A stretch of DNA of 64,000 bases, from NCBI GenBank assembly GCA_021234155.1, contig JAJEKV010000041.1, positions 6,565,249-6,629,248 on the forward strand, written 5' to 3'. Position 1 is the stretch's first letter. Each line of letters starts with the position of its first letter. The notes under the pieces are model-generated. The model had not been told where the DNA came from. It ran no database searches and saw only the letters and a program-made list of their open reading frames with translations. The DNA comes from Isoetes taiwanensis. Its lineage: Eukaryota > Streptophyta > Lycopodiopsida > Isoetales > Isoetaceae. Both the position numbers and the translations under genes were made by a program. This document shows, in pieces, positions 1-64,000 of this stretch.

Positions 1-935
1 GAAGTTAGCACTAAGCATGGGCTGTAGGCTTGAGACTGCCACTAAAAACTGCTCCATTTAGCAAATGACCAATCATTCAAGATACTATTAAAATCTCTCA
101 TCTATGGAAAGAAAGAAAGATATCCTCTACATTTATCTAAATGCTTCACTCTTAAGTGCATTGCACTGTGCAGAAGGTCATATGGTACGTCAAATGAGTC
201 GAATGTATACTTATTTTGTAGCTAACTGCATTTTTTAAGCTTATTTGATGTAACATTCTATGAAGCTTAATTCGAAATCAAGAACAGCAGATAGTAAATC
301 AAGCTTTATCAACTGGCTGTAGAAAGGATGACCGAGAAAAATATTTATTTGATAGATCTATTATGTAGTTAAGCATTATCTTTATATGCATAAAGTACAT
401 GCATACTGGAAGTACTTCTCGTCATTTATTACAGCAAAGGGTTGTCTTGAGATAACTAAAGACATATATGCTCCCTTACTTTTTCATTTGCCTGTTCCTA
501 GTAAAAGCATATTTATCAAACATCAAAATTGTCTAATAAGACAAATGGCTTAAGCTTACCTCCCTATATTTGGGATAATCAGCAAGTATAATAGTCCCCT
601 TGCATTGCTCTTGTCTCCTTGGAAGTCGTCGTCATAAATCCTCGGTTACAAATGGCATTATGGGATGTAAAGATCATAATCCTGTCTCTAATCAGTGCCA
701 TAGTGTGTTTTTGATATTTTGTTTTCTCCAAAGTCATGTTATCCCCAAACAAACCTGGCTTAACAACTTCAATGAAAATGTCACAAAGCTCATAGTACTA
801 CCAGGAGTAAATAGAGCAATAGGAGCTCGAAACAATTCATTTTTTTTTTAAGCTATCATTTGTGGTTTTGATTGCCAGATTTGGTTTTGATTGCTAGATT
901 TAGTAAGTATCCATTTATAGCTGAATGGAATAAGA
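1..935. other. AT-rich intergenic, no gene recognised
   Basis: I see no coding domain, RNA gene or repeat boundary in this stretch. Short open frames (for example 600-851 on +) have no recognisable similarity and look like chance. It lies beyond the 3' end of the LINE that begins at about 940 and is probably the flank into which that LINE inserted. Confidence 0.5.
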
Positions 936-937
936 AT

Positions 938-1085
938 AAGAATAGTTTTTTATCGTCCACTGAGACCAATCGGCCTATGGGACCCAGAAGGAGCGCAGCA
1001 AACTTATTACTGTCCGGGTTAAAAAAACCCTCGCCCCGAAGGGTTTTCGAGGGAAAACCGTGGGCGATAATAAGAATGTTTATCA
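938..1085 (-). repeat. LINE-A structured 3' UTR and terminal tail
   Basis: On the minus strand the 3' UTR holds two adjacent stem-loops at 1012-1065. One has a GGTTTTC...GAAAACC stem and the other a GGGTT-A5-AACCC stem. The terminal tail follows: GGTCCCATAGGCC, GGTCTCAGTGGACG, then repeats of TTATTC. The paired stem-loop block recurs at about 16728-16786. The tail recurs at 8676-8720, 56872-56935, 62400-62465 and 62580-62635. Confidence 0.7.
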
Positions 1086-1089
1086 AACC

Positions 1090-4000
1090 GCATAAGTATA
1101 CATCATCATGAAATAAATGTGTATGTACATGTCAAGCGTGCGAGGACATAGCTGATCTCGCATGTCCATGACCTCCGGAAGGTGCGATCCTAGCACCCGC
1201 ATCGGATGCCGCGGCTCAATGTCACATGTAGCGGCTGGCCGGGCGATCAACTCGGCATAGCACGTCCGGATTTGATCATATCTTTGGGCAACTTTGAAGG
1301 GTATGAGATTCATCCTCAATGACTCCCATTTAGCGGTATTGACAGAGCACCGCCCCGACGTGGCTCACCAATCCATCCGGCCCTGTCCCAATTCAAGATG
1401 ATGTGCCCCCGCGGCGAATGGAGGCAATGAGTCCAAGTCTTTTCATGGGCAAGCGAGTGCGCGGTAGCATTGTGGGCCTCGTTCCAATGTGGGATTTATG
1501 TGGCGCCGGTAGTGTCTTTGTCTTGACCCGCTCAAGGGATCGCCTGGCATCCCAAAGCTTGCCGATGAAGCAAGCGTCAAGATATTGCCTCAAGTTATGG
1601 CGATCGCCTCTGTTTGCACATGTATGCACCTCGTGCTCCTGCACATTCTATCTAGCCATCCATTGAGCTCTCTTTTTTCCTCCAAAGAGGCCTCGAGGCC
1701 AGTGGCCCCATTGCCATGATATAAGCTAGTTTAGGGAGACGCGAGCATCGTCCATATTGACCACCTTCTTCTAAAATAGACAATGTGGCGATCAAGGGCC
1801 TCCCTCGAGGAGGCAAGAATCATGTCTCCCCGCAGAGAATTTGATATGGGACTGTGGACTTCACCCCTAGTGCTCGTACTAAGAAGGCTTTCTCTTTTGC
1901 TCCAAGTCATTCCAAGTAGCGAGGGATGCTACCGGGTTCCATACTTCAACCCCGTGATAAAAGGACATGCTCCACTAAGACCTTAAAACAGTGTGGTGAT
2001 GGGTCCAATCATACAACTCCGCTCTATGACTATTGTTTTGCATTGCATATAGTGCCTTCCACCATTTGTAACTTTCGTAGCCGTATGGATGTGTCCCGAT
2101 TGTATAGTAGAAGGAAACTCCACTCCCAAATATTTGTATGTGGATGCTACTTCCACATTCTCGCCCTCGATGAATCAAGGAGGGGATCCTACCGTGTCGT
2201 GAAGATGATATGAAAACCACCTTAGTCTTGGCCAAGTTGACGCGCATATCGATTAAACTTGACAAAATGTGTCCGGGCATCGAGATGTCATTGCATGTCT
2301 GGCGGTGTGTAAGCTAGGAGGTCCACATCATCGATATATTAACCGCATGATGATCTGGTAGAGAATGTGAGCTCAAATCGTCCCCATTATCGCCAAACCC
2401 GACTCTCAATTGATCAATGTAAAGCCCAAACAATATTGGGGAGAGAGGGCATCCCTGACAAACCCCGATACTACTATCAAATGGTTGGCTTGTCGGCTGC
2501 AACCGACCCGAGCATCTTTCATATAGCCTGTACACTGCATTCTGCAAATCTACAGGAACCCCCAGCTGTCGCAATCTTGCCCATAGTTTTTCCCGAGGCA
2601 CAGTGTCAAATGCCTTCGCAAAATCCACAAAGCAACAATATAGATCCTAACGGCGGTTCCTGCTGTCTTCAACCAGAGTTTGCAATGTGAAGATGTGGTC
2701 AATGGTTGAGTGTCGGGGTCTGAATCCTGCCTGGGTGAGGGCCCGTATCTCTGCTGCCTCTGCCCAGGCCGTCAATCGCCGCTTTCGAGAATCCCGGCAA
2801 GCAATTTTGCAAACACCGAATCGACCATGATTGTTCGGTGGTTGGTCAAGCGGTCTTGGGTCACCGCCTTATAGATGGAAACAACTCGCTATTGGTCCAC
2901 TGCGGCGGGGAAGCCTTCTGTAATGCCTTGTTGAACAAGGCGGTCAAGACTAGTATTATGGGCGGCCTACCTTTAAAGCAATTACCTTTTGCATACCATC
3001 CAGGTCCGGGGCTTTTCCATTGGCAAGATGCTGTAAGCCTTGTTCCACGTCCGAATCTGTGATTTCCAGCATTGGGCCTTCTTGCAGGGGTAATGCTGCA
3101 TGTGCACCCTGAGGGTCGTATAGCTGTTGCAAGTATTGCCTCCACTGCTCGGGAGTGATGTTCCCTCGTGGGTCAGACGGCTTTCTAAGAACCCTTCGCC
3201 GGAAGGTCCCGGGTGACGTTCTAGGAGATAAAACATTTCCCTTTGATGCTTGCAATAATGTACCGGCTTTCTTAGCTTTAAGGAAGACGCCGGTCTTGTC
3301 GTACATGTGGGCGTAAAGCGAGTCTTCGTGACTTGGCGGAGCCAGCGTTTGTGTTCCTTGCACTCTGCATCAAACCATTGATTACGTGGGAAGGTTGTGT
3401 TCCTGGAGGTCCGTCGTTGGTGGCTTATCCCAAAGCATCTCTCTGCCGCAGTCCTAAGCACATCAGTCAGCCGACCTGTCTGTTGCTCTAGTGTAGGATA
3501 TTGCAAAATTTCTGCCAGGTCATCTATAAGCATCTGGGCATAAGCCCCCGCATATTCATAATCCAATCGCAGCTGAGGCATGTGAGGAGCCGTTGCACAG
3601 GGGGTTCGCACAACCTGCCAAGCCAACTTCAAGTAAAGTGGTAAGTGGTCTGAGTCGATCTCTTCATCCCTATTAGTTGTTCCCACCTGGAAGTGCTTGA
3701 TGACATGCATATCCTGCTCAGGCACCAACACATAGTCCACCACACTAGATCCTCCCCCCTGGTTTTCCTGTCTACAAGTGCTCTTGCGGGTGGATGGCCA
3801 CTGTGCCAGTCCATTGCAGATTACCAGGTCAAAGATACCACAGAGCAAAAGCAAATTGTCTACCATAGCGCGTGACCTGATTGCCATCTGATGTCCGTGG
3901 TCAAGCTCCTTCTGCAGGATGCAGCTGCAATATATCATCAGTCAAGGGATCAAATCTCATGGGTTGTTCTACCCCGGTGCGCGCATTGAAGTCTCCAAGG

Positions 4001-4481
4001 AGTATGACACTGCCCAACTGCTTATGCTGCTGTATGTCATCATATAGATCGACATAGGGGTCCAGCCTATCCACATCCGAGTGTGATAGAAGTTGCTTTA
4101 CGCATGTGGAAAGTAGCGGTCGCCACAAAGAGGGGTCTCTCTTCGCAGCTTTACACACGCACCCACAAGTACCGGTTGTGCTTGTCCGTCTTGAACAAGG
4201 AGATTGACAATTACCAAGGCCGCTCGATAGTAGCGAGGCAACTCCCCATGCCCCCGCTTTCCTGTGCAATCATTGAAGATTGAGTAGCGCTGGTATCCTG
4301 GCAAGTCGGGTATCCTGTGTCCTGCATGCTCCCATGTTTCCATAAGGAAGATGAGATCCATATCTGCGGCAACAGAGTTGAGACTATCTCCCTTCTGCCA
4401 TGGGAAGCCCCGACAATTCCGTGGAGACCATGCGGAGGCACAATTCCTATTTGTTGGCGGGGCGGCGGTTAGGGGATTCAT
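1090..4481 (-). pseudogene. LINE-A ORF2 (endonuclease-reverse transcriptase), broken
   Basis: ORF2 nicks target DNA and reverse-transcribes the element RNA at the nick. Visible blocks, in order: apurinic-type endonuclease from 4481 with METWEHAGHRIPDLPGYQR, the catalytic-region motif LLGDFNART at about 4000, and SSVVDYVLVPEQ followed by SDHLPLYLKL at about 3640-3760. The reverse transcriptase block at 2628-2314 has DFAKAFDTVPREKLW and GCPLSPILFGLYIDQLR. The RT active-site pair appears in a different frame as IDDVDLLAYT near 2330. MRVNLAKTKVVF at about 2250 and the downstream thumb region follow. The C terminus (1640-1250) has DESHTLQSCPK, the remnant of the terminal Cys/His motif. At least six frame changes and several stops separate these blocks. 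Confidence 0.85.
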
Positions 4482-4639
4482 GGCGGCGGCGGGGGGGATG
4501 GCGTAAATAGAGGCAGCCTAAGATGTGCAAGCAACAGAAAGGTAAAGCAACTTGAGCGTGGCGTCTCGGGCTGTAGCAGCGGCGAAGCGTGGCATGGTCG
4601 TGGGGCGTTGGAGGGTTAGCGGGATTCACGGCCAGACAT

Positions 4640-6184
4640 TTGGCGGCTTGAAAATTTGCATCTTACCTCGAATCGTCCCCGCAACTCCTCCCTGCGAATG
4701 CTTTTTAACTTTGGCCAACTCGCGTTACTGCGGTCTTCTTGTTGGGCGGGGTCGTCTCGGTCAACATATAAGGCAGCTTCCAAACCGCCTACCCCCGGCG
4801 AGGATAGCCGCTTTCACTTGGCGATCTCGCATACTATGAACGGATGGATCGCGTCAGGCGATCAAGGCGGGCTTCAAAACATGGCGTCTCGCCCTAATAA
4901 TATGTAATCGGCATGGGGAACGTCATTCGAGCAAGAATCAACATTTGAAGCCGGTTAATGAGGTCCTCCCCTGCCTCTTTTGTCAGGCCACGTACCACCA
5001 CATTGTGGCTTCTCCGCCTCAGCTCCTGGAACTCTCTGATTATTGGGTCAATCCTGCCCGGCACAACAGGAGTTGTTTGTTGTCGGCGGGGCATAGGCTG
5101 TGGCCTACATTGGGGCGGGGGTGGCATGGAGTGGCTTGGGGGTGCAGTAGCAGACGGCCCTGGCTGACGCCTTGCAGACTCTTGGGCAGGTGGGACTGCC
5201 GTGGCAGGTATAGTGGTCTCTCCTTCCTGAAGCCGGGAGCTTAGCTCCTGCTGAAATTGTTGCTGCCTTGTCAATTCACGCATGCACCGCTGCAATTGCT
5301 CATGAGCCTCTGCATTGAGGCCCTTGCCTTGTTCAGTGATGGCTGCCCTCGGCTCCTGCACCTTCCGATCTCGAGCTGCAGAGCTATGCTCCAGATTCTG
5401 CAAGCGAGAGTCCAACATAAGGTTCATTGCAGATGAGGCCACTTGTGTCTCAATCCTAGTTTGAAGGGCTCTCAATTGTGACTGGCTCTCTTCAAAAGCG
5501 ACCTGAACTTTTCGCATCACAGTAGCATCCTCCTCAACCTCTGATTGAAGGCGGGAGATGGTTGCCATTGTCTCTTGCTCAACATGTTGCTTGTCCTATG
5601 TCATGGTTTCAATGGCGGTGGACATGGAATCCATGCGGGCCTGCATGTCAGCAAGACTCTTCTTGTCCTTTTGCCTTTCAGAGCACTAGACGAAGGCCAT
5701 CTTCTAGGTGCTGTATGTGGGTCTCCATGCCGGAAACACGCTGTTTTTCAGTAGCCAGCTGCCTCTTGAGCAATTTGGGTGCGGAGGCCTACATTTCCTC
5801 TGCCAAGCAAGCAATTCGAGCTTTGTTGCCCTCTGCCATTGCTTGAACCTGGTTCCAGTGCTCCTCAACTGCCTGGTTTGGTGGTGGTGAAGCCCGGATA
5901 CGGCTTGCCGCTAGGCTAGAGTATCTGTCATAGGCCTGTCGAGCTATGTTTGTTGCATGAGACTTTGCCCGCGCTTCTCTTTTCAATGTGCACCTATCAA
6001 TTTTGCCAGTGTCATCTGGTCTGCGATTGGGGATGGCATCTATGTACGCTCCCAGTAAAAGTTTTGCTGCCATATCTGCTCTAGGTAGAGGGGACTGCGT
6101 ATCAGCACCATCCACATGCATATCTGTGGGGTTGGATGAAGGGACGCAGGGCTCGTCCGGCTCTTCTATCACTGGAGTTGCCAT
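4640..6184 (-). pseudogene. LINE-A ORF1 (coiled-coil RNA-binding protein), broken
   Basis: LINE ORF1 proteins coat the element RNA and act as nucleic-acid chaperones. The first open block (start MATPVIEE at 6184, running to 5789) is followed by a frame-disrupted stretch. A long coiled-coil block follows at 5568-4894, rich in Q, E, R and L, then a proline-rich segment (residues about 115-165 of that block). The block ends in RRRSHNVVVRGLTKEAGEDL, which resembles the start of the RRM-like domain of plant L1-type ORF1 proteins. After 4894 the frame shifts and recognisable but shattered ORF1 sequence continues to about 4640. Coiled coil followed by an RRM-like region just upstream of an endonuclease/RT ORF makes the assignment fairly safe. 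No intact frame remains. Confidence 0.75.
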
Positions 6185-6202
6185 GAATAGGGTGTCACCC
6201 TT

Positions 6203-6472
6203 CAGACGCTTGTCTGAGCCTCCAAGCACTTTGATCACGCACAACCTCTATCCCTTTACAGACGCCCGTCTGAAAGTTTCCACGTGTCAGAAGCAGGCGC
6301 AGGCTTCCAAGTGCAAGAAGCAAGTGCAGGCTCTTTCACCTTACAGACACCTGTCTGAAAGTGTTCAAGTGCATAAAGCAAGTGCAGCCTCAAGTGCAAC
6401 CTCTGCCACCTTACAGACGCTTGTCTGAAATGAAAATAAGCAATGGTTTTCCCTCTTACAGATGCCTGTCTG
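6203..6472 (-). repeat. Five CAGAC-NNNN-GTCTG hairpin repeats in LINE-A 5' UTR
   Basis: A 14 bp inverted repeat of the form CAGAC-NNNN-GTCTG occurs at 6203-6216, 6259-6272, 6344-6357, 6414-6427 and 6459-6472; the last has CAGAT in the left arm. The loops differ (gctt, gccc, acct, gctt, gcct) while the arms are kept. They sit just upstream of ORF1, where LINE promoters and 5' UTRs lie. The sequence between them (AAGTGCA-rich) is also repetitive. Confidence 0.8.
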
Positions 6473-6554
6473 CAAGGCTTTAGCATGTAAATGCTTTAAT
6501 CCAAGGTGATTGGATGGTATCACACCCTCTGAATCCTGCCTTAAAATCGGGTTG

Positions 6555-7445
6555 CAAAAACTGGCTGTTTTCTCCTCTCAGATCTTAAGCAAATATGGAC
6601 AAACCATATGTCTTTAGAATCATCACAGAACAAGCATTCTAATGATATGCATTGCTCCCAAAACAGAGCTGCAGATCAATAGATATGAAGAAAAGTATAT
6701 AGTGCTGAAAAATGGAAACCCTAAATCCAGCACTGAAAATCTGTTGTTTTCGCTCTGAAATCCTGCCCAAACGTCAGCAACATAAAATATCTTTGAAATA
6801 ACTCTGAGAGAGCTTTCCAAAGGTATAAATTTCGTGAGAAACCGAGTCACAGACAAAAATGTAATATGAACCACAAAGTGGTGGTGCAGGCTGAAAATCT
6901 ATGTTTTTGCTATGGAAACACCATTCAAACATATATAAATTACATACTTTCAGAAAGATCTCTGAGGGAGCTTTTCAACGCGATAAATTTCAGCTGAAAC
7001 GGAGTTAAAATTCCCCAAATACGATAAAAAATATGTGGACAATACCACGAGCACTTCAGGGTTTTTTGTGCCCTCAATTTGCAGCCCGAAAATCTGAGTT
7101 TTCGCTGAGGAAATAGTATTAAAAACATATACATATTACATACCAATAGGAAGAAATCTGAGATATCTTCCCAACGCAATAAATTTCAGCTGAAACGGAG
7201 TTCTTGATCTCCAGATATGATCAAAAGTGTGCAGCACCACCAACACTTCAGGGTTTTTTGGGGCCCCCAATTTGCAGCCCGAAAATCTGTGTTTCTGATG
7301 CAGAATAATTAGTGAAACATATACAAATCACATACTGACAGAAAGAACTTTGAGATGGCTTTCCAACGCAACAAATTTCGACTGAAACGGACTTCCGGAT
7401 CTCCAGTTATGATTGAAAACGTGTGGCCGGCTTTCAGAGCGCCTA
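6555..7445. repeat. Degenerate tandem repeat, about 160-195 bp unit
   Basis: Four to five direct copies share, in order, a GAAAATCTG block, an ACATATA...TACATAC block, TCTGAGA...CTTTCCAACGC, and AAATTTCAGCTGAAACGGAG. The last block lies at about 6827, 6986, 7182 and 7372, so spacing is about 159, 196 and 190 bp. Copies differ by many substitutions and small indels. I see no coding role. The array may be an internal or LTR repeat of a retroelement next to the 5' end of LINE-A. Confidence 0.75.
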
Positions 7446-7890
7446 GGGTTTCAAAGCGCATGCAACCCAAGAGAACTATCAACAATCTTGTCTTCATCAG
7501 TGCAGACTTGATGACATTCCATAACTTGTTGCACCATTGCCTATAACTCACTATCCATTGAATATCCAAGTCTGTTGACAGACCTGATGACAAACCATGG
7601 GAGAAGGTAGTCATTTGCTAACATTGTAGACTGACTTCTTCGTCACTATCCAGTAGAACATCTTGGTAATCTAGTTGATGAAATTCCTCTATTTCCCCAT
7701 GTTCCTGCTTTGTTCAAAACAAAGACCTCTCTGGTCCTCTATATGCTTGCACTAGAGAAGAGGCCTCCATCAAGCTAGTTTGGAAAAACATAAAAGAAAA
7801 CTTTAGAATGCCATAAACTCAAACGCCATCTGATGTTGGCAACGCCATCTGCTTTGGGCATCTGATGTTGATCATAAGCTTGAAGAGCTG
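7446..7890. other. No recognisable feature
   Basis: Intergenic sequence between two repeat blocks. I see no coding domain, RNA gene or inverted repeat in it. Confidence 0.4.
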
Positions 7891-7892
7891 GG

Positions 7893-8420
7893 AAAGCAAG
7901 AGCCTAATGTTAGACATCTATTCCAATTCAAAAGACATGCCTTTTATATGCGCTTCAAGCAAAGCTCCTTAAGACTACGAATGCCCTAGATGCTCACCGC
8001 TCCAGCACAAAATAAGGTTACGAATAATTGCAGTATCATTCTTTGCTATCCATTGATGATAAAATGAAAAGCACATAAGCCGGTTGTTCAAGGAGCAACG
8101 ATACAACGAGAGGAAGAAGACAGACAGACGATCAAGAGCCTAATGTTAGACATCTATTCTGATTCAAAAGACATGCCTATTTAAAAAATAGAAAGAGAAA
8201 CGATGATTGTTCAACGCACTCTCATGCCTTCTATATGTGCTTCAAGAAAAGCTCCTTAAGACTATGAATGCCCTAGATGCTCACCACTCCAGCACAAAAA
8301 TAAGGTTAGGAATAACTAAAATATCATTCTTTGCTATCCACTGATGATAAAATGAAAAGCACATAAGCCAGTTGTTCAAGGAGCAACGATATAATGAGTG
8401 GAAGAAGACGGACAAACGGT
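7893..8420. repeat. Tandem duplication, about 240 and 290 bp copies
   Basis: Two direct copies begin with CAAGAGCCTAATGTTAGAC at about 7899 and 8138 and end with GGAGCAACGATA followed by GGAAGAAGAC. The second copy carries an extra segment of about 55 bp (8183-8238) between GACATGCC and the TTCTATATG block. Identity is high but not perfect. No gene is evident. The stretch 8420-8660 has weak similarity to the inserted segment (CTCATGC) and nothing else. Confidence 0.8.
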
Positions 8421-8675
8421 TTTATCATAAAACTTCTTTTCAAATCGGTTGCATTTTTTCACACGCATAATCGAACGGACCACAACAAAATTTTTTTCCA
8501 CAACAAAATCCAACGGTCAAGATTGCGCACAAACTACTATCTTATTTCGGCTTTAGTATTATATATAGATGATGTCGTCATTCAACAAAAAGAAGAAGAA
8601 AATGAATTCAACATTCTCATGCTTCATAGTCAAGAGAAGCAGATCAAGCGGTGAATAGAAGGCTTGATAGGAAGG

Positions 8676-9774
8676 AAGGAAGAAATTTTAACGTCCGCGG
8701 AACCCAATCGGGTTATGGGACCAGAACAAACAAAGGGGACATAAGCCCTAACAGAACAGAGGGCCGAAGCCCAAAAAACAGAGCATGGGGTCTAAGCCCC
8801 GTTACAACACACAAATGAAGGAGTGGCTATGCCAAGACTGTCCAGGGATCAGCCGGCCACTGATCCCGAATGATAGTCTGGCCTCCCCTATACACTGCCC
8901 ATTTCCGTTGTAGGCGAGCCTCGTGCACTAGACATAGCTCTGCTTTCCGCCTGCAAAGCTGTGCTGGGGTCAAATCTTCCTGAACAGAGAAGGTGGTCCC
9001 CTTCAAATGATTGCCATGCCGTAAGATGTGCATCCTAGAAAGAGCATCCTGAAAGCAGACCAAGAGATGACGGGGGCGGTCGGGCCGTGCTGCTCCAACC
9101 CGTTGGGCCGAAAGGATGCCGTCGGCAAGTATGTGCATCACCTGACTGAAAAAAGAGGCAGCCTCATCTGTAGCAGGCGAGTTACCCGTCTCCTTCATAC
9201 CTACAATACGCAAGGTCGGGGCCGATGCATGTTCTGTGGCACTACCAAACTTAGAAGGCGGGACCTCGGCAGGGGCAGTGGGCAACAAATCCTCAAGCGA
9301 AGGCTGTGCGGGCATTGAGACCGGTTCATCAGTCCCAGGCATAGCATCGGCCGCAGGCATAGCACTCACATGGTCCGGCGAGGGCCATGTGCTAGACCCT
9401 GGTGAAACATTATTGGGACTGGCTGAGCTGTGCCCCGCAGACTGTAGCAATAACTCAAGAAGTTGTACCCAGCCTTCTAGTGGCAACTGAGCAGACGTCT
9501 CTGTGAGAGTAACGGTAGAGCGGACCCTGTGGATCCTGGCAAGTATCCCTGAAGGCAAACACTGGAGCTGAGCATCAATCCTGTCCAAGGCCGCAGCTAA
9601 AGATGCACCGGAAAGATGGGTCAGGATGGGATGCTGGGGCCCAAAGAAGGGGGCTACCTGAAGGTATGGCTCAATTGTGGGGTCATTGGGTTTGTCAAAG
9701 CCTGACGCGGGTGCCTGAATCAGGTTCTTTGATTTGCGGGTCTCCCTAGCCATGCGCTTAATCTTCCGGGTCAT
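8676..9774 (-). mobile_element. ORF1-only LINE derivative (HAL1-like arrangement)
   Basis: An intact ORF1-like gene (9774-8827) is followed directly by a 3' UTR of about 100 bp and the same terminal tail seen on the other LINEs (GGTCCCATAACCC, GGGTTCCGCGGACGTTAA, then TTCC repeats, at about 8720-8676). There is no endonuclease or RT sequence between ORF1 and the tail. The layout parallels mammalian HAL1 (an L1 derivative with ORF1 only), although the sequence family differs. I could not find a convincing target-site duplication, and the 5' end is uncertain (it may extend to about 9890). Confidence 0.65.
8827..9774 (-). CDS. Intact LINE ORF1-like protein, 315 aa
   Basis: A 315-residue frame with no interruption, starting with a basic N terminus (MTRKIKRMARETRKSKN). 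The middle is a Pro/Ser/Ala-rich, probably disordered segment (about residues 115-185). The C-terminal domain contains RPRHLLVCFQDALSRMHILR and then QEDLTPAQLCRRKAELC. This order, an RRM-like strand block followed by a basic helical segment with a LTPxxxxRRK pattern, is the usual layout of L1-type ORF1 proteins, which bind element RNA. I infer RNA binding from that resemblance only. It is much better preserved than LINE-A ORF1 and has no ORF2 beside it, so it may depend on another LINE's reverse transcriptase. Confidence 0.7.
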   Translation of the reverse strand: MTRKIKRMARETRKSKNLIQAPASGFDKPNDPTIEPYLQVAPFFGPQHPILTHLSGASLAAALDRIDAQLQCLPSGILARIHRVRSTVTLTETSAQLPLEGWVQLLELLLQSAGHSSASPNNVSPGSSTWPSPDHVSAMPAADAMPGTDEPVSMPAQPSLEDLLPTAPAEVPPSKFGSATEHASAPTLRIVGMKETGNSPATDEAASFFSQVMHILADGILSAQRVGAARPDRPRHLLVCFQDALSRMHILRHGNHLKGTTFSVQEDLTPAQLCRRKAELCLVHEARLQRKWAVYRGGQTIIRDQWPADPWTVLA

Positions 9775-9889
9775 GCTGACGCTTTACTAGGCCGTAACCG
9801 AGGAAGGAACGTGAAAAGGATAAAGGAAACTAAAGCGAGCAAGGATGCTGGAGGAGGGCAGAGATAGGAGAGGAACAAGATTGCCCAAC

Positions 9890-10075
9890 AATTATATTGA
9901 GGTTGTTTTGGCTGCAACGAAAAGTTAAGAGAAAGTTGTGGCAATGGGACAGGAATGGGACATGTATAAAGAAATGGTAGACAATTTAGAAGAACGCTTA
10001 GATGGGATACTTGGACATCTAAGGAGAGGACATGAAGATGATGATGAAATGAGAGCTTTCGGGAAGAAATAACTT
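9890..10075 (+). other. Short coding scrap, origin unknown
   Basis: On the plus strand, a frame of about 43 residues ending at about 10071 contains MGQEWDMYKEMVDNLEERLD and then an acidic tail before a stop. It looks like real coding sequence (helical, charged) but is too short to assign. It may be the end of a host or transposon exon next to the LINE insertion. Confidence 0.3.
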
Positions 10076-10309
10076 GTTCTTCTATTTTATACTTCTCTTT
10101 GTATCATTTTTCTCAACATTGATTGAAGTAATATTCTCTCCCTTAACATGATCACACGATGCAAAATCACATAAATGCAAAAAAATAGCAAAGATTATGA
10201 TACAAATAAGATCGTGCGACGCAAAAGCCCACTTGTGCAAACGAGGATGGAGACAAGTATTCTGCCTCGTGTTAGCATGTATATATCAAGTAGGCTTTAC
10301 TGATTCCTT

Positions 10310-10797
10310 GTCTCTTCGATGTCAACTATTGCAATGATTGGGGGGCCTTAGAATCTTGTCATGCAAGCTTTCGCTTCCTCTTCAACATTATGTCAATGAA
10401 GTTTACCACTTTTGGATTACTTCTTGAAGCGACATTCTTGTCGTATTTAGCCATCGTGCTTCTATAGAATCATTCTGTCATCTGTCTCAGAGGATGGGTT
10501 CCTACTTTTCCACCCCCTCTTTGAGTGTCCCTATGAAAGGCTATTTTAACTTGTTTATGCAAATTCTATGCCTTGTGCACTCCAAATTGCTAGGCTGCCA
10601 TACTTCCTAAAAAATCAGGGTGCATAAGCCCAAAAGATGTGCAAGTAATGTGTGACTCTACTCTCTCCCCATGCATCTATGTAAGCCTTGATTAATTTGT
10701 TATTTGCTTGCACGAACATTTTTGCATCTTCTTTCGTGAGATCCATTCGCCGAATATATGGGAACAATTCAGACAATGCATCCCATGCTCGGAACAT
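10310..10797 (-). pseudogene. Degraded ORF of unrecognised family
   Basis: From 10797 down, the minus strand reads ELFPYIRRMDLTKEDAKMFV and then a segment ending THYLHIFWAYAP before a stop. Coding-like sequence continues in shifted frames: KYGSLAIWSAQGIEF and then TQRGGGKVGTHPLRQMTEWF to about 10330. The pattern of aromatic and His residues suggests a once-conserved enzyme or transposon-encoded protein, but I cannot name the family. At least two frame breaks mean it is not functional as it stands. Confidence 0.4.
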
Positions 10798-10826
10798 ACT
10801 CCATCTGTGCGGTCTTGTGTTCTGCG

Positions 10827-11420
10827 TCTGTTGAAGGTGTTCCCGGCAAAACCTTCAACCTCAATGGTGAGGTGTCAAACAAGTTGGCAAAGTATCCTTT
10901 TTCTAGTCAAAACTTTTGATGAAGTGGAAGTGATGAGTGTGACACGTGTGTGGTGATATGGAGGTGTTGGTGATGATGTGGCATGACAACATGTCCCCTT
11001 AATGGTCTAAACAACTTGTTTTGGAGAATTTTGAAGAAAACGGACATGGAATGAGGGGTGACATGTGTATGGTGTGACATGGCAATGGCGATGACGTGTA
11101 CGATGATTTGGCAACTTTTGAGTGGTGACATGGGTCAGTTTGATACTAGTGCATATAAAATTGCAAAGTTCAGGCAAAAATTAGATCCTTTGACTTTTCT
11201 TGCTTCCAATAGGAATTTTTACACTTTCTCTCTCCATTTTGACTTCTAGAGGGAGAATTTGACCCTAGACCATGGAGGTGGCCAAATTAAGCGGAATTGT
11301 TTTTGCTTTTGCAAGTTGATGGTGGTATGGTGGATGTGTGAGGTGTGAATGGTGTATGAAAGACATGTTTTGACTAGAAAAGGTTCCCTTAACCAATTTG
11401 CTATAGGATATGAAGGCTAG
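10827..11420 (+). repeat. LTR-like repeat, family R1, copy 1
   Basis: The segment begins with TGTTGAAGGTGTTCCCGGCA, which folds back on AACCTTCAAC. It continues with many GTGACATG, GATGATGTGG and GTGTATGGTG motifs and contains TTTTGACTAGAAAA. Inverted relatives with the same vocabulary (CATCATACAC, TTTTCTAGTCAAAAC) lie at 43830-44420 and 45063-45370. The first 40 or so bases recur on the minus strand at 47003-47041. I infer an LTR or solo-LTR family, but no paired LTR is demonstrable here. Confidence 0.5.
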
Positions 11421-12500
11421 GCATGGAGTTTGAAGTTATATGGGATCTTTTGCATAGAAAAGGAGATGAAGAGCTTAAGATATGGATCATATGAAATAGT
11501 CATGCCAAGAACTCAATAGCAAAACCACATACCAAGAACACTCAAGGGGTCTTCCAAACTTCAAATTTGCTTTGCTTGAATCACCTTTCCTAGCATCCAT
11601 GTGTGATCTTTCATGAATGTCTTCACCTTGGTCTTCAAGTGTCCACTTATGATCTCTAGGGAAGTGTTCTCTTCAAATCAATGGTGTTTGTGTATATGTG
11701 CTCAAATCAATATGCAGGCATAAGTAAATCAAAATGCATCTTGCTCGTCTATGTTGCCATAGCATGACAGCATCATGCCAAACAGAAAGAACAGGCTGGT
11801 CTACCAGCCTCTGTATTTTTGCAGATGATCAAAGTGAAGTTCATGCCAGCTGCCAATATGGAGATATGTTTGGCAGCTTTATGAGCCGGCAATGGATTAA
11901 AAGAAAAGGGTATTGACAAATGAACCAGATGATATGTATGTGATTGTGAATGTAGAAAACAGGTGAACCTGCATGACAAATGTGATTGTTATTAGAGAAA
12001 ATAGAACTGCTGGATGGAAGTATGACAACAGTCTGGTGAATTTAGTGGAGAATCATTGATCTGAAGTGCCTCAAGTGGATCAGGGGCAACTCTTGAGCAG
12101 GTTATTGTGGAAAGAATGTATGAGAGTGTACCTGCATGTGACAACATGTTTGTTAGCATAATGAGCTGCTGTTATGGTGGGAATGGCAGCAGCTATAGAT
12201 ATAGAGTAATATGGAAGAGAGTGTATAAACATGACATGTGTGAATGCAAATTCGGATGCCCTGCATGGAAATCAGAACTTAAGCGATAAGAACACATAAT
12301 TTGAACAAGCTAACATCTGCATGAATCTTCCTACATTTTGCATTAGTTTCAGCAATGGAAACCTCGAATATAAAAGTTCTAGCTAAATGACTTCCTTAAT
12401 TTAAGAATACAAACTATCTCACAAGCACTCCTGCATTATTTTTTGTCTTCTTTCTTCTTCTATTTTTATGTTTTGCAATCATAGTCAGTTCAAAAGCAAA
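11421..12500. other. Intergenic; one inverted repeat half, no gene seen
   Basis: The stretch 11515-11600, with CAAGGGGTCTTCCAAACTTC and GCTTTGCTTGAAT, is an approximate inverted copy of 14845-14905, on the other side of the gypsy remnant. I see no coding domain. The rest is AT-rich with no structure that I could identify. Confidence 0.45.
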
Positions 12501-14740
12501 CTAGACTAATCTACCTACAAATTCTAAATAAACTTCTAACCAAACAAACTTAAGGCAACATGATCTCTTCAAGTGCAAGATGTTGATGGGATTTAACAGC
12601 TCCCTACCATCAAGAACATCCCTCAACCAATAGGAGTCTTTACCTGCTTTTCCAATTACTTCGAAAGGCCCTTCCCAAAGGTTCTCAAATTTTGCTGCTA
12701 CATCTTCCCTTGCCTTATTCCATTTAAGAACCAATTCACCTGTTTTGAGTGTACCTTGGAGCTTATGAGTAGCCTTAAATGCTGCTATGTCTTTGGCTTT
12801 CTTGATCAGAACTGCATTCTCAGCTTCATACCTGTGTTCCTCCAACTGCATCAATCTTATACACCTTTCTCTTAGTGCATCCTCCATTTCTAAATTTATT
12901 TGACAAGCCGACCTAAGAGATGGGAGCTCAAGCTCGATTGGCACAATGGATTTTATGCCATAAACAAGGTTGAAGGGTGTATGTTTAGTGGATGCTTTAA
13001 TCGTGGTCCTATATGCCCATAGTGCATCATGCACTTCAAGTGCCAATCTCTCTTGGAAATGCTAATGGTTTTCTTAAGGATTGACTTCAAAACCTTGTTA
13101 GTTGACTCAACTTGACCATTTCCTTGAGAGTAGTATGCTGAGCTTTTAGAGTGCTTGACTTTAAGAGTGGCCAACAACAAAGCAATGGTTTGGTTCATGA
13201 ATTGACTTCCTCTATCAGAGACAATTTTAAAGGGAATCCCAAATCTAGCACATATATTCTCATGGAGGAATCTTGATGTGGTAAAAGAATTTGCCCTCTA
13301 AGTGGAACTGCTTCAGCCCACTTTGTGAAATAATCTGTAGCCATAAGGATAAATTGGTGCTGAGCAGATGAGGGAGGATCTGTTGGACCTATAAAGTCAA
13401 GCCCCTATGTTTGAAATGGCCCTGAAGAAGTTATGGCAGTGAGAGGAGCTGGTTGCAATACCCTTTTGCCAAAAATTTGGCATTTATGACAGCACTTAAT
13501 GAAATTGTAACAATCTTTAAAAAGAGTGGGCCAGAAATATCTAGACCTCAAAATTTTCTTTGCAGTTGTATCAGCAGCAAAGTGTCCTTCATATATACCT
13601 TCATGACAAGCTTCAAGAATCATTTTGGCCTCTCCATGATCCACACATCTTAGCAATACACCTTCCTTGTCAACTTTGCACAAGACTTCTCCAATTAACC
13701 TGAATTTCTTGCACTTCTCTTTGAATCTTCTTTCTGGACTGCTGCTCATGTCTTTTGGCAATTCATTGGTCTCCAAATAGTTCCTAATATCAACTGCCAA
13801 TCCAAATATTTTTCATGAAAAGCAATCAGGTTAGTAGCATAACCAGTCTCATTCAATCCCTCCTTATCCTCATGCACAAGGCATAAGGTAAGTATGAGCT
13901 AGGATTTTCAACTAAATTCACCACCTTGACAGTAATGTTGTAAGCCTGAATCTTGCAAGCCCATCTATACAATTTGGCCTTAGGCTGTTTTTTTGCAAAC
14001 TGAAGGGAAAAAAGATTCTGCTTCATATAAACTTGAGTGTGATTATTTTGCAGCAAATGACCTTGTCTGTCTATTAGAAACATTAATGCAGCTGCACTCT
14101 TCTCGAGCCTGGGAAATCTCAATTTAGTGTCAGACCACATCTTGCTAGCAAAGGAGATACATAGTCATCCTGGAGTAATGCCAAACCAATTGCCTTTTTT
14201 GTGACACTGATGTAAGCCTTAAAAAGTTTCTCAAAATCTGGAGGTTTCAGCAAAATAGAATGACAAATAGCATTTATGATTGTATCAAAAGATTCTTGAC
14301 ATGTTTCATTCCAATCAACAAAGATATGCTTACTTTTATTTTTTGAGAATTTTCCAACCTTTGTAAGGTTAGAAATTGGACTTATAGTGTGTGAAAAATG
14401 AGGAACATACATTCTCAAAAAGCTAGTCATTCCTAAGAAGCTTTTCACCTGTTTAAGTGCCTTTGGAGGAGCAAGCTTCTTCAAAGCCTCAATTTTATTC
14501 TCTGCAACCTGAATACTTCTTGTGGATACTTCATGTCCTAGCAAATCTCCTTTTGAGCATAAAAAGACACACTTTTTTGGCTTTAGGCTGACACCTCCTT
14601 TCTGCACAAGGCAAATAATTTTGTCAGAGAATCAAAATGATATTTGCAAGAAGTACCTAAGCAAAGATCATCCAAAAAAATTGGAGGCATATCCTTGAAG
14701 ATAGTTGCTGCCATGCTATGGCCGCATGGAAGAGCAAGGA
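12501..14740 (-). pseudogene. Ty3/gypsy pol remnant (RT end, RNase H, integrase)
   Basis: On the minus strand this runs from the end of reverse transcriptase to the end of integrase. At 14740-14650 is FLDDLCLGTS (the YxDD-type active-site region), then GVSLKPKKCVFLCSKGDLLG and VKSFLGMTSFLRMYVPHF (RT connection, 14607-14380). RNase H follows around 14140-13853 (PKAKLYRWACKIQAYNI). The integrase zinc-binding motif is at 13800-13405 (HEGIYEGHFAADTTAKKI, then CCHKCQIFGKR). Core remnants are at 13198-12953 (SAYYSQGNGQVESTNKVLK), and the C terminus at 13046-12501 contains FNLVYGIKSIVPIELELP and LWEGPFEVIGKAG. Stops and frameshifts separate the parts. No gag, chromodomain or LTR pair is recognisable. 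It is a different lineage from the large gypsy element at 28.8-42.3 kb. Confidence 0.85.
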
Positions 14741-15175
14741 TATTTCACATTCTTATGCTCATATCTTGATTTGAACTTAGAGACACAAGGAGAATTCATA
14801 TATGCACATCTTGAAGAGCAAGGTGAGGACATTTGACTTAGGTCACACAAGCAAGACATGAAGAAGAATCAAGCAAAGTTTGAAGACTTGAAGACCCCTT
14901 GAAGAGTTCTTGGTATGGGATGCTATCATTTGAGTTTTTGGCATAATTACACCCTTTGATTTCCATCCTACATCCTCCACATCCTTTGCCATCAAGAAAT
15001 GCTCTTGAAATCTCAAATTCCATGCCTACATCTCATCTCCCAAGTCAAATTACAATAGAAGAAAAGAGAGACGAACTAGGAAAATAAAGGCAAAATAGAA
15101 AGGACGATGCTGTTGGAGACCATAAACATGCTAGAACTTGGACTCATACAAAGATTAGCTGCAGCAAAGAGACAA
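14741..15175. other. Intergenic; inverted relative of 11.5-11.6 kb
   Basis: Contains GAATCAAGCAAAGTTTGAAG and AAGACCCCTTGAAG (about 14860-14905), the inverted counterpart of sequence at 11515-11600. No gene is recognised. Confidence 0.4.
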
Positions 15176-15177
15176 AA

Positions 15178-15372
15178 TGAATTCCATTTTGGAATATCTA
15201 TTTGAAGCTATATCTGTCCAGGTAGGCCCTTTCTAGCAAAACTGATTCCAATTTGGAATATATGTTTGGATCTACATCTGTCTAAATAGGCCCTTTCTGG
15301 CAAAACTGATTTTAATTTGGAATATCTATTTGGAGCTGCATCTGCCTAGGAAGATCCTTTCTAATTTCCAAC
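15178..15372. repeat. Three tandem copies of about 64 bp
   Basis: Each unit runs TTTGGAATAT-(N)-TTTG, then ATCTGYC..GG, then CCTTTCT, starting at about 15181, 15244 and 15309. The first two are closest; the third has diverged at its end. No coding potential is evident. Confidence 0.75.
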
Positions 15373-15374
15373 GG

Positions 15375-16640
15375 ATTTCTTTGTGGAAACATCAATCAAC
15401 CTTGATTTAAGAGAGATACATCGAAATATTTCTTGAATGCATTTGAGATAGATCAAAGGTATGAAGAATTAATCCCCACCGGTATAGGCGGCAAGGGCGA
15501 CTAAAACCTGTCTTCTGTTTTCCTCTAAACTTGCCAAATTACTCCTCTATTTCTGCTATATCCATCCAAATTTGAAATGGCAAATGAAGGATCCATTCAT
15601 AGTCACTGTTTCACAACCAATCTATGTATTTAAGGCATTAAATAGAATATCTTAGTGCAAATAATCAACTATTAATGGGCTTAATAAAATCACCTCACCA
15701 CCACATGGGCTTATGCAATTAAGTGCCACTTGAGGCATGAGCAATCATCCTTGTTTTTGACATTGCAAACCTGTGTAAATAAAAACTCAATAAATCAAAT
15801 TTAAGAATTTATTGCATCAGCGAAACTTAGAGCGGTTTTGCTTTTAGCTTCAGTTGCATTTATAATTGTACTACACTGAAAAGGTCTACCTGCAATTATA
15901 TGGAGGGATAGCCGAGGGATCATAAGGTGACATCTTCTAGAACTGAAATTCATATACCCGCTTGCCATATCTTTTTGTGAATGAGCATTAGGTATAGATA
16001 GAACCTTCAAGGTCAAATTGACCATCTGCAAATCCTTGGTTCCAGTAAAAGAAAAAATAACATGAGCAGGAGTACGAGTATCATGGTGATTTCTACATAT
16101 ATAATTGGCACAAAACAAGCCCGAAAGTCGAAGTCATATCTATGGCAGATAAGTTCAAAAGTTGATAGTGCCAAAATCTAAGACCAACAACCCTAAAAAA
16201 AACCTATTTCGAACGGACTCGAATATTACATGTGAAGGACCCCGTATATATTATTAAACCTAGTAAAAATATATTCTGGAGCAAGAATACAACATGGCAA
16301 ATAGTCTAAGCTATTAAAAAAAAGCAATAAAATTAATGCGAGCTATGCACACTCTAGATATACGCATCAGTACGTCCACTCAAATACACTACTAAATCAT
16401 AGCAAAACCATATTAAAAATCGCATAAAAGACAAAGAGAACCCCTGCTATTATGTTAGATATTGGAGTCCTTCCTATTCTTTTGTTGCCAAACCTTGAAT
16501 TCTTTATCCACTAAATTTGTATTCTCGAATAAGGGCTCACATCAAAACAGACAAAAGCTAGGCTTTTCATTCATCTCAGCAAAATTCTACAATGGTTGAG
16601 AGTGGGTAGCTGCACATTTGCAAGCTACCCACAATAAAAA
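15375..16640. other. Intergenic, no supported gene
   Basis: The only sizeable frame is 16118-15801 on the minus strand (105 codons). It has no recognisable domain and ordinary composition for this AT-rich region, so I do not call it a gene. No repeats or RNA genes are evident. Confidence 0.4.
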
Positions 16641-17240
16641 AACATAGGGAATATCCAGTTATATCATCTGGACCCCCAAAAAATTCTACAGATGTCGGTT
16701 AAGTGTACATGCCGAGAGCTTATCGCGGGGATTAAAAAACCCCGCCCTTTTGGGTTTTCGAGGAAAAACCCTAGTGATAAGCCCTCGGCAAGGGGCTTGG
16801 ACACAACGTAAGGCTGAAAAAAATGCTCCCACAAAGAAACACACGAAGCCTGAAGAAGACGGAGTGTCACATCCCAATGTACCTATACATCAACAAACTA
16901 GAACATAAAGATAAGAAAACAACAACCTCGAAAAACGAGAGGCTGGTCACACGTGCCATGCGACAAAAAACACCCTCGAAAAAGCGAGGGACTGGTTACG
17001 CGTGCCACGCGACAAAAAATAATATTTATAATAATATACACATTAAGGGAGGGTGGGTGGGAGTCAAGGGAACTGCTGAGAGAGGAGAAAACACCGATGA
17101 GAAGTCGATGAAGAAGCTGCAAGAAATAGCAATCCCAAATGAACCAGAGCCACAGAAAATGCATGCAATGCATGCATGCATCGCCCATTCGAGAATACCG
17201 ATCCGATGGCTCGGATCGATGGCATAGTTGCTAGAGGAAT
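16640..17240 (-). repeat. Structured repeat with paired hairpins, possible LINE 3' UTR piece
   Basis: At 16728-16786 is a GGGG-attaaaaaa-CCCC stem-loop followed by GGGTTTTCGAGG, the same pair of stem-loops seen in the LINE-A 3' UTR at 1012-1065. At 16923-17020 are two 49 bp direct copies, each with a CTCG-AAAAA-CGAG hairpin followed by ACGTGCCA.GCGACAAAAA. The second copy keeps pairing through changed bases (CCCTCG with CGAGGG, and CGCG with CGCG). I infer the 3' part of a LINE related to LINE-A, on the minus strand, without its coding part. Confidence 0.5.
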
Positions 17241-19686
17241 CTCTAGCTTTTCTTGTGGATTAAGCTTTCTCCTAGCCTCTCTCTCCAATTTGGCAGAGTG
17301 AATTCTCTGGTGCTGAATTGAATAATCCCTTTACCATTTCTATCTTCCAAAATTTAGTCTTTCTTGAAGTTTCTCTTGCTAGGATAGCCAGGTTGGATGG
17401 TGAGCTTTCCTCTTAAGGGGTGGAATTGTGTTTAAATCCTTTATTTCCTAATGTTTATTCTTGCATATACAGCCTAGGGATCAGTCCTCTATCACAATTC
17501 AAATGCTGGAGAAATTGAGAAATTAAAGTGTAAGTTATTTATCTTTGAAAGGTGGGACTTTGATAGCACATACGTAGTAGCTTTGCCAGATGTATTAAGG
17601 TTAACAAATGTTGGGAAGACCGTAAATGTCGCTGCGAGTTTGCTTCTAGTTCAAATTGAATTTATCAGATCAACTTTACTATTTGCTATTTAGATTCCTT
17701 GTGGTACAAACTATCTATTATCTAATTGAACTATCTGCTATTTAGATTCCTTGTGGTACAAACTATCTATTATCTAATTGAACTATCTATTATCTAATCT
17801 TTTGTTTTTTGCGAATGAACGGCATTATCTCTTTTACAAACTTCTAAACATAATTCTTTTATGATCATAAAAGGCAGCTCATAAATAAAAAGACACAACT
17901 GATGTGGAATGAGTTAAATGTGTGGGTAGAAAGGTTGGATAAAGCCATAACATCTTAAGAGAGTATTTAGAAAAGTTAGTGACATAGTTGAGACACCAGT
18001 CGAGCACAATGACTTGCCTCATGAGTTGCCCAAGACAATTTTGTACTTACCATGATACAACCACTATATTACGTTATCATTTTGAGGACAAGGAATTACT
18101 TTATCTCAAAGTAAAGAATACTTAAAGAGAATGCAAGCCACACTTATGTGTATGTTTGTGAAACAATTCTTTACAAGAGACGATGCTTTGCAAATCGAAC
18201 AAATTCTCTTTCCAAAGGCTGGGTTGCCCTGATCCCCAAAAAAGCAATGGGAATAAGCAATGGGGCACATATATCGTCGAGATCATGCACATGCATGAGC
18301 TCAAAAAAAGCAGACTTAAGGATCACGAGTCATGATATACCCCCATGCAAGGAATTAAAAGATTAATAGAACGCGCACATCGTAAAACAAGGTTTCAGAG
18401 TAATTATATATTAGAAGCAGCCGACAGGCACACAAGCAAACAAAACCAAAATTTTGAAGGAAAAAAACAAAAGAAATAATAGTTAACAATGGCAGAGGCA
18501 GGTACGCTCTGCCCTATGGATCCACCCCTGAAAATAAAATCTATCTACCTGCCCCCTCTTAGCCTGCCTGTACCAAAGCCCGGGAAAGTACCAACCGGCA
18601 GTACCCACCGCTGGCCGGCAACCGGAATAGGGCGGTGAGAGTGACCGGCGGAGGCCTTGGCAGCTTTTACATGCATGCGGAGGTCGAGAGTGGAGCACCG
18701 GCGGCGAAACCACGTGGCTCTCCCCTGCTGGTGGACATTTCCGAGCGTGTCCTTCATACCGGCCCAGTGGAAACGACAGCGTCCTCCCAATTTTTTTTCT
18801 CTCACATTTGTATTTATTTGCAACATTTATTTTTATTATTTCGTAGCTTTAAGCGCCTTTGTGGCTATGGTGGCCTTCCGGCGACGCTACCGATCCGAGC
18901 AGGCCGTTGGCCGCTAGGCCTCAACCTCCAGGCGCGCCATCAACAGGCTTTCATATATTTATTTTGTGCTGTGATTGGCGGCTATTTTCTAGTTTGTTTC
19001 GGCCGGTTCTGGCGTAGGATTTTTTTTGATGGGTGCGGGGATATGTTCATGCGTATCTTTTTCCATATGAACGCTTCTTGCAGTTTTAATAACAGCCATG
19101 GTTGTGTAGTGCCGGGCTCCGATCGGCAGGGGTAAATGTAAGGCTATCTATTTGCCGCGCTTTAGGAAGCACTGGATACTTCTTTATTTTATCCAAGTAC
19201 TTGTGAACAAAAGGATTGAATGGGCATTCGTATTGGAATGAAAACGTGCGTTTTTGTCCAATGCAAGTTCTTTTTTGGTATTTTTGTCGAAGAAATCTTG
19301 CAATCAATTGCGGATGCTCATGGTATCGGATAGTCTGGATGTAAAAAACTTGCACCGATCCACGCTCAAGTGCTAATGATCCTCTTTTGTGTAAGGTAAA
19401 TTTCCGCTTCCTTTATAGTCAAGCCAGCCCTTCTGCTATTTCCGATTCAATTCATCTCTGCATGCATTCATTTGTTTTGTCTGTGTAAAGGTCGCATAGG
19501 GATATCCATGCGCCTGCCATGAATGAAGGCAAGATTTTGAAATTTCTACGTATTTTTCTTTTCCCATAGATTCTTAACCTTCCATCCATTCTATTTTTAT
19601 CAATTGCTTCCCTGTTTCTTAGCCTCTTCTCTCATTCTTGACAACACGTTTAATTCTTCCTGCAAGAACGGAAATTTTATCTTGCA
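17241..19686 (+). other. Upstream region and probable 5' UTR/intron of the F-box gene
   Basis: No coding domain is seen. A 52 bp tandem duplication with TATTTAGATTCCTTGTGG lies at about 17680-17790. A GC-rich island at 18540-18930 (sequences such as GGCCGGCAACCGG) stands out from the AT-rich surroundings and is a plausible promoter region. Candidate 5' splice sites (for example GTAAGG near 19395) precede a pyrimidine-rich stretch ending TCTTGCAG at 19687, just upstream of the F-box start codon. A 5' UTR intron is therefore likely. The exact transcription start cannot be read from sequence alone. Confidence 0.45.
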
Positions 19687-19703
19687 GCTAGACTTTGCTG
19701 CTA

Positions 19704-21197
19704 ATGGGTGAACATTGGAGGCAGCTGCCTGTTGGCACTGTTGCTGCACCTAGTGGCTGGTTTGTTCCTGATAGTATGAGGGGTCAGTTTGTTGACCACC
19801 AATTGTGGGGAGGGGAAGCCAATGCATTAGAAATGGCAACCAGCACAAGGGAGTGGACTAGATTGGAACAAGGCTTGTGTTGGGGGGAAAATGTTTTAAT
19901 TGATGAGGAATGCTCTTTGCGAGGTAAAACTGGCAAAAGTGCTTGGGACTTGGGCCAATCATATGGCAGTCAAGCACCATTCGACATAGAACAAACTGCT
20001 CTTCCAGAGCTGACTGAAAATTTCTCGAGCTTTCACTGCAGGGCAGATTTGGTAATATTAGATTGCAGTTCAGATGGAATTACACTAGAGAATAATGAAA
20101 AATGGAAGCATAGGGAGCTTCTTAATGGTTTACCCGATGACCTTCTTGAGAGGATTTTTGCTGCATTGCCTCTCCTCAGTCTGTTCCGAGCAAGAGCTGT
20201 TTGCAAAAGGTGGAATTTAATAATCGACTCCAGTTCTTTTCGGGCTCTTTGTGCCCAACATGCTAATCATAAACCTTGGTACCTCATGTATAAGGACTCA
20301 GAGAAGCCCATTGTAGTCGCATTTGATCCTTCATCTAAAAGGTGGCACAACTTTGTCCTTCCTCATTTTGATCCTATGACAAGTTTCGTTGCCTCTGCAG
20401 ATGGTCTGGTTTGTTTCATGGATAAGACCAATTGTGACATGATTTATGTATGTAATCCAATGACAAAGGCTTGGAGAGTACTACCTAAACCACCTGATCA
20501 TTGGATTTCTGATTACTGTGCAGTTTCAATGACAATAGGCAAAGATCAGAGAACTTACAAGATTGTTATTGCTCGATCAAAGCAAGTACCCGATGATTAT
20601 ACACAGTGGGATTTCTCTATTGAAGTCTATGATTCTGCGTTAGACTCTTGGATGAGTTCTAGCAGCAAGGTCTTGAAAGGATGGCGAGCAGGAGAAGAGA
20701 GCAATATCTGCAACGATATGTTTTATTGCGTTACGCACCCTACTTTTGGTGTTGGTCAGGATAACTCAAGGCATGGATTGATTGTGTATGATCTTTGTAC
20801 TACAACATTTCAAGATATGATTTTGCCAATGCCTTGTTCCCTCTCCTGTGTTAGACTGATGAGCCGTTGGGATCGTCTTATAATGGTGGGCGGTATTGGC
20901 ACATATGATTTTATTAAGGGGGTTGGTGTATGGGAGCTTGATACAGAATGGAAGCAGATTGCTAGAATGCCTACCAAGCTGTTTCATGGCTTTATAGGAG
21001 GTCTTGATGATGTATTTTCATGTTGCGGACATGGCGACCTTGTTTACATTCATAGTTATGGAAGTCCACAGCTGATGGTACATGATATATCTCAGGGATC
21101 ATGGAATTGGGCAAGAGCATGTCCTACTCTCAGGCGAGATCCTTTGCACCTCTTTGCAGGTTTCTGTTTCCAGCCACGTCTTGATATTTTAGTATAG
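19704..21197 (+). CDS. HWS: F-box/kelch protein, HAWAIIAN SKIRT-like
   Basis: F-box proteins of this type are the substrate-receptor subunits of SCF ubiquitin ligases. Arabidopsis HAWAIIAN SKIRT (At3g61590) limits organ growth and affects the microRNA pathway. I start at the ATG at 19704, giving 497 residues. A longer frame from 19695 would need a TTG start. The F-box lies at about residues 140-180 (LPDDLLERIFAALPLLSLFR, then AVCKRWN). The C-terminal kelch-type beta-propeller shows motifs I recognise from HWS: SKQVPDD..QWD, LKGWRAGEESNICND, PMPCSLSC, VGGIGTYD, VYIHSYGSPQLM and LFAGFCFQPRLDI. It is about 85 residues longer than Arabidopsis HWS, all at the N terminus. The coding region is a single exon with a probable 5' UTR intron (acceptor at 19687), as expected for this family. 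Confidence 0.88.
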   Translation: MGEHWRQLPVGTVAAPSGWFVPDSMRGQFVDHQLWGGEANALEMATSTREWTRLEQGLCWGENVLIDEECSLRGKTGKSAWDLGQSYGSQAPFDIEQTALPELTENFSSFHCRADLVILDCSSDGITLENNEKWKHRELLNGLPDDLLERIFAALPLLSLFRARAVCKRWNLIIDSSSFRALCAQHANHKPWYLMYKDSEKPIVVAFDPSSKRWHNFVLPHFDPMTSFVASADGLVCFMDKTNCDMIYVCNPMTKAWRVLPKPPDHWISDYCAVSMTIGKDQRTYKIVIARSKQVPDDYTQWDFSIEVYDSALDSWMSSSSKVLKGWRAGEESNICNDMFYCVTHPTFGVGQDNSRHGLIVYDLCTTTFQDMILPMPCSLSCVRLMSRWDRLIMVGGIGTYDFIKGVGVWELDTEWKQIARMPTKLFHGFIGGLDDVFSCCGHGDLVYIHSYGSPQLMVHDISQGSWNWARACPTLRRDPLHLFAGFCFQPRLDILV

Positions 21198-23390
21198 CAT
21201 TTAAATTATGGAGGCACACAAAGGATTGAACTTGAGAGTCGTGCAATTTTGAGGGGCAGTTGAATTTATTTCTGTGTTAGAAGAAATAAAAGTTGGCATC
21301 ATTGCTAGGTCTTGGAAGTTTGGAAAAGTTTGTGCCTCCAATAGGGTCTATAGTTTACTATAGGAATTCTTTTATCAGGCAAAGGAAGAACTATTTGGTA
21401 TTGCTATGCTGATTTATCATTGTTATTTGTTTTTGTTAAAAGGCATGGTGATGACATTCCTTAAATTTGGTATTGTAGCTGTTAATAGTTCTTCATTTGC
21501 TGAGCTGTTTGACAGTTTTTCCTTCACGTTTTTGAAGTCGTTGACGAGTGATTAAACGAGTTCTAGTTTTGGTGCCGGTTTGTCTTTCTTGTTTGTTGGT
21601 GTTTAAGATGTGGCTGGATGATGGCCATGTGCTGGCACAGGAGTGGGTTGGGATGGAAGCACACTTGCTCTTAGAACAGAAATTTTTTATTATGTAAGGG
21701 TTCTTAAGCTGAAGATATGGCTCGAGAAAGACTGCTGGAACTTCTGTGTAATGGCAGATTCATTGAATTGAAAAAGAAGACATTGTGTCATTCCTAAAGC
21801 ATGTTTGTCTCCCTTTGCTATACCATTCCTAAGCACGTATGTCTCTTTCCTCCATGATTTAATTCTGATGCAGAAATTAATGTCCGCTAGACATAACAAG
21901 GTGCTCCCATTGCCCTCCCCCTATGTCATTGGAGGAGAGTTAATTTATGAACTAATTCTTTAAAAATAAGAGACTGCATTTGAGCTTTCAAGGCTTGCAT
22001 TCTCTTAAACATCTTTGCCAGGCTCTAAAAATTGGAGAATCTGACTGGATTTGCAAAAGTTCTTGGCGTTTTTCGCGTTTTGGGGTCAGATTAAGGGGAG
22101 AGCAGATCTAGAAAGATGAACTGTTTTCTAGACTAATTAATCTATTGACCTATCATCGCCTACTGATGTAGTTCCATGGGGTAGAAAGAAATGACCTATC
22201 AATAGCCTACTGATGTAAAGAAAGAACAAGTTTCATGCAAAGTTGTGGGGTAAAAAGAAAAGGAACGTATGGAGAGAGGTTTTACCTTTAACAAATTATT
22301 ATGCAAGACAATTTTAACAAATAATGTTGAATAAAGTAAAAGATTCGTAAGGTTTGCTATAGATGATTCCCATCGGTTTTTTAAAGGTTGGGGAGGTTTG
22401 TTGATGTTTTCTGTTTTCTGTTTTCTTGATGTTCGAAGGTTTATTTTTAGAGTCACATGGGCTTCCTTTCTTGGCAGAACCTAACTTTCTTGCACGGCGA
22501 TGGCGGAAGAAGCCATTTTTCTTGCAGAGCAACGATAAAAGGAGAGGGCAACAAATTTGTTAAGGCGGGATTGTGTGGCAACGGTTTTACCGGGGTTGTA
22601 CTCCCCGCTCCTCCCTGTGCTTAGAAAATGTTGTTTTTCTTCCCATTATTCGGTGTTCTTTCCCTCAGACCGTAGTTTAGCCACAATTTTGCCTTCGCTC
22701 ATACTGTAGTTACTTACAAAATGTTTAAGAATTTCTTCTTCTGTTTGATCCACTTTAGTACTTGATTGATGAAAACGCTGTGCATGTATTTGTGATTCAA
22801 AAGCTCACTGTCTGCATCCAGAGCAGAAAGAATCGATCATTCGGCTTTCATTCCTCTTCCATTTCTGTTCATCCTTGGAGATTTGTGTGCGTCCACTTCG
22901 GTTGTTGCATCTACCTCTGAATCTCGCTTTTTGGTTGTGGCCATTGCATGTGCTGTAGCTGCCACTGCACATGATTTTGCTGCAGGTGCTTCGTTTGCCG
23001 GAGCTTTTCAGGTTCAGGCTCTGGCTTCATCGAACCACTGACTTGTGCATGTATTTGCACATTTTGGTGTATTCGTTGTTTATATATGACAATTCAATGG
23101 TTTAACAATGGTTACAACTTTTAAAAAATACAATAATGATAATGCAATAAAATCGACATTTCTTGGACAGGGATACCCCATCATCACATCATCCTATATA
23201 TAGTCCATTTTTTGCCTCTTTTGCCATCGGTGTTCACTTGAGCCTTTGTTGTTAGGCGCTATTGGCCCTACCTAGTTGCAATCACGGTTCTATTTTGTTG
23301 GTCACCGCTCGCATGACTCTTAGGTCCACGCCTTTCCATCCACGCCTACCTCATCCAACACCCAAAGAACCACCTCTTGCTAGCAAGTCC
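21198..23390 (+). other. 3' UTR of the F-box gene, then intergenic
   Basis: AATAAA-type signals occur shortly after the stop (AGAAATAAAAG at about 21280), so the transcript probably ends within about 500 bp. Beyond that the sequence is AT-rich. A small GC-richer patch at 22480-22620 and an alanine-rich plus-strand frame at about 22890-23040 have no identifiable domain. No repeats with clear boundaries are visible. Confidence 0.4.
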
Positions 23391-23394
23391 ACGA

Positions 23395-24120
23395 TATGGC
23401 AGATCAGGGCTCTTCCAGTACCTCGTAGGCTTCTTTGTGAGCCCAGAAGGCTAAACGGGTGGCGGTCAGTTCTGCCCCATCCACCCCACCTGTTCGACGC
23501 ATGCGCATGTCTACGCTTTCTATTGCACCAGATGTGCCTACTATGCAGACTTTTGCTGCCTCTGTTGACACCATTCCCCCAGTTATCCCTCCTGTGAGAC
23601 GTATAAGTGCAGCCTCTCATTCTGATTCTGCTGGTTCTTCTCGAATTGTTTCTTCAGTATCATTTGCCTCGGTGCCTCCTCCAGTTTTTTTCCTAGCATC
23701 CGCAGGTCCTTCTGTGGGGCCGAGCCACTCCTTGCCGACCGCAAGTTCTGCAGTCCCATCCCCATCTCCATCTTTGGATATGGTGCCACAGTTGCTCCAG
23801 ACCCATCAGTTACAGATGGCGCAGATCCAGAGCCTACACTCTTCTCTTACTTCTGATGTATCTGTTCATGAGCAGATTGAGGTTCTTCGGCAGGAGGTTC
23901 GAGAGGTGCTTCTCATCCGGTGCCTAATTTCAAAAGGGTGTCGTCTCACCACTAGTACGAGTTCCTTTGCGCTACGGAGTGTAGATTCCGAGAGCTGCAT
24001 GCGCGATTCACCGCCTTCTCTGCTCGTGTTCCCAATTTGGTCTTCCAGATTGTTGAGGAAGGTAAGGCAGCCATTCACCAAGATAAGGAAACCTGGATAA
24101 AGAATGTCAATATATACAAC
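23395..24120 (+). pseudogene. Ser/Pro-rich coiled-coil ORF of unknown family, broken
   Basis: An ATG at 23395 begins MADQGSSSTS, followed by two early in-frame stops (TAG, TGA). The frame then stays open through a Ser/Pro/Ala-rich segment with two PPVRR motifs. It enters a likely coiled coil with HQLQMAQIQSLH and HEQIEVLRQEVREV. After about 23905 the coding signal moves to another frame (RFRELHARFTAFSARVPNLV and then VFQIVEEGKAAI) and runs to about 24110. The composition resembles gag- or ORF1-like proteins of plant transposons, but I cannot assign it. The stops and frameshift make it a pseudogene. Confidence 0.45.
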
Positions 24121-24249
24121 TATGTAAAGCTCAATTCTACAAATTGAAAGCAAACAATCTTAATGTATGGTGTAAGTTGAAAGATATCCACAAATAACCC
24201 AAAATAAAAAAAGACAATTTAGGTAAATAACATGCAATCCAGCTTCAGA

Positions 24250-24660
24250 ATTAAAAAAAAAGGTGTTTTTTTTTTTTTTGGGGGGGGGGAGGAGATGATT
24301 GATAGATAGATGGATGGATGTGAGCATATTCGGAACAATGTATGAAAACATGATGTTCGTCCTTGACATGTCCTGATGTGCATACCCTACATAAATGGCC
24401 TTCCACCGGGGTCTTTGTCCACCTTCCTGCCTCTATTTCCAGCTTGTTTGAACCAGTCCAGTATCTTGCTATCAGCTGTCTATGCACCCTTGGTATGCTC
24501 GCCTTCATGTATCTTTGATTTTCATATATATTCATGTGGTTAACCTTTTGTTTAATATTGCTGCATTCTTTTTCCAGGTTCTGCCCACAAATGGTCGATT
24601 GCTATCTTTTCTAACAGAGTTCTTACTTCGTGCTTTTCACTAGGCCAGTTTGCATCTTCT
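24250..24660 (-). mobile_element. LINE 3' fragment: ORF2 C-terminal Cys/His region
   Basis: On the minus strand the frame reads SNKLEIEAGRW, then LCRVCTSGHVKDEHHVFIHC, the Cys/His motif that ends ORF2 of many plant LINEs. Upstream, in another frame (24660-24540), are EKHEVRTLLEKIAIDHLWAE and related sequence. The 3' side ends in CATC/TATC microsatellite repeats, then nine C and thirteen A (24288-24262 on +). It is strongly 5'-truncated. Its tail differs from the shared tail on the other LINEs. Confidence 0.75.
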
Positions 24661-25410
24661 AAAAATAAACCCTGCAAAAATTTAAAGCTAAAATCAATGG
24701 CAAATCATACAAAAGTTTATAAAAGTATACTATTTTCCTTCCTTACTCATCTTTCCTTAGGTCTCGTCCTTTAGACTGAATCCGTTTAGGAAAAATTCCA
24801 AATATACCCCTCAAGTTTGTAAAAATTCCAAAAAAACCCTCCAATATACTTTGTTCAATTCGTTTGGTATAGGAGGAGGCTTTTTTGGCACTGGTTAAGG
24901 CTATGATTGCCTTATGGTATTATATTCAAAATAATAGTTTTTTACATGTGAGAGAAGCTTAAAAAGACCCAGAGAGTAAGTCTAGTTATTACTGTAAGAC
25001 TATAGTATCATAGCAATTATGAAATGATAATTGGGAGTGCTAGGGACTAGGGGAGATAATCATTGTTTCATTGGAGATGCACCACTTGTCTATTCGTTTA
25101 TCAAGTTGCATGATGCAAGATGTGACTCATTTCCATCAAGGACTGCTCTGCATTTAGTACTAAGCATTCCCCCCATTTTGGTGGCTAAATGCACAAGAAG
25201 GAATACTATATTGATGGCATAAAAGAAGAAGAATTGGTAGGCAAAAAATATATGTTTCCTATAGCGTTGACAAATAGTGGCAAATTATTTTGGTGGATCC
25301 CAAATCACGATAAACTATTCTTTTTGTTAACATCTACTTGCTTTTCATTTTCTATACCGCAACTGAATGAGGAATGTACGAATATTATAGTCACATCTAT
25401 GCTCTCCAGG
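24661..25410. other. Intergenic, no feature seen
   Basis: AT-rich sequence between a LINE fragment and a tRNA-like SINE head. No coding domain or repeat is recognised. Confidence 0.4.
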
Positions 25411-25411
25411 C

Positions 25412-25492
25412 ATTCACTCTTAGAGGTAGATTCGAACCACTGGCACAAGGACTTTCAATTCTTTGCTCTAACCAACTAGGCTATCTAGACGA
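25412..25492 (-). repeat. tRNA-derived SINE head or tRNA pseudogene
   Basis: On the minus strand there is an A box (TAGCCTAGTTGGTTAGAGC, around 25465-25483) and a B box (GGTTCGAATCT, 25438-25428) at tRNA spacing. The segment between them can form an anticodon-like arm with the loop TTGAAAG. The acceptor arms pair poorly, so a working tRNA gene is unlikely. A SINE or tRNA pseudogene is the better reading. I could not find its 3' end or a target duplication. Confidence 0.55.
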
Positions 25493-26018
25493 GAATGATT
25501 AGCAACTAATACTACATGTACAACCTCATTTAGTTTGATTATTTTGGGATCAATACCTAACATACGCGTTTCTAGGTCATTGATCACCCATTCTCATCGA
25601 TTCCATTATTTAAACAAAGGTTAGGGAATGAGAATTAATCATATCATCTAATAAAGCAGAACAAAAATAAAAAATAAATTCTCAAACCAGCCCTTAAGCC
25701 CAAAACTCACCACCTAATTGGGCTTGCAAAAGCAAGAAATCCAGAGATAGTCCATGCGAAGTTTAAGTTACAAAAGCAAGAATTTCTTTGGACCGCTCTG
25801 CTCAGCAACACTATATCAATTCCTCCGTTGATCGCCCTCAATCAAGGAACATAACCAAGTCCATGGTTACATCCCTACTTGAGTCCACAACTAGAAATCT
25901 CAACCCCAGCCCTTAAGGCTAAACGTTTTATTCAAGTCCAACCCTTAAGACAAAAGTTTATGAAAATGGTATGATTACCAAGATCAACTATTATGATGCA
26001 ATCATAATAGCTATGTCA
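25493..26018. other. Intergenic, no feature seen
   Basis: AT-rich, without recognisable coding or repeat structure. Confidence 0.4.
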
Positions 26019-26262
26019 AGATGTTCTTTTCTGCCAGGCGACTGACATGCGCATCAACTTGGCCAAGACCAAGGTGGTCATATCATCCGCACGACAACCA
26101 AGGTTCTTCACCCTCACTTATCGAGGCCAGAATGTGGAATCCGCTTGCAAATATTTGGGAGTGGAGTTTCCATCTGCCATGTACTGGGACACTTCCATCC
26201 GACTATGAGCAGCAATAGACTGGAAAGCATTTTATGACGGATTTTCCCGCATCCTCATCATC
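26019..26262 (+). mobile_element. Internal LINE ORF2 fragment
   Basis: The plus-strand frame reads ATDMRINLAKTKVVISSARQ, then YRGQNVESACKYLGVEFPSA and, after a stop, DWKAFYDGF. This is the RT thumb region of the LINE-A family (compare MRVNLAKTKVVF at about 2250). The piece is cut at both ends, lacking both upstream RT and the 3' tail. Simple 5' truncation during target-primed reverse transcription therefore does not explain it. Confidence 0.8.
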
Positions 26263-27400
26263 CGGCCTCAAAGGCAAAGATGGGACCAGTTTTGATGCTA
26301 TTCCAAGCAAAAGAAAGAAGGAAAAAAAAATGGACGAGAAATTTTGAGAAAATTTTGAGAATAAGAAGATATGAAAAATTGGAACAATGTAAAAAAGAAC
26401 CATGGAAAAGATGTAGGAAAATAAATAGGATGCACCACTTTATTCAAGAAGGTAATAAAAAAAGCTTCAAGACATCTTGCATGGGGGAAGAGGTCTCTAA
26501 TACCATCTTCCCAGGGCTGCCACTACCCTTGCTCCATGTGAGATTCTAGAGCCCTAAAAAGAGAGGAGGAAAACAAGTCCCCTCAAAATATTTATAATTT
26601 TTGTACATCAATATCGGCCGTCCACTTGTCACGATCGTGTCCATCCTTTTTGACAACTCATCAATCTCCCCAAATTTGTCTTCTTCTCCCTTTAACAACT
26701 TTGTCTTTTTTCGATAACAATAGGCACAATTTGATTAAGGCCGTTAAATTGTAACAACAAATACAAATGAATCTAGGCCCTTGATCTTCTCCCCCCCTCT
26801 TAGACCATTAGATAGTAATTCTTCCATGCTGACCGGGATTTTGCCAAAAATTCGGTCAACATCACGCCCAAACAAAAGATGTGGTCCGTCCCCTCGGCCG
26901 CCAACTTCAAAACTTTTCATATTTCAAGTATAATAAGTTAGTCTTATTTGGCACAAAGAAGGGCAACTGGGGGTTTTAAGGATCCCATCGAATCTATTAA
27001 GAAAATGGGGGTTTTAACAGACCCTCCAAACCTATTAAAAGTTATAATAATTTAGAGTTTTTAAGGTGTACTCCAATACCAATATTTATGTGCTATGAGA
27101 AAGATTTAAAAAAGCAATGCCAGTTTTGGCCTTGGGTTAGGGTTTAAATGCAATGGGCAATGGTCTTAGAGAGAGGGGTACATCCAAAAAAATGTCTTAG
27201 GCAAGACAGATGAAGAATACAAAAAATAGTATGACATGAATGGTGGGAAAGATTAATGGGGTAAAAAGCAAAGGATAAGATAGCTCATAAATAATTCATG
27301 GGCCAAAATAGTCGCGAGATGTAGTAAGAGAAAAGAAATTAAAAGAATGGTAAGCAAAACAGAACGTGGAAACAGAAAGGGGCAAATTGTTTCTTTTCTT
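26263..27400. other. Intergenic, no supported gene
   Basis: A/T- and purine-rich stretches and short frames without any recognisable domain. No repeat boundaries identified. Confidence 0.4.
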
Positions 27401-27419
27401 GATATGGGCGCAACGAACT

Positions 27420-27690
27420 ACAGGCGGCTAGGTGGCTATGGCGGAAGCAAGATTCGGCAGGGAGAGAATGGCTATGGATTCGGTAGGCAGAGCAAGGCGG
27501 CGATTGGATTCAGTAGGCAGAATGGCGGCTATGGCAACTTCTCTTCTTATCTCCTTCTCTTCCCATCTCTTTTCTTGACTCCTACACTGCCTATTCTTTC
27601 TTGGAGGTGGCAATGGCAGAGACAAAGGCTATGGCAGTTGGATTCAGCAGGCAGAGAATTGCTATGGTTGGATTCGGCAGGATGGAGCAC
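27420..27690. repeat. Degenerate short repeat, GGATTC-RGYAGGCAG type
   Basis: Several imperfect copies of GATTCGGTAGGCAG / GATTCAGCAGGCAG followed by AATGGCTATGG occur at about 27475, 27508, 27640 and 27668. Read on the minus strand, they encode repeats like LPTESN..AIL. The block adjoins the ubiquitin fragment in the same minus-strand frame. Confidence 0.6.
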
Positions 27691-27695
27691 GGCAT

Positions 27696-27893
27696 GCCTC
27701 CTCTGGGCCTCAAAACAAGATGAAGGGTAGACTCCTTCTGAATATTATAGTCAACCAAGGTCCTGCCATCTTGAAGCTGCTTTCCAGCAAAAATCAACCT
27801 CTGCTGATTAGGAGGAATTCCTTCCTGCCTTAACATTATCAATAGTATCAGAGCTCTTCACTTCAAGAGTAATGGTTTTACCAGTAAGAGTTT
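27696..27893 (-). pseudogene. Ubiquitin coding fragment, frameshifted
   Basis: Ubiquitin is the small protein modifier ending in Gly-Gly. The minus strand starts with KTLTGKTITLEV at 27893 and runs through [11 protein letters not shown] gap of about 14 nt then shifts the frame, and it continues as [20 protein letters not shown] to [12 protein letters not shown] at 27696. It therefore spans ubiquitin residues 6 to 76. After Gly-Gly the frame does not stop but continues in frame into the degenerate repeat (PCSILPNP...). The N-terminal five residues are missing because the LTR of element LTR-B abuts at 27894. This is either a broken host (poly)ubiquitin gene or a piece captured by a transposon. 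Confidence 0.88.
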
Positions 27894-28486
27894 TGTTACG
27901 GCACAAGCTCAGGGGAGCGACGCAGAGGATTTGCAGAGATGAACAAAGTGGCAAAGGTGTTTGTTAGCATTTTGAAATCTAAATGTGTGGTGGAATTAAA
28001 GCAAGAAGCTATTTTAATATAAAAGGCAACTGCCTGCTAAAAAAAGGCTAGTCTTGGAGAGGTCTATAAATAGAAGTTAAACTTCAATTGGATATATCTT
28101 AGCAATCAGAGCTGCGATTGAGGCGATTTTACTTCATTGGAACCGACTCAGAGTCTAGTTTCCAATTGGAATGGCACATTCTATAATTCGTCCATATGAG
28201 AGAGTAATGGACGAAAATGTGATAAGAGGTCATAAATTACTGCAGCAGCGACATCACAATTTTGTAACCAAGTCTTTATGATCCGCAATTGATCCCAGAG
28301 AAGTTGTTCAGTTGAACAACAGAATTCTCAGTTTTGGGAAGAGCCACAGAGATCCTTTGCAGTGTTCGCAAATCTGAGCCCGATCGGTGGTGAATTTGTG
28401 CCAAAAGGTCTTGTTCCTGGGTTTTAAAGTTGTGTTCGATTAACTGTGACGACTAGTTTTGCAGGTAGAAAAGACAGTTCGTATCA
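27894..28486 (+). mobile_element. LTR-B, left (5') LTR
   Basis: This 593 bp segment starts TGTTACGGCACAAGCTC and matches 42808-43400 along its whole length with scattered substitutions and small indels. It is followed at 28488 by TTGGTATCAGA, a primer-binding site of initiator-tRNA(Met) type, which fixes the plus-strand orientation. Flanking pentamers are AGTTT on the left and, if the right LTR ends at 43402, AGTTC on the right. That is at best an imperfect target duplication. Confidence 0.85.
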
Positions 28487-28808
28487 ATTGGTATCAGATC
28501 GTAAGTTGACCTTGTTGAAGTAATCTTGTGTTAGGCCTTCAACACGTTTCGAGATTAGCCAATTCGACGTTGTAATATATACCTGATGCCTAGGAAGTTT
28601 CAGAGAGGTTAGCCGGTTGATTTAACAGAAGGAAGGAAGAAACTGCTGTTGTTCTTGATGCAGGAAAAGTAAGAAAGAACAAGAGACAAAAGAGATTGTC
28701 CTGAGCAGTTGGAGTCAAGAAGATATTGAGCAAGAAAGCATGCTTTGCAAATGATCTGAAAGATCCATCCCCAATTTGACAAAGAGAAGACAGAAGCCTA
28801 AGAGAGAG
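28487..28808 (+). mobile_element. LTR-B internal region, left part (non-coding)
   Basis: Contains the primer-binding site at 28488-28500 and about 300 bp of purine-rich leader without coding potential. It is cut at 28808 by the inserted gypsy element and resumes at 42278. Together the two internal parts make only about 850 bp with no gag or pol. The element is therefore non-autonomous. Confidence 0.7.
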
Positions 28809-30295
28809 TGTGACGTCCCCTACTCGTATACGATGCCCGCACCGTATACAAACAGGAGTTCATCCCCCGCACCAGCTCCACACTGATACAGGGCCCTCCA
28901 CATATCACTGTGACCGTCTAGAGTCCACAGTGGGAAGAGTGAAGGGGTCATTTTACCCCGTCTCCCTCAGGGTCTACCTAGCTGCGGAAGCGTAAACATA
29001 CACGTCAGTAACATAACATCATATATCCACCTCGAAGGGTGGCACATCAACATCTGCGTAGACGAAGATCAGCACAATACAAAGGAAGTTTCTACCCAAG
29101 GCTCAGACTCCAGGGGATGACTGACTAGCTTGGGTCTCCGAGTTCGGTCGCGGGCATTTAATCATGACGATGGATTGGGCTGGCATAAGAACATGGCTTA
29201 GGGTTGTCCACTCCATCCGCCCCTCCTATGCACACTTTGCAGAGTAGGTTGAAAAGTGTTGGGACCTGGATCAGCCTGCGGGTGCATAGCCAAAGGGGCT
29301 ATTCCCCAAAGTTACATCTCCCAGTCCCGATGGGGCGGTAGGGATCACTCCCTCCGTAGATCTACATGTCGACCCAAGGTGACTAGAGAGCCACTGCCCT
29401 TATTCGACTTAACCCACTGGAAGGTGAACACCTGTCGAGCCCATGCCTTACCCACACTCAGTGGCAAGCCATTAGACCTAGTCACTCTGATCCCCGGTAG
29501 ACTTTACACGCCAGAGGGATCGGTCAAGGGTCCTCATTCTAAGCCAGTCTGGCCCCTTCACCCACAACCAGGTGGGCTCCTGTACACAGGCCGAATTCTA
29601 GTAATGCACTAAGAGGGACTAGCTAGGAGTATCATCTACTAAGCTTTAAGTCTCTACCCCCCTTCCCAATACAATGAGTCCACATAATATATCCGTCCAT
29701 CATATGAACATAAGTAATAAGAACTAATCTAATACATAGAGTTAGGTTCTTTAGTTAGAGTCAATGTCGGGACACCTTGCTTATTACTAAGGGCGATTTA
29801 ATAGGCTAAACCCTCTTTGGTTCAAGGCCGGAATAAGGTTTAGGCTATTCAATCGACCAAATACCTGATCCCTGGTTCACTCCTCTTGATCCGAAGGCAT
29901 CCATGTCTCTGTTCTGCTTCGGGATGCGGTCGGAAGGATGATCTGACAAGCTGGGGCGCAATGGCAGATCGTGGGAGTTGGAATTGACTCCTCAGGCGCG
30001 CGAATCGGAGCTCGGGAGGTCTGTGGGCGAAAAAGGGAATGTTAGGGTTTGGTGCCTTATGTAGGCTATCAGTTAGGTTTAGGGTTTCCATGACCTTGGT
30101 CTACCTTTAATGGGTTAAAGGTCTAAAGGTGCGCGCATTGCTAAGTGTGCGCATCATTGCAAGTTGCCCCCTAGGGCGTCCTTGCTTGGGTACACGCGTC
30201 GGCATTACCGCGTCGATTGGGCCGGCGATATGCGGCGTGGATTTGCAAAGATGCGGTATACGTCTTGGGACCGTATAGCGTACTGGAACGTCACA
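28809..30295 (-). mobile_element. Gypsy 3' LTR
   Basis: 1487 bp. On the minus strand it begins TGTGACGTTCC after the polypurine tract and ends GGGGACGTCACA, so the termini are TGTGACGT...ACGTCACA. It pairs with 40788-42277. Small indels distinguish the two; for example, the right copy has extra bases near 41415 and 41527. Confidence 0.92.
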
Positions 30296-30309
30296 TTCTC
30301 CCCACCTTG
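30296..30309 (-). other. Polypurine tract for plus-strand priming
   Basis: The minus-strand sequence CAAGGTGGGGAGAA lies immediately before the 3' LTR. A second near-copy, CAAGGTGGGGAGA, occurs about 40 bp upstream (30337-30349), possibly a duplicated priming site. Confidence 0.8.
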
Positions 30310-31128
30310 AATTGATGCTATCCGCTGCATCTTGGGTCTCCCCACCTTGGGATCTTCTTAACCTGCAATCAACCTCGTGCATACCACATACTTTACTTGT
30401 TATTATAGTTATACATTTAATAGGATTACCTTAAGGTAATATTTATAGAACATTATTATACTATTATTCAATCCAATAGTTATCACTTATGTCATTATAA
30501 CAATAACTCCTAATGTTTCGGTTTATTATTATTTATACAATTATTCCTCGAGGTACTCTTTATTCCTTGCAACACATTACAACAAAATTGTGTTGCAACA
30601 AAATTGTGTTGACCTCCTGGCCCTCTGGAGCGCTCTATTGGCCTGCAGGTCAACACTACGTTAGTACCATTAATATTAATAAATTTTTTGGTTATATGGT
30701 GACCATCCCTATCTACATGAATGCATGGCTAATCTCCCGGCGTAGGAAGAGGATGATTCTTCCATCTTGGCCGAGGAGACAGCGCCTATAATGCCTATAT
30801 GGCGCTCATGCCTACACCTTTAGTTGCCCAGCGTGGAGGATAGGTCCTTCCCGTATATGGGGCGTGAAGGCCAGATTCCTCCTATCAAAGCATATATGGG
30901 GCTAGAGGTGCTTTTCCTATCAATGCATTCCTCAATGACCTCCTTTCTCTCGAGGTCGTCTACTTCCGTGGGACAGAAGTAGACTTTCCAAGCAGAACCG
31001 CGGTCATGCCTACATTGACATTACACCACGTCCTAGAGATCACCGTAGTAATCTCATCATCGGTAACAACGCATGCAACCCTTACCTCATAGGTTGCATG
31101 CGTAGATTATACTTAACTAGGCTAGCTA
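30310..31128 (-). other. Gypsy 3' non-coding region
   Basis: About 820 bp between the end of pol and the polypurine tract. It has no recognisable coding domain. It includes a GGCCTGCAGGTCAAC-rich patch and an AT-rich stretch, with no further structure that I could identify. Confidence 0.5.
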
Positions 31129-32109
31129 TTAATCTACACAGATCGACATGCCTGAGCCGATTTCTTCGGAGATGACCTTGCCGTCCCATTGCTCCATAAA
31201 CTGTGGGTATTGTTTTTCCAGATCTCTTTTAAGTACCCATGTGGCGTCTTCCACTGGCAAGTGTTTCCACTTGACCAAGTATTGGATGAACTCCGATCTC
31301 CTTGTTTTCTTGAAGGCTTTATCAAGAATTAGCTCTGGAACTATTTCTAACTGCTCTTCTGTCATTTCCAACATCGTTGGTGTATCCAAAACTTCCTCTG
31401 GATTGGGAGTATGCTTCTTCAGCAGACTCACGTGGAAGACTTTGTGGATCTTTAAGTGTGCTGGCAAGTCTAACTTGTAGGATTGGTTACCCACTCTTTG
31501 GACTATTCTGAAGGGTCCAGCCCACCTTGGAGCAAGCTTCTTGCAATTTCCGATGCGGAGTTTCGCCTGCTTCACTTTGATCTTGAGCCATACATCCTCT
31601 CCAACTTGGAATTCTCTGACTGTCCGGTGTTTGTCGGCAATGCTCTTCTGCCGACTCCTTGCTGCTAGAAGATATCCTCGAACTTCTTCCACAAGCTGCT
31701 GCATGTCGCTCAACATCTGCTGCGAAACTTCCACTTTTGACACGGGATTGTGCCAAGTGTCTGGAGTTAGGCATTGATAGCCGTAGTTGATCATGAACGG
31801 CGACATTTGGGATGATTTGTGCTTGGTGCTATTGTATGCAAACTCCACCAAGTGAATAAATTCCTCCCACATCCCTTGCTTGTTCCAGACATAGTTTCGG
31901 AGCATGTCTTCCAATATTCTGTTGATACGCTCCGTTTGCCCATCCGTCTGTGGGTGATAGGCCGTGCTCATGGATAGCTTCGTTCCAATCGTTGTGAAGA
32001 GATCCTGCCAGAAGGCACTCATGAACTTCGGATCTCGGTCAGAGATAATTTCCCTGGGCATGCCATGGAGTCTGAAGATCTCTTTGGTGAAGAGCTTTGC
32101 CGTATCCAT
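31129..32109 (-). pseudogene. Gypsy integrase core and chromodomain
   Basis: Integrase inserts element DNA into the genome; a C-terminal chromodomain can steer it to marked chromatin. This 326-codon frame begins inside the catalytic core. IISDRDPKF carries the second catalytic Asp, and STAYHPQTDGQTERIN carries the catalytic Glu. LAPRWAGPFRIVQRVGNQSY is the GPF/Y-type module, and a chromodomain follows at about residues 255-310 (VPELILDKAF, then YLVKWKHLPVEDATWV). It overlaps the preceding frame (32039-33484) with a shift near 32100. The first catalytic Asp is in that frame (MDFITGLPR). This final block itself has no internal stop. Confidence 0.9.
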
Positions 32110-34019
32110 AGCTGTGTCCGTGGTCCTGGGCCATCTTCGACAATTTGTCGACCACGACCATCAAGGCATCCTTACCTCTTACTGTCCTTGGCAGTCCTGT
32201 TATAAAGTCCATGCTGACGACCTCCCACTTAGCGTTTGGCACCGCTAATGGTTCCAATGCCCTTGGTATTCGAAGTTGTTCTGCCTTTGTTTGCTGGCAT
32301 AGCTGACACTCCTTGATGTAGCGGGCTATCTGCTTCTTCATTCCCGGCCAATAGTAGCTGCTACGCACTTTAAAGTATGTCTTCATGAATCCTGCGTGGC
32401 CGGCTATTGGGCTGTTGTGGGTGTCGTGGAGGATCAACTTTCTTACTCCAGATGATTCCGGCACGCACAACTTGTTCTTATGGTATAGGAGGTTACTTTC
32501 CTTCTTAAAATTTTTGAAGGTTTCCCTCTCCTTATCCGTTCTCGCTTCCTTGCACAAGCTTGCCCATACTTCCTTGAAGTCCATGTCCGTTGGCAAGGTT
32601 TCTTCTATCTTTTTCCCGAAATCGCTGAAGAGAGTCGAGATTGCGTTGCAGTGCACCCTGGTTGTCAGTTGATGCCTTGAAAGCGCATCTGCTACCACAT
32701 TAAGCTTCCCGGGCTTGTAGACTATCTCAAAGTCGTACTCCTCGAGAAACTCCATCCACCTTCGCTGCCTCAGATTGAGATGTGGCTGCGTGAATACGTA
32801 CTGGAGGCTCTGGTGATCAGTGTCCAGCTGGAACTTCCTCCCTAAGAGGTAATGCCTCCAGATTCTCAATGCCCTGACAACTGCTAGCAGCTCTTGGTCA
32901 TGCGTCGGGTAACGCGTTTCGGCGTCGTTCATCTTCCTTGAGTCGTACGCTACTACCCGTTCTTTTTGCATGAGCACTGCACCTGTGGCTATCTTGCTTG
33001 CGTCCGTCGCCACTAACTTGTCCTTTTCCGGGTCTGGCAGGGTTAAGACGGGGGCGGTTGTTAAAGCTTCCTTTAACAATTCAAATGCTGCCTGGGCTTT
33101 CTTGAGCCAATGGTCTGCCCAATTTTTCACTTTCTCCGCCTTTGTCAAGTCTGTCAGTGGGGCTGCTATCTTTGCGAAGTTCTTCACGAACTTTCTGTAA
33201 TACCCTGCTAGGCCAAGGAAATTTCTGACCTCATGGACGTTCTTTGGTGCCGGCCATTGGATTACTGCTTCAATCTTGGCGGGGTCTGTCGAGATTCCTT
33301 CCGCTGAAATCACATGACCGAGGTATTCCACCTTTTCTGTTGCGAAGTGGCACTTCGACAACTTGGCATACAACTGATGCCTTCTTAACTTCTCGAACAC
33401 CTTTCTTACGTGTTGTACATGCTCTTCAACAGATTTGCTGTACACCAGAATATCGTCGAAGAATACTATCACAAAGGTGTCCAAGTATTCTCAGAAAATG
33501 TCGTTCATGAGTCTCATGAACGTAGCTGGGGCGTTAGATAAGCCTAAATGGCATTACGGTGAACTCGTAATGCCCATACCGGGTTCTGAAAGCCGTTTTG
33601 TGGATGTCCTCTTCCTTTATTCTGATCTGGTGATACCCTGACCTTAGGTCGATCTTGGAGAAGACCTTTGCCCCTTGGAGCTGATCCATCAGGTCGTCTG
33701 ATCTGGGGAGTGCGTACTTGTTCTTGATGGTGTGCTTGTTCAATTGTCTGTAGTCTATGCACATCCTCAAGCTTCCATCCTTCTTCTTGACAAAGAGGAT
33801 GGGTGCCCCAAATGGTGAGACACTAGGCCTGATGAAGCCTAGATCGAGCAATTCTTGGAACTGCTTCTTTAGCTCCGTGAGTTCATGTGTGGTCATTCTA
33901 TATGGGGCCTTGCTCGTCGGCTTGGTCCCTGGTTCGAGTGCTATCTCACACTCCACTCCCCTGTAAGGAGGAAGCTTCTCGATCTCATCTGGAAAAAGAT
34001 CGTGGAACTCCGTGATCAA
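32039..34019 (-). pseudogene. Gypsy reverse transcriptase, RNase H and integrase N-domain
   Basis: The RT N-terminal half lies at 34019-33534: [20 protein letters not shown], then [27 protein letters not shown] and VMPFRL. A one-base shift and a TGA separate it from the second half, which starts at 33484 with [12 protein letters not shown]. In that motif the usual Tyr of YxDD is Phe. [20 protein letters not shown] (connection) and then RNase H with [15 protein letters not shown] follow. The integrase zinc-binding motif is [14 protein letters not shown] with CQLCQQTK downstream. Order and spacing are normal for Ty3/gypsy. The element encodes no intact polymerase because of the shift and stop near 33500 and the shift near 32100. 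Confidence 0.92.
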
Positions 34020-34028
34020 GTTGGCGAT

Positions 34029-34867
34029 TTACTTGGGCAACTTGCTGAGCACTTTGTCTTCTTTGCTTCCCTCCGACTCGGGTTCCTCAACCTCGAGTTT
34101 GAAGATGTATGCTACCTGCTCACTCTTTATAGACTTGAGCAGCTTCTTAACAGACATACACTGCATGATGGGAGTAACTCCTTTACCTGTGATTTCAATG
34201 GCTTTGCCGTCGGGTGTTGGGAAGGTCACCTTCCGCTTTCCACAATCAATGATGGCCCCTGCAGGCCCAAGATACTCCATTCCAATGATCAAGTCATACT
34301 TGCCAATGCCCATTACTTACGCCCCATCCGGATATTAATCCACGGCAAGTCGATGTCGAAGTTGATCCTTTTTCCAGGTGTATGTCTTCTTTGCTCAAAA
34401 CTTGCCAAGATTACGAGTCTTGGTTTGGACTTTAGGGGTTTCAATTTCAACATTTCAACCATCCTCGGGGATGCGAAGTTATGGCTACTTCCGGAGTCTA
34501 TCAAGACTATGAAAGACTTGGCCTTTGCCTTCCCTATTGTGGAGATTACCTTATACTGGGTCTCTGCCTGTTCTGTATCTATAGCAGCGAAGATGTGGCA
34601 CTCACCCTGAATGTAATCGCGTGCCTCCTCGCCGTCTTCGTCGTGAGTGTCCCATCCGCCCAGATGCGCGGTGGCCGAGCTCATAACAAATGGGCGGTTC
34701 ATTTGTTGGTTGGCGGTGGAAACATCTAAAAGCGGCTGCTTCTCTATGCATTCCTGCCTTTTCTCCTTGGGCATCGCCTGTAAGAAGGACCGTACTGCTT
34801 TCGAGTAATTGGAACCTTCTTGTTTGTCCTTGAAGAACACACCTTTCTTTCCTGCTTTGTTTCCCAC
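34029..34867 (-). pseudogene. Gypsy aspartic protease region
   Basis: The protease cuts the Gag-Pol polyprotein. In frame 34867-34313 the active-site motif is FIVLIDSGSSHNFASPRMVE (Asp-Ser-Gly). The frame shifts near 34313 and continues in 34313-34029 with YDLIIGMEYLGPAGAIID, a flap or second-half motif typical of plant gypsy proteases. It lies directly upstream of RT. The start of 34867-34313 (KAGKKGVFFKDKQEG) is the end of gag. Confidence 0.85.
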
Positions 34868-35890
34868 AGTTTGCTATTGTATGGGGACTTTCTTTGGACT
34901 TGGGCTGGCTGCCCTAGGGACTTGTAGCTCCTGTTGCTTTCCCTCTATCGATAGTAAGGCTGCCTCGTGTGTTGTTCTCGGCCCGAATCCTTACAAACTA
35001 ATTGCTTTGGATTCTGCTTCCGATACTGTTTTAGGGTCTATTGCCCTTACAAGTTTCCTGATTTCCTCGTTGAGCCCTTCTATGTAGCTTTCCCTTTGCA
35101 TGTTTCTCGCTTCGGCTTAGACACATACTGACCTTAGTCTCATGAACTCTTGATTGTATACGCACCATCTTGTATCCCTGGCGCAATCTGTAGAAGCTTT
35201 AGACTTGTGTTCAGAGGAACATAGTGGTTCTTAAAGCTTTTGAGAACTTCTTAAATCGGCATGCATCTCTTTCAAACCATGGGCCTTGGCATAGCCCTTC
35301 CACCATATCGTCGTGCGGCCCCCTTCGGGTTGGTTGTTGCCACCACTGCCTCTATCCTTATCCTTCATGCGTAGGCATTGCCATACTAAACTCATTTAAA
35401 TCGAGCCATGCCTCTGCCTCTAAGCCGGATCTGTTCTCGCCCTAGAACTGTTTGAGTTTCCGGGCTTTCCATACATTGCCGAGCGCTGAATCCACCTTCT
35501 TCTGGTAATCCAGGGCCTTAGTGTCCTTCTGTCTGCCGTCTCTACGGTCCGGCGCCTGCTCGGCCTCTTTCTCGGACTCAGAATCCGAGGTCGAGCTTGA
35601 GTCGGAGGTCTCTGTGCTAGGGGACCTCCTTCTCTTACTCCTCCTCTTGTCTTTCCCCGACTTTTGGGGTGTCGTTTGTGGCCCGGATGATGCTTGGGCT
35701 GCTAGTAGGGCCTTTATCTGGTCCAGCTCTGTTCGCATCTGCGACATCTCCTCTTCAAATTGTCGGGGACCATATCCTTGAACGAGGTTCCTTTGAAGGG
35801 GTTGTCTGTCGGGGGTCTCTTCATCTGTTGGGCCTTACGTTACTTTCGACCGATTCGTTGTTCCCTATCTGCATACACAATTGGTCATGG
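34868..35890 (-). pseudogene. Gypsy gag, broken
   Basis: Gag forms the particle that packages element RNA. The clearest block is 35747-35442: a helical start (MSQMRTELDQIKALLAAQA), a Lys/Arg-Ser-rich patch, then DYQKKVDSALGNVWKARKLK. Further down (35440-34870) Gag-like sequence continues with stops and frameshifts, including SYIEGLNEEIRKLVRAIDPK, a motif typical of retrotransposon Gag domains. The upstream start is uncertain, near 35880. This position just before protease is standard. Confidence 0.7.
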
Positions 35891-36049
35891 CTGTACAGTT
35901 AGTTTTATTTTGTTCTCTTGCATTATATGTGTTGTTGGTATAGTTGCGGGACAAAAATACATCAACAAAACATTTAAAGTGCAAAAGAAGTTATATTCAT
36001 ATTATATAATATGTTAATATAAAAGGACTTCCGGGATCAAGATTCCTAA

Positions 36050-37560
36050 CTATTCTTGACAACGCCGGTAGGATGGATTATCCTCTAGGAACTTCTTCAC
36101 TTGGGCTGTTCCCACTGAATGACCTAAGTTCCTAAGGACGTTGACTGAAGATCCACCCTGCAAAGCTCCCGCCAACTCTTCTATCCTGCGCTCGGAGGTA
36201 TAGGCGACGGTCATTGCCAGTCTTCCCTGCCGTCTGTAAGGTATGGCGAAGTAAAAAACATCGAGTGCTACCGCTCTCTTCACCAGGATGGCATACTCGG
36301 TGTTGGGAGCTAGCCGAGCATGCCGGCCAAAGCCTGAGAGTGCAATTAGCATCGATACTCCTTCCTCGCCCCTGGGGGTGAATTTGCAGTGTATTACCGC
36401 TATTCTTCCATCCATCAGCAGGGGAAGGTAATACCGCAAGGACCTGTCGTTGCGTGACGGGTCCTTGCCTCCTCAGCCTCCAGCTCTGTGTCTACCGGCA
36501 TAGTCATCGACTTCCACCGTGGTGAGCTCCCTGTAGTCTCTGACTGTTGCTGAAGCTCTCCTTAGGTCGAACTCGCCTCTTCGCTCCCGGGGAGGCGTTG
36601 TCGAAGAACTTGCCGTTAAGATGTTCGAGGTTGCGTGGCGGATCCCCATCTGTTCCTGTAGAGCAAGGAACTCTTCCTCCGTCGGTAGTTGCCCTGCCTC
36701 CATAATCTGCCTGATGTTGCTGTAGGCTTGCATATCAGAGGTCGACTCTCCCGTGTAAGTGTCGGCTTCCCTTACTTGGAGTGGGAAGTCGGAGGTTCCT
36801 CGGACGATGAAGTCGTCCAGGTCAGTTCTCCGGAGTTGGTGCAGCAATTCGTCCGGTCGATACTCTCTTTCCCTGCACTCTGGGAGGTTTTGGATGTCGC
36901 TTAGGAGCAAATATTCTTCGCCTTCGAGGATGATGGGGGCTAGGCTTGTGATACCTAGCCCAAGGGGTGGCGCGATCCTAAGAGTTTGCCGTGCAACTCT
37001 TGTTCTGCTAGCCGCTGCTCTTCCGCTGGGTCGAGCTCGACGTAGTCCTCATCCTTTTCCTCTGACTCCTCGTCTTCTTCTTTTCCTTCTTGCTCCTGTT
37101 CGTACTGCGAAAGGAGTTGTTGCGCTGCTGCTGTGGCTATTGGGTCCACGTCCATGGGGGGAATGGAGGTTTCTCCCATGGGGTTCTCGGCACGGTGGGT
37201 AAGGAAAATTGCTAAGGCAGAGTTGAAAGAGAAGTACTTGGTCCTGTTGACAGTCAGGACCATTGGCTCGGGCATGCGCTGGGCCTTGTTTGTGAGATAC
37301 TTGCCAATGTTTGGAATATCGCCTAAGGCTGCTTGAAGGGATTGCCTAGGAACAAAGTAGCCTATGCAAGGTGGAAGCTGCACTAATGATGGCTCTACCC
37401 TAGCTTGAAATTCAGACAGGACTCTGCTATATGTTGGGGTTGCATGCAAGATTGCTTGGACATCTATTTCTTTCCGGAAGATTCAGAAAATCTCATCGAT
37501 GTCAGCCTCGGCAGCATGAGCGCTGGCGCTGTACCATCGCCTGAAATCAGAAGTTGCCAT
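36050..37560 (-). pseudogene. Accessory gene X of the gypsy element, unknown function
   Basis: A gene of about 500 codons on the minus strand between accessory gene H and gag. The ATG at 37560 (MATSDFRRWYSASAH) lies 114 bp downstream of a TATA box. The frame holds to 36955 except for a TGA at codon 26, shifts near 36960, and continues 36910-36050 with one TGA at 36475. Features: a strongly acidic Glu/Asp-rich stretch (SQYEQEQEGKEEDEESEEKD), then a charged middle. The C-terminal part looks folded (YYLPLLMDGRIAVIHCKF, then APNTEYAILVKRAVALDVFY). I recognise no family. It shares its promoter cassette with gene H, which suggests co-regulation. The breaks are mostly single-base changes, so the gene was intact recently relative to the rest. 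Confidence 0.7.
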
Positions 37561-37673
37561 GAGTTTAGCGAGGAAGAGACTAGCAAATGGATGCAAGAGC
37601 GCCTCAGGGAGCTGGGAAATCGGCTAAGGGGGCAGGAGCAAACTCGTAGGGTGCTACGTATGAAATGAGGGAC

Positions 37674-37683
37674 CTATTTATAG
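37674..37683 (-). promoter_or_regulatory. TATA box of accessory gene X
   Basis: The minus-strand sequence CTATAAATAG lies 114 bp upstream of the gene X ATG. The 10-mer is identical to the gene H TATA box. The following leader shares blocks with it (CCCTCATTT, then ACGT, and AGCTCCCTgaGGCGctCTT against AGCTCCCTagGGCGatCTT). Confidence 0.8.
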
Positions 37684-37874
37684 AAAAGGGGAAAAACCCT
37701 AATTTTTGGGTGACTTGGAAAATTCTTGGGGTTGGGCGGTTCTAGCCTATGTTGAGGTCAAAATGGGAATTGGAAGACTAATTTAAGGGTTTGAGCATGA
37801 CTGGATTACCTAAAGATGCTAATACAACAGGTTGAATATCATTTGGACAAGTTATGGTGAAGAAATGGTAGGAG

Positions 37875-37941
37875 GTCTCACAGGTAGTGCCTCGTTCAAA
37901 AGCTATACTTTAGTTTCTTGACCAGGCGCGACGTGTGAGAC
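37875..37941. promoter_or_regulatory. 67 bp palindrome P1 (upstream of gene X)
   Basis: Imperfect palindrome: GTCTCACAGGTAGTGCC, a TTCAAAAG half, an ACTTTAGT centre, GACCAGGCGC and GTGTGAGAC. It is one of four 67 bp copies in this element. It lies about 190 bp upstream of the gene X TATA box and 200 bp from P2. Confidence 0.85.
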
Positions 37942-38074
37942 ATCACTCTCATTTTGATCAAAACATGTCCAATTTGGGTAAAATAAGGGTGTAAGGATGA
38001 CAGACTCATCAAATCAGGCAGACTTGATCCCTTATTTGGTCAATTTGGAGCTGTTTTGGGTAATTTTAGGCAAG

Positions 38075-38141
38075 GTGTCACAGCTAGCGCCTCGTCCAAA
38101 AACTAAACTTTAGTTTCATGACCAGGCGTGACCTGTGAGAC
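38075..38141. promoter_or_regulatory. 67 bp palindrome P2 (upstream of gene X)
   Basis: Second copy, same layout (TCACAGCTAGCGCC; AAAACTAAAC/TTTAGTTT centre; ACCAGGCGTGACCTGTGAGA). It is exactly 67 bp, and its start is 200 bp from the start of P1. Confidence 0.85.
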
Positions 38142-38247
38142 ATCACACTTTTCGAAAACCTGCTATTCGTCCTAATTAAGCAAGATTTGACATATAACTA
38201 CTCAAAATCGATTTATATTACAGAATTTTCGATTATTTACAAAATGT

Positions 38248-40116
38248 TTAATGGCGTTCTCCCTTGATGCGACTAGCAAGATACATGTCTTGCCTCATAA
38301 GTGTTACTCGCTTTGCATGAACAGTGCAAGCCGTCGAGTCCTCAAAATGTTGCACTATTTTCTGCTCCGCCGCTTCCTGTAGTGCCAGCAGCATCTCATC
38401 CGTGACCCTCATGTCAGTCTTGAAGTCCTGCATCACTTCTCTGACTAGACGGGCAAAGGGGGCACGGGGGATTAGGAGGCCGTAGCTGCGCTGAAAGTGT
38501 CTGATCTCTCTCAGTGCTCTTCTTTCGGTCTCCTTCCTGCTGGGTTTCTTCTTAGCTGGTCTCTTAGGGGCCTTGGGCTTTGGTGGTGGCGGCCTTAGAG
38601 TCTGCTGCTTTGTCGGATGTCCACCCTCGATGGTGCGTACTCTGTTCTCCTGATAGTAGGAGTTGTAGGCCTCCCACTATGCCTCGTGCTCTCGCATCTT
38701 TCGCTCGTAGATCTTTACGGGGTCCGTGACATAGGACTCTCGGGCAGGCCGGGGTTGCTTCTTCCTGTCCCACTTTGGATAAGGAGGGAGCTTCTGCACT
38801 TTGTCCGGTTGCTCCTCCTCGGGCGCTACCTGCTGGGTTACCACCTGCTCAACGATCGGGGGTTTGGAAGAGCTTGCCCCCTCAGTGTTGGGGTTATGGT
38901 CTTCGTCAGAATCCTCGGAGGAGGCCGGGGGCTGATCAGGTGGCCGTTCGGTAATGGTGACCTTGGGGTTGGGCTTCTTTACTTTTGGGACCTCCTTGAG
39001 CTTTCTTGGGCTCCCCACCCATTTCCCTTTCTTCTGCTTGAGTTCCTCTGCCGCTTTCGCCTCCTCCTCTTCCCTCTTCCTCTTCTTTTGTTCCCTTTTC
39101 CTTTCTCGGCGTTCATACTTTGCGATAAACGCAGCGAGGTCTTCTTCCTCCGCCGGCTCAAGCCTCGGCTCCCGCTGTTCCTCTCGTTCCTCGGCCTCCT
39201 TCTCGCGGATCCAGGCTTCGAGTTGCTCTTCAATGGTGGGCTCGGGAGTCGGTAGTCTCTGCTCCTCACGAGCCTTGGTCCTCAGGGTTGCCCTTAAGGG
39301 GCTATTTATAGCCAAATGGCTATATTTTGAATATTTTCGAAAATGAGATACTAAAGCTGAATAGGTTACTATTGAAAATAAATTATATTCTTTCGCCAAA
39401 GTTTTACCATTTCGTCTGCCCGCCTTTCTTAAATTAGCCATGCATTCTTAAGCTCAGATCTAGAGTTTCGCCTCCAGTTCCATGGATCTAAGTGTTTAGG
39501 ATCATAGATTATCCCCTTAACAACATTGTAGATCAAGTAATTGTTTGCTAGCTCTAGTGGACCATAGTAGAATACTCAAAAAATCAACAATTACTCAAAT
39601 TTTGCTAAACATAAATCCTTAATCCTGTAAGTTGTATGTGAATTGACATCTAATTTATTTATTCCAATTACCACATTAACGTTGGCAAGGTTTGCCAGAG
39701 TTTCTATAAAACAGTTCAAGTCGCAAAAAGCAATCGCCTACAAAATTAATATAGAAAGCTTATGATTCGCCTCACCTTCTAAATCACGCCTATGCAGATA
39801 TGGCCTTAAGGGCAACCCTGTTGGTCCTTCGTTCTCGCTGTGCTCCCTCCTCTTCTTCTTCAATTATCTCCGTTCCTGCTTCTGAGTGCACCTCTTCTTC
39901 TCGGTCGACCTGCCGGTCTCTCTCCTCATTCTGTTCTGCTCTCCGCTGGGATCCTTCACTATTGTGCTCATTCGAGGGTTCTCCCTCACTCGAAGAAGAT
40001 TGACCGTTGGGGTCAAGAAGGCGCTCCTGAAGCATGCGCCGAATCGTGCTGGAATCAAGGGCGCTGGTCGATTCGCCTGGGCGGGCTTTCCTGGCAGTCT
40101 ATTTTGTTCGGGCCAT
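38248..40116 (-). pseudogene. Accessory gene H: histone H3-like protein inside a gypsy retrotransposon
   Basis: Minus strand, ATG at 40116. Leaving out the inserted MITE and one copy of its target duplication, the frame is 441 codons including the stop at 38248. The N terminus reads MARTK, TAG, TARK, matching the histone H3 tail with codon 6 changed to a stop. A long linker follows: an acidic Glu/Arg-rich part, a basic coiled-coil-like part, then Pro/Lys-rich sequence. A complete H3-type histone fold lies at about codons 352-440: [11 protein letters not shown] (alpha N), [15 protein letters not shown] (alpha 1), QDFKTDMR (loop 1), LLALQEAAE (alpha 2), [11 protein letters not shown] (loop 2/alpha 3) and IKGERH. 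A second TAG is codon 298 (38679-38677). Loop 1 has canonical H3 length, while LLIP.APF and RVTLMR.D resemble plant CENH3. Ordinary H3 is 136 residues. The gene has its own TATA box and leader. Inferred role: chromatin incorporation or targeting. Confidence 0.88.
39275..39828. mobile_element. hAT-type MITE inserted in gene H, with 8 bp target duplication
   Basis: The 538 bp element 39283-39820 has 17 bp perfect terminal inverted repeats (CAGGGTTGCCCTTAAGG) and is flanked by identical 8 bp duplications TTGGTCCT at 39275-39282 and 39821-39828. Eight-base duplications and CAGGG termini are typical of the hAT superfamily. Its interior is AT-rich, carries stops in the gene H frame and encodes no transposase. 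The flanking gene H sequence is in the same reading frame on both sides, so the insertion hit a continuous coding sequence. Confidence 0.93.
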
Positions 40117-40215
40117 ATTTGACGGATCGACAATCGGGTATCGGGCGCCAAAGATCGCCCTAGGGAGCTGGAGCAGATTTCTAAGGCGGGAACGTCTAAA
40201 TGAGGGGGTCTACTT

Positions 40216-40225
40216 CTATTTATAG
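40216..40225 (-). promoter_or_regulatory. TATA box of accessory gene H
   Basis: The minus-strand sequence CTATAAATAG lies 100 bp upstream of the gene H ATG. It is followed by ACCCCCTCATTTAGACG, closely similar to the leader of gene X. P3 lies about 100 bp further upstream. Confidence 0.82.
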
Positions 40226-40327
40226 CTTGGCAAATTTTTAGGTCAAAATTCAAGTTGCTCTATTTAACATGCCAAGGCACCTATTTACTTAAAACTTACA
40301 CTTATTTCAGACTTTTTCTACTTATTG

Positions 40328-40394
40328 GTCTCACAGGTAGCGCCCTGTTCAAAAACTAAAGTTTAGTTTTTAGACCAGGCGCTAGCTGTGAGAT
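40328..40394. promoter_or_regulatory. 67 bp palindrome P3 (upstream of gene H)
   Basis: The best-preserved copy: TCTCACAGGTAGCGCC on the left pairs with GGCGCTAGCTGTGAGA on the right, around AAAACTAAAGTTTAGTTTT. It lies 191 bp from P4. Confidence 0.88.
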
Positions 40395-40518
40395 CTTACA
40401 CATTTTTAAGTAATTTAAGTAATTTAAACATGCTATTCTAACTAATTCCTACCTTGGAAGTAGCCTTACCATATTACTTTTCTCAAATTCATCAAGTTTA
40501 GTGTGTTCTTGGCTCGAT

Positions 40519-40585
40519 GTTTCACAGGCAGCGCCCTGCTCAAAAACTAAAGTGCAGTTCTTTGACCAGGCGCGAGCTGTGAGAC
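40519..40585. promoter_or_regulatory. 67 bp palindrome P4 (upstream of gene H)
   Basis: Fourth copy: TTTCACAGGCAGCGCC on the left, CAGGCGCGAGCTGTGAGAC on the right, AAAACTAAAGTGCAGTT in the centre. It lies between P3 and the primer-binding site. Confidence 0.85.
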
Positions 40586-40768
40586 CACCTTGCCTGGGGA
40601 GGTTTTGGCTCATTCTTTTTAGTCTTATTAAGTTCCAATTCACTTAACTGTTACTAGCTTAGCATAAACTAAAAATGAGAAAAAAATTTCCCACTTTTCG
40701 AGGCTTAAGGGTCCTATCAAGTTAGTACTACTGGGAGCATGGTCAGTGCTTTGCTCTTGGTCTCCAAG

Positions 40769-40786
40769 AACATGGCTCTGATACCA
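40769..40786 (-). other. Gypsy primer-binding site (initiator tRNA-Met type)
   Basis: The minus-strand sequence TGGTATCAGAGCCATG starts one base after the end of the 5' LTR. TGGTATCAGAGC is the classic complement of the initiator tRNA(Met) 3' end used by many plant LTR elements. It fixes the element's orientation. Confidence 0.92.
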
Positions 40787-40787
40787 T

Positions 40788-42277
40788 TGTGACGTCCCCT
40801 ACTGTCATATATCGATGCCCGCACCGTATACAAACAGGGAGTTCATCCCCGCACCAGCTCCACACCGATCTGAGGGCCCTCCACATATCGCCGTGGACCG
40901 TCCTAGAGTCCACATTGGGAAGAGTGAAGGGTCATTTTACCCCGTCTCCCTCGGGGCCTACCTAGGCTGAAGCGTAAACATACACGTCAGTAACATAACA
41001 TCATATATCCACCTCGAAGGGTGGCACATCAACATCTGCATAGACAAAGATCAGCACAATACAAAGGAAGTTTCTACCCAAGGCTCAGACTCCAGGGGAT
41101 GACTGACTAGCTTGGGTCTCCGTGAGTTCGCAAGGCATGTAATCATGACGATGGATTGGGCTGGCATAAGAACATGGCTTAGGGTTGTCCACTCCATCCG
41201 CCCCTCCTGTGCACACTTTGCAGAGTAGGTTGAAAAGTGTTGGGACCCGACTATAGCCCGCCGGGTGCATAGCCAAAGGGGCTATTCCTGGGTTACATCT
41301 CCCCAGTCCCGATGGGGCAGGTAGGGATCACCCCCTCCAGAGATCTACATGCCGACCCAAGGTGACTAGAGAGCCACTGCCCTTATTCGACTTAACCCAC
41401 TGGAAGGTGAACACCACCCCACGGGTGTCGAGCCCATGCCTTACCCACACTCAGTGGCAAGCCATTAGACCTAGTCACTCTGATCCCCGGTAGACTTTAC
41501 ACGCCAGAGGGATCGGTCAAGGGTCAGAACACGAACCTCATTCTAAGCCAGTCTGGCCCCTTCACCCACAACCAGGTGGGCTCCTGTACACAGGCCGAAT
41601 TCTAGTAATGCACTAAGAGGGACTAGCTAGGAGTATCATCTACTAAGCTTTAAGTCTCTACCCCCCTTCCCAATACAATGAGTCCACAGAATACATCCGT
41701 CCATCATATGAACATAAGTAATAAGAACTAATCTAATACATAGACTTAGGTTCTTTAGTTAGAGTCAATGTCGACACCCTTGGCTACTAAGGGCGATTTA
41801 ATAGGCTAAACCCTCTTTTGGTTCAAGGCTGGAATAAGGTTTAGGCTATTCAATCGACCAAATACCTGATCCCCGGTTCACTCCTCTTGATTCGAAGGCC
41901 CATGTCTCTGCTACGCCGGGATGCGGTTCGGAAGGATGCTCGACAAGGCAGCGCGCCGCGGTCGTGGGAGTTGGAATTGACTCCTCGGTAGCGAATCCGG
42001 ACTCGGGAGGTCTGTGGGCGAAAAAGGGAATGTTAGGGTTTGGTGCCTTATGTAGGCTATCAGTTAGGTTTAGGGTTTCCATGACCCTTGGTCTACCTTT
42101 AATGGGTTAAAGGTCTAAAGGTGCGCGCATTGCTAAGTGTGCGCACCATTGCAAGTTGCCCCCTAGGGCGTCCTTGCTTGGGTACACGTCGGCGTACACG
42201 TCGATTGGACGGCGTGTACGCGTGACGGTGCAGTACGATATACGTCTTGGGACCGTATAGCGTACTGGAACGTTACG
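40788..42277 (-). mobile_element. Gypsy 5' LTR
   Basis: About 1490 bp, homologous to 28809-30295 end to end. Its outer end reads GGAACGTTACG where the other LTR has GGAACGTCACA, so the outer terminus has mutated and the exact boundary is uncertain by a few bases. Confidence 0.9.
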
Positions 42278-42807
42278 AATTCACATTGATTATCTAAAAG
42301 ATAAGTAAACTAAATAAGTTTGTGTATGCTTATAATGATTAGTTAACTGAGCATAGCTCTTTATTTGACTTAGAAAAGGGTTTCTTTTCACTCAAATATT
42401 GATGTAGAGTTTAGAAGTACGGAGGTGACTATGACTGCAGCACAGAAGCCAGATCCTTAAAATAACGTTTTGTAGGCAGATGGTAAGTCTACCAGCCTAG
42501 GAGAAATCTTTTCAAAGCAGATAGTCATGCGACTAGCTTAGAACGAAAGGTGAATTATTCCAGCAAAGCGGATAGTCAGGTGACTAGCTTTGGGAAAAGG
42601 TGGTTGTTTCCGCAAGACAGATGATCGAGTACGATCAGTCTTGAGACGGAAAGGAAAGAAATTGTTTCCGCAGGACAGATGATCGAAAACGATCAGTCTT
42701 GCCCGCAAGGCAGACGATCAAGTACAATCAGTCTTAAGACGAGAAGAAATTATTAAGACCTGCAAAGCTGATGATCGAGGACGATCAGTCTTGAGACGAG
42801 AAGGAAT
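42278..42807 (+). mobile_element. LTR-B internal region, right part with hairpin array and PPT
   Basis: Non-coding sequence resuming LTR-B after the gypsy insertion. Its second half (42473-42793) is an array of seven stem-loops. It ends with the purine-rich GAGACGAGAAGGAAT directly before the 3' LTR at 42808, the expected polypurine tract position. Confidence 0.75.
42473..42793 (+). repeat. Seven tandem stem-loops upstream of the LTR-B 3' LTR
   Basis: Units lie at 42473-42499, 42514-42539, 42564-42592, 42613-42643, 42671-42701, 42706-42736 and 42763-42793. Each has an outer stem, an AGAT- or GGAT-type left bulge, an inner stem and a 4-base loop. Outer stems change together on both sides: TAGGC/GCCTA, AAGC/GCTT, AAAGC/GCTTT, CAAGAC/GTCTTG. 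So do inner stems: GGTA/TACC, TAGTC/GACTA, GATCG/CGATC. Units 4, 6 and 7 are followed by a purine-rich spacer (GAGACGRRAAGRAA type). Confidence 0.88.
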
Positions 42808-43400
42808 TGTTACGGCACAAGCTCGGGGGAGCAACTCAGAGGATTTGCAGAAATGAACACAGTGGCAAAGGTGTTAGTTAGCATTTTGAAATCTGGATGT
42901 GTGGTGGAATTAAAGGAAGAAGCTATTTTAATATAAAAAGCAACTGCATGCTGGAAAAGGCTAAAGTCGTGGAGAGGTCTATAAATAGAAGTTAGACTTC
43001 AATTGGATATATCTTAGCAACTAGAGTTGCGATTGAGGCGATTTTTACTTCATTGGAACTGACTCAGTGTCTAGTTTTTGATTGGGATGGCACATTCCGT
43101 AATTCGTCCATATGAGAGAGTAATGGCTGAAAACGTGATAAGGGGTCATAAATTACTGCAGCAACGACATCACCATTTTGTAACCAAGTCTTTATGATCC
43201 GCAATTGATCCTAGAGAAGTTGTTCAGTTGAACAACATAATTCTCAGTTTTGGGAAAAGCTACAGAGATCTTTTGCAGTGTTCGCAAATCTGAGCCCAAT
43301 TGGGTGGTGAATTTGTGCCAGAAGGTCATGTTCTTGGGTTTTAAAGTTGTTTGGATTAACTGTGACGGGTAGTTTTGCAGGTAGAAAAGTCGGTTCATAG
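42808..43400 (+). mobile_element. LTR-B, right (3') LTR
   Basis: 593 bp, starting TGTTACGGCACAAGCTC, matching 27894-28486. The last few bases (GGTTCATAG) differ from the left copy (AGTTCGTATCA), so the terminal CA is lost or the boundary is a few bases off. Confidence 0.85.
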
Positions 43401-43830
43401 AGAGTTCAAGACAATAGCCAGCCTATTCGAGGACAAGAGTAGATCTAGGACAATAAGTTCTTCAACTCAAAGGTCAAGCTATGCAGATATAAAGATACAT
43501 CACCTCCGACAGCAAACCAATCACGGAGGAGAAGTCATGAGGCTTTGCTCGCCAGGAAGATGCACATGGGGGGACAAAGGCCACAAATTGGAAGCTGGAG
43601 AAGTGCTAGCAATCAACCACTTCCACAAGCTCTCTAGATGCAACATGAGGTTCAAAACTGAGGAGCGTGATCAAGTGCAACTAGAAAGTACCACAAACCA
43701 GAAGGCAACAACATAGCACCGGATTCTTTGTGGCTAGTTCCAAAATTTTTGCACGAGTTCTATTTCCCAAGGCTTCCTACATGTTCCTACCAATCCCATC
43801 CATGGACACCATACATGCTTCATAACTCAT
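43401..43830 (+). other. Flank of LTR-B; open frame of unknown origin
   Basis: An open plus-strand frame runs from inside the LTR end to 43716 (HREFKTIASLFEDKSRSRT, then LRQQTNHGGEVM) without a recognisable domain. It does not continue the ubiquitin sequence found on the other side of LTR-B, so the two flanks do not match as one interrupted gene. Confidence 0.35.
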
Positions 43831-45400
43831 ATCTTCATGCCTCATCATCATTTTCCCTAGCCCAAGTTGGCAAAGAGTCTTTTTTCTAGTCAAAACACAT
43901 CTTACACGCATCATACACCCATCATACATTCACCACCTTTGAAAAAAGAAAAAAATTCCACCAAGTTTGGCTATTTACATGGTCTAAGATCATCTTCTCT
44001 CTCTAAAAGCTAGAAAGTGCACATTTTCTTCAAACAAGTATGGAGAAGTAAATTATCCAAGTCATTGCATAAAAGATCTATTGTTATGTGCACTAGTACC
44101 AAATTGGTTGCCAAATTGTCCACATTCCTCAAAAATGCCAAATACCATCCACATCATCACCCAAGCACATCCTTGTCATCATACACGTGTCACCTACCAC
44201 AAAACGTTTTTCAAAAGTTTTGGCCTAAGTAAAGTCATTTTGATACTTTAGGTGACATGTCATCATCTCGGTGCCACATCATCCCCAAGTGCTTCCACAT
44301 CATCATACACATGTCATCCACATCACCTCCACTTCATAATAAGGTTTTGACTAGAAAAAAGTCATTTTGCCACCTCACTTGACACATCATCACTTCATAA
44401 TGTCATTTCACCATCCCTTTTTTTTTTTTTGGAAGAACTGTGTCATCAATATATTAAAAGAATGGTAATGTTACAAAGCAAGTGAGGAGGAAGGAGAACT
44501 GCCCCAAAGAGACAGCGATACCTCGACACTCCACAACAAACTCACAGAAAAACTGCAACTCTACTGCTGTACAAACCGACCATCACCATCTACAACACCC
44601 AAGAAGTCCCGCCAAATGGCAAACTTCCGCTCTACTACTCCCGGGAACACCAGAAAGCTTTGAAATAGCTTGTACCTGAGTCGAGGAATCGAGAGAGGGC
44701 TGCAGTCTTCAATCCCCCGAAAGATCCACAACCGCCGCCGCTTCCAAATCAGCCACACCAACCAAGCCACGCACAGATGCAAGGCTTGCTGCCGCAAGAG
44801 CGGCCAAGCACCAGGATACACATGAAGCAGCAAGCTGGCGGCTAGTCAATCTCACGAAAGCGAGCCCTAACCCAATCCCGGCAGCACGCAAGTGAGGGCA
44901 TAAAACCGGACAATGCTCCACAGTCTCACGATGAAGGCCACAACAAAGGGCGTAGAGGGCTCACACCCGGCCTAAACCAACTCACAAGGGCATTCACCAC
45001 GATCTGGTGCACCACCACCCGCCCGAAGCACCCTAACCTTCGGTGGGGGAAGTGAGCTCCATGTCCACCATCCTTTTGCCAAATCACCCCACCAACTTGC
45101 CACATCATCAAATTTCACTTCCATTTTTAGCCAAAAAATCAAATGCTCTTTTTTGCAAAAAGATTTTCCCATCTTGAAGAGCATCAAAAAAGATTCCATG
45201 TGAAAAAAAGGAATTTTTGGAAAAGACCCTATATTGACCTTCATTTTTCACTTCTTGGGATTCGTGCCAAATTTGAAAAAATTAAAAAAAATTCCTATCT
45301 ACCCCTACCCCCCCATCACTCCCCATCCAATCTCCCCACCTTACGTTGGTACACTTTCAGTGTGGGGCGGCAACGGGCCGAATCCCACGTGGGCATAACA
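43831..45400 (-). repeat. LTR-like repeat, family R1, copy 2 (split by a LINE)
   Basis: Contains many CATCATACAC, CACATCATC, ACACGTGTCACC and TTTTCTAGTCAAAAC motifs, inverted relative to 10827-11420. The LINE at 44421-45062 splits it; text resumes in the same style at 45063 (CCTTTTGCCAAATCACC). No coding potential. Confidence 0.5.
44421..45062 (-). mobile_element. 5'-truncated L1-type LINE with poly(A) tail
   Basis: The minus strand encodes pieces of a LINE ORF2 C terminus in shifting frames, including HLCVAWLVWLIWKRRRLWIF (44833-44561), preceded by a Cys/His-like region with VEHCPVLCPHLRAAGIGLGL (44921-44850). It ends with TTTAATATATTGATGACACA, then TTCC and about 12 A (44432-44421 on +). 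Similar 12-13 base sequences flank it (CACCATCCCTTTT on the left, CACCATCCTTTTG on the right), a likely target-site duplication. Its true poly(A) tail separates it from the LINEs with TTTC-type tails. Confidence 0.72.
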
Positions 45401-45460
45401 CAAATGGATTAATAATAAGATTTTATTAGTGCTTATATACCCAAGCTGCTTCTTCTGAAA

Positions 45461-45745
45461 ATGACTGTGGGATATTACCCTAAAAATAGATTCATACCAA
45501 GATCCAGATTTGCAGATGGATTTAACAGCCTAATCATACCTATTCTAAGCCAAGAAATCCAGAACCAAATTAAAAGACAAGATTGGATGCTGGATTTGCC
45601 AAGAATGAGCCGGAAACAGAGGATTAAGAAAGGGGAATTTTGTTACAGAGATTTAAGGGCTTTGGACGCAAGAATCGATCAGAATATCTCTCATATAGAC
45701 TGGATTGACCAATTGATGCTTGAATCTGTCTTCCTTGCTTCATAG
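45461..45745 (+). CDS. Hypothetical ORF, 94 aa
   Basis: An uninterrupted 94-codon frame from an ATG: MTVGYYPKNRFIPRSRFADG, a polar middle with RQDWMLDLPRMSRKQRIKKG, then LRALDARIDQNISHIDWIDQ before the stop. Charge and periodic hydrophobics suggest genuine, possibly helical protein sequence, unlike the AT-rich chance frames nearby. I do not recognise a family. A transposon-encoded small ORF or an exon are both possible. Confidence 0.35.
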   Translation: MTVGYYPKNRFIPRSRFADGFNSLIIPILSQEIQNQIKRQDWMLDLPRMSRKQRIKKGEFCYRDLRALDARIDQNISHIDWIDQLMLESVFLAS

Positions 45746-46300
45746 ATCGATGGATTATTTGAGGCAAATCTTTTGATTTCTACTGTTATGTACTTTTGAT
45801 CCTGTGCCCAAGACATTAGAGCTTGGGAATGATTTGATTGACTGTATGCTATTCATATGAATGAAAATCCGACCCTTGGCACAAAAACTTTCATTCAATT
45901 TACATTCAACATTGCAAAATGAGGTAAAGTGAAGAGCTAAGGGTGAGATTTAAGCAAAATGCAATGTCTTCTCTGAAATTCATATTGAGATGTATGGGAG
46001 CATCTGGATATTGGGAGTTATAAGAAGGGAAAGTGAATGCACATAGGCATAATGCACTACTAGCTTAAAAGCAAAAGAAAAAAGAGGATAAAATTAAAAA
46101 GTTGAAGGCTTTACTTTTTCAGTCTACATCTAGCATATCATAGGCAAATTGCATCTCATATTGTACTCTGAACAAATTTCAAAAAGAAAAAAGTTGAAGA
46201 CTTCTAGAGTAGATTGCTCGAGTTTAGAGTTGTCTTAGAAGATTAAATTATCACAAGCAGGTTGAGCACTATATTTTGAGTTTTATTCCACATGCAGAAC
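45746..46300. other. Intergenic, no feature seen
   Basis: AT-rich with no recognised coding, RNA or repeat structure. Confidence 0.4.
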
Positions 46301-46790
46301 TACTAGAGTTGTTAGGAAGTGTCAAAGGTAAGAGAGAAAGTGTCAAAAACTGTTTTACAAAAGTTTGCTTGCTGTTTTTTTTTTGGCAAAATTACAGCAT
46401 ACCAGTCAAAAATCATCTAATCTGACCATTTTAGCATCAAGTCTTACCCAAAAAGTTGATCCCCTTTGCTTACAGATCTATCAGAGGTGTCAGGAGTTGT
46501 CAAAAGTAAAAAAAGATCACTAGAACTTGATTTACAAAAATTTGCTTGCTGCTTTTGCACTGTAACAGTCTTTGTGCAAAAAATCTGAATTTCAGGGCAT
46601 TCTAGCATATTTTTTTTGCCAAAAAACTTGTTGAACCTTGTGTTCAGATCTACAGAGATAGGATCAAGTGTCTGAAGTTAAAAAGGACTCATTCTTTTTG
46701 ATCTGCAAATTTAGCTTGCTGCCAGGGATATTGACCAAGTTTTGACTTGGCCAGGATCACAAATTTGAGAGATCTCTGCAAATCTTCTTG
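46300..46790. repeat. Three degenerate tandem copies, about 160 bp
   Basis: Each copy has a GTGTC..GAAGTT / GTGTCAAAGGTA-type start and a TTTACAAAA.TTTGCTTGCTG-type end. The TTGCTTGCTG or TAGCTTGCTG block lies at about 46366, 46542 and 46713. The copies are strongly diverged. The block lies inside the region that ends with the family R1 terminal motif at 47041. Confidence 0.6.
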
Positions 46791-47002
46791 CATCTGGCTT
46801 TTGGTCCCAGATTCCTTGAGTGTCAGAGCAACTTTTTGAATTGGAACCATGTCAAAATTCGAGTCTGTTTGCAAATGGCATCATTCTTGTTGAGGTCACC
46901 TTTTTCTAGTTTTGGGAAAGTAGTGCTAACTCATTGTTTGGACTTTCTTTTTGCAATTTTCTTGCTCAGAGTGGTTGCCTAAAGCAACCTGGAAGTTCTA
47001 AG

Positions 47003-47041
47003 CCATTGAGGTTGAAGGTTTGCCAGGAACACCTTCAACAT
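47003..47041 (-). repeat. Terminal hairpin motif of repeat family R1
   Basis: The minus strand reads TGTTGAAGGTGTTCCTGGCA, then AACCTTCAACCTCAATGG, nearly the same as 10827-10866. The two halves TTGAAGGT and ACCTTCAA can pair. Just beyond it, two direct repeats of AGCCCCATCCAYGTCATAAA lie at about 47043-47107. Confidence 0.6.
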
Positions 47042-47194
47042 AGCCCCATCCATGTCATAAATTTTTCTATCAACTTACTGTCTAATAGCCCCATCCACGT
47101 CATAAATCAATCTCAATTCATCCACGTCAAAACTCAATCTTTTTCTGAAGATTTTCTTCCAACAGATACTGATACGAAGATGGTAGCTCGGGGG

Positions 47195-50064
47195 TGTGGT
47201 CTTGGACGTTAGCCTTGGTGGACTAGCATGGTTGTTTGGGTTTGACAAATTATTGGCAAGGCAAGGCAAGGCAAAAATAATGGCAAAATCAAATCTTATA
47301 AAGGATATGGTCTAAATCATATATTTTAAACCAAGATATTCTTACCACGTTTAAGTGTTAACCTTTAAATAAAGGTTAGGGCCAATATCGAATCAAAGGT
47401 AAAAAGGCATGCGATCTTCAAAAGGCGGACCTAATATAGATCATGGATACATCATCGAATTGGCATGGCATTGCTTATGGGCGCTACAATAACTCTAGGA
47501 CAAGGGCGACCATTCTCGGACTGCTACAGTAACAGTTCGACTATAACAAACTCAAGGATTGGGAACAAGGCTGCATCGAAATAGCTTCAAGTAGTCTTCA
47601 ATGATCAACAACTACCAAATCCGGCCAATTCATTGCCTGAAGCTTTCGCCAGAATAATCAGCGATTGAATTCTGATCCCTTAAGGATCATACTCTTAATA
47701 TATTGGAACTATGAGTAATAATTTGCTGTTACCTAATGCTTTCATAATTTGCCAGTTCCTAGCACGGATTGACCTGGTTGGACAGTGAACTACCTTAATT
47801 AATCTAGATAGTAGAATCTTTCTTCGATTTTGGTGAATTGGATACTGCCTATAAGAAGTTATTGGTGTAACTTCTATCAGAAGGAGTTTAAGACGGTTTT
47901 GATGAACTGTTTAACATCTCTGTGCCCTATTTGCTTATTATCTTGTTATTTCATGTTTGATACATTTGTTAACAATTTTGTTTGTGGTTTCTATGCTTAT
48001 GTAGATGATCTAAGGATTACAAGACCTTGTTTAGCTGAAGAAGTCTTGTATTATGGTTTCTGAAGTTAAAAAGGTTCTGATAAGTGGTGTGATCTGTAAT
48101 AATTGATATCAAGAGCCTGGCTATTCTTGATGTTTGCAAGTCATCTAGTTGGTGTTGGGGATTGCAAACTGGAATAAAAATCCTTATCCTGAGAATCCAA
48201 ATGATCTCTCTCTAAGAATTTAGATTTATATCTTCTTGATCTATTCTTACCAATCTGATTTCGTTAAAAGCAAGAGAGCATTCCAGAGTAATTTTTGAAT
48301 ATCAGTATGGCGAATTCTTTTTGTTGCAGGAAACACAGATACAAATTTCTTAGGTATGGGTGATTTGGAATAAGCAATGCGAATTTGCCTATCCTACATG
48401 ATCAATCCATTTCGTTTTGTCAAAATAAATCTCTTTCAAATCAAGCCTAACTAAAACTGACAATCCATCTCCTTGGCCAGGATGGATCTTTGATTAAACT
48501 CTTCCTCTATCTACAGTGGACGAATCTATTTCTATCCAAGCTAATCAAAGACTAAACAATATAAACTGCATCTTTTTTATGAGTCCATTGTTTCTAGTTG
48601 ATGATAACTAGAGTTTGTTGGTAAGTAATTGTGGTTATGTGTAGATGAGAGGAATTTGTAAAAAGTTCATGAAGTGGTCAGTATTTCTAGAGAAATTGTG
48701 GATCAATTTTATGATTGTATTGTTTCTTATGAAGTTGTTGATGCCATTATAATATGCACAATATTATGGTTGGTGCCATAAGTATTTGATAATAATGTAT
48801 AACACTAAATGTTTTAGATTGGTGTCTAAGACTTTCAAGAGTAGTTGGTGCTACTGGTTGATGTTGGTGCTTCAACAAAACTCCATGACTCTTTTCTCAA
48901 GCTTTGTCCATTCTTTGAATTTAGAAACTTATTGTTTAATTAGTACAACTCAAAACCTTGTTAATCGTATTCCCACTTGGTAGATCAATTCAATCCTTTC
49001 AGTATCTTAATCATCATCCTTAGCCAAAAAATTGTGATTGTAACGAATAGTTGGTGCTATTCGCAAGATCATAATCCTAATCTTTCGACCTTAAAACATT
49101 GGTGCTCAAAGGACACAAAGTGAGTTGGCATTTAATTTGTGGTTTAGGGATACATGCAGGTCAGTTGCTTCCAAAAACGGAATAGTTGATACGAACATAG
49201 TGGGGGGGGTGGTTTCTGACGTTAGTCTTGGTGGGTGGGTAATTGGGTTTCACAAATTATTGGCAAAGCAAGGCAAAAATAATGGCAAAAGTAAATATTA
49301 TAAGAGCTATGGTTTAAATTATTCTTACCATATTTAAATAAAGGTTAGGGCCAATATTGAATCAAAGGTAAAAGGGCATGCGACCTTCAAAAGGCTGACA
49401 TCATCGAATTGGAACGACGACTACTTATGGGCGTTACAATAACACTCTAGGACGGCGACCATTCTCAGATTGCTACAGTAACACCTGGACTATAACAAAC
49501 TCAGGGATTGGGAACACGGATGCATCGAAACAACTTCAAGTAATCTTGAGCGACTAACAACAACCAAACCCGACCAATTCATTGCCAGAAGCTTCCGCTT
49601 GAATAACCAGCGGTTGAATTCTGATCCCTTAGGGATCCTGCTCTTAATTTTCTTGAAACTGTGATTAATAATTTGCCTTTGCCTAATGCTTGCCTAATTT
49701 GTCAGTTCCTACCACCAATTACCCCATGGAGCGGTGAACTACCTTAATTAATTTAGATACCAGTATCTTTCTCTGATTTTGGTGAACTGGATACTGCCAA
49801 TAAGAAGTTATTGGTGTAACTTCTGTTAGAAGGATCTTAAGACGGTTTTTGTGAACTGTTTAAAATTTCAAATTATTGGTGTAATCTGTGCCCCGTTTGC
49901 TTATCATCTTATTATTTCATATTTGATGCATTTGTTAATAGTTTTGCTTTTGGTTTCTGTGCTTATGTAGATTTATAAGGATTACAAGACCTTGTTTAGC
50001 TAAAGAAGTCTTGTATTATGGTTTCTGAACTGAAAAAGGTTCGTATCATTGGTGTGATCCGTAC
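47195..50064 (+). mobile_element. LTR-C: non-coding LTR retrotransposon
   Basis: Two direct repeats of roughly 880 bp (47195-48098 and about 49208-50064) enclose about 1.1 kb. After the first lies TTGATATCAAGAGCC, a degraded initiator-tRNA-type primer site (48102-48116). Before the second lies a G-rich run (TGGGGGGGG, 49201-49209) in the polypurine position. The interior has no gag or pol. Shared landmarks include GACGTTAGYCTTGG near the start, the hairpin AGAAGTTATTGGTGTAACTT, and GGTGTGATCYGTA at the end. The left copy is longer because of GGCAA repeats and a 25 bp AT insertion. No target duplication was found. Confidence 0.75.
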
Positions 50065-50134
50065 TCTAAATATCATAAAACTCTTAATACTTATTTTCTT
50101 TTCATTTCTTTTTTAATATTGAAGGGGAGGAATG
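50065..50134. other. Short spacer
   Basis: No feature. Confidence 0.3.
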
Positions 50135-50245
50135 CACATCGTGAGGTGAGGCTTGCACTCACTCTTAGCCCACCTAGTGGCAACCAATGGGATTTGAATG
50201 AAAGCCCAACCATCTAACCATCAGACTATCACCATGACGGGTACG
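50135..50245 (-). repeat. tRNA-derived SINE fragment
   Basis: The minus strand has A-box-like TAGTCTGATGGTTAGATGG (50228-50210) and B-box-like ATTCAAATCCC (50200-50189), followed by GGTTGCCACTAGGTGGGC. The spacing fits a tRNA-derived RNA polymerase III promoter. The boxes are degenerate. The 3' end is not evident. Confidence 0.5.
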
Positions 50246-50934
50246 CTTAGTACTTCTTACCAAGTCAAACTTATCAGATTTCTCGAGTTTTAACATCTAT
50301 ACCCAAAGAATCCTAGTCAAGGTTCTAAGGCTCAAAATGATTATTCCGAAAATAATCAATAGCTCCAAAGAAGTAATTTTTATAGTTAAAGTAATTTACA
50401 ACTTTATTGTTCCTTCTTTATCAAATCCTAAAGGCCGAGTCTTCCCCAAAACATAGGGCATCGAATTTCAAGATTAGTGCAACTAGGATCGATCAGAGCA
50501 TCTTCTTCTATAGTAGCTTAGATCTATTAAGATGACTCGAAAAAAAATATCTTGATGGACTTTCAGAACCATAGATTTGGCAGTGGCTTAGATAATACAA
50601 AAGAAAAAGATTGTCATTTAAGCACACCTAGATTCATAAATTGTTTGCAAATTAGTAACTTTTGCCAGATGTCCTAGAATGTTCTGGAAGACACAAAAAA
50701 GTGACTAGTCGATTTCAAAATTAAAAAAATTACCGCTCTTGCTTCTAGCTATGCACCAACTTGAAAATATATCAACTCTATGCTATGCCAAAAGCTTACC
50801 ACCCTTGGCTCCAGCCATGCACAAGCTTGAACTTGCACTTTAAAAATGCGTAAATTTCTTGTATATTACAACCATTTGGAATTCAATAAATATATACATA
50901 TAATTAATGCGTGCAATTCTTCAAACAAGCTTCA
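50246..50934. other. Intergenic, 3' of the methyltransferase gene
   Basis: No coding domain. For the minus-strand gene ending at 50935 this is its 3' UTR and downstream flank. AT-rich hexamers suitable as poly(A) signals occur near 50890, but none can be singled out. Confidence 0.4.
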
Positions 50935-51078
50935 TCATGTACTTTCTTTTTTCTTGGCACAAATCATAATAAAACCTTGCTTTTGAATTTGTTTGTATGA
51001 TATAAGACCACAAATCCTACAAAGCTCCTCAAGCTCACCATCACTCCAGTACCTAATTGGGCGAACAAGACCTTCACT
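50935..51078 (-). CDS. SAM-dependent methyltransferase, terminal exon
   Basis: Last coding exon, 47 codons plus stop on the minus strand: SEGLVRPIRYWSDGELEELC, then GLISYKQIQKQGFIMICAKK. It follows a 3' splice site (TTTAATGCAG, AG at 51080-51079). The tail pattern (ELEELC..CGL....I...FIM..AKK) is the C-terminal strand-helix-strand of class I methyltransferases of the At2g41040/At1g78140 type, which are plastid-associated proteins of poorly defined substrate. Both this exon and the upstream one at 60277-60378 are in phase 0, so they splice without a frame change. The intron between them would be about 9.2 kb and full of transposons. Confidence 0.75.
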   Translation of the reverse strand, partial: SEGLVRPIRYWSDGELEELCRICGLISYKQIQKQGFIMICAKKKEST

Positions 51079-52316
51079 CTGCATTAAAAAACGATAAGGT
51101 AAAATAGTATGTACTATGATCAAAAGAGACAGAAAGAAAGAGACCGAGACATCGTTTTACCATGTTTTAACATGGCGTTAGAAGATTATATCAAGAGGTC
51201 TTAAAGCCATACATAGATTTTATGTCTGACACAATTTTTATGTCTATGATATATGAGCACACATTTCTTTTAAATAGAAAGATTTTCTATTAGAGTTAAG
51301 AATATATATAGGGAAAATTTTAAAAATACCCTTAAATTTTAGTGCATTTGTCAAAATGCCCTTGTATTTCTAATATTTATCAAAATGCCCTATTTTTGTA
51401 TACGCTTCTACGCTTCTGAATCCTTGAAGACCTATACAGGTCCGATAGATGAATTTTGGCCATTGCTCCTACCAATCCTGCATGCAATATGGCTTTTGAA
51501 ACCACTCAACCAGATTTTTATTACAGAAGTTTGCTTCTTCTTCTAGAGCTTCCACTAGCCCCAAATTAATTTCTTTATTAAAAAATTCCAGCTATGGTGC
51601 TCTTACAGGTATTAATTTCTGGATCCAGAGATTACAAGCTCAAATCCGAGTCAAGCTTTGAACTATTTGTTCTTGATTTGAAACGATCAAGCTTTGAACT
51701 ATTTGTTTATGATTTGAAACGAGGATTTCTAATGAAACCAAAAGCCAGAAATTTGAGACAAAGCCATAATGAAACTTAGTTCCAGCGATTATAGTTTCAG
51801 CTTTGGCGGAACTGTACAAGCCAACCAATCAACAACAGATAGCAATCATGTCTTCGCTGGATTCAAGGTGCCATTTTTCAGTAGAGACCGCATTTGTGAC
51901 ATCTCCGACATCCTCTGGTTAATTTGTCTGCTAAATCCATTCTTGTTGCTTCCAATCTTTCCGTTCGATTCCTCTATTCAATCTGATTCTATTTTGCCCT
52001 TGTTTTGAACTAATTGCTCTGTTCTGTCCCTATTTCTTAGTAAAATCCATCGGTTCCAAAATCTAGAAACAGGTAATCTTTCAACCCAGGAAGAAGAATT
52101 AGTCATGAATCAATAAATCCTAAATTGTAGGGCAAGCATTACGTGCATGATAAACAAGAAGATAAATGGGGCAAAAGATGAGCATGGCTATGGCCAAAAA
52201 CAAAACGATGTGGGAGTTTTCACCCCGCCATACTAGGGGCATTTTGGTAAATATTAGAAATATAGGGGCATTTTGATAAATATATGAAAATACAAGGGCA
52301 TTTTTAAAATTTTCTC
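51079..52316 (-). other. Start of long intron, no gene seen
   Basis: Contains a short tandem duplication (TCAAGCTTTGAACTATTTGT at about 51650 and 51689) and two AAATGCCC/GGGCATTT-rich patches (51330-51390 and 52245-52310). These are roughly inverted to one another and may be the ends of an old element of about 1 kb. No coding domain. Confidence 0.4.
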
Positions 52317-52470
52317 ATATTATATATACAAGAAATTTAATGCGTCCTACGGTGCATGTTCGAGTTTTAGCATGTTCCTATGCTGCAAGTTCTTGTATAT
52401 TATATATACAAGAAATTTAATGCGTCCTACGGTGCATGTTCGAGTTTTAGCATGTTCCTATGCTACATTC
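52317..52470. repeat. Tandem duplication, about 78 bp unit
   Basis: Two near-identical copies of a unit starting TATTATATATACAAGAAATT and containing ACGGTGCATGTTCGAG then GCATGTTCCTATGCT, at about 52318 and 52396. Confidence 0.85.
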
Positions 52471-52474
52471 TAAA

Positions 52475-53180
52475 AGAATCTTTTGAGAATACTCTAAATT
52501 CATAGATTCTCTAAGATTCTACCAAGGTTCTCTTGGAGGTTTCATGGAGATTCCTCTAAATTTTATAAGATTCCCTCTAGATTCCATTAGATTTCCGTAG
52601 ATCCTCTAAGATTCTATGAAGATCCCCCTAGATCCCCTTAGATTCCCTTAGATCCCTTTAGACTTTATGAGATTGCCCTAGGTTCCCTTACATTATATGA
52701 GATTGAAAGAGATTCTATAAAGATTCCCCTAGACACTCTAAGATTTCATCAACATTTTTTCATTTTTTTAGATTCCCTTAGATTTTATGAAGATTCCCTT
52801 AGATCCCTCAGATTTTAAGAGATTCCCTTAGGCTTGTAAATATTTTCCCAGATTCTCTTACATTTTATGAGATTTTTTTAGATTCTATTAGATTCTTCTG
52901 GATTTCTTTAAATTCTAGAACTTTTTAGAACATTCTAAGACTTTCTGGAACATTCTAAGACTTTCAATATATTCTAGAACTTTCTGAAAGTATTTCCCTA
53001 AATTTCCTTACATTCCCGTAGATTCCCCTACATTCTAGAACATTCTAAAATTTATTAGAACAATTTGGAACTTTCTGGAAGAATTTTCTTAGATCCCATA
53101 TTCTCTTATGTTCTAGAACTTTCTAGAAGATTCTAGAACTTTCTAGAGCCTTCCAGAACATTCTAGAACTTTCTTGAACT
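52475..53180. repeat. Simple-sequence satellite: GATTCCCTTAG to TTCTAGAA array
   Basis: The first part (52475-52900) is built of variants of AGATTCCCTTAGATTTTATG. The second part (52900-53180) shifts to CATTCTAGAACTTTCTAGAA variants. The last 70 bp (53111-53180) are seven contiguous 10 bp units of TTCnnGAAnn form. No coding content. Confidence 0.85.
53111..53180. promoter_or_regulatory. Seven contiguous heat-shock-element-like units
   Basis: Seven consecutive 10-mers begin TTC and have GA at positions 6-7; six of the seven match TTCnnGAAnn fully (the fourth is TTCTAGAGCC). Alternating nTTCn and nGAAn pentamers are the recognised binding site of heat-shock transcription factors. Because it sits in a satellite array inside an intron, a regulatory role is only inferred. 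Confidence 0.6.
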
Positions 53181-53259
53181 AGCTAGAATGTTAGTCTATT
53201 TTATCTTAATGGGAACATTACCCTTAAGTACATTTAAAACATAAAACATTCATGGAATT

Positions 53260-53345
53260 AATGCTTGGTCTAGTGGTTAGAATGGGGGGCTGGGGGGTCA
53301 ATGGCCAGGGTTCGAATCCTCCACACAACATAAAAATTTTAAAAG
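53260..53345 (+). repeat. tRNA-derived SINE head
   Basis: A box TGGTCTAGTGG at 53266-53276 and B box GGTTCGAATCC at 53309-53319, both matching RNA polymerase III consensus, with 32 bp between them containing two G runs. The sequence after the B box does not complete a tRNA acceptor stem, so this is a SINE or pseudo-tRNA. Confidence 0.65.
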
Positions 53346-53730
53346 CCTTTTCCTAAAGGATGAGCATTCAACCTGGGCCGTAGGGTCTTGGACCCGATCA
53401 AGGGTCGAGATAAACTCATGTGCACCTTAGGATATGTGCCAAGCCACGTGAGCCGTAAGATCTCGGATCGACGATCAGGATCGGATCAACCTAGACCGTA
53501 GGATCGATTACATATAATTCCCAAAGCCATGTGCACCGTAGGATGTGTCCCAAAGCCACGTGAGCCGTAGGATCTCAGACCGACGATCAGGATCAGATCA
53601 ATCTGGACCGTATGATCGCTTACATATAATCTGAAACAAACTCCCAAGCCATCTGGGCCGTAGGATGTGTCCCAAAGCCACGTGAGCCGTAGGATCTCGG
53701 ATCAACGGCCGGATTCAGGAGGACAAACAT
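53346..53730. repeat. Three copies of a CACGTG/CCGTAGGATC repeat, about 105 bp
   Basis: Blocks of GCCACGTGAGCCGTA, then GATCTCGGATC, then GACGATCAGGATCGGATC lie at about 53441, 53555 and 53676. Linkers contain TGTGCACCGTAGGATGTG. Each copy has a CACGTG G-box core. It lies just after the SINE head and could be the SINE body or an unrelated minisatellite. Confidence 0.7.
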
Positions 53731-55737
53731 AAGAACATATATTATGATATGTAGCTGATCCGAGAAATTTTTTCGGCCGGCAGCCGACGGCAGGAAAATA
53801 TTAAAAGTAATAAACACTTGCTTCAAATTACATACAGAAAAAAAATTTCAGGAAGAAATTTTTGTTAGCAGCTATGGCGGAGGCAGACATTGCAGTGGCA
53901 GCTCGTGAAAGCAGCAACCCACGACTGAACAGAGATGCAAATGTGGGATGAACTGGATTTGACTCAAAGCTCTGTTTCATGCCAGGCTTGAGCTTCAAAA
54001 GGGTTTTTACCTTCTGTTTCATGCCTGAGGCCTTTTTCCACGACAAGCTTGTCCTGAACTTCGATTTGGTCTGGGCTTTAAAGTCCTATTCTGGTGATCA
54101 TTCAAGCTTCTAGATTTAAAAATTTGTAGGGTTCTTATTTAAAAATCACCCAAGTAACTTGCTCTTTCTATCGGTTCTTCTGGAAATTTAACTCTAACCC
54201 TATTTTCGCTTTTGGGTTTAAGATATACAAAAGAAAACTTTCTAATCACGAAAACTTGCGGTAGTATTCCCAAAACAAATTCCGGTTAAACTACTATATA
54301 CCACAGAACGTCTCTCTGCAAAGATTCTGTGGCGTGGATCCTTACCAGAGTCAATGTTTTGAGGCAAGTCAATTGCTGCAGCATGTCTTTGCTCCAAGAT
54401 CTAGAAAATAGTCATTGCAGCAGGTCTGTGGAAAACCTAGATTTTATATTATTATATATGTCTTATATTTAGATAATGGAAAATGGATTTTTTTAGGACG
54501 TGTCGTACGTATGACATGGAGGTGACATGAAGCCCAAAAGGGTGTCTTATAAAATAAGAGTGCTGTGGAAAAAGGGCCTGAATCTAAACTCCATAATCTC
54601 TATCGTATTTGGCTGCTACGCTATAGTATAAGCTGTATTTGAGCTCTTATCCCTTGTTTATGCCAGACTTAGTGTCAATTACTATGATCCATGTCGGATT
54701 TGGGTTAAGACCCTGTGACCCATGTCGGATTTACTCTTTCCCATGCCTCCTCATGAGTTAGAATGTTTTGGCCTGAAATGAAAATCTGCAAGACCCTCTA
54801 AATCTCGCTAGAAGATCCATATATATGCTCTGCGAATCAGAATTTTGGCGTAAGATACAGCCAAAATGAATCTTATTATGGATAGCTGGGTGGGGATGGA
54901 AAAGAAAGAAGAGTGCCCTAGGTTTTCGAGTTCATTATGGTCGGAATAGTGATCCAACCTGCAGTGCACTTCAAAACATAGAAAAACAATATCCCACATG
55001 GCGGCGCCACTATAGAGAGTGGGGATGCATATTGCGCGTGATAAAATGTACAGAAGTTTAAAGTAATTTGAAGCAAGTGTTTATTGCGATATCACATGTG
55101 ACTGCATAAAATCTCCATTAATAAATCGTTGGCATCTTCCTCTCCTTCTCATTTCTTTCTGAACAGGAACTCTTACAAGCTTGCAGGATCTGGAGCGGAT
55201 TTGTATCAGCACTCTGTTGGATCAGGTCTTGTCAAATTTGAGTAAGATATGAGCAAGAATTCATCAAATCTGTAACAGAAAGTATAGACAGTTGCTTTTT
55301 AGAGCTTTTGTGACGATTCTTGAGTAAACTGAGTTTGAATTATATTTTGATCAATGAGTCGTTTTTTATCAGCAGATCAGTATTATCAAGTTGATGTACA
55401 GTTTCAAGGCATGTAGGCTAGTTTCTTGAATGATTTGTTGGACAGATTTCAGTCCACAGTTGACTCCTTTGATAACTTTTTGAAATAAAAGACGCATGAT
55501 CTGCAACTAAAAGATATCTGAGAATATAAACAATTGTTTTCAAGAGTCTTTGTGATGATTCTTTGTAGATTTGAATTATACTTTAATAAGTGGTTTGGTT
55601 TTGACCACCACTAGACCAGCATGATAAGGTTGATTTACAGTTTCAAAATGCTCCATTCACAGTTTCAAGACGTTTCAGCTTCTTCTTGACTCTTGAGCTT
55701 TATCTCCATGACTCTTCATCTTTTTCTCACTGATACC
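53731..55737 (-). other. Intron sequence, no supported gene
   Basis: A minus-strand frame at 54046-53828 (MKQKVKTLLKLKPGMKQSFE) has two related MKQ..K segments but no recognisable family. The rest is AT-rich without clear repeats. Confidence 0.35.
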
Positions 55738-56938
55738 CCATGATATAATGCTTGCTGAATTTAATGTGAAACCTCTGAGGGTTGAAATTGCCTTTCAAAC
55801 AGTGACTTATTTACATCAGTTACACCGTTTTGGACAATCACAAGGTGGTAAAAAAAGACTTCCCTGGTTGGCATATGTGTCGTCTAAAATATACATTGGT
55901 TTAAAATATACGTTGGCAGACCAGGGTAAGCGCTGTTGGTCCTCAAGGACATCTAAATTGTTTGAGAAGATGGGCTTCTCTATGGGAAATATCCCACCTT
56001 TTCAATACAGTATAATGGATGATAATCTGAATTTTACTCAGCAAAAAGTTTATCAACTTATACGCCATGACTTGGAGTGTCTTTATGTTTCAAATATATG
56101 GGTAAATCCCGTCAAAGATCTGCCTGCTAAAAAGAAATTCTATAAGGATAACTATATCAGCAGATGGTTTTATCGTAAGGCCTGGATATTTGGATATTGA
56201 TCTGCCGAATAAAGTGAGATGCTCTATGGGGCAGTTTAGAGTGTCATCTAACCAGTTGGAGATTGAGGTTGGTAGGGCGAAAAATATTAGTCGTGAAGAT
56301 CGGAAATGCCCAATGTGCGATTTTATAAGAACAACATTTTATTTTTACCTGCCCAACTTACTACAGCATTAGAGGCAGATATCATTGTCTTTTTTAGAGA
56401 CCCCGCATCTCTACGATACCTAGTAGTAGAATATTACAATTAGAAATGTGTATCTCACTTTGTATATGAACTATCCCTAGAACGGAGAAATATTCTCAAA
56501 CAAAATAATCCAACAGGCCTGAAACAAACAGAAATAACCTTTTTATCTGAGTCAAACGATGATAGAAGGCATCACAGAAGAGGAAGTATCCTGACCCTAA
56601 AGGGTGACTTTGGCACTGTCTAAGAAGATAAAACAATCTGCAGCCATGAAACATAAAAAGTCTTTCCAGAATAGGCTGAGCATCAAGCATCAAAGCAAGC
56701 CAAGAAAAGGTATTATGAATTACTTTGCAGCAGTCACAAGAACAAATGGGCTATCCCCATCAAAATCTACCTGAGCAGATTCTTAGGGTTTCACTATAAG
56801 TTCCGTTAACTTATTATTTTTGTTTGTATATTTTAGATAACAGGAGGGTTTTCCTCCTGGAGGTCTTGAATTCTGTATGTGTTATGGTCTTATAGACCCT
56901 TCGGATCTTACGTAGACGTTAATAAATCTTTCTTTCTT
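55738..56938 (+). mobile_element. 5'-truncated LINE (family shared with 62.6-63.9 kb), plus strand
   Basis: Starts inside ORF2: MLAEFNVKPLRVEIAFQTVT, then QSQGGKKRLPWLAY, SMGNIPPFQYS and QLIRHDLECLYVSNIWVNP (55748-56200). A frame change follows, then SNQLEIEVGR and a degraded CPMCDF motif. A 3' UTR runs to the conserved tail at 56872-56935: ATGGTCTTATAGACC, cTTCGg, GTAGACGTTAATAAA, then TTTC repeats. The protein is clearly homologous to the minus-strand frame at 63870-63304. Confidence 0.85.
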
Positions 56939-57059
56939 TCACTCAATCTATTTCCAATTTTTTAGATCCAACCATGATTGATGACATTGCAGTTAGAGAG
57001 AACGTTTTTAACACTCTTTGAAACTGAACTTTAACTAGGGACTGAAAGAATTTGAAAAA

Positions 57060-58552
57060 AACTGAAGTATATCAAGTTATAAGTGAGTGAACTTCCAGTA
57101 ATCTTCATCTCCCTGAACCGAAAACCAATGAGTGGTTTGGTCATGCCATCTGCAAGTTGTTTGCCTGTTGGCATGTGAGATTTGGTCACATAGGAGACAA
57201 GAGTTATCCCGCTTGTCCTTAGTTGAAGGCATTCTCAACTTGCATTCTCAAGTCAGTTCTCCCAAATCATTCTCAAGTGTGAGGGATGTCATTTAAAAAA
57301 GCAAACTCAAGCTCTTTATCCTACACATGCTGCAGACAGAGCAGAAACAGAGTTTCAGGCCACTGATTTGGTACCCCTATATTTTTGCTTGGGTGTGGAA
57401 GTGTGGGAACATTCTACATCCATTCAGTTGACTCAAACAAAGTACATTAAAAACTTCTTGGCTTTCCACATGGAGCACTGCAAACAGACCCTAAAATCTT
57501 ATAAGCCAGGTAATAAACTTGCTATTGATGCTAATGGATCCATTTTTTTTGTGTCACTTGTATCGAAAGAAGTTGGTTCACTTATCTATCTCACCATTAT
57601 TCGACCAGACATTGCATTTTCAGTTTGTCAGAAGAGTAGATTCATGCATGACTTTGGAAGATCTACCACTGGATTTGTGTCTCTATTTGGAAACAGTCCG
57701 CTCACATGGAATCCAGGAAACAAAACACTCTCAGTTTGAGCATAACTGCGGCTGAACTTAAAGCTTTAACTGCTGAAAGCCAAAAAATGCTATGTATACT
57801 ACATCTTCACGATTTGCAGCTACCAATCAAACCAGTGAAGATTTGTGACAAAGCAGGGGTCATAAATCTCACCAAGGACTTCAAATACCACCCTCCAACT
57901 AACATCTATACCCTATTCAATCATGAAGAAGTTAAGGGCTTGCCTCCCATTCATGAAAATGATGGCATATGCGAAGCATGTGTTTTGGGGAAATAACATA
58001 GGATGCCTTCCCCAAAGGATGAGTCAAGTACTCCGTTGGAGCTCACTCATGCGGAACTTTGTGGATATATGCCAGAAACATCACTTGGTGGCATTATACT
58101 TCCTTTTGTTTGAGGATGATGATGATTATTCTAGAATGATGTGGATTTATTTTTTCAAAAGAAAATCTGGAACTGTTGAGCATTTTCAGAAATTTAAGTT
58201 GCAGGTTGAGGCTGAAACAGGGCAGAAGATTCGCTGCCTTAGGACTGATAATGGAGGAGAATTCACTTCAAAGAAGTTCGAGGAATTTTGTGCCCAGAGT
58301 GGCATTCAAAGACACGTCACTGCACCATATTCCTCGCAGCAAAATGGAGTTGTTGGAGAGATGCAATCGGACCATTGCTAACATGCTCAGATCCCTTATG
58401 GCTCAATGGAAAATGCCTCATAGGGTTTGTGTTGAAGCGGCTTTGACTTCAGTCTATCTTCTCAACAGGTCGCCAATAAAAAATTTGAATGGCACGACGC
58501 CTTATGAGGCGTGGCAGAAAACCAGGGGTAAGATACTTGAAAATTTTTAGAT
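57060..58552 (+). pseudogene. Scrambled Ty1/copia fragments: RNase H tail, RT/RNase H, integrase
   Basis: Three copia pieces are out of normal order. (1) Minus strand, about 57195-57070: SHMPTGKQLADGMTKPLIGF, the RNase H C terminus. (2) Plus strand 57368-57905: end of RT (CLGVEVW, LTQTKYIKNFL, GSLIYLTIIRPDIAFSV), then, after an internal deletion, RNase H (GRSTTGFVSLFGNSPLTW, then ICDKAGVINLTKDFKYHP). (3) Plus strand 57915-58552: GAG-pre-integrase (VKGLPPIHENDGICEACVLG) and integrase core (DYSRMMWIYFFKRK, CLRTDNGGEFTSKKFEEFC, APYSSQQNGV). In Ty1/copia elements integrase comes before RT, so piece 3 following piece 2 is a rearrangement. Stops and shifts are present throughout. No LTRs seen. Confidence 0.85.
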
Positions 58553-60000
58553 GCAAAGCATTTGTTTTCATTCATAAAGAACGAGGCAGAAAAAAATCTG
58601 ACCCCTCAATAGAAAACAATTCTGAGACTAACAGCTCTGAGATCTTCTGAGATCTTGAGATCATCCATGCAAGGAGTTTTTAAGTTCTTGCTCCACAAAT
58701 CCCCGTAATATTCCTACAGCAATTTCTGACACCATCTTTGAAGTTTCTTTTGCATGATCATGTATTGCAACTTGCTACATCGTGCTTTCCACATTGTTTA
58801 TGCCTAGAGCTTCACGCCAAGGACTATCAATCCAACGAGAAGCATCAGAATTTCTGAAACTTGCAGTACTGTTGAGAAAAAAATGTCAAATAATATCTCA
58901 GACTTTCCAAATTAACTCTGCTCAATTTGAGATTTCTGTTGCTTTTTCTGTTCATTATTCTGCCCAAACTCGGATCTCCAGAGGTTTTGGGAACTATAAA
59001 TGTAGTTTGCCAAATCTTGAGACGCAGAGGATGACCTATAGTTAGCTTTATAGATGTGTAACCTATATCATTCACATCAAGAGTAATCTCTGAAGGGTTC
59101 TGTCCTCTTATAACATGCTAGAGACCTTGTGAAATTAGTGATCATGTCATTTGAAATCTTCATTTTTAATAGTTATGACTGCTAAGAAACTTATCTTTCA
59201 GAGAAGCGACAATCTCATACAACCCCTCCTGAATTATCATAAACTCCTCCGGAACTGTAAAGTGCTACACAAATCTAATTGGCTGCAAGCTGTGTCACAA
59301 ATACAATTAATCTAAAGTTAGGTCAGATTATTGAAAGATATTCTGCTCTCTGCTCCATACCCTGCAGATCCATTAGCCCAACAAGAATTAAAGGCCATTA
59401 AGAACCCTAAATTTTATCTCCACAACAATACTAATTAACATTAAAGGCCATTAAGGTCTGCTACGTTAACATGCAAAATATATCGTCCCTTGTCCTTTAC
59501 ACCCTTTTGGAAGGATAAAATATGGCTTCCGCCTCATTTCGATCAATCTTGGCCACATTAAACCCTGAGGTCCATAGACACGCAAACACAGCTTTCCTAG
59601 ATCCGATCACAATTTGCCAAACGTCACAGACCTAACTCCAATTCGACAGATCTTCGCTAATCATCATAGACTCCAAACTACACAACTCAAGGTCTTCTCT
59701 CAAACATCAAATCCGAGTACTAAACTCCAGATCCAACTCTTTCCAAATTTAGACGAAAAAACTTGCAAGATTGCATAAATGTCTGCAGAGAATTTTTCAG
59801 CTACCACATTCTAGACCCGCAGCACGTTCTAGCCCCCTTCTAGACCAATTCTTGCAATAAATGCAAGAAAAATTGATGCCAATTCCTCCGAATACCACAC
59901 TCTGATCCCCCTGCTAAGCTCCAAAACTCATCCCATCCCGCATTCCTGCTCTAATACAATCAAGATTTATGAAACCACTGTATGCATATATATATGCTAG
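58553..60000. other. Intron sequence, no supported gene
   Basis: Continues after the copia integrase. No further copia domain, gene or clear repeat found. Confidence 0.4.
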
Positions 60001-60001
60001 A

Positions 60002-60249
60002 ACGGAAGAGATACACGAGATAGCTAGGCTATGAGTAAACTGGATAAAGAACTATAAAGCATGACTATGGCTTTATAGGAGAGCCATGTCAGTAACATAC
60101 ATGGCATGCCTCAGTCATCTAAGATACGGAAGAGATACACGAGATAGCTAGGCTATGAGTAAACTGGATAAAGAACTATAAAGCATGACTATGGCTTTAT
60201 AGGAGAGCCATGCCAGCAACATACATGGCATGCCTCGTCATCTAAGATA
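60002..60249. repeat. Tandem duplication, 124 bp unit
   Basis: Two nearly identical copies start ACGGAAGAGATACACGAG at 60002 and 60126. They differ at about three positions near GAGAGCCATGYCAG. The second copy ends about 28 bp before the methyltransferase exon, in the start of its downstream intron. Confidence 0.9.
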
Positions 60250-60276
60250 TTACAAAACTAAATTCATGGTAATTAC

Positions 60277-60378
60277 CCGTAACAAGGGTAAGAATTGAGC
60301 CATATAATTTGTTGAACCCAAGAATGTAGTAGCTACAAATATGCCGCCAGGTTTCAAAACTCGGCTTATTTCTGCCAC
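60277..60378 (-). CDS. SAM-dependent methyltransferase, penultimate exon
   Basis: 102 bp, 34 codons on the minus strand: VAEISRVLKPGGIFVATTFL, then GSTNYMAQFLPLLR. AEISRVLKPGG is the post-SAM-binding motif of class I methyltransferases. A 3' splice site (TGTGTTTGCAG) precedes it and a 5' splice site (CGG/GTAATT) follows it, both at codon boundaries. It joins in phase to 50935-51078. The SAM-binding exons (with the glycine-rich motif) should lie further upstream on the minus strand, but I could not find them between 60379 and 64000. They probably lie beyond the right edge. The substrate is unknown. Confidence 0.78.
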
Positions 60379-60528
60379 CTGCAAACACAAACCAATAACA
60401 GATAGTATTACAAATTGTGAGCATACCCTAAATAAGTTAGCCTAATGTAGCTAGACTAAATTAGGGTATGCAGCTAATATAAATGACATCATTTCCTAAT
60501 CTGCGGCTGCTTACATTCTTTCACAGTG

Positions 60529-60682
60529 TAACGAGGCCATGAGCACTGACCAAGATATACATGAGCTGCTTTGCTTTCTAGATTGACCAAATACCTAATA
60601 AACTATGCAATGAGGCCACAAGCACTGACCAAGATATACAAGCTGCTTTGCTTTCTAGATTGTCCAAATCGCTAATACCATC
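60529..60682. repeat. Tandem duplication, about 77 bp unit
   Basis: Two copies of AACGAGGCCATGAGCACTGA / CAATGAGGCCACAAGCACTGA followed by CCAAGATATACA and GCTGCTTTGCTTTCTAGATT, at about 60529 and 60606. Confidence 0.8.
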
Positions 60683-60757
60683 AAGCAGCAATTGAGCTGA
60701 TCACTATATATTGAGCACATATTAGGGTCAAATTGAAAATGATACATCGACATGGTA

Positions 60758-61134
60758 TCATTTGGGACTCACATCCAGTACCATTCTTGGTTGCTTTGCA
60801 TCAACATCAAATGAATCCACCTGAGATATGAACTCGGGGGACACAACTAGGTAGTCTACCATAGCGTTACCACCTTTATAAGGAAAGCATGTATAACTAG
60901 CAGAATCAGGCCACTTTTGAAGCCCATTCATATTATAATCTGTCTTAAGTCCCACAACATCGTCCATATGCTGTAACAGGGGCATTGTCGCAATATGATC
61001 ATTTGGCTAAAGTCTGGGCTTGCAAGTTCCTTCTCTGGCTCTGTCATTTTTGCCTTAAGATTTGCCATCTCTGTCTTTAGTAAATATAATCTGTCCAGCG
61101 GTCCATTCAAATGCCTCCCCGAGATTTGAAGCAT
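60758..61134 (-). pseudogene. LINE endonuclease-domain fragment
   Basis: The minus-strand frame 60985-60758 contains GLQKWPDSASYTCFPYKGGN, then AMVDYLVVSPEFISQVDSFD. This pattern (WPDS.S.TCFP..GG..VVDY...SP) is the late endonuclease block of fern/moss-type LINE ORF2s; compare SSVVDYVLVPEQ in LINE-A. The upstream frame 61134-60928 has a helical stretch (MANLKAKMTEPEKELA) of uncertain origin. Confidence 0.6.
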
Positions 61135-61870
61135 AAAATCTTGGCCAACACTAGGGTAGTAGAAGTTCCTGTTCCAACAGGGCCAGCAGTTGGCTGGCGA
61201 TTATACTTGGCAATTGTACTGATGTCTCCATCAGAGAAGCTTCAGACACATGGGCCACAAGGGGAATGGTTTCGGCAAAAGAGAAGTTCGATTGTTGGGT
61301 AACGATGCCTAAACGAATGGTTCCAGCAGGTCGGAACAGCAAATGGATAAAAAAGGAGTAAATTGGTCGTCCAAACGTGGACAAGGTGGTCGTCAAAAAA
61401 CAGGAATTAGAGACCAGAAGACTAGGAAGGCACAACTTCATTATCCAGCATCTCAATCATACAATTCTGTAAAATCCAATGATAAAGGTAAAGGTAAGAA
61501 GGAAGATGCTGCTGCCCAAGAAGAGATTTTAGGGAGGCCAGCGGATTCACTATTGGTGGAGGCTGGGTTTTCTGGTCCATTCTCATACATACTTAGGGTT
61601 AGGAGTGTTTTTACCCATCGAGTTAGTGTAAAATTCACATGGCATATCCCCTTTATCCCTCGGACATCTCTCGGGCAGGGAGTAAGGACAAGTCCCGCTG
61701 TAACTACTATCCTGAAATATAACCACCTCCAAAGCTTGTTTTTACTGTTGCTGTCAATCCAGAGCATTTCACTAGAAGTTTGTTCCATGAATTCAAGTCT
61801 TTTCACCAATACACAAAACCCATAGGTAAGGAATACTTTGGAAGTCATTATAAAGTTGAAGACTGATCCG
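61110..61870 (+). other. Basic ORFs of unknown origin
   Basis: The plus-strand frame 61343-61825 (160 codons) starts with a basic region (MDKKGVNWSSKRGQGGRQKT) and an EILGRPADSLLVEAG segment before low-quality sequence. The frame 61111-61302 precedes it. Composition suggests a nucleic-acid-binding transposon protein, but I cannot assign it. The sequence from 61871 to 62399 has no recognisable feature. Confidence 0.3.
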
Positions 61871-62399
61871 GAAGCTGAAAATTAGCATCTTGTACCACTG
61901 CCATGGCATAAACCCCCAAACAAGCTAACACCAAAATGCAGCAGCCTAAGTCATATGACAGTGCATCATCAATCCAATAACTGCCCCTAAGTTACAAAAT
62001 ATGCTTGACAGACCATCTTCTCTGCATAATACAACAAATTCCCCCAGCCCAAGACACTTCATTACCCTGGGAAACAGCTTTCATCCTCATAGATCTACAC
62101 TCCTTATCTCAACATTTACCATATTTTCCAGCGATTGTAAAAGATCTGAAGAATGCCTCTAATCAGCCAAGAACAACCTAGAATCCTTGAATAACTGACC
62201 AGATTCTTCTCTATAAATGCTCAAATCCCCCCTGGAGTCTAAGCTTTCTAGATGTTCTCTGCAAATCTTCATGATTTGCATCTCAGGCTTTAGCATTACG
62301 TCAAGAAACAAGATACACTCAATAATGCAATGCAGCTAAACAATTACTCTCTCAGAACCTAAGCTTTGGCACCATGTTAGAATTCAGAAAAACTGGGAG

Positions 62400-62466
62400 A
62401 AAGAAAGAAAGAAAAGGAAGATTTATTAATGTCTACATAAGACCCGAAGGGCCTATGAGACCATAA
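62400..62466 (-). mobile_element. Isolated LINE 3' tail
   Basis: The minus strand reads ATGGTCTCATAGGCC, cTTCGg, GTCTTATGTAGACATTAATA, then TTCC/TTTC repeats. Only about 100 bp of preceding sequence separates it from the next tail at 62580, so it is an extremely 5'-truncated LINE copy. Confidence 0.75.
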
Positions 62467-62579
62467 CACATACAAAATTCGCCACTTTTGTTAAGAGAAG
62501 GGGATGTTCAATGAGCACTTCCAAGATTTTTATGTAGTAGTTTGGCATGGATCAATTTCTAGCGTTAAATTGAACTCAA

Positions 62580-63890
62580 GAGAAAGAAAGAAAGAAAGAT
62601 TATATTAACGTCTACGAGAGACCGCTTGGGTCTATGAGACCAAATATACATCAATCATGTCCAGCTAGGGGCGCATTTGCAGCCACCTAGAGATATTGCA
62701 TAAAAAAGGAAAAAGAAAACTAAAACAATGAGATTAAGAAACTTTTGTCTTCTTGGCCACGGGCTCAAAGTATAAAGTAATGTCAGACTTGTTTTCTCTT
62801 TTGAAGGACTGCTTATGTTTATCCTTTACCGTCCGCTTTCTTCTTCTCGACACTTTCATGGTTACTCCTTTTGAGATTGGATGAGATGGTCCGAGGAGAG
62901 AACCTGCCTTCCGTTTATTATCATTATCACCTCCAATGAGAAAGAAAGTGATCAGTCTTTCGCGTGGGATCGTTTTTCATGTCCCGCTCTTCCCCCAGCT
63001 TGCTCCTTTAATAGATTTCTTCTATGCACAGTCATTTGGTGAAGAAAAAGAGCTATACATTTCTGATCCTCATAGGCGATCAGTTTGGAGAGGGAGGTAG
63101 GTTCCCGAAATAGGCAATGGAATCTGCCCCGTATTTCATAATAGACTGGACATGTGAAGATGAAATGTTCCTCTGACTCAATTACATTCAAGTGACATAG
63201 TCTGCAGATTCTTTTCGGCTCTCCACCTTCGGTCTACTAGCGACCAGCTTCGATCTCGAGCTGATGAGATGAGACCCTGAGCTGACCGATAGCATGTCTC
63301 ACCTTATAATGCGAGGTGAATATTCAAATATCCTGGTCGCTCGATGAAACCATCTTCATTGATCTCAAGGAAGTGATCTTTGTAAAATTGCATCTTGGTA
63401 GGAAGATCACTTGGGGTTAACCATGTCCTTGATATGTATAAAATTTCCAGATCGTGCCGTATGAGCTGGTTCTTCTCTTTTTCAAGTCTCTTTTTTGCTC
63501 CAGGTTTTACCGCTGTATTAGCTGCAGCTACATTATGTTGAAAGGGGGGCAGGTTTCCCAAGCCAAATCCTAAGGAAGCAGCCCATTGCGATGCTTTTGC
63601 GTACCAACATTCCTGCACTCCCTTTTCAGCCAGATCTTTGGAGCTCTTGAGAGCAATCCATGGAAGCCTGCATTGGCCTTGCTGCGAGGACCCGAGTTGG
63701 TGCACTTTATGCAAAAAGGAGACTAACTGGAATGCTGCGTCCAGTTGAAGCGGAGTGGCTGAAAATTCTGCCAATATGATTGAATGTGGCACAGATGCTT
63801 TGCTCATAATCATTTTGGACAGAAAATAAATTTGCAGTCTGTTGAGTGGAGAAGATGATCTGAACAGCAAAACACTATGGAGAGAAGAGG
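62580..63890 (-). mobile_element. 5'-truncated LINE, minus strand
   Basis: ORF2 C-terminal frame 63870-63304 (188 codons): NRLQIYFLSKMIMSKASVPH, then AEFSATPLQLDAAFQLVSFL, QCRLPWIALKSSK and KNQLIRHDLEILYISRTW. After a stop, SEEHFIFTCPVYYEIRGRF (63191-62952) is the terminal Cys/His region. The 3' UTR ends in the conserved tail at 62635-62580: TTGGTCTCATAGACC, GGTCTCTCGTAGACGTTAAT, then TTTC repeats. The 5' end is near 63890. It is homologous to the copy at 55.7-56.9 kb and better preserved. Confidence 0.85.
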
Positions 63891-64000
63891 AGACGCACCA
63901 AGTAACAAAGGAGGAGCAAGAAACTTGTGTATTACCCTAACTCATAAGGTGTACATATATATATGTGCCACGTCCTCATGTTGGGTGGCAAATAGGGAAA

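Follow-up and report, generated by a model that had tools for sequence, protein, structure and literature searches.

Histone H3-like genes are carried by hAT DNA transposons of fungi (PMC3538342, PMC6710886), which have inverted ends and whose H3 copies are described, in the parts of those papers available to us, as near-identical or inactivated. Giant viruses also encode histones (e.g. PMC11500106); in the available portion of that work these are large DNA viruses whose histones form full or doublet sets. Among plant Ty3/gypsy retrotransposons, the available text on Gypsy elements of orchids describes an additional frame that encodes a domain taken from the host, an AlkB-type RNA demethylase (PMC9289625); that portion of the study names no histone domain from its screen of 121 angiosperm genomes. 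A review of additional frames found in LTR elements of plants (PMC7264820) does not contain the word histone in its accessible part, and a count of the same term was zero in the main text, as far as available, of the genome papers for Isoetes taiwanensis (PMC8566536) and Isoetes sinensis (PMC10541799). Among the matches listed from the open-access literature we found no LTR retrotransposon with a histone gene, subscription papers and bioRxiv lying mostly outside the scope of that search.

We have studied a histone H3-type gene, here called H, in a chromodomain Ty3/gypsy element of about 13.5 kb that lies within a stretch of 64,000 nucleotides of Isoetes taiwanensis DNA (the window). The element shares with plant chromoviruses its LTRs, a primer-binding site (TGGTATCAGAGCC) that we take to be of the tRNA-Met type, gag, protease, reverse transcriptase (RT), RNase H and an integrase with a C-terminal chromodomain. 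It is unlike them in having H and a second extra gene, X, before gag, TATA boxes belonging to these genes, paired palindromes and its length. Like the fungal hAT elements, as far as these are described in the sources available, it is a mobile element in which a host H3 has been captured and amplified. In contrast to those elements it is an LTR retrotransposon, with four classes of H3 gene (A–D, the window copy being of class A), a long linker or a fusion to an N-terminal domain, and saturated synonymous sites in comparison with the host H3. On the same partial sources, the orchid elements resemble it as Ty3/gypsy elements of plants that have captured a domain from their host, although there an enzyme was captured and not a histone; the likeness to giant viruses is of selfish genomes encoding histones, with a single H3 in a retrotransposon in the present case. 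The features of the element are collected in Table 1.

Table 1. Features of the H-carrying element, numbered from the first base of the window and arranged in the direction of transcription
Feature	Position	Strand	Basis or remark
5′ LTR (TGTGA...CA)	40788..42285	-	blastn LTR pair; outer end placed by eye
Primer-binding site TGGTATCAGAGCC	40774..40786	-	sequence; after 5′ LTR
Palindrome 1, before H	40517..40593	-	z -3.0 vs shuffled sequence
Palindrome 2, before H	40326..40402	-	z -7.8 vs shuffled sequence
TATA box CTATAAATAG of H	40216..40225	-	fixed spacing to H start across copies
Gene H, histone H3-type, decayed copy	38248..40116	-	translation and histone fold matches
H3 N-tail of H, MARTK-stop-TARK	40087..40116	-	translation; H frame begins at 40116
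hAT-like insertion in H, 538 bp	39283..39820	-	inverted ends and 8-bp duplication; not part of gene family
H3 histone fold of H	38251..38517	-	Pfam PF00125 E=1.6e-25; PDB histone H3.3 E=8.1e-28
Palindrome 3, before X	38073..38149	-	z -4.8 vs shuffled sequence
Palindrome 4, before X	37873..37949	-	z -2.6 vs shuffled sequence
TATA box CTATAAATAG of X	37674..37683	-	spacing to X start across copies
Gene X, second extra gene, decayed in window	36050..37560	-	between H and gag
gag, decayed	about 34900..35800	-	assigned by eye; matched in 15/20 copies
Aspartic protease region	34400..34720	-	PF08284, E 1.5e-4
Reverse transcriptase, first piece	33534..34019	-	PF00078, 1e-14
RT end, RNase H and integrase zinc domain	32039..33484	-	PF17917, PF17919, PF17921
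Integrase end with chromodomain (about 31183-31341)	31129..32109	-	PF00385 5e-10, PF24626
3′ LTR, purine-rich tract ahead of LTR	28809..30295	-	blastn LTR pair; outer end placed by eye

Translation of the region of H confirmed the original prediction of one minus-strand frame that starts with an interrupted H3 tail and ends in an H3 fold. The match of this fold to histones is far above chance, in Pfam and in the PDB; it is of H3 type, with H3 the top match among the core histones. The estimate by eye that a little over half of its positions match H3 agrees with 59% identity to the Isoetes host H3 over 88 residues. A linker of about 340 residues had also been proposed. This fits the gene family, where 316–368 residues lie between residue 10 and the fold in ten open copies, but not the frame of the window copy, which has 523 codons in that interval with an insertion of 538 bp counted in. 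The insertion has inverted ends (CAGGGTTGCCC), is bordered by an 8-bp duplication (AGGACCAA, at 39821-39828 and 39275-39282) and is absent from the open H copies compared; it resembles a hAT-type element. For this stop-filled stretch, an intron and an additional promoter were considered and rejected, as other copies read straight through it and it has the ends and duplication of an insertion; the TATA-like decamer at 39302 is accounted for by its location inside it. Since H in the window contains two in-frame stops in addition to the insertion, this copy is not functional. Structure prediction from single window sequences (mean pLDDT 54.4 for the H fold and 37.5 for the X end) was too weak to use, and was set aside.

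The pol domains of the window element are spread across several broken frames, with RT, RNase H and integrase in Ty3/gypsy order and the chromodomain at the C terminus of the integrase according to Pfam. The placing of H between the primer-binding site and gag of a chromovirus stands; the neighbor that had been called gag is X. The identification of X itself as gag was rejected, as it has no Pfam match above the cut-off and gag is placed downstream of it. X is open for 508 codons in two other copies (L014 and L017). Its best match in the PDB had an E value of only 0.039, and no relatives of a 286-residue part were found among 2374 candidates from 5.8 billion proteins. A relationship of X to the N-domain of classes B–D (see below) was also discarded, there being no profile match to A3. 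A search of the genome with X of L014 gave at least 85 scored candidates, with 76–100% identity among the matches listed. The H fold lies 0.5–0.75 kb upstream of X in at least 16 of the best 23 X matches, a lower bound from comparing the first 23 of 86 X rows with 18 H rows selected by eye from 150.

The four palindromes are of about 77 bp each, and are paired, two ahead of H and two ahead of X. The TATA box predicted for H was found, and its spacing is held across the family. Among 20 copies examined, TATAAATA is located 108–114 bp upstream of the start of H in all 17 that could be placed, and 111–122 bp upstream of the start of X in 11 of 11, where 0.045 would be expected by chance per such stretch from the rate in the same loci. 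Decamers of the CTATAAATAG type occur five times in the window against an expectation of 0.09; one is inside the insertion in H and two are in flanking repeats.

The complete assembly of Isoetes taiwanensis (1,658,258,908 bases in 1110 contigs) was searched with the 89-residue fold. In the best 150 scored matches, taken from 9051 first-look candidates, the fold is without a stop in 144. We read 20 class A copies chosen for long H frames, together with eight short loci. Ten aligned copies are single open frames of 415–467 codons, in which MARTKQTARK or a near variant is followed by A, P or R, then R, mostly PGE, a charged linker and the H3 fold. Of the 28 copies in which residues 1–10 could be aligned, 21 have precisely MARTKQTARK as their tail; 38 sources were examined, of which eight gave no tail and two gave part. 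Three loci (L002, L003 and L008) were left out of the tail and dN/dS sets, since they coincide with L009, the window copy and L010, respectively. A standard H3 N-terminal tail has about 37 residues with several modified lysines. Such a tail joined straight to the fold is absent in class A, where residues 1–10 are followed by the linker and most tail sites beyond the first ten are missing.

The order LTR, primer-binding site, palindromes, H, palindromes, X, gag and pol is common to the 20 copies selected on the length of their H frame. Within stretches of 10 kb, 17 of these have a match to the primer-binding-site leader, 19 to X, 15 to gag and 14 to RT or RNase H-integrase. Pairing the best 150 H with the best 150 RT places gave at least 29 cases in which RT follows H on the same strand at no more than 20 kb, 24 of them at 3.9–4.4 kb, compared with controls of two upstream and one on the opposite strand; all such pair counts are lower bounds.

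A second sample was anchored on RT, and thus not chosen by H (rows 2–17 of the RT matches, 16 copies). The original prediction was to be checked by seeing whether other copies of the element always carry H uninterrupted, and would have failed had all of them lacked H or had the fold matched no histone; neither is the case. H sequence is present at the expected place in 11 of the 16, but it is not always intact and not always there. Four have H among the matches listed, at 4.1–4.3 kb. The other 12 were read over 3 kb and seven contain the H fold, which in each of them is incomplete, broken in frame or interrupted by a stop; such decay is expected, because these copies were chosen as missing among the best-listed H matches. 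One copy (L033) has kept the leader and palindromes and has no H, a state that would fit a deletion between the palindromes. Four of the 12 stretches hold nothing of the element, and so are uninformative on H. The family is real, widespread in the Isoetes taiwanensis genome, old and conserved, and we regard it as virtually certain that its gene is of H3 type.

Searching the genome with a CENH3 (P0086) returned the ordinary H3 genes of the host (L041–L043) and, unexpectedly, numerous extended frames carrying an H3 fold. Among the best 150 rows no gene was recognised as the CENH3 of the host, and in this search genes with introns match exon by exon. Pairing 48 of these 150 rows with RT places gave at least eight pairs with RT downstream, none upstream and none on the opposite strand. 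Of 20 regions that we read, the 12 open ones were aligned, and fall into three further classes, B, C and D. Their proteins have 404–455 residues: an N-domain of about 200 residues that the three classes share, then a linker and the H3 fold, which is preceded by RPGT in B and D and by KPGT or KAGT in C. The fold is 83–89% identical to host H3, and overall the C and D members are 41–45% identical to the first B member. The N-terminal H3 tail is absent, the N-domain standing in its place. Genome searches with one member each gave at least 100 (B), 94 (C) and 97 (D) scored candidates, from 101, 99 and 116 rows, many of the C and D rows being partial; 63 of the 101 class B rows have no internal stop.

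We examined the surroundings of these classes in four reads of 1 kb each, taken some 3 kb downstream. The two class B loci have a gag remnant and RT-RNase H whose protein is 77% identical to the window element (L061), and a protease region 39% identical to it (L064). The class C locus has a gag remnant (L062), and that of class D an LTR stretch 64% alike (L063). RT-RNase H places were then paired with the H3 genes over 20 kb, using the best 150 RT places throughout. For class B (100 genes) there were at least 19 pairs downstream on the same strand, 13 of these at 4.86–5.33 kb, with none upstream or on the opposite strand. Class D (78 of 116 rows) gave at least 17 downstream, 16 at 4.7–5.5 kb, with none upstream and one opposite; class C (90 of 99 rows) gave at least four, at 4.1, 5.2, 6.0 and 11.9 kb, with none upstream or opposite. 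Classes B and D thus lie some 5 kb ahead of the RT of a related chromovirus; the spacings point more weakly to the same for class C, which is the weakest case.

Two protein searches with H for relatives outside this genome returned histones and H3 fusions, nearly all matching the fold only (the best 120 of 154, and 120 of 2339). The exceptions include P0024, aligned over 64% of the query with 37% identity, and P0227, over 50% with 36%; on reading, P0024 looks like an H3 variant without the tail of H. The absence of relatives elsewhere is weak evidence, because annotations often omit transposon proteins.

The proposal that the element had captured a host H3 or CENH3 gene holds as to origin from a histone gene, and is extended here to four classes, for which a tree favors two captures. 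The tree was calculated from 36 folds in a short alignment, with class A on a long branch; one nematode histone without the fold pattern was left out. Classes B–D form one clade (99/95) that groups with canonical H3 (88/97). Class A is also a single clade (100/99), and stands with four plant CENH3s against 22 other rows (96/92), among which fall two fungal proteins named CSE4. Holding A and B–D together, as for a single capture of all four classes, was disfavored (AU p = 0.026), and Isoetes H3 with B–D as one clade was neither rejected (AU p = 0.29) nor demonstrated; the groups for these tests were named after the first tree was known. The H3 fold is common to all these proteins, yet in the alignment class A is without the extended loop 1 of CENH3, and it has the MARTKQTARK tail, and B–D are unlike canonical H3 in their N-domain, which is not seen in H3. 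Two captures, of A from near plant CENH3 and of B–D from near canonical H3, is thus the better reading of the tree, though not a proven one. The host H3 reads QEFKTDLRF, against QDFKTDLRF in the three other canonical H3s of the set; the E is common to 11 of the 12 B–D copies, which hints at a lycophyte source.

Selection was estimated from dN/dS by the Nei-Gojobori method on pooled pairs. In class A the lowest ratio is that of tail residues 1–10 (0.031 for 23 copies, over only 10 codons). The fold has 0.078 (28 copies) or 0.098 (the 23 copies of the tail set), and parts of the linker 0.18–0.41. For comparison, the ratio is 0.046 for the RT of the element (9 copies) and 0.19–0.24 for parts of X (14–17 copies). 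The folds of B, C and D gave 0.017, 0.031 and 0.064 (5, 4 and 3 copies), with 0.08–0.12 for the N-domain. A value for RT-RNase H (0.529, n = 5) was set aside, as its rows seem to mix frames. The calculation thus indicates purifying selection on H, in samples that are partly biased: most copies had been selected for their protein score or an open frame, which biases the ratios downward. This bias does not fully account for the contrast between fold and linker inside the same genes. Between host H3 and B–D the synonymous sites are saturated, while 10–14% of nonsynonymous sites differ.

Individual residues of the fold are also kept. R72, C110, H113, A114 and K115 are present in 28 of 28 class A and 12 of 12 B–D copies; R83, T118 and D123 are each missing from at most one copy per set, and R116 is found in 25 of 28 and 12 of 12. 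We take these residues to make H3–H3, H4-side and DNA contacts in the nucleosome. Their retention under selection suggests that the H protein most likely still pairs with H4. Class A has R63 changed to P and K56 to R in 28 of 28 copies, and K122 to Q in 26 of 28; with these canonical residues lost, nucleosome formation could be altered. The B–D proteins differ from host H3 at positions 87 and 105.

On sequence evidence of this kind, we put the probability that H is a working replacement for H3 on the element's own chromatin at about 0.5. The H protein would act as a real H3, pairing with host H4, and would be built into nucleosomes or tetrasomes on the DNA of the element, either new cDNA or integrated copies. 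The chromatin of the element would thereby differ from that of its host, having a long charged extension and most other tail sites gone, with the region of lysines 4 and 9 retained in class A elements. The class A protein would derive from a CENH3-like H3, and those of B–D from canonical H3. The integrase chromodomain is of a type known for reading methylated H3 tails, and may, speculatively, read the element's own H3, so tying deposition to integration. A fuller scheme can be drawn, in which the element builds its own chromatin, its H3 marking element DNA and the chromodomain reading that H3 in a loop of self-recognition that arose twice, from CENH3-like and canonical H3, under selection comparable to that on RT; we offer it tentatively, as rather unlikely in its entirety.

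The low ratio of the first ten tail residues could also be what is required of a mimic or decoy, in which H occupies H3 chaperones, H4, or silencing enzymes and readers, and so blunts silencing without a stable role in nucleosomes. The motifs proposed are ARTKQTARK in the class A tail and ARKSG in class B, and the absence of most other tail sites while core contacts are kept would be in keeping with this. Constraint extends to the fold, however, DNA and H3–H3 contacts included, which exceeds the needs of a tail decoy, and B–D have no N-terminal tail; we judge such a role unlikely. Alternatively H might travel with the particle or the integration complex as a targeting or packaging factor, compacting the cDNA or tethering the complex to chromatin, perhaps centromeric chromatin for class A by way of its CENH3-like fold. 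The grouping of class A with plant CENH3, the chromodomain of the carrier elements and the fusion of the B–D H3 to an extra conserved N-domain all lend themselves to this. Yet class A is without the longer loop 1, H and X each have their own TATA box, and the copies among the matches listed sit on many contigs; the probability appears distinctly low.

That H is a mere passenger, a captured fragment of a host histone gene without function, is very improbable. Functionless capture is known, for example that of H3 in inactivated fungal hAT elements in the part of that work available (PMC6710886), and the seven H genes read from the RT-anchored sample are decayed. Set against this, H3 has been kept in four classes, many copies among the matches listed have open frames of more than 400 codons, and within one gene the linker changes far faster than the fold. 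The ratios obtained already suggest that dN/dS would be well below 1 on the internal branches of an RT-anchored tree, and the nonsynonymous divergence of B–D from host H3 stands beside saturation at synonymous sites.

The reading of H as an H3 for the element's own chromatin suggests that a mobile element makes a chromatin building block for its own use. Core histones are among the most guarded genes of a host. If an element encodes and conserves one, and has probably come to do so twice, then chromatin itself would be a battleground between element and host, beyond the enzymes that modify it. The family also offers many natural variants of H3, whose tails and folds evolve separately and in which it could be tested what parts of H3 an element needs. 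It becomes testable, too, whether an integrase with a chromodomain is able to follow a mark supplied by the element itself.

The window copy gives some indication of the age of its insertion. Its LTRs start with TG and end with CA, and the pair differ by a K2P distance of 0.045 over 1451 aligned bases. Plant substitution rates are of the order of 6.5e-9 to 1.3e-8 per site and year, not calibrated for Isoetes, and would place the insertion at roughly 2–3.5 million years. On reading this copy, no matching 5 bp that could be a target-site duplication was found beside both LTRs. The element is flanked on both sides by another repeat (27893-28480 and 42807-43396), the two being 91% alike.

The four palindromes of the window element are arranged as pairs, one before the histone H3-type gene (H) and one before X, the second extra gene of the element, which lies between H and gag. 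A repeat pair, with a spacing of 107-119 bp, precedes the H3 gene in the copies checked of classes B and C, although its sequence differs from that of the window palindromes; both class D copies checked lack paired repeats at this position. A copy elsewhere in the genome, L033, retains the leader and three palindromes, and H is missing, in what looks like a deletion between palindromes.

The genome search gave 85 scored candidates for gene X, and no relatives were found in the libraries searched. The H3 of classes B-D is fused to an N-domain that is conserved and spans about 200 residues (IPYPI..FNERFL.KLN); a Pfam search with this domain gave no convincing match. The protein P0048 (source ena; 532 aa), by eye, starts like a protease and joins this to a coiled region and an H3 fold. 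It may be another selfish-element histone.

Features of the window and of related genomic copies
Feature	Position	Strand	Remarks
Gene X	36050-37560	-	508 aa where open
Gene X, other copy	L014:4786-6309
Gene X, other copy	L017:3484-5007	-
Palindromes	37873-37949, 38073-38149, 40326-40402, 40517-40593		~77 bp each; mutually related
N-domain/H3 fusions, classes B-D (examples)	L050:494-1753; L055:477-1829
N-domain/H3 fusion, classes B-D (example)	L058:93-1394	-
hAT-like insertion	39283-39820		538 bp; 8-bp duplication; inside H of window copy
Flanking repeats	27893-28480, 42807-43396		either side of element; another kind
F-box gene with beta-propeller	19695-21197	+
Frame 1	55748-56200	+	resembles frame 2 by eye
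Frame 2	63304-63870	-

The F-box gene is likely a host gene. Frames 1 and 2 have no Pfam match, and probably derive from another repeat. With this other repeat pair on its two sides, the element is a nested insertion; each copy of the flanking repeat also carries CTATAAATAG on the plus strand.
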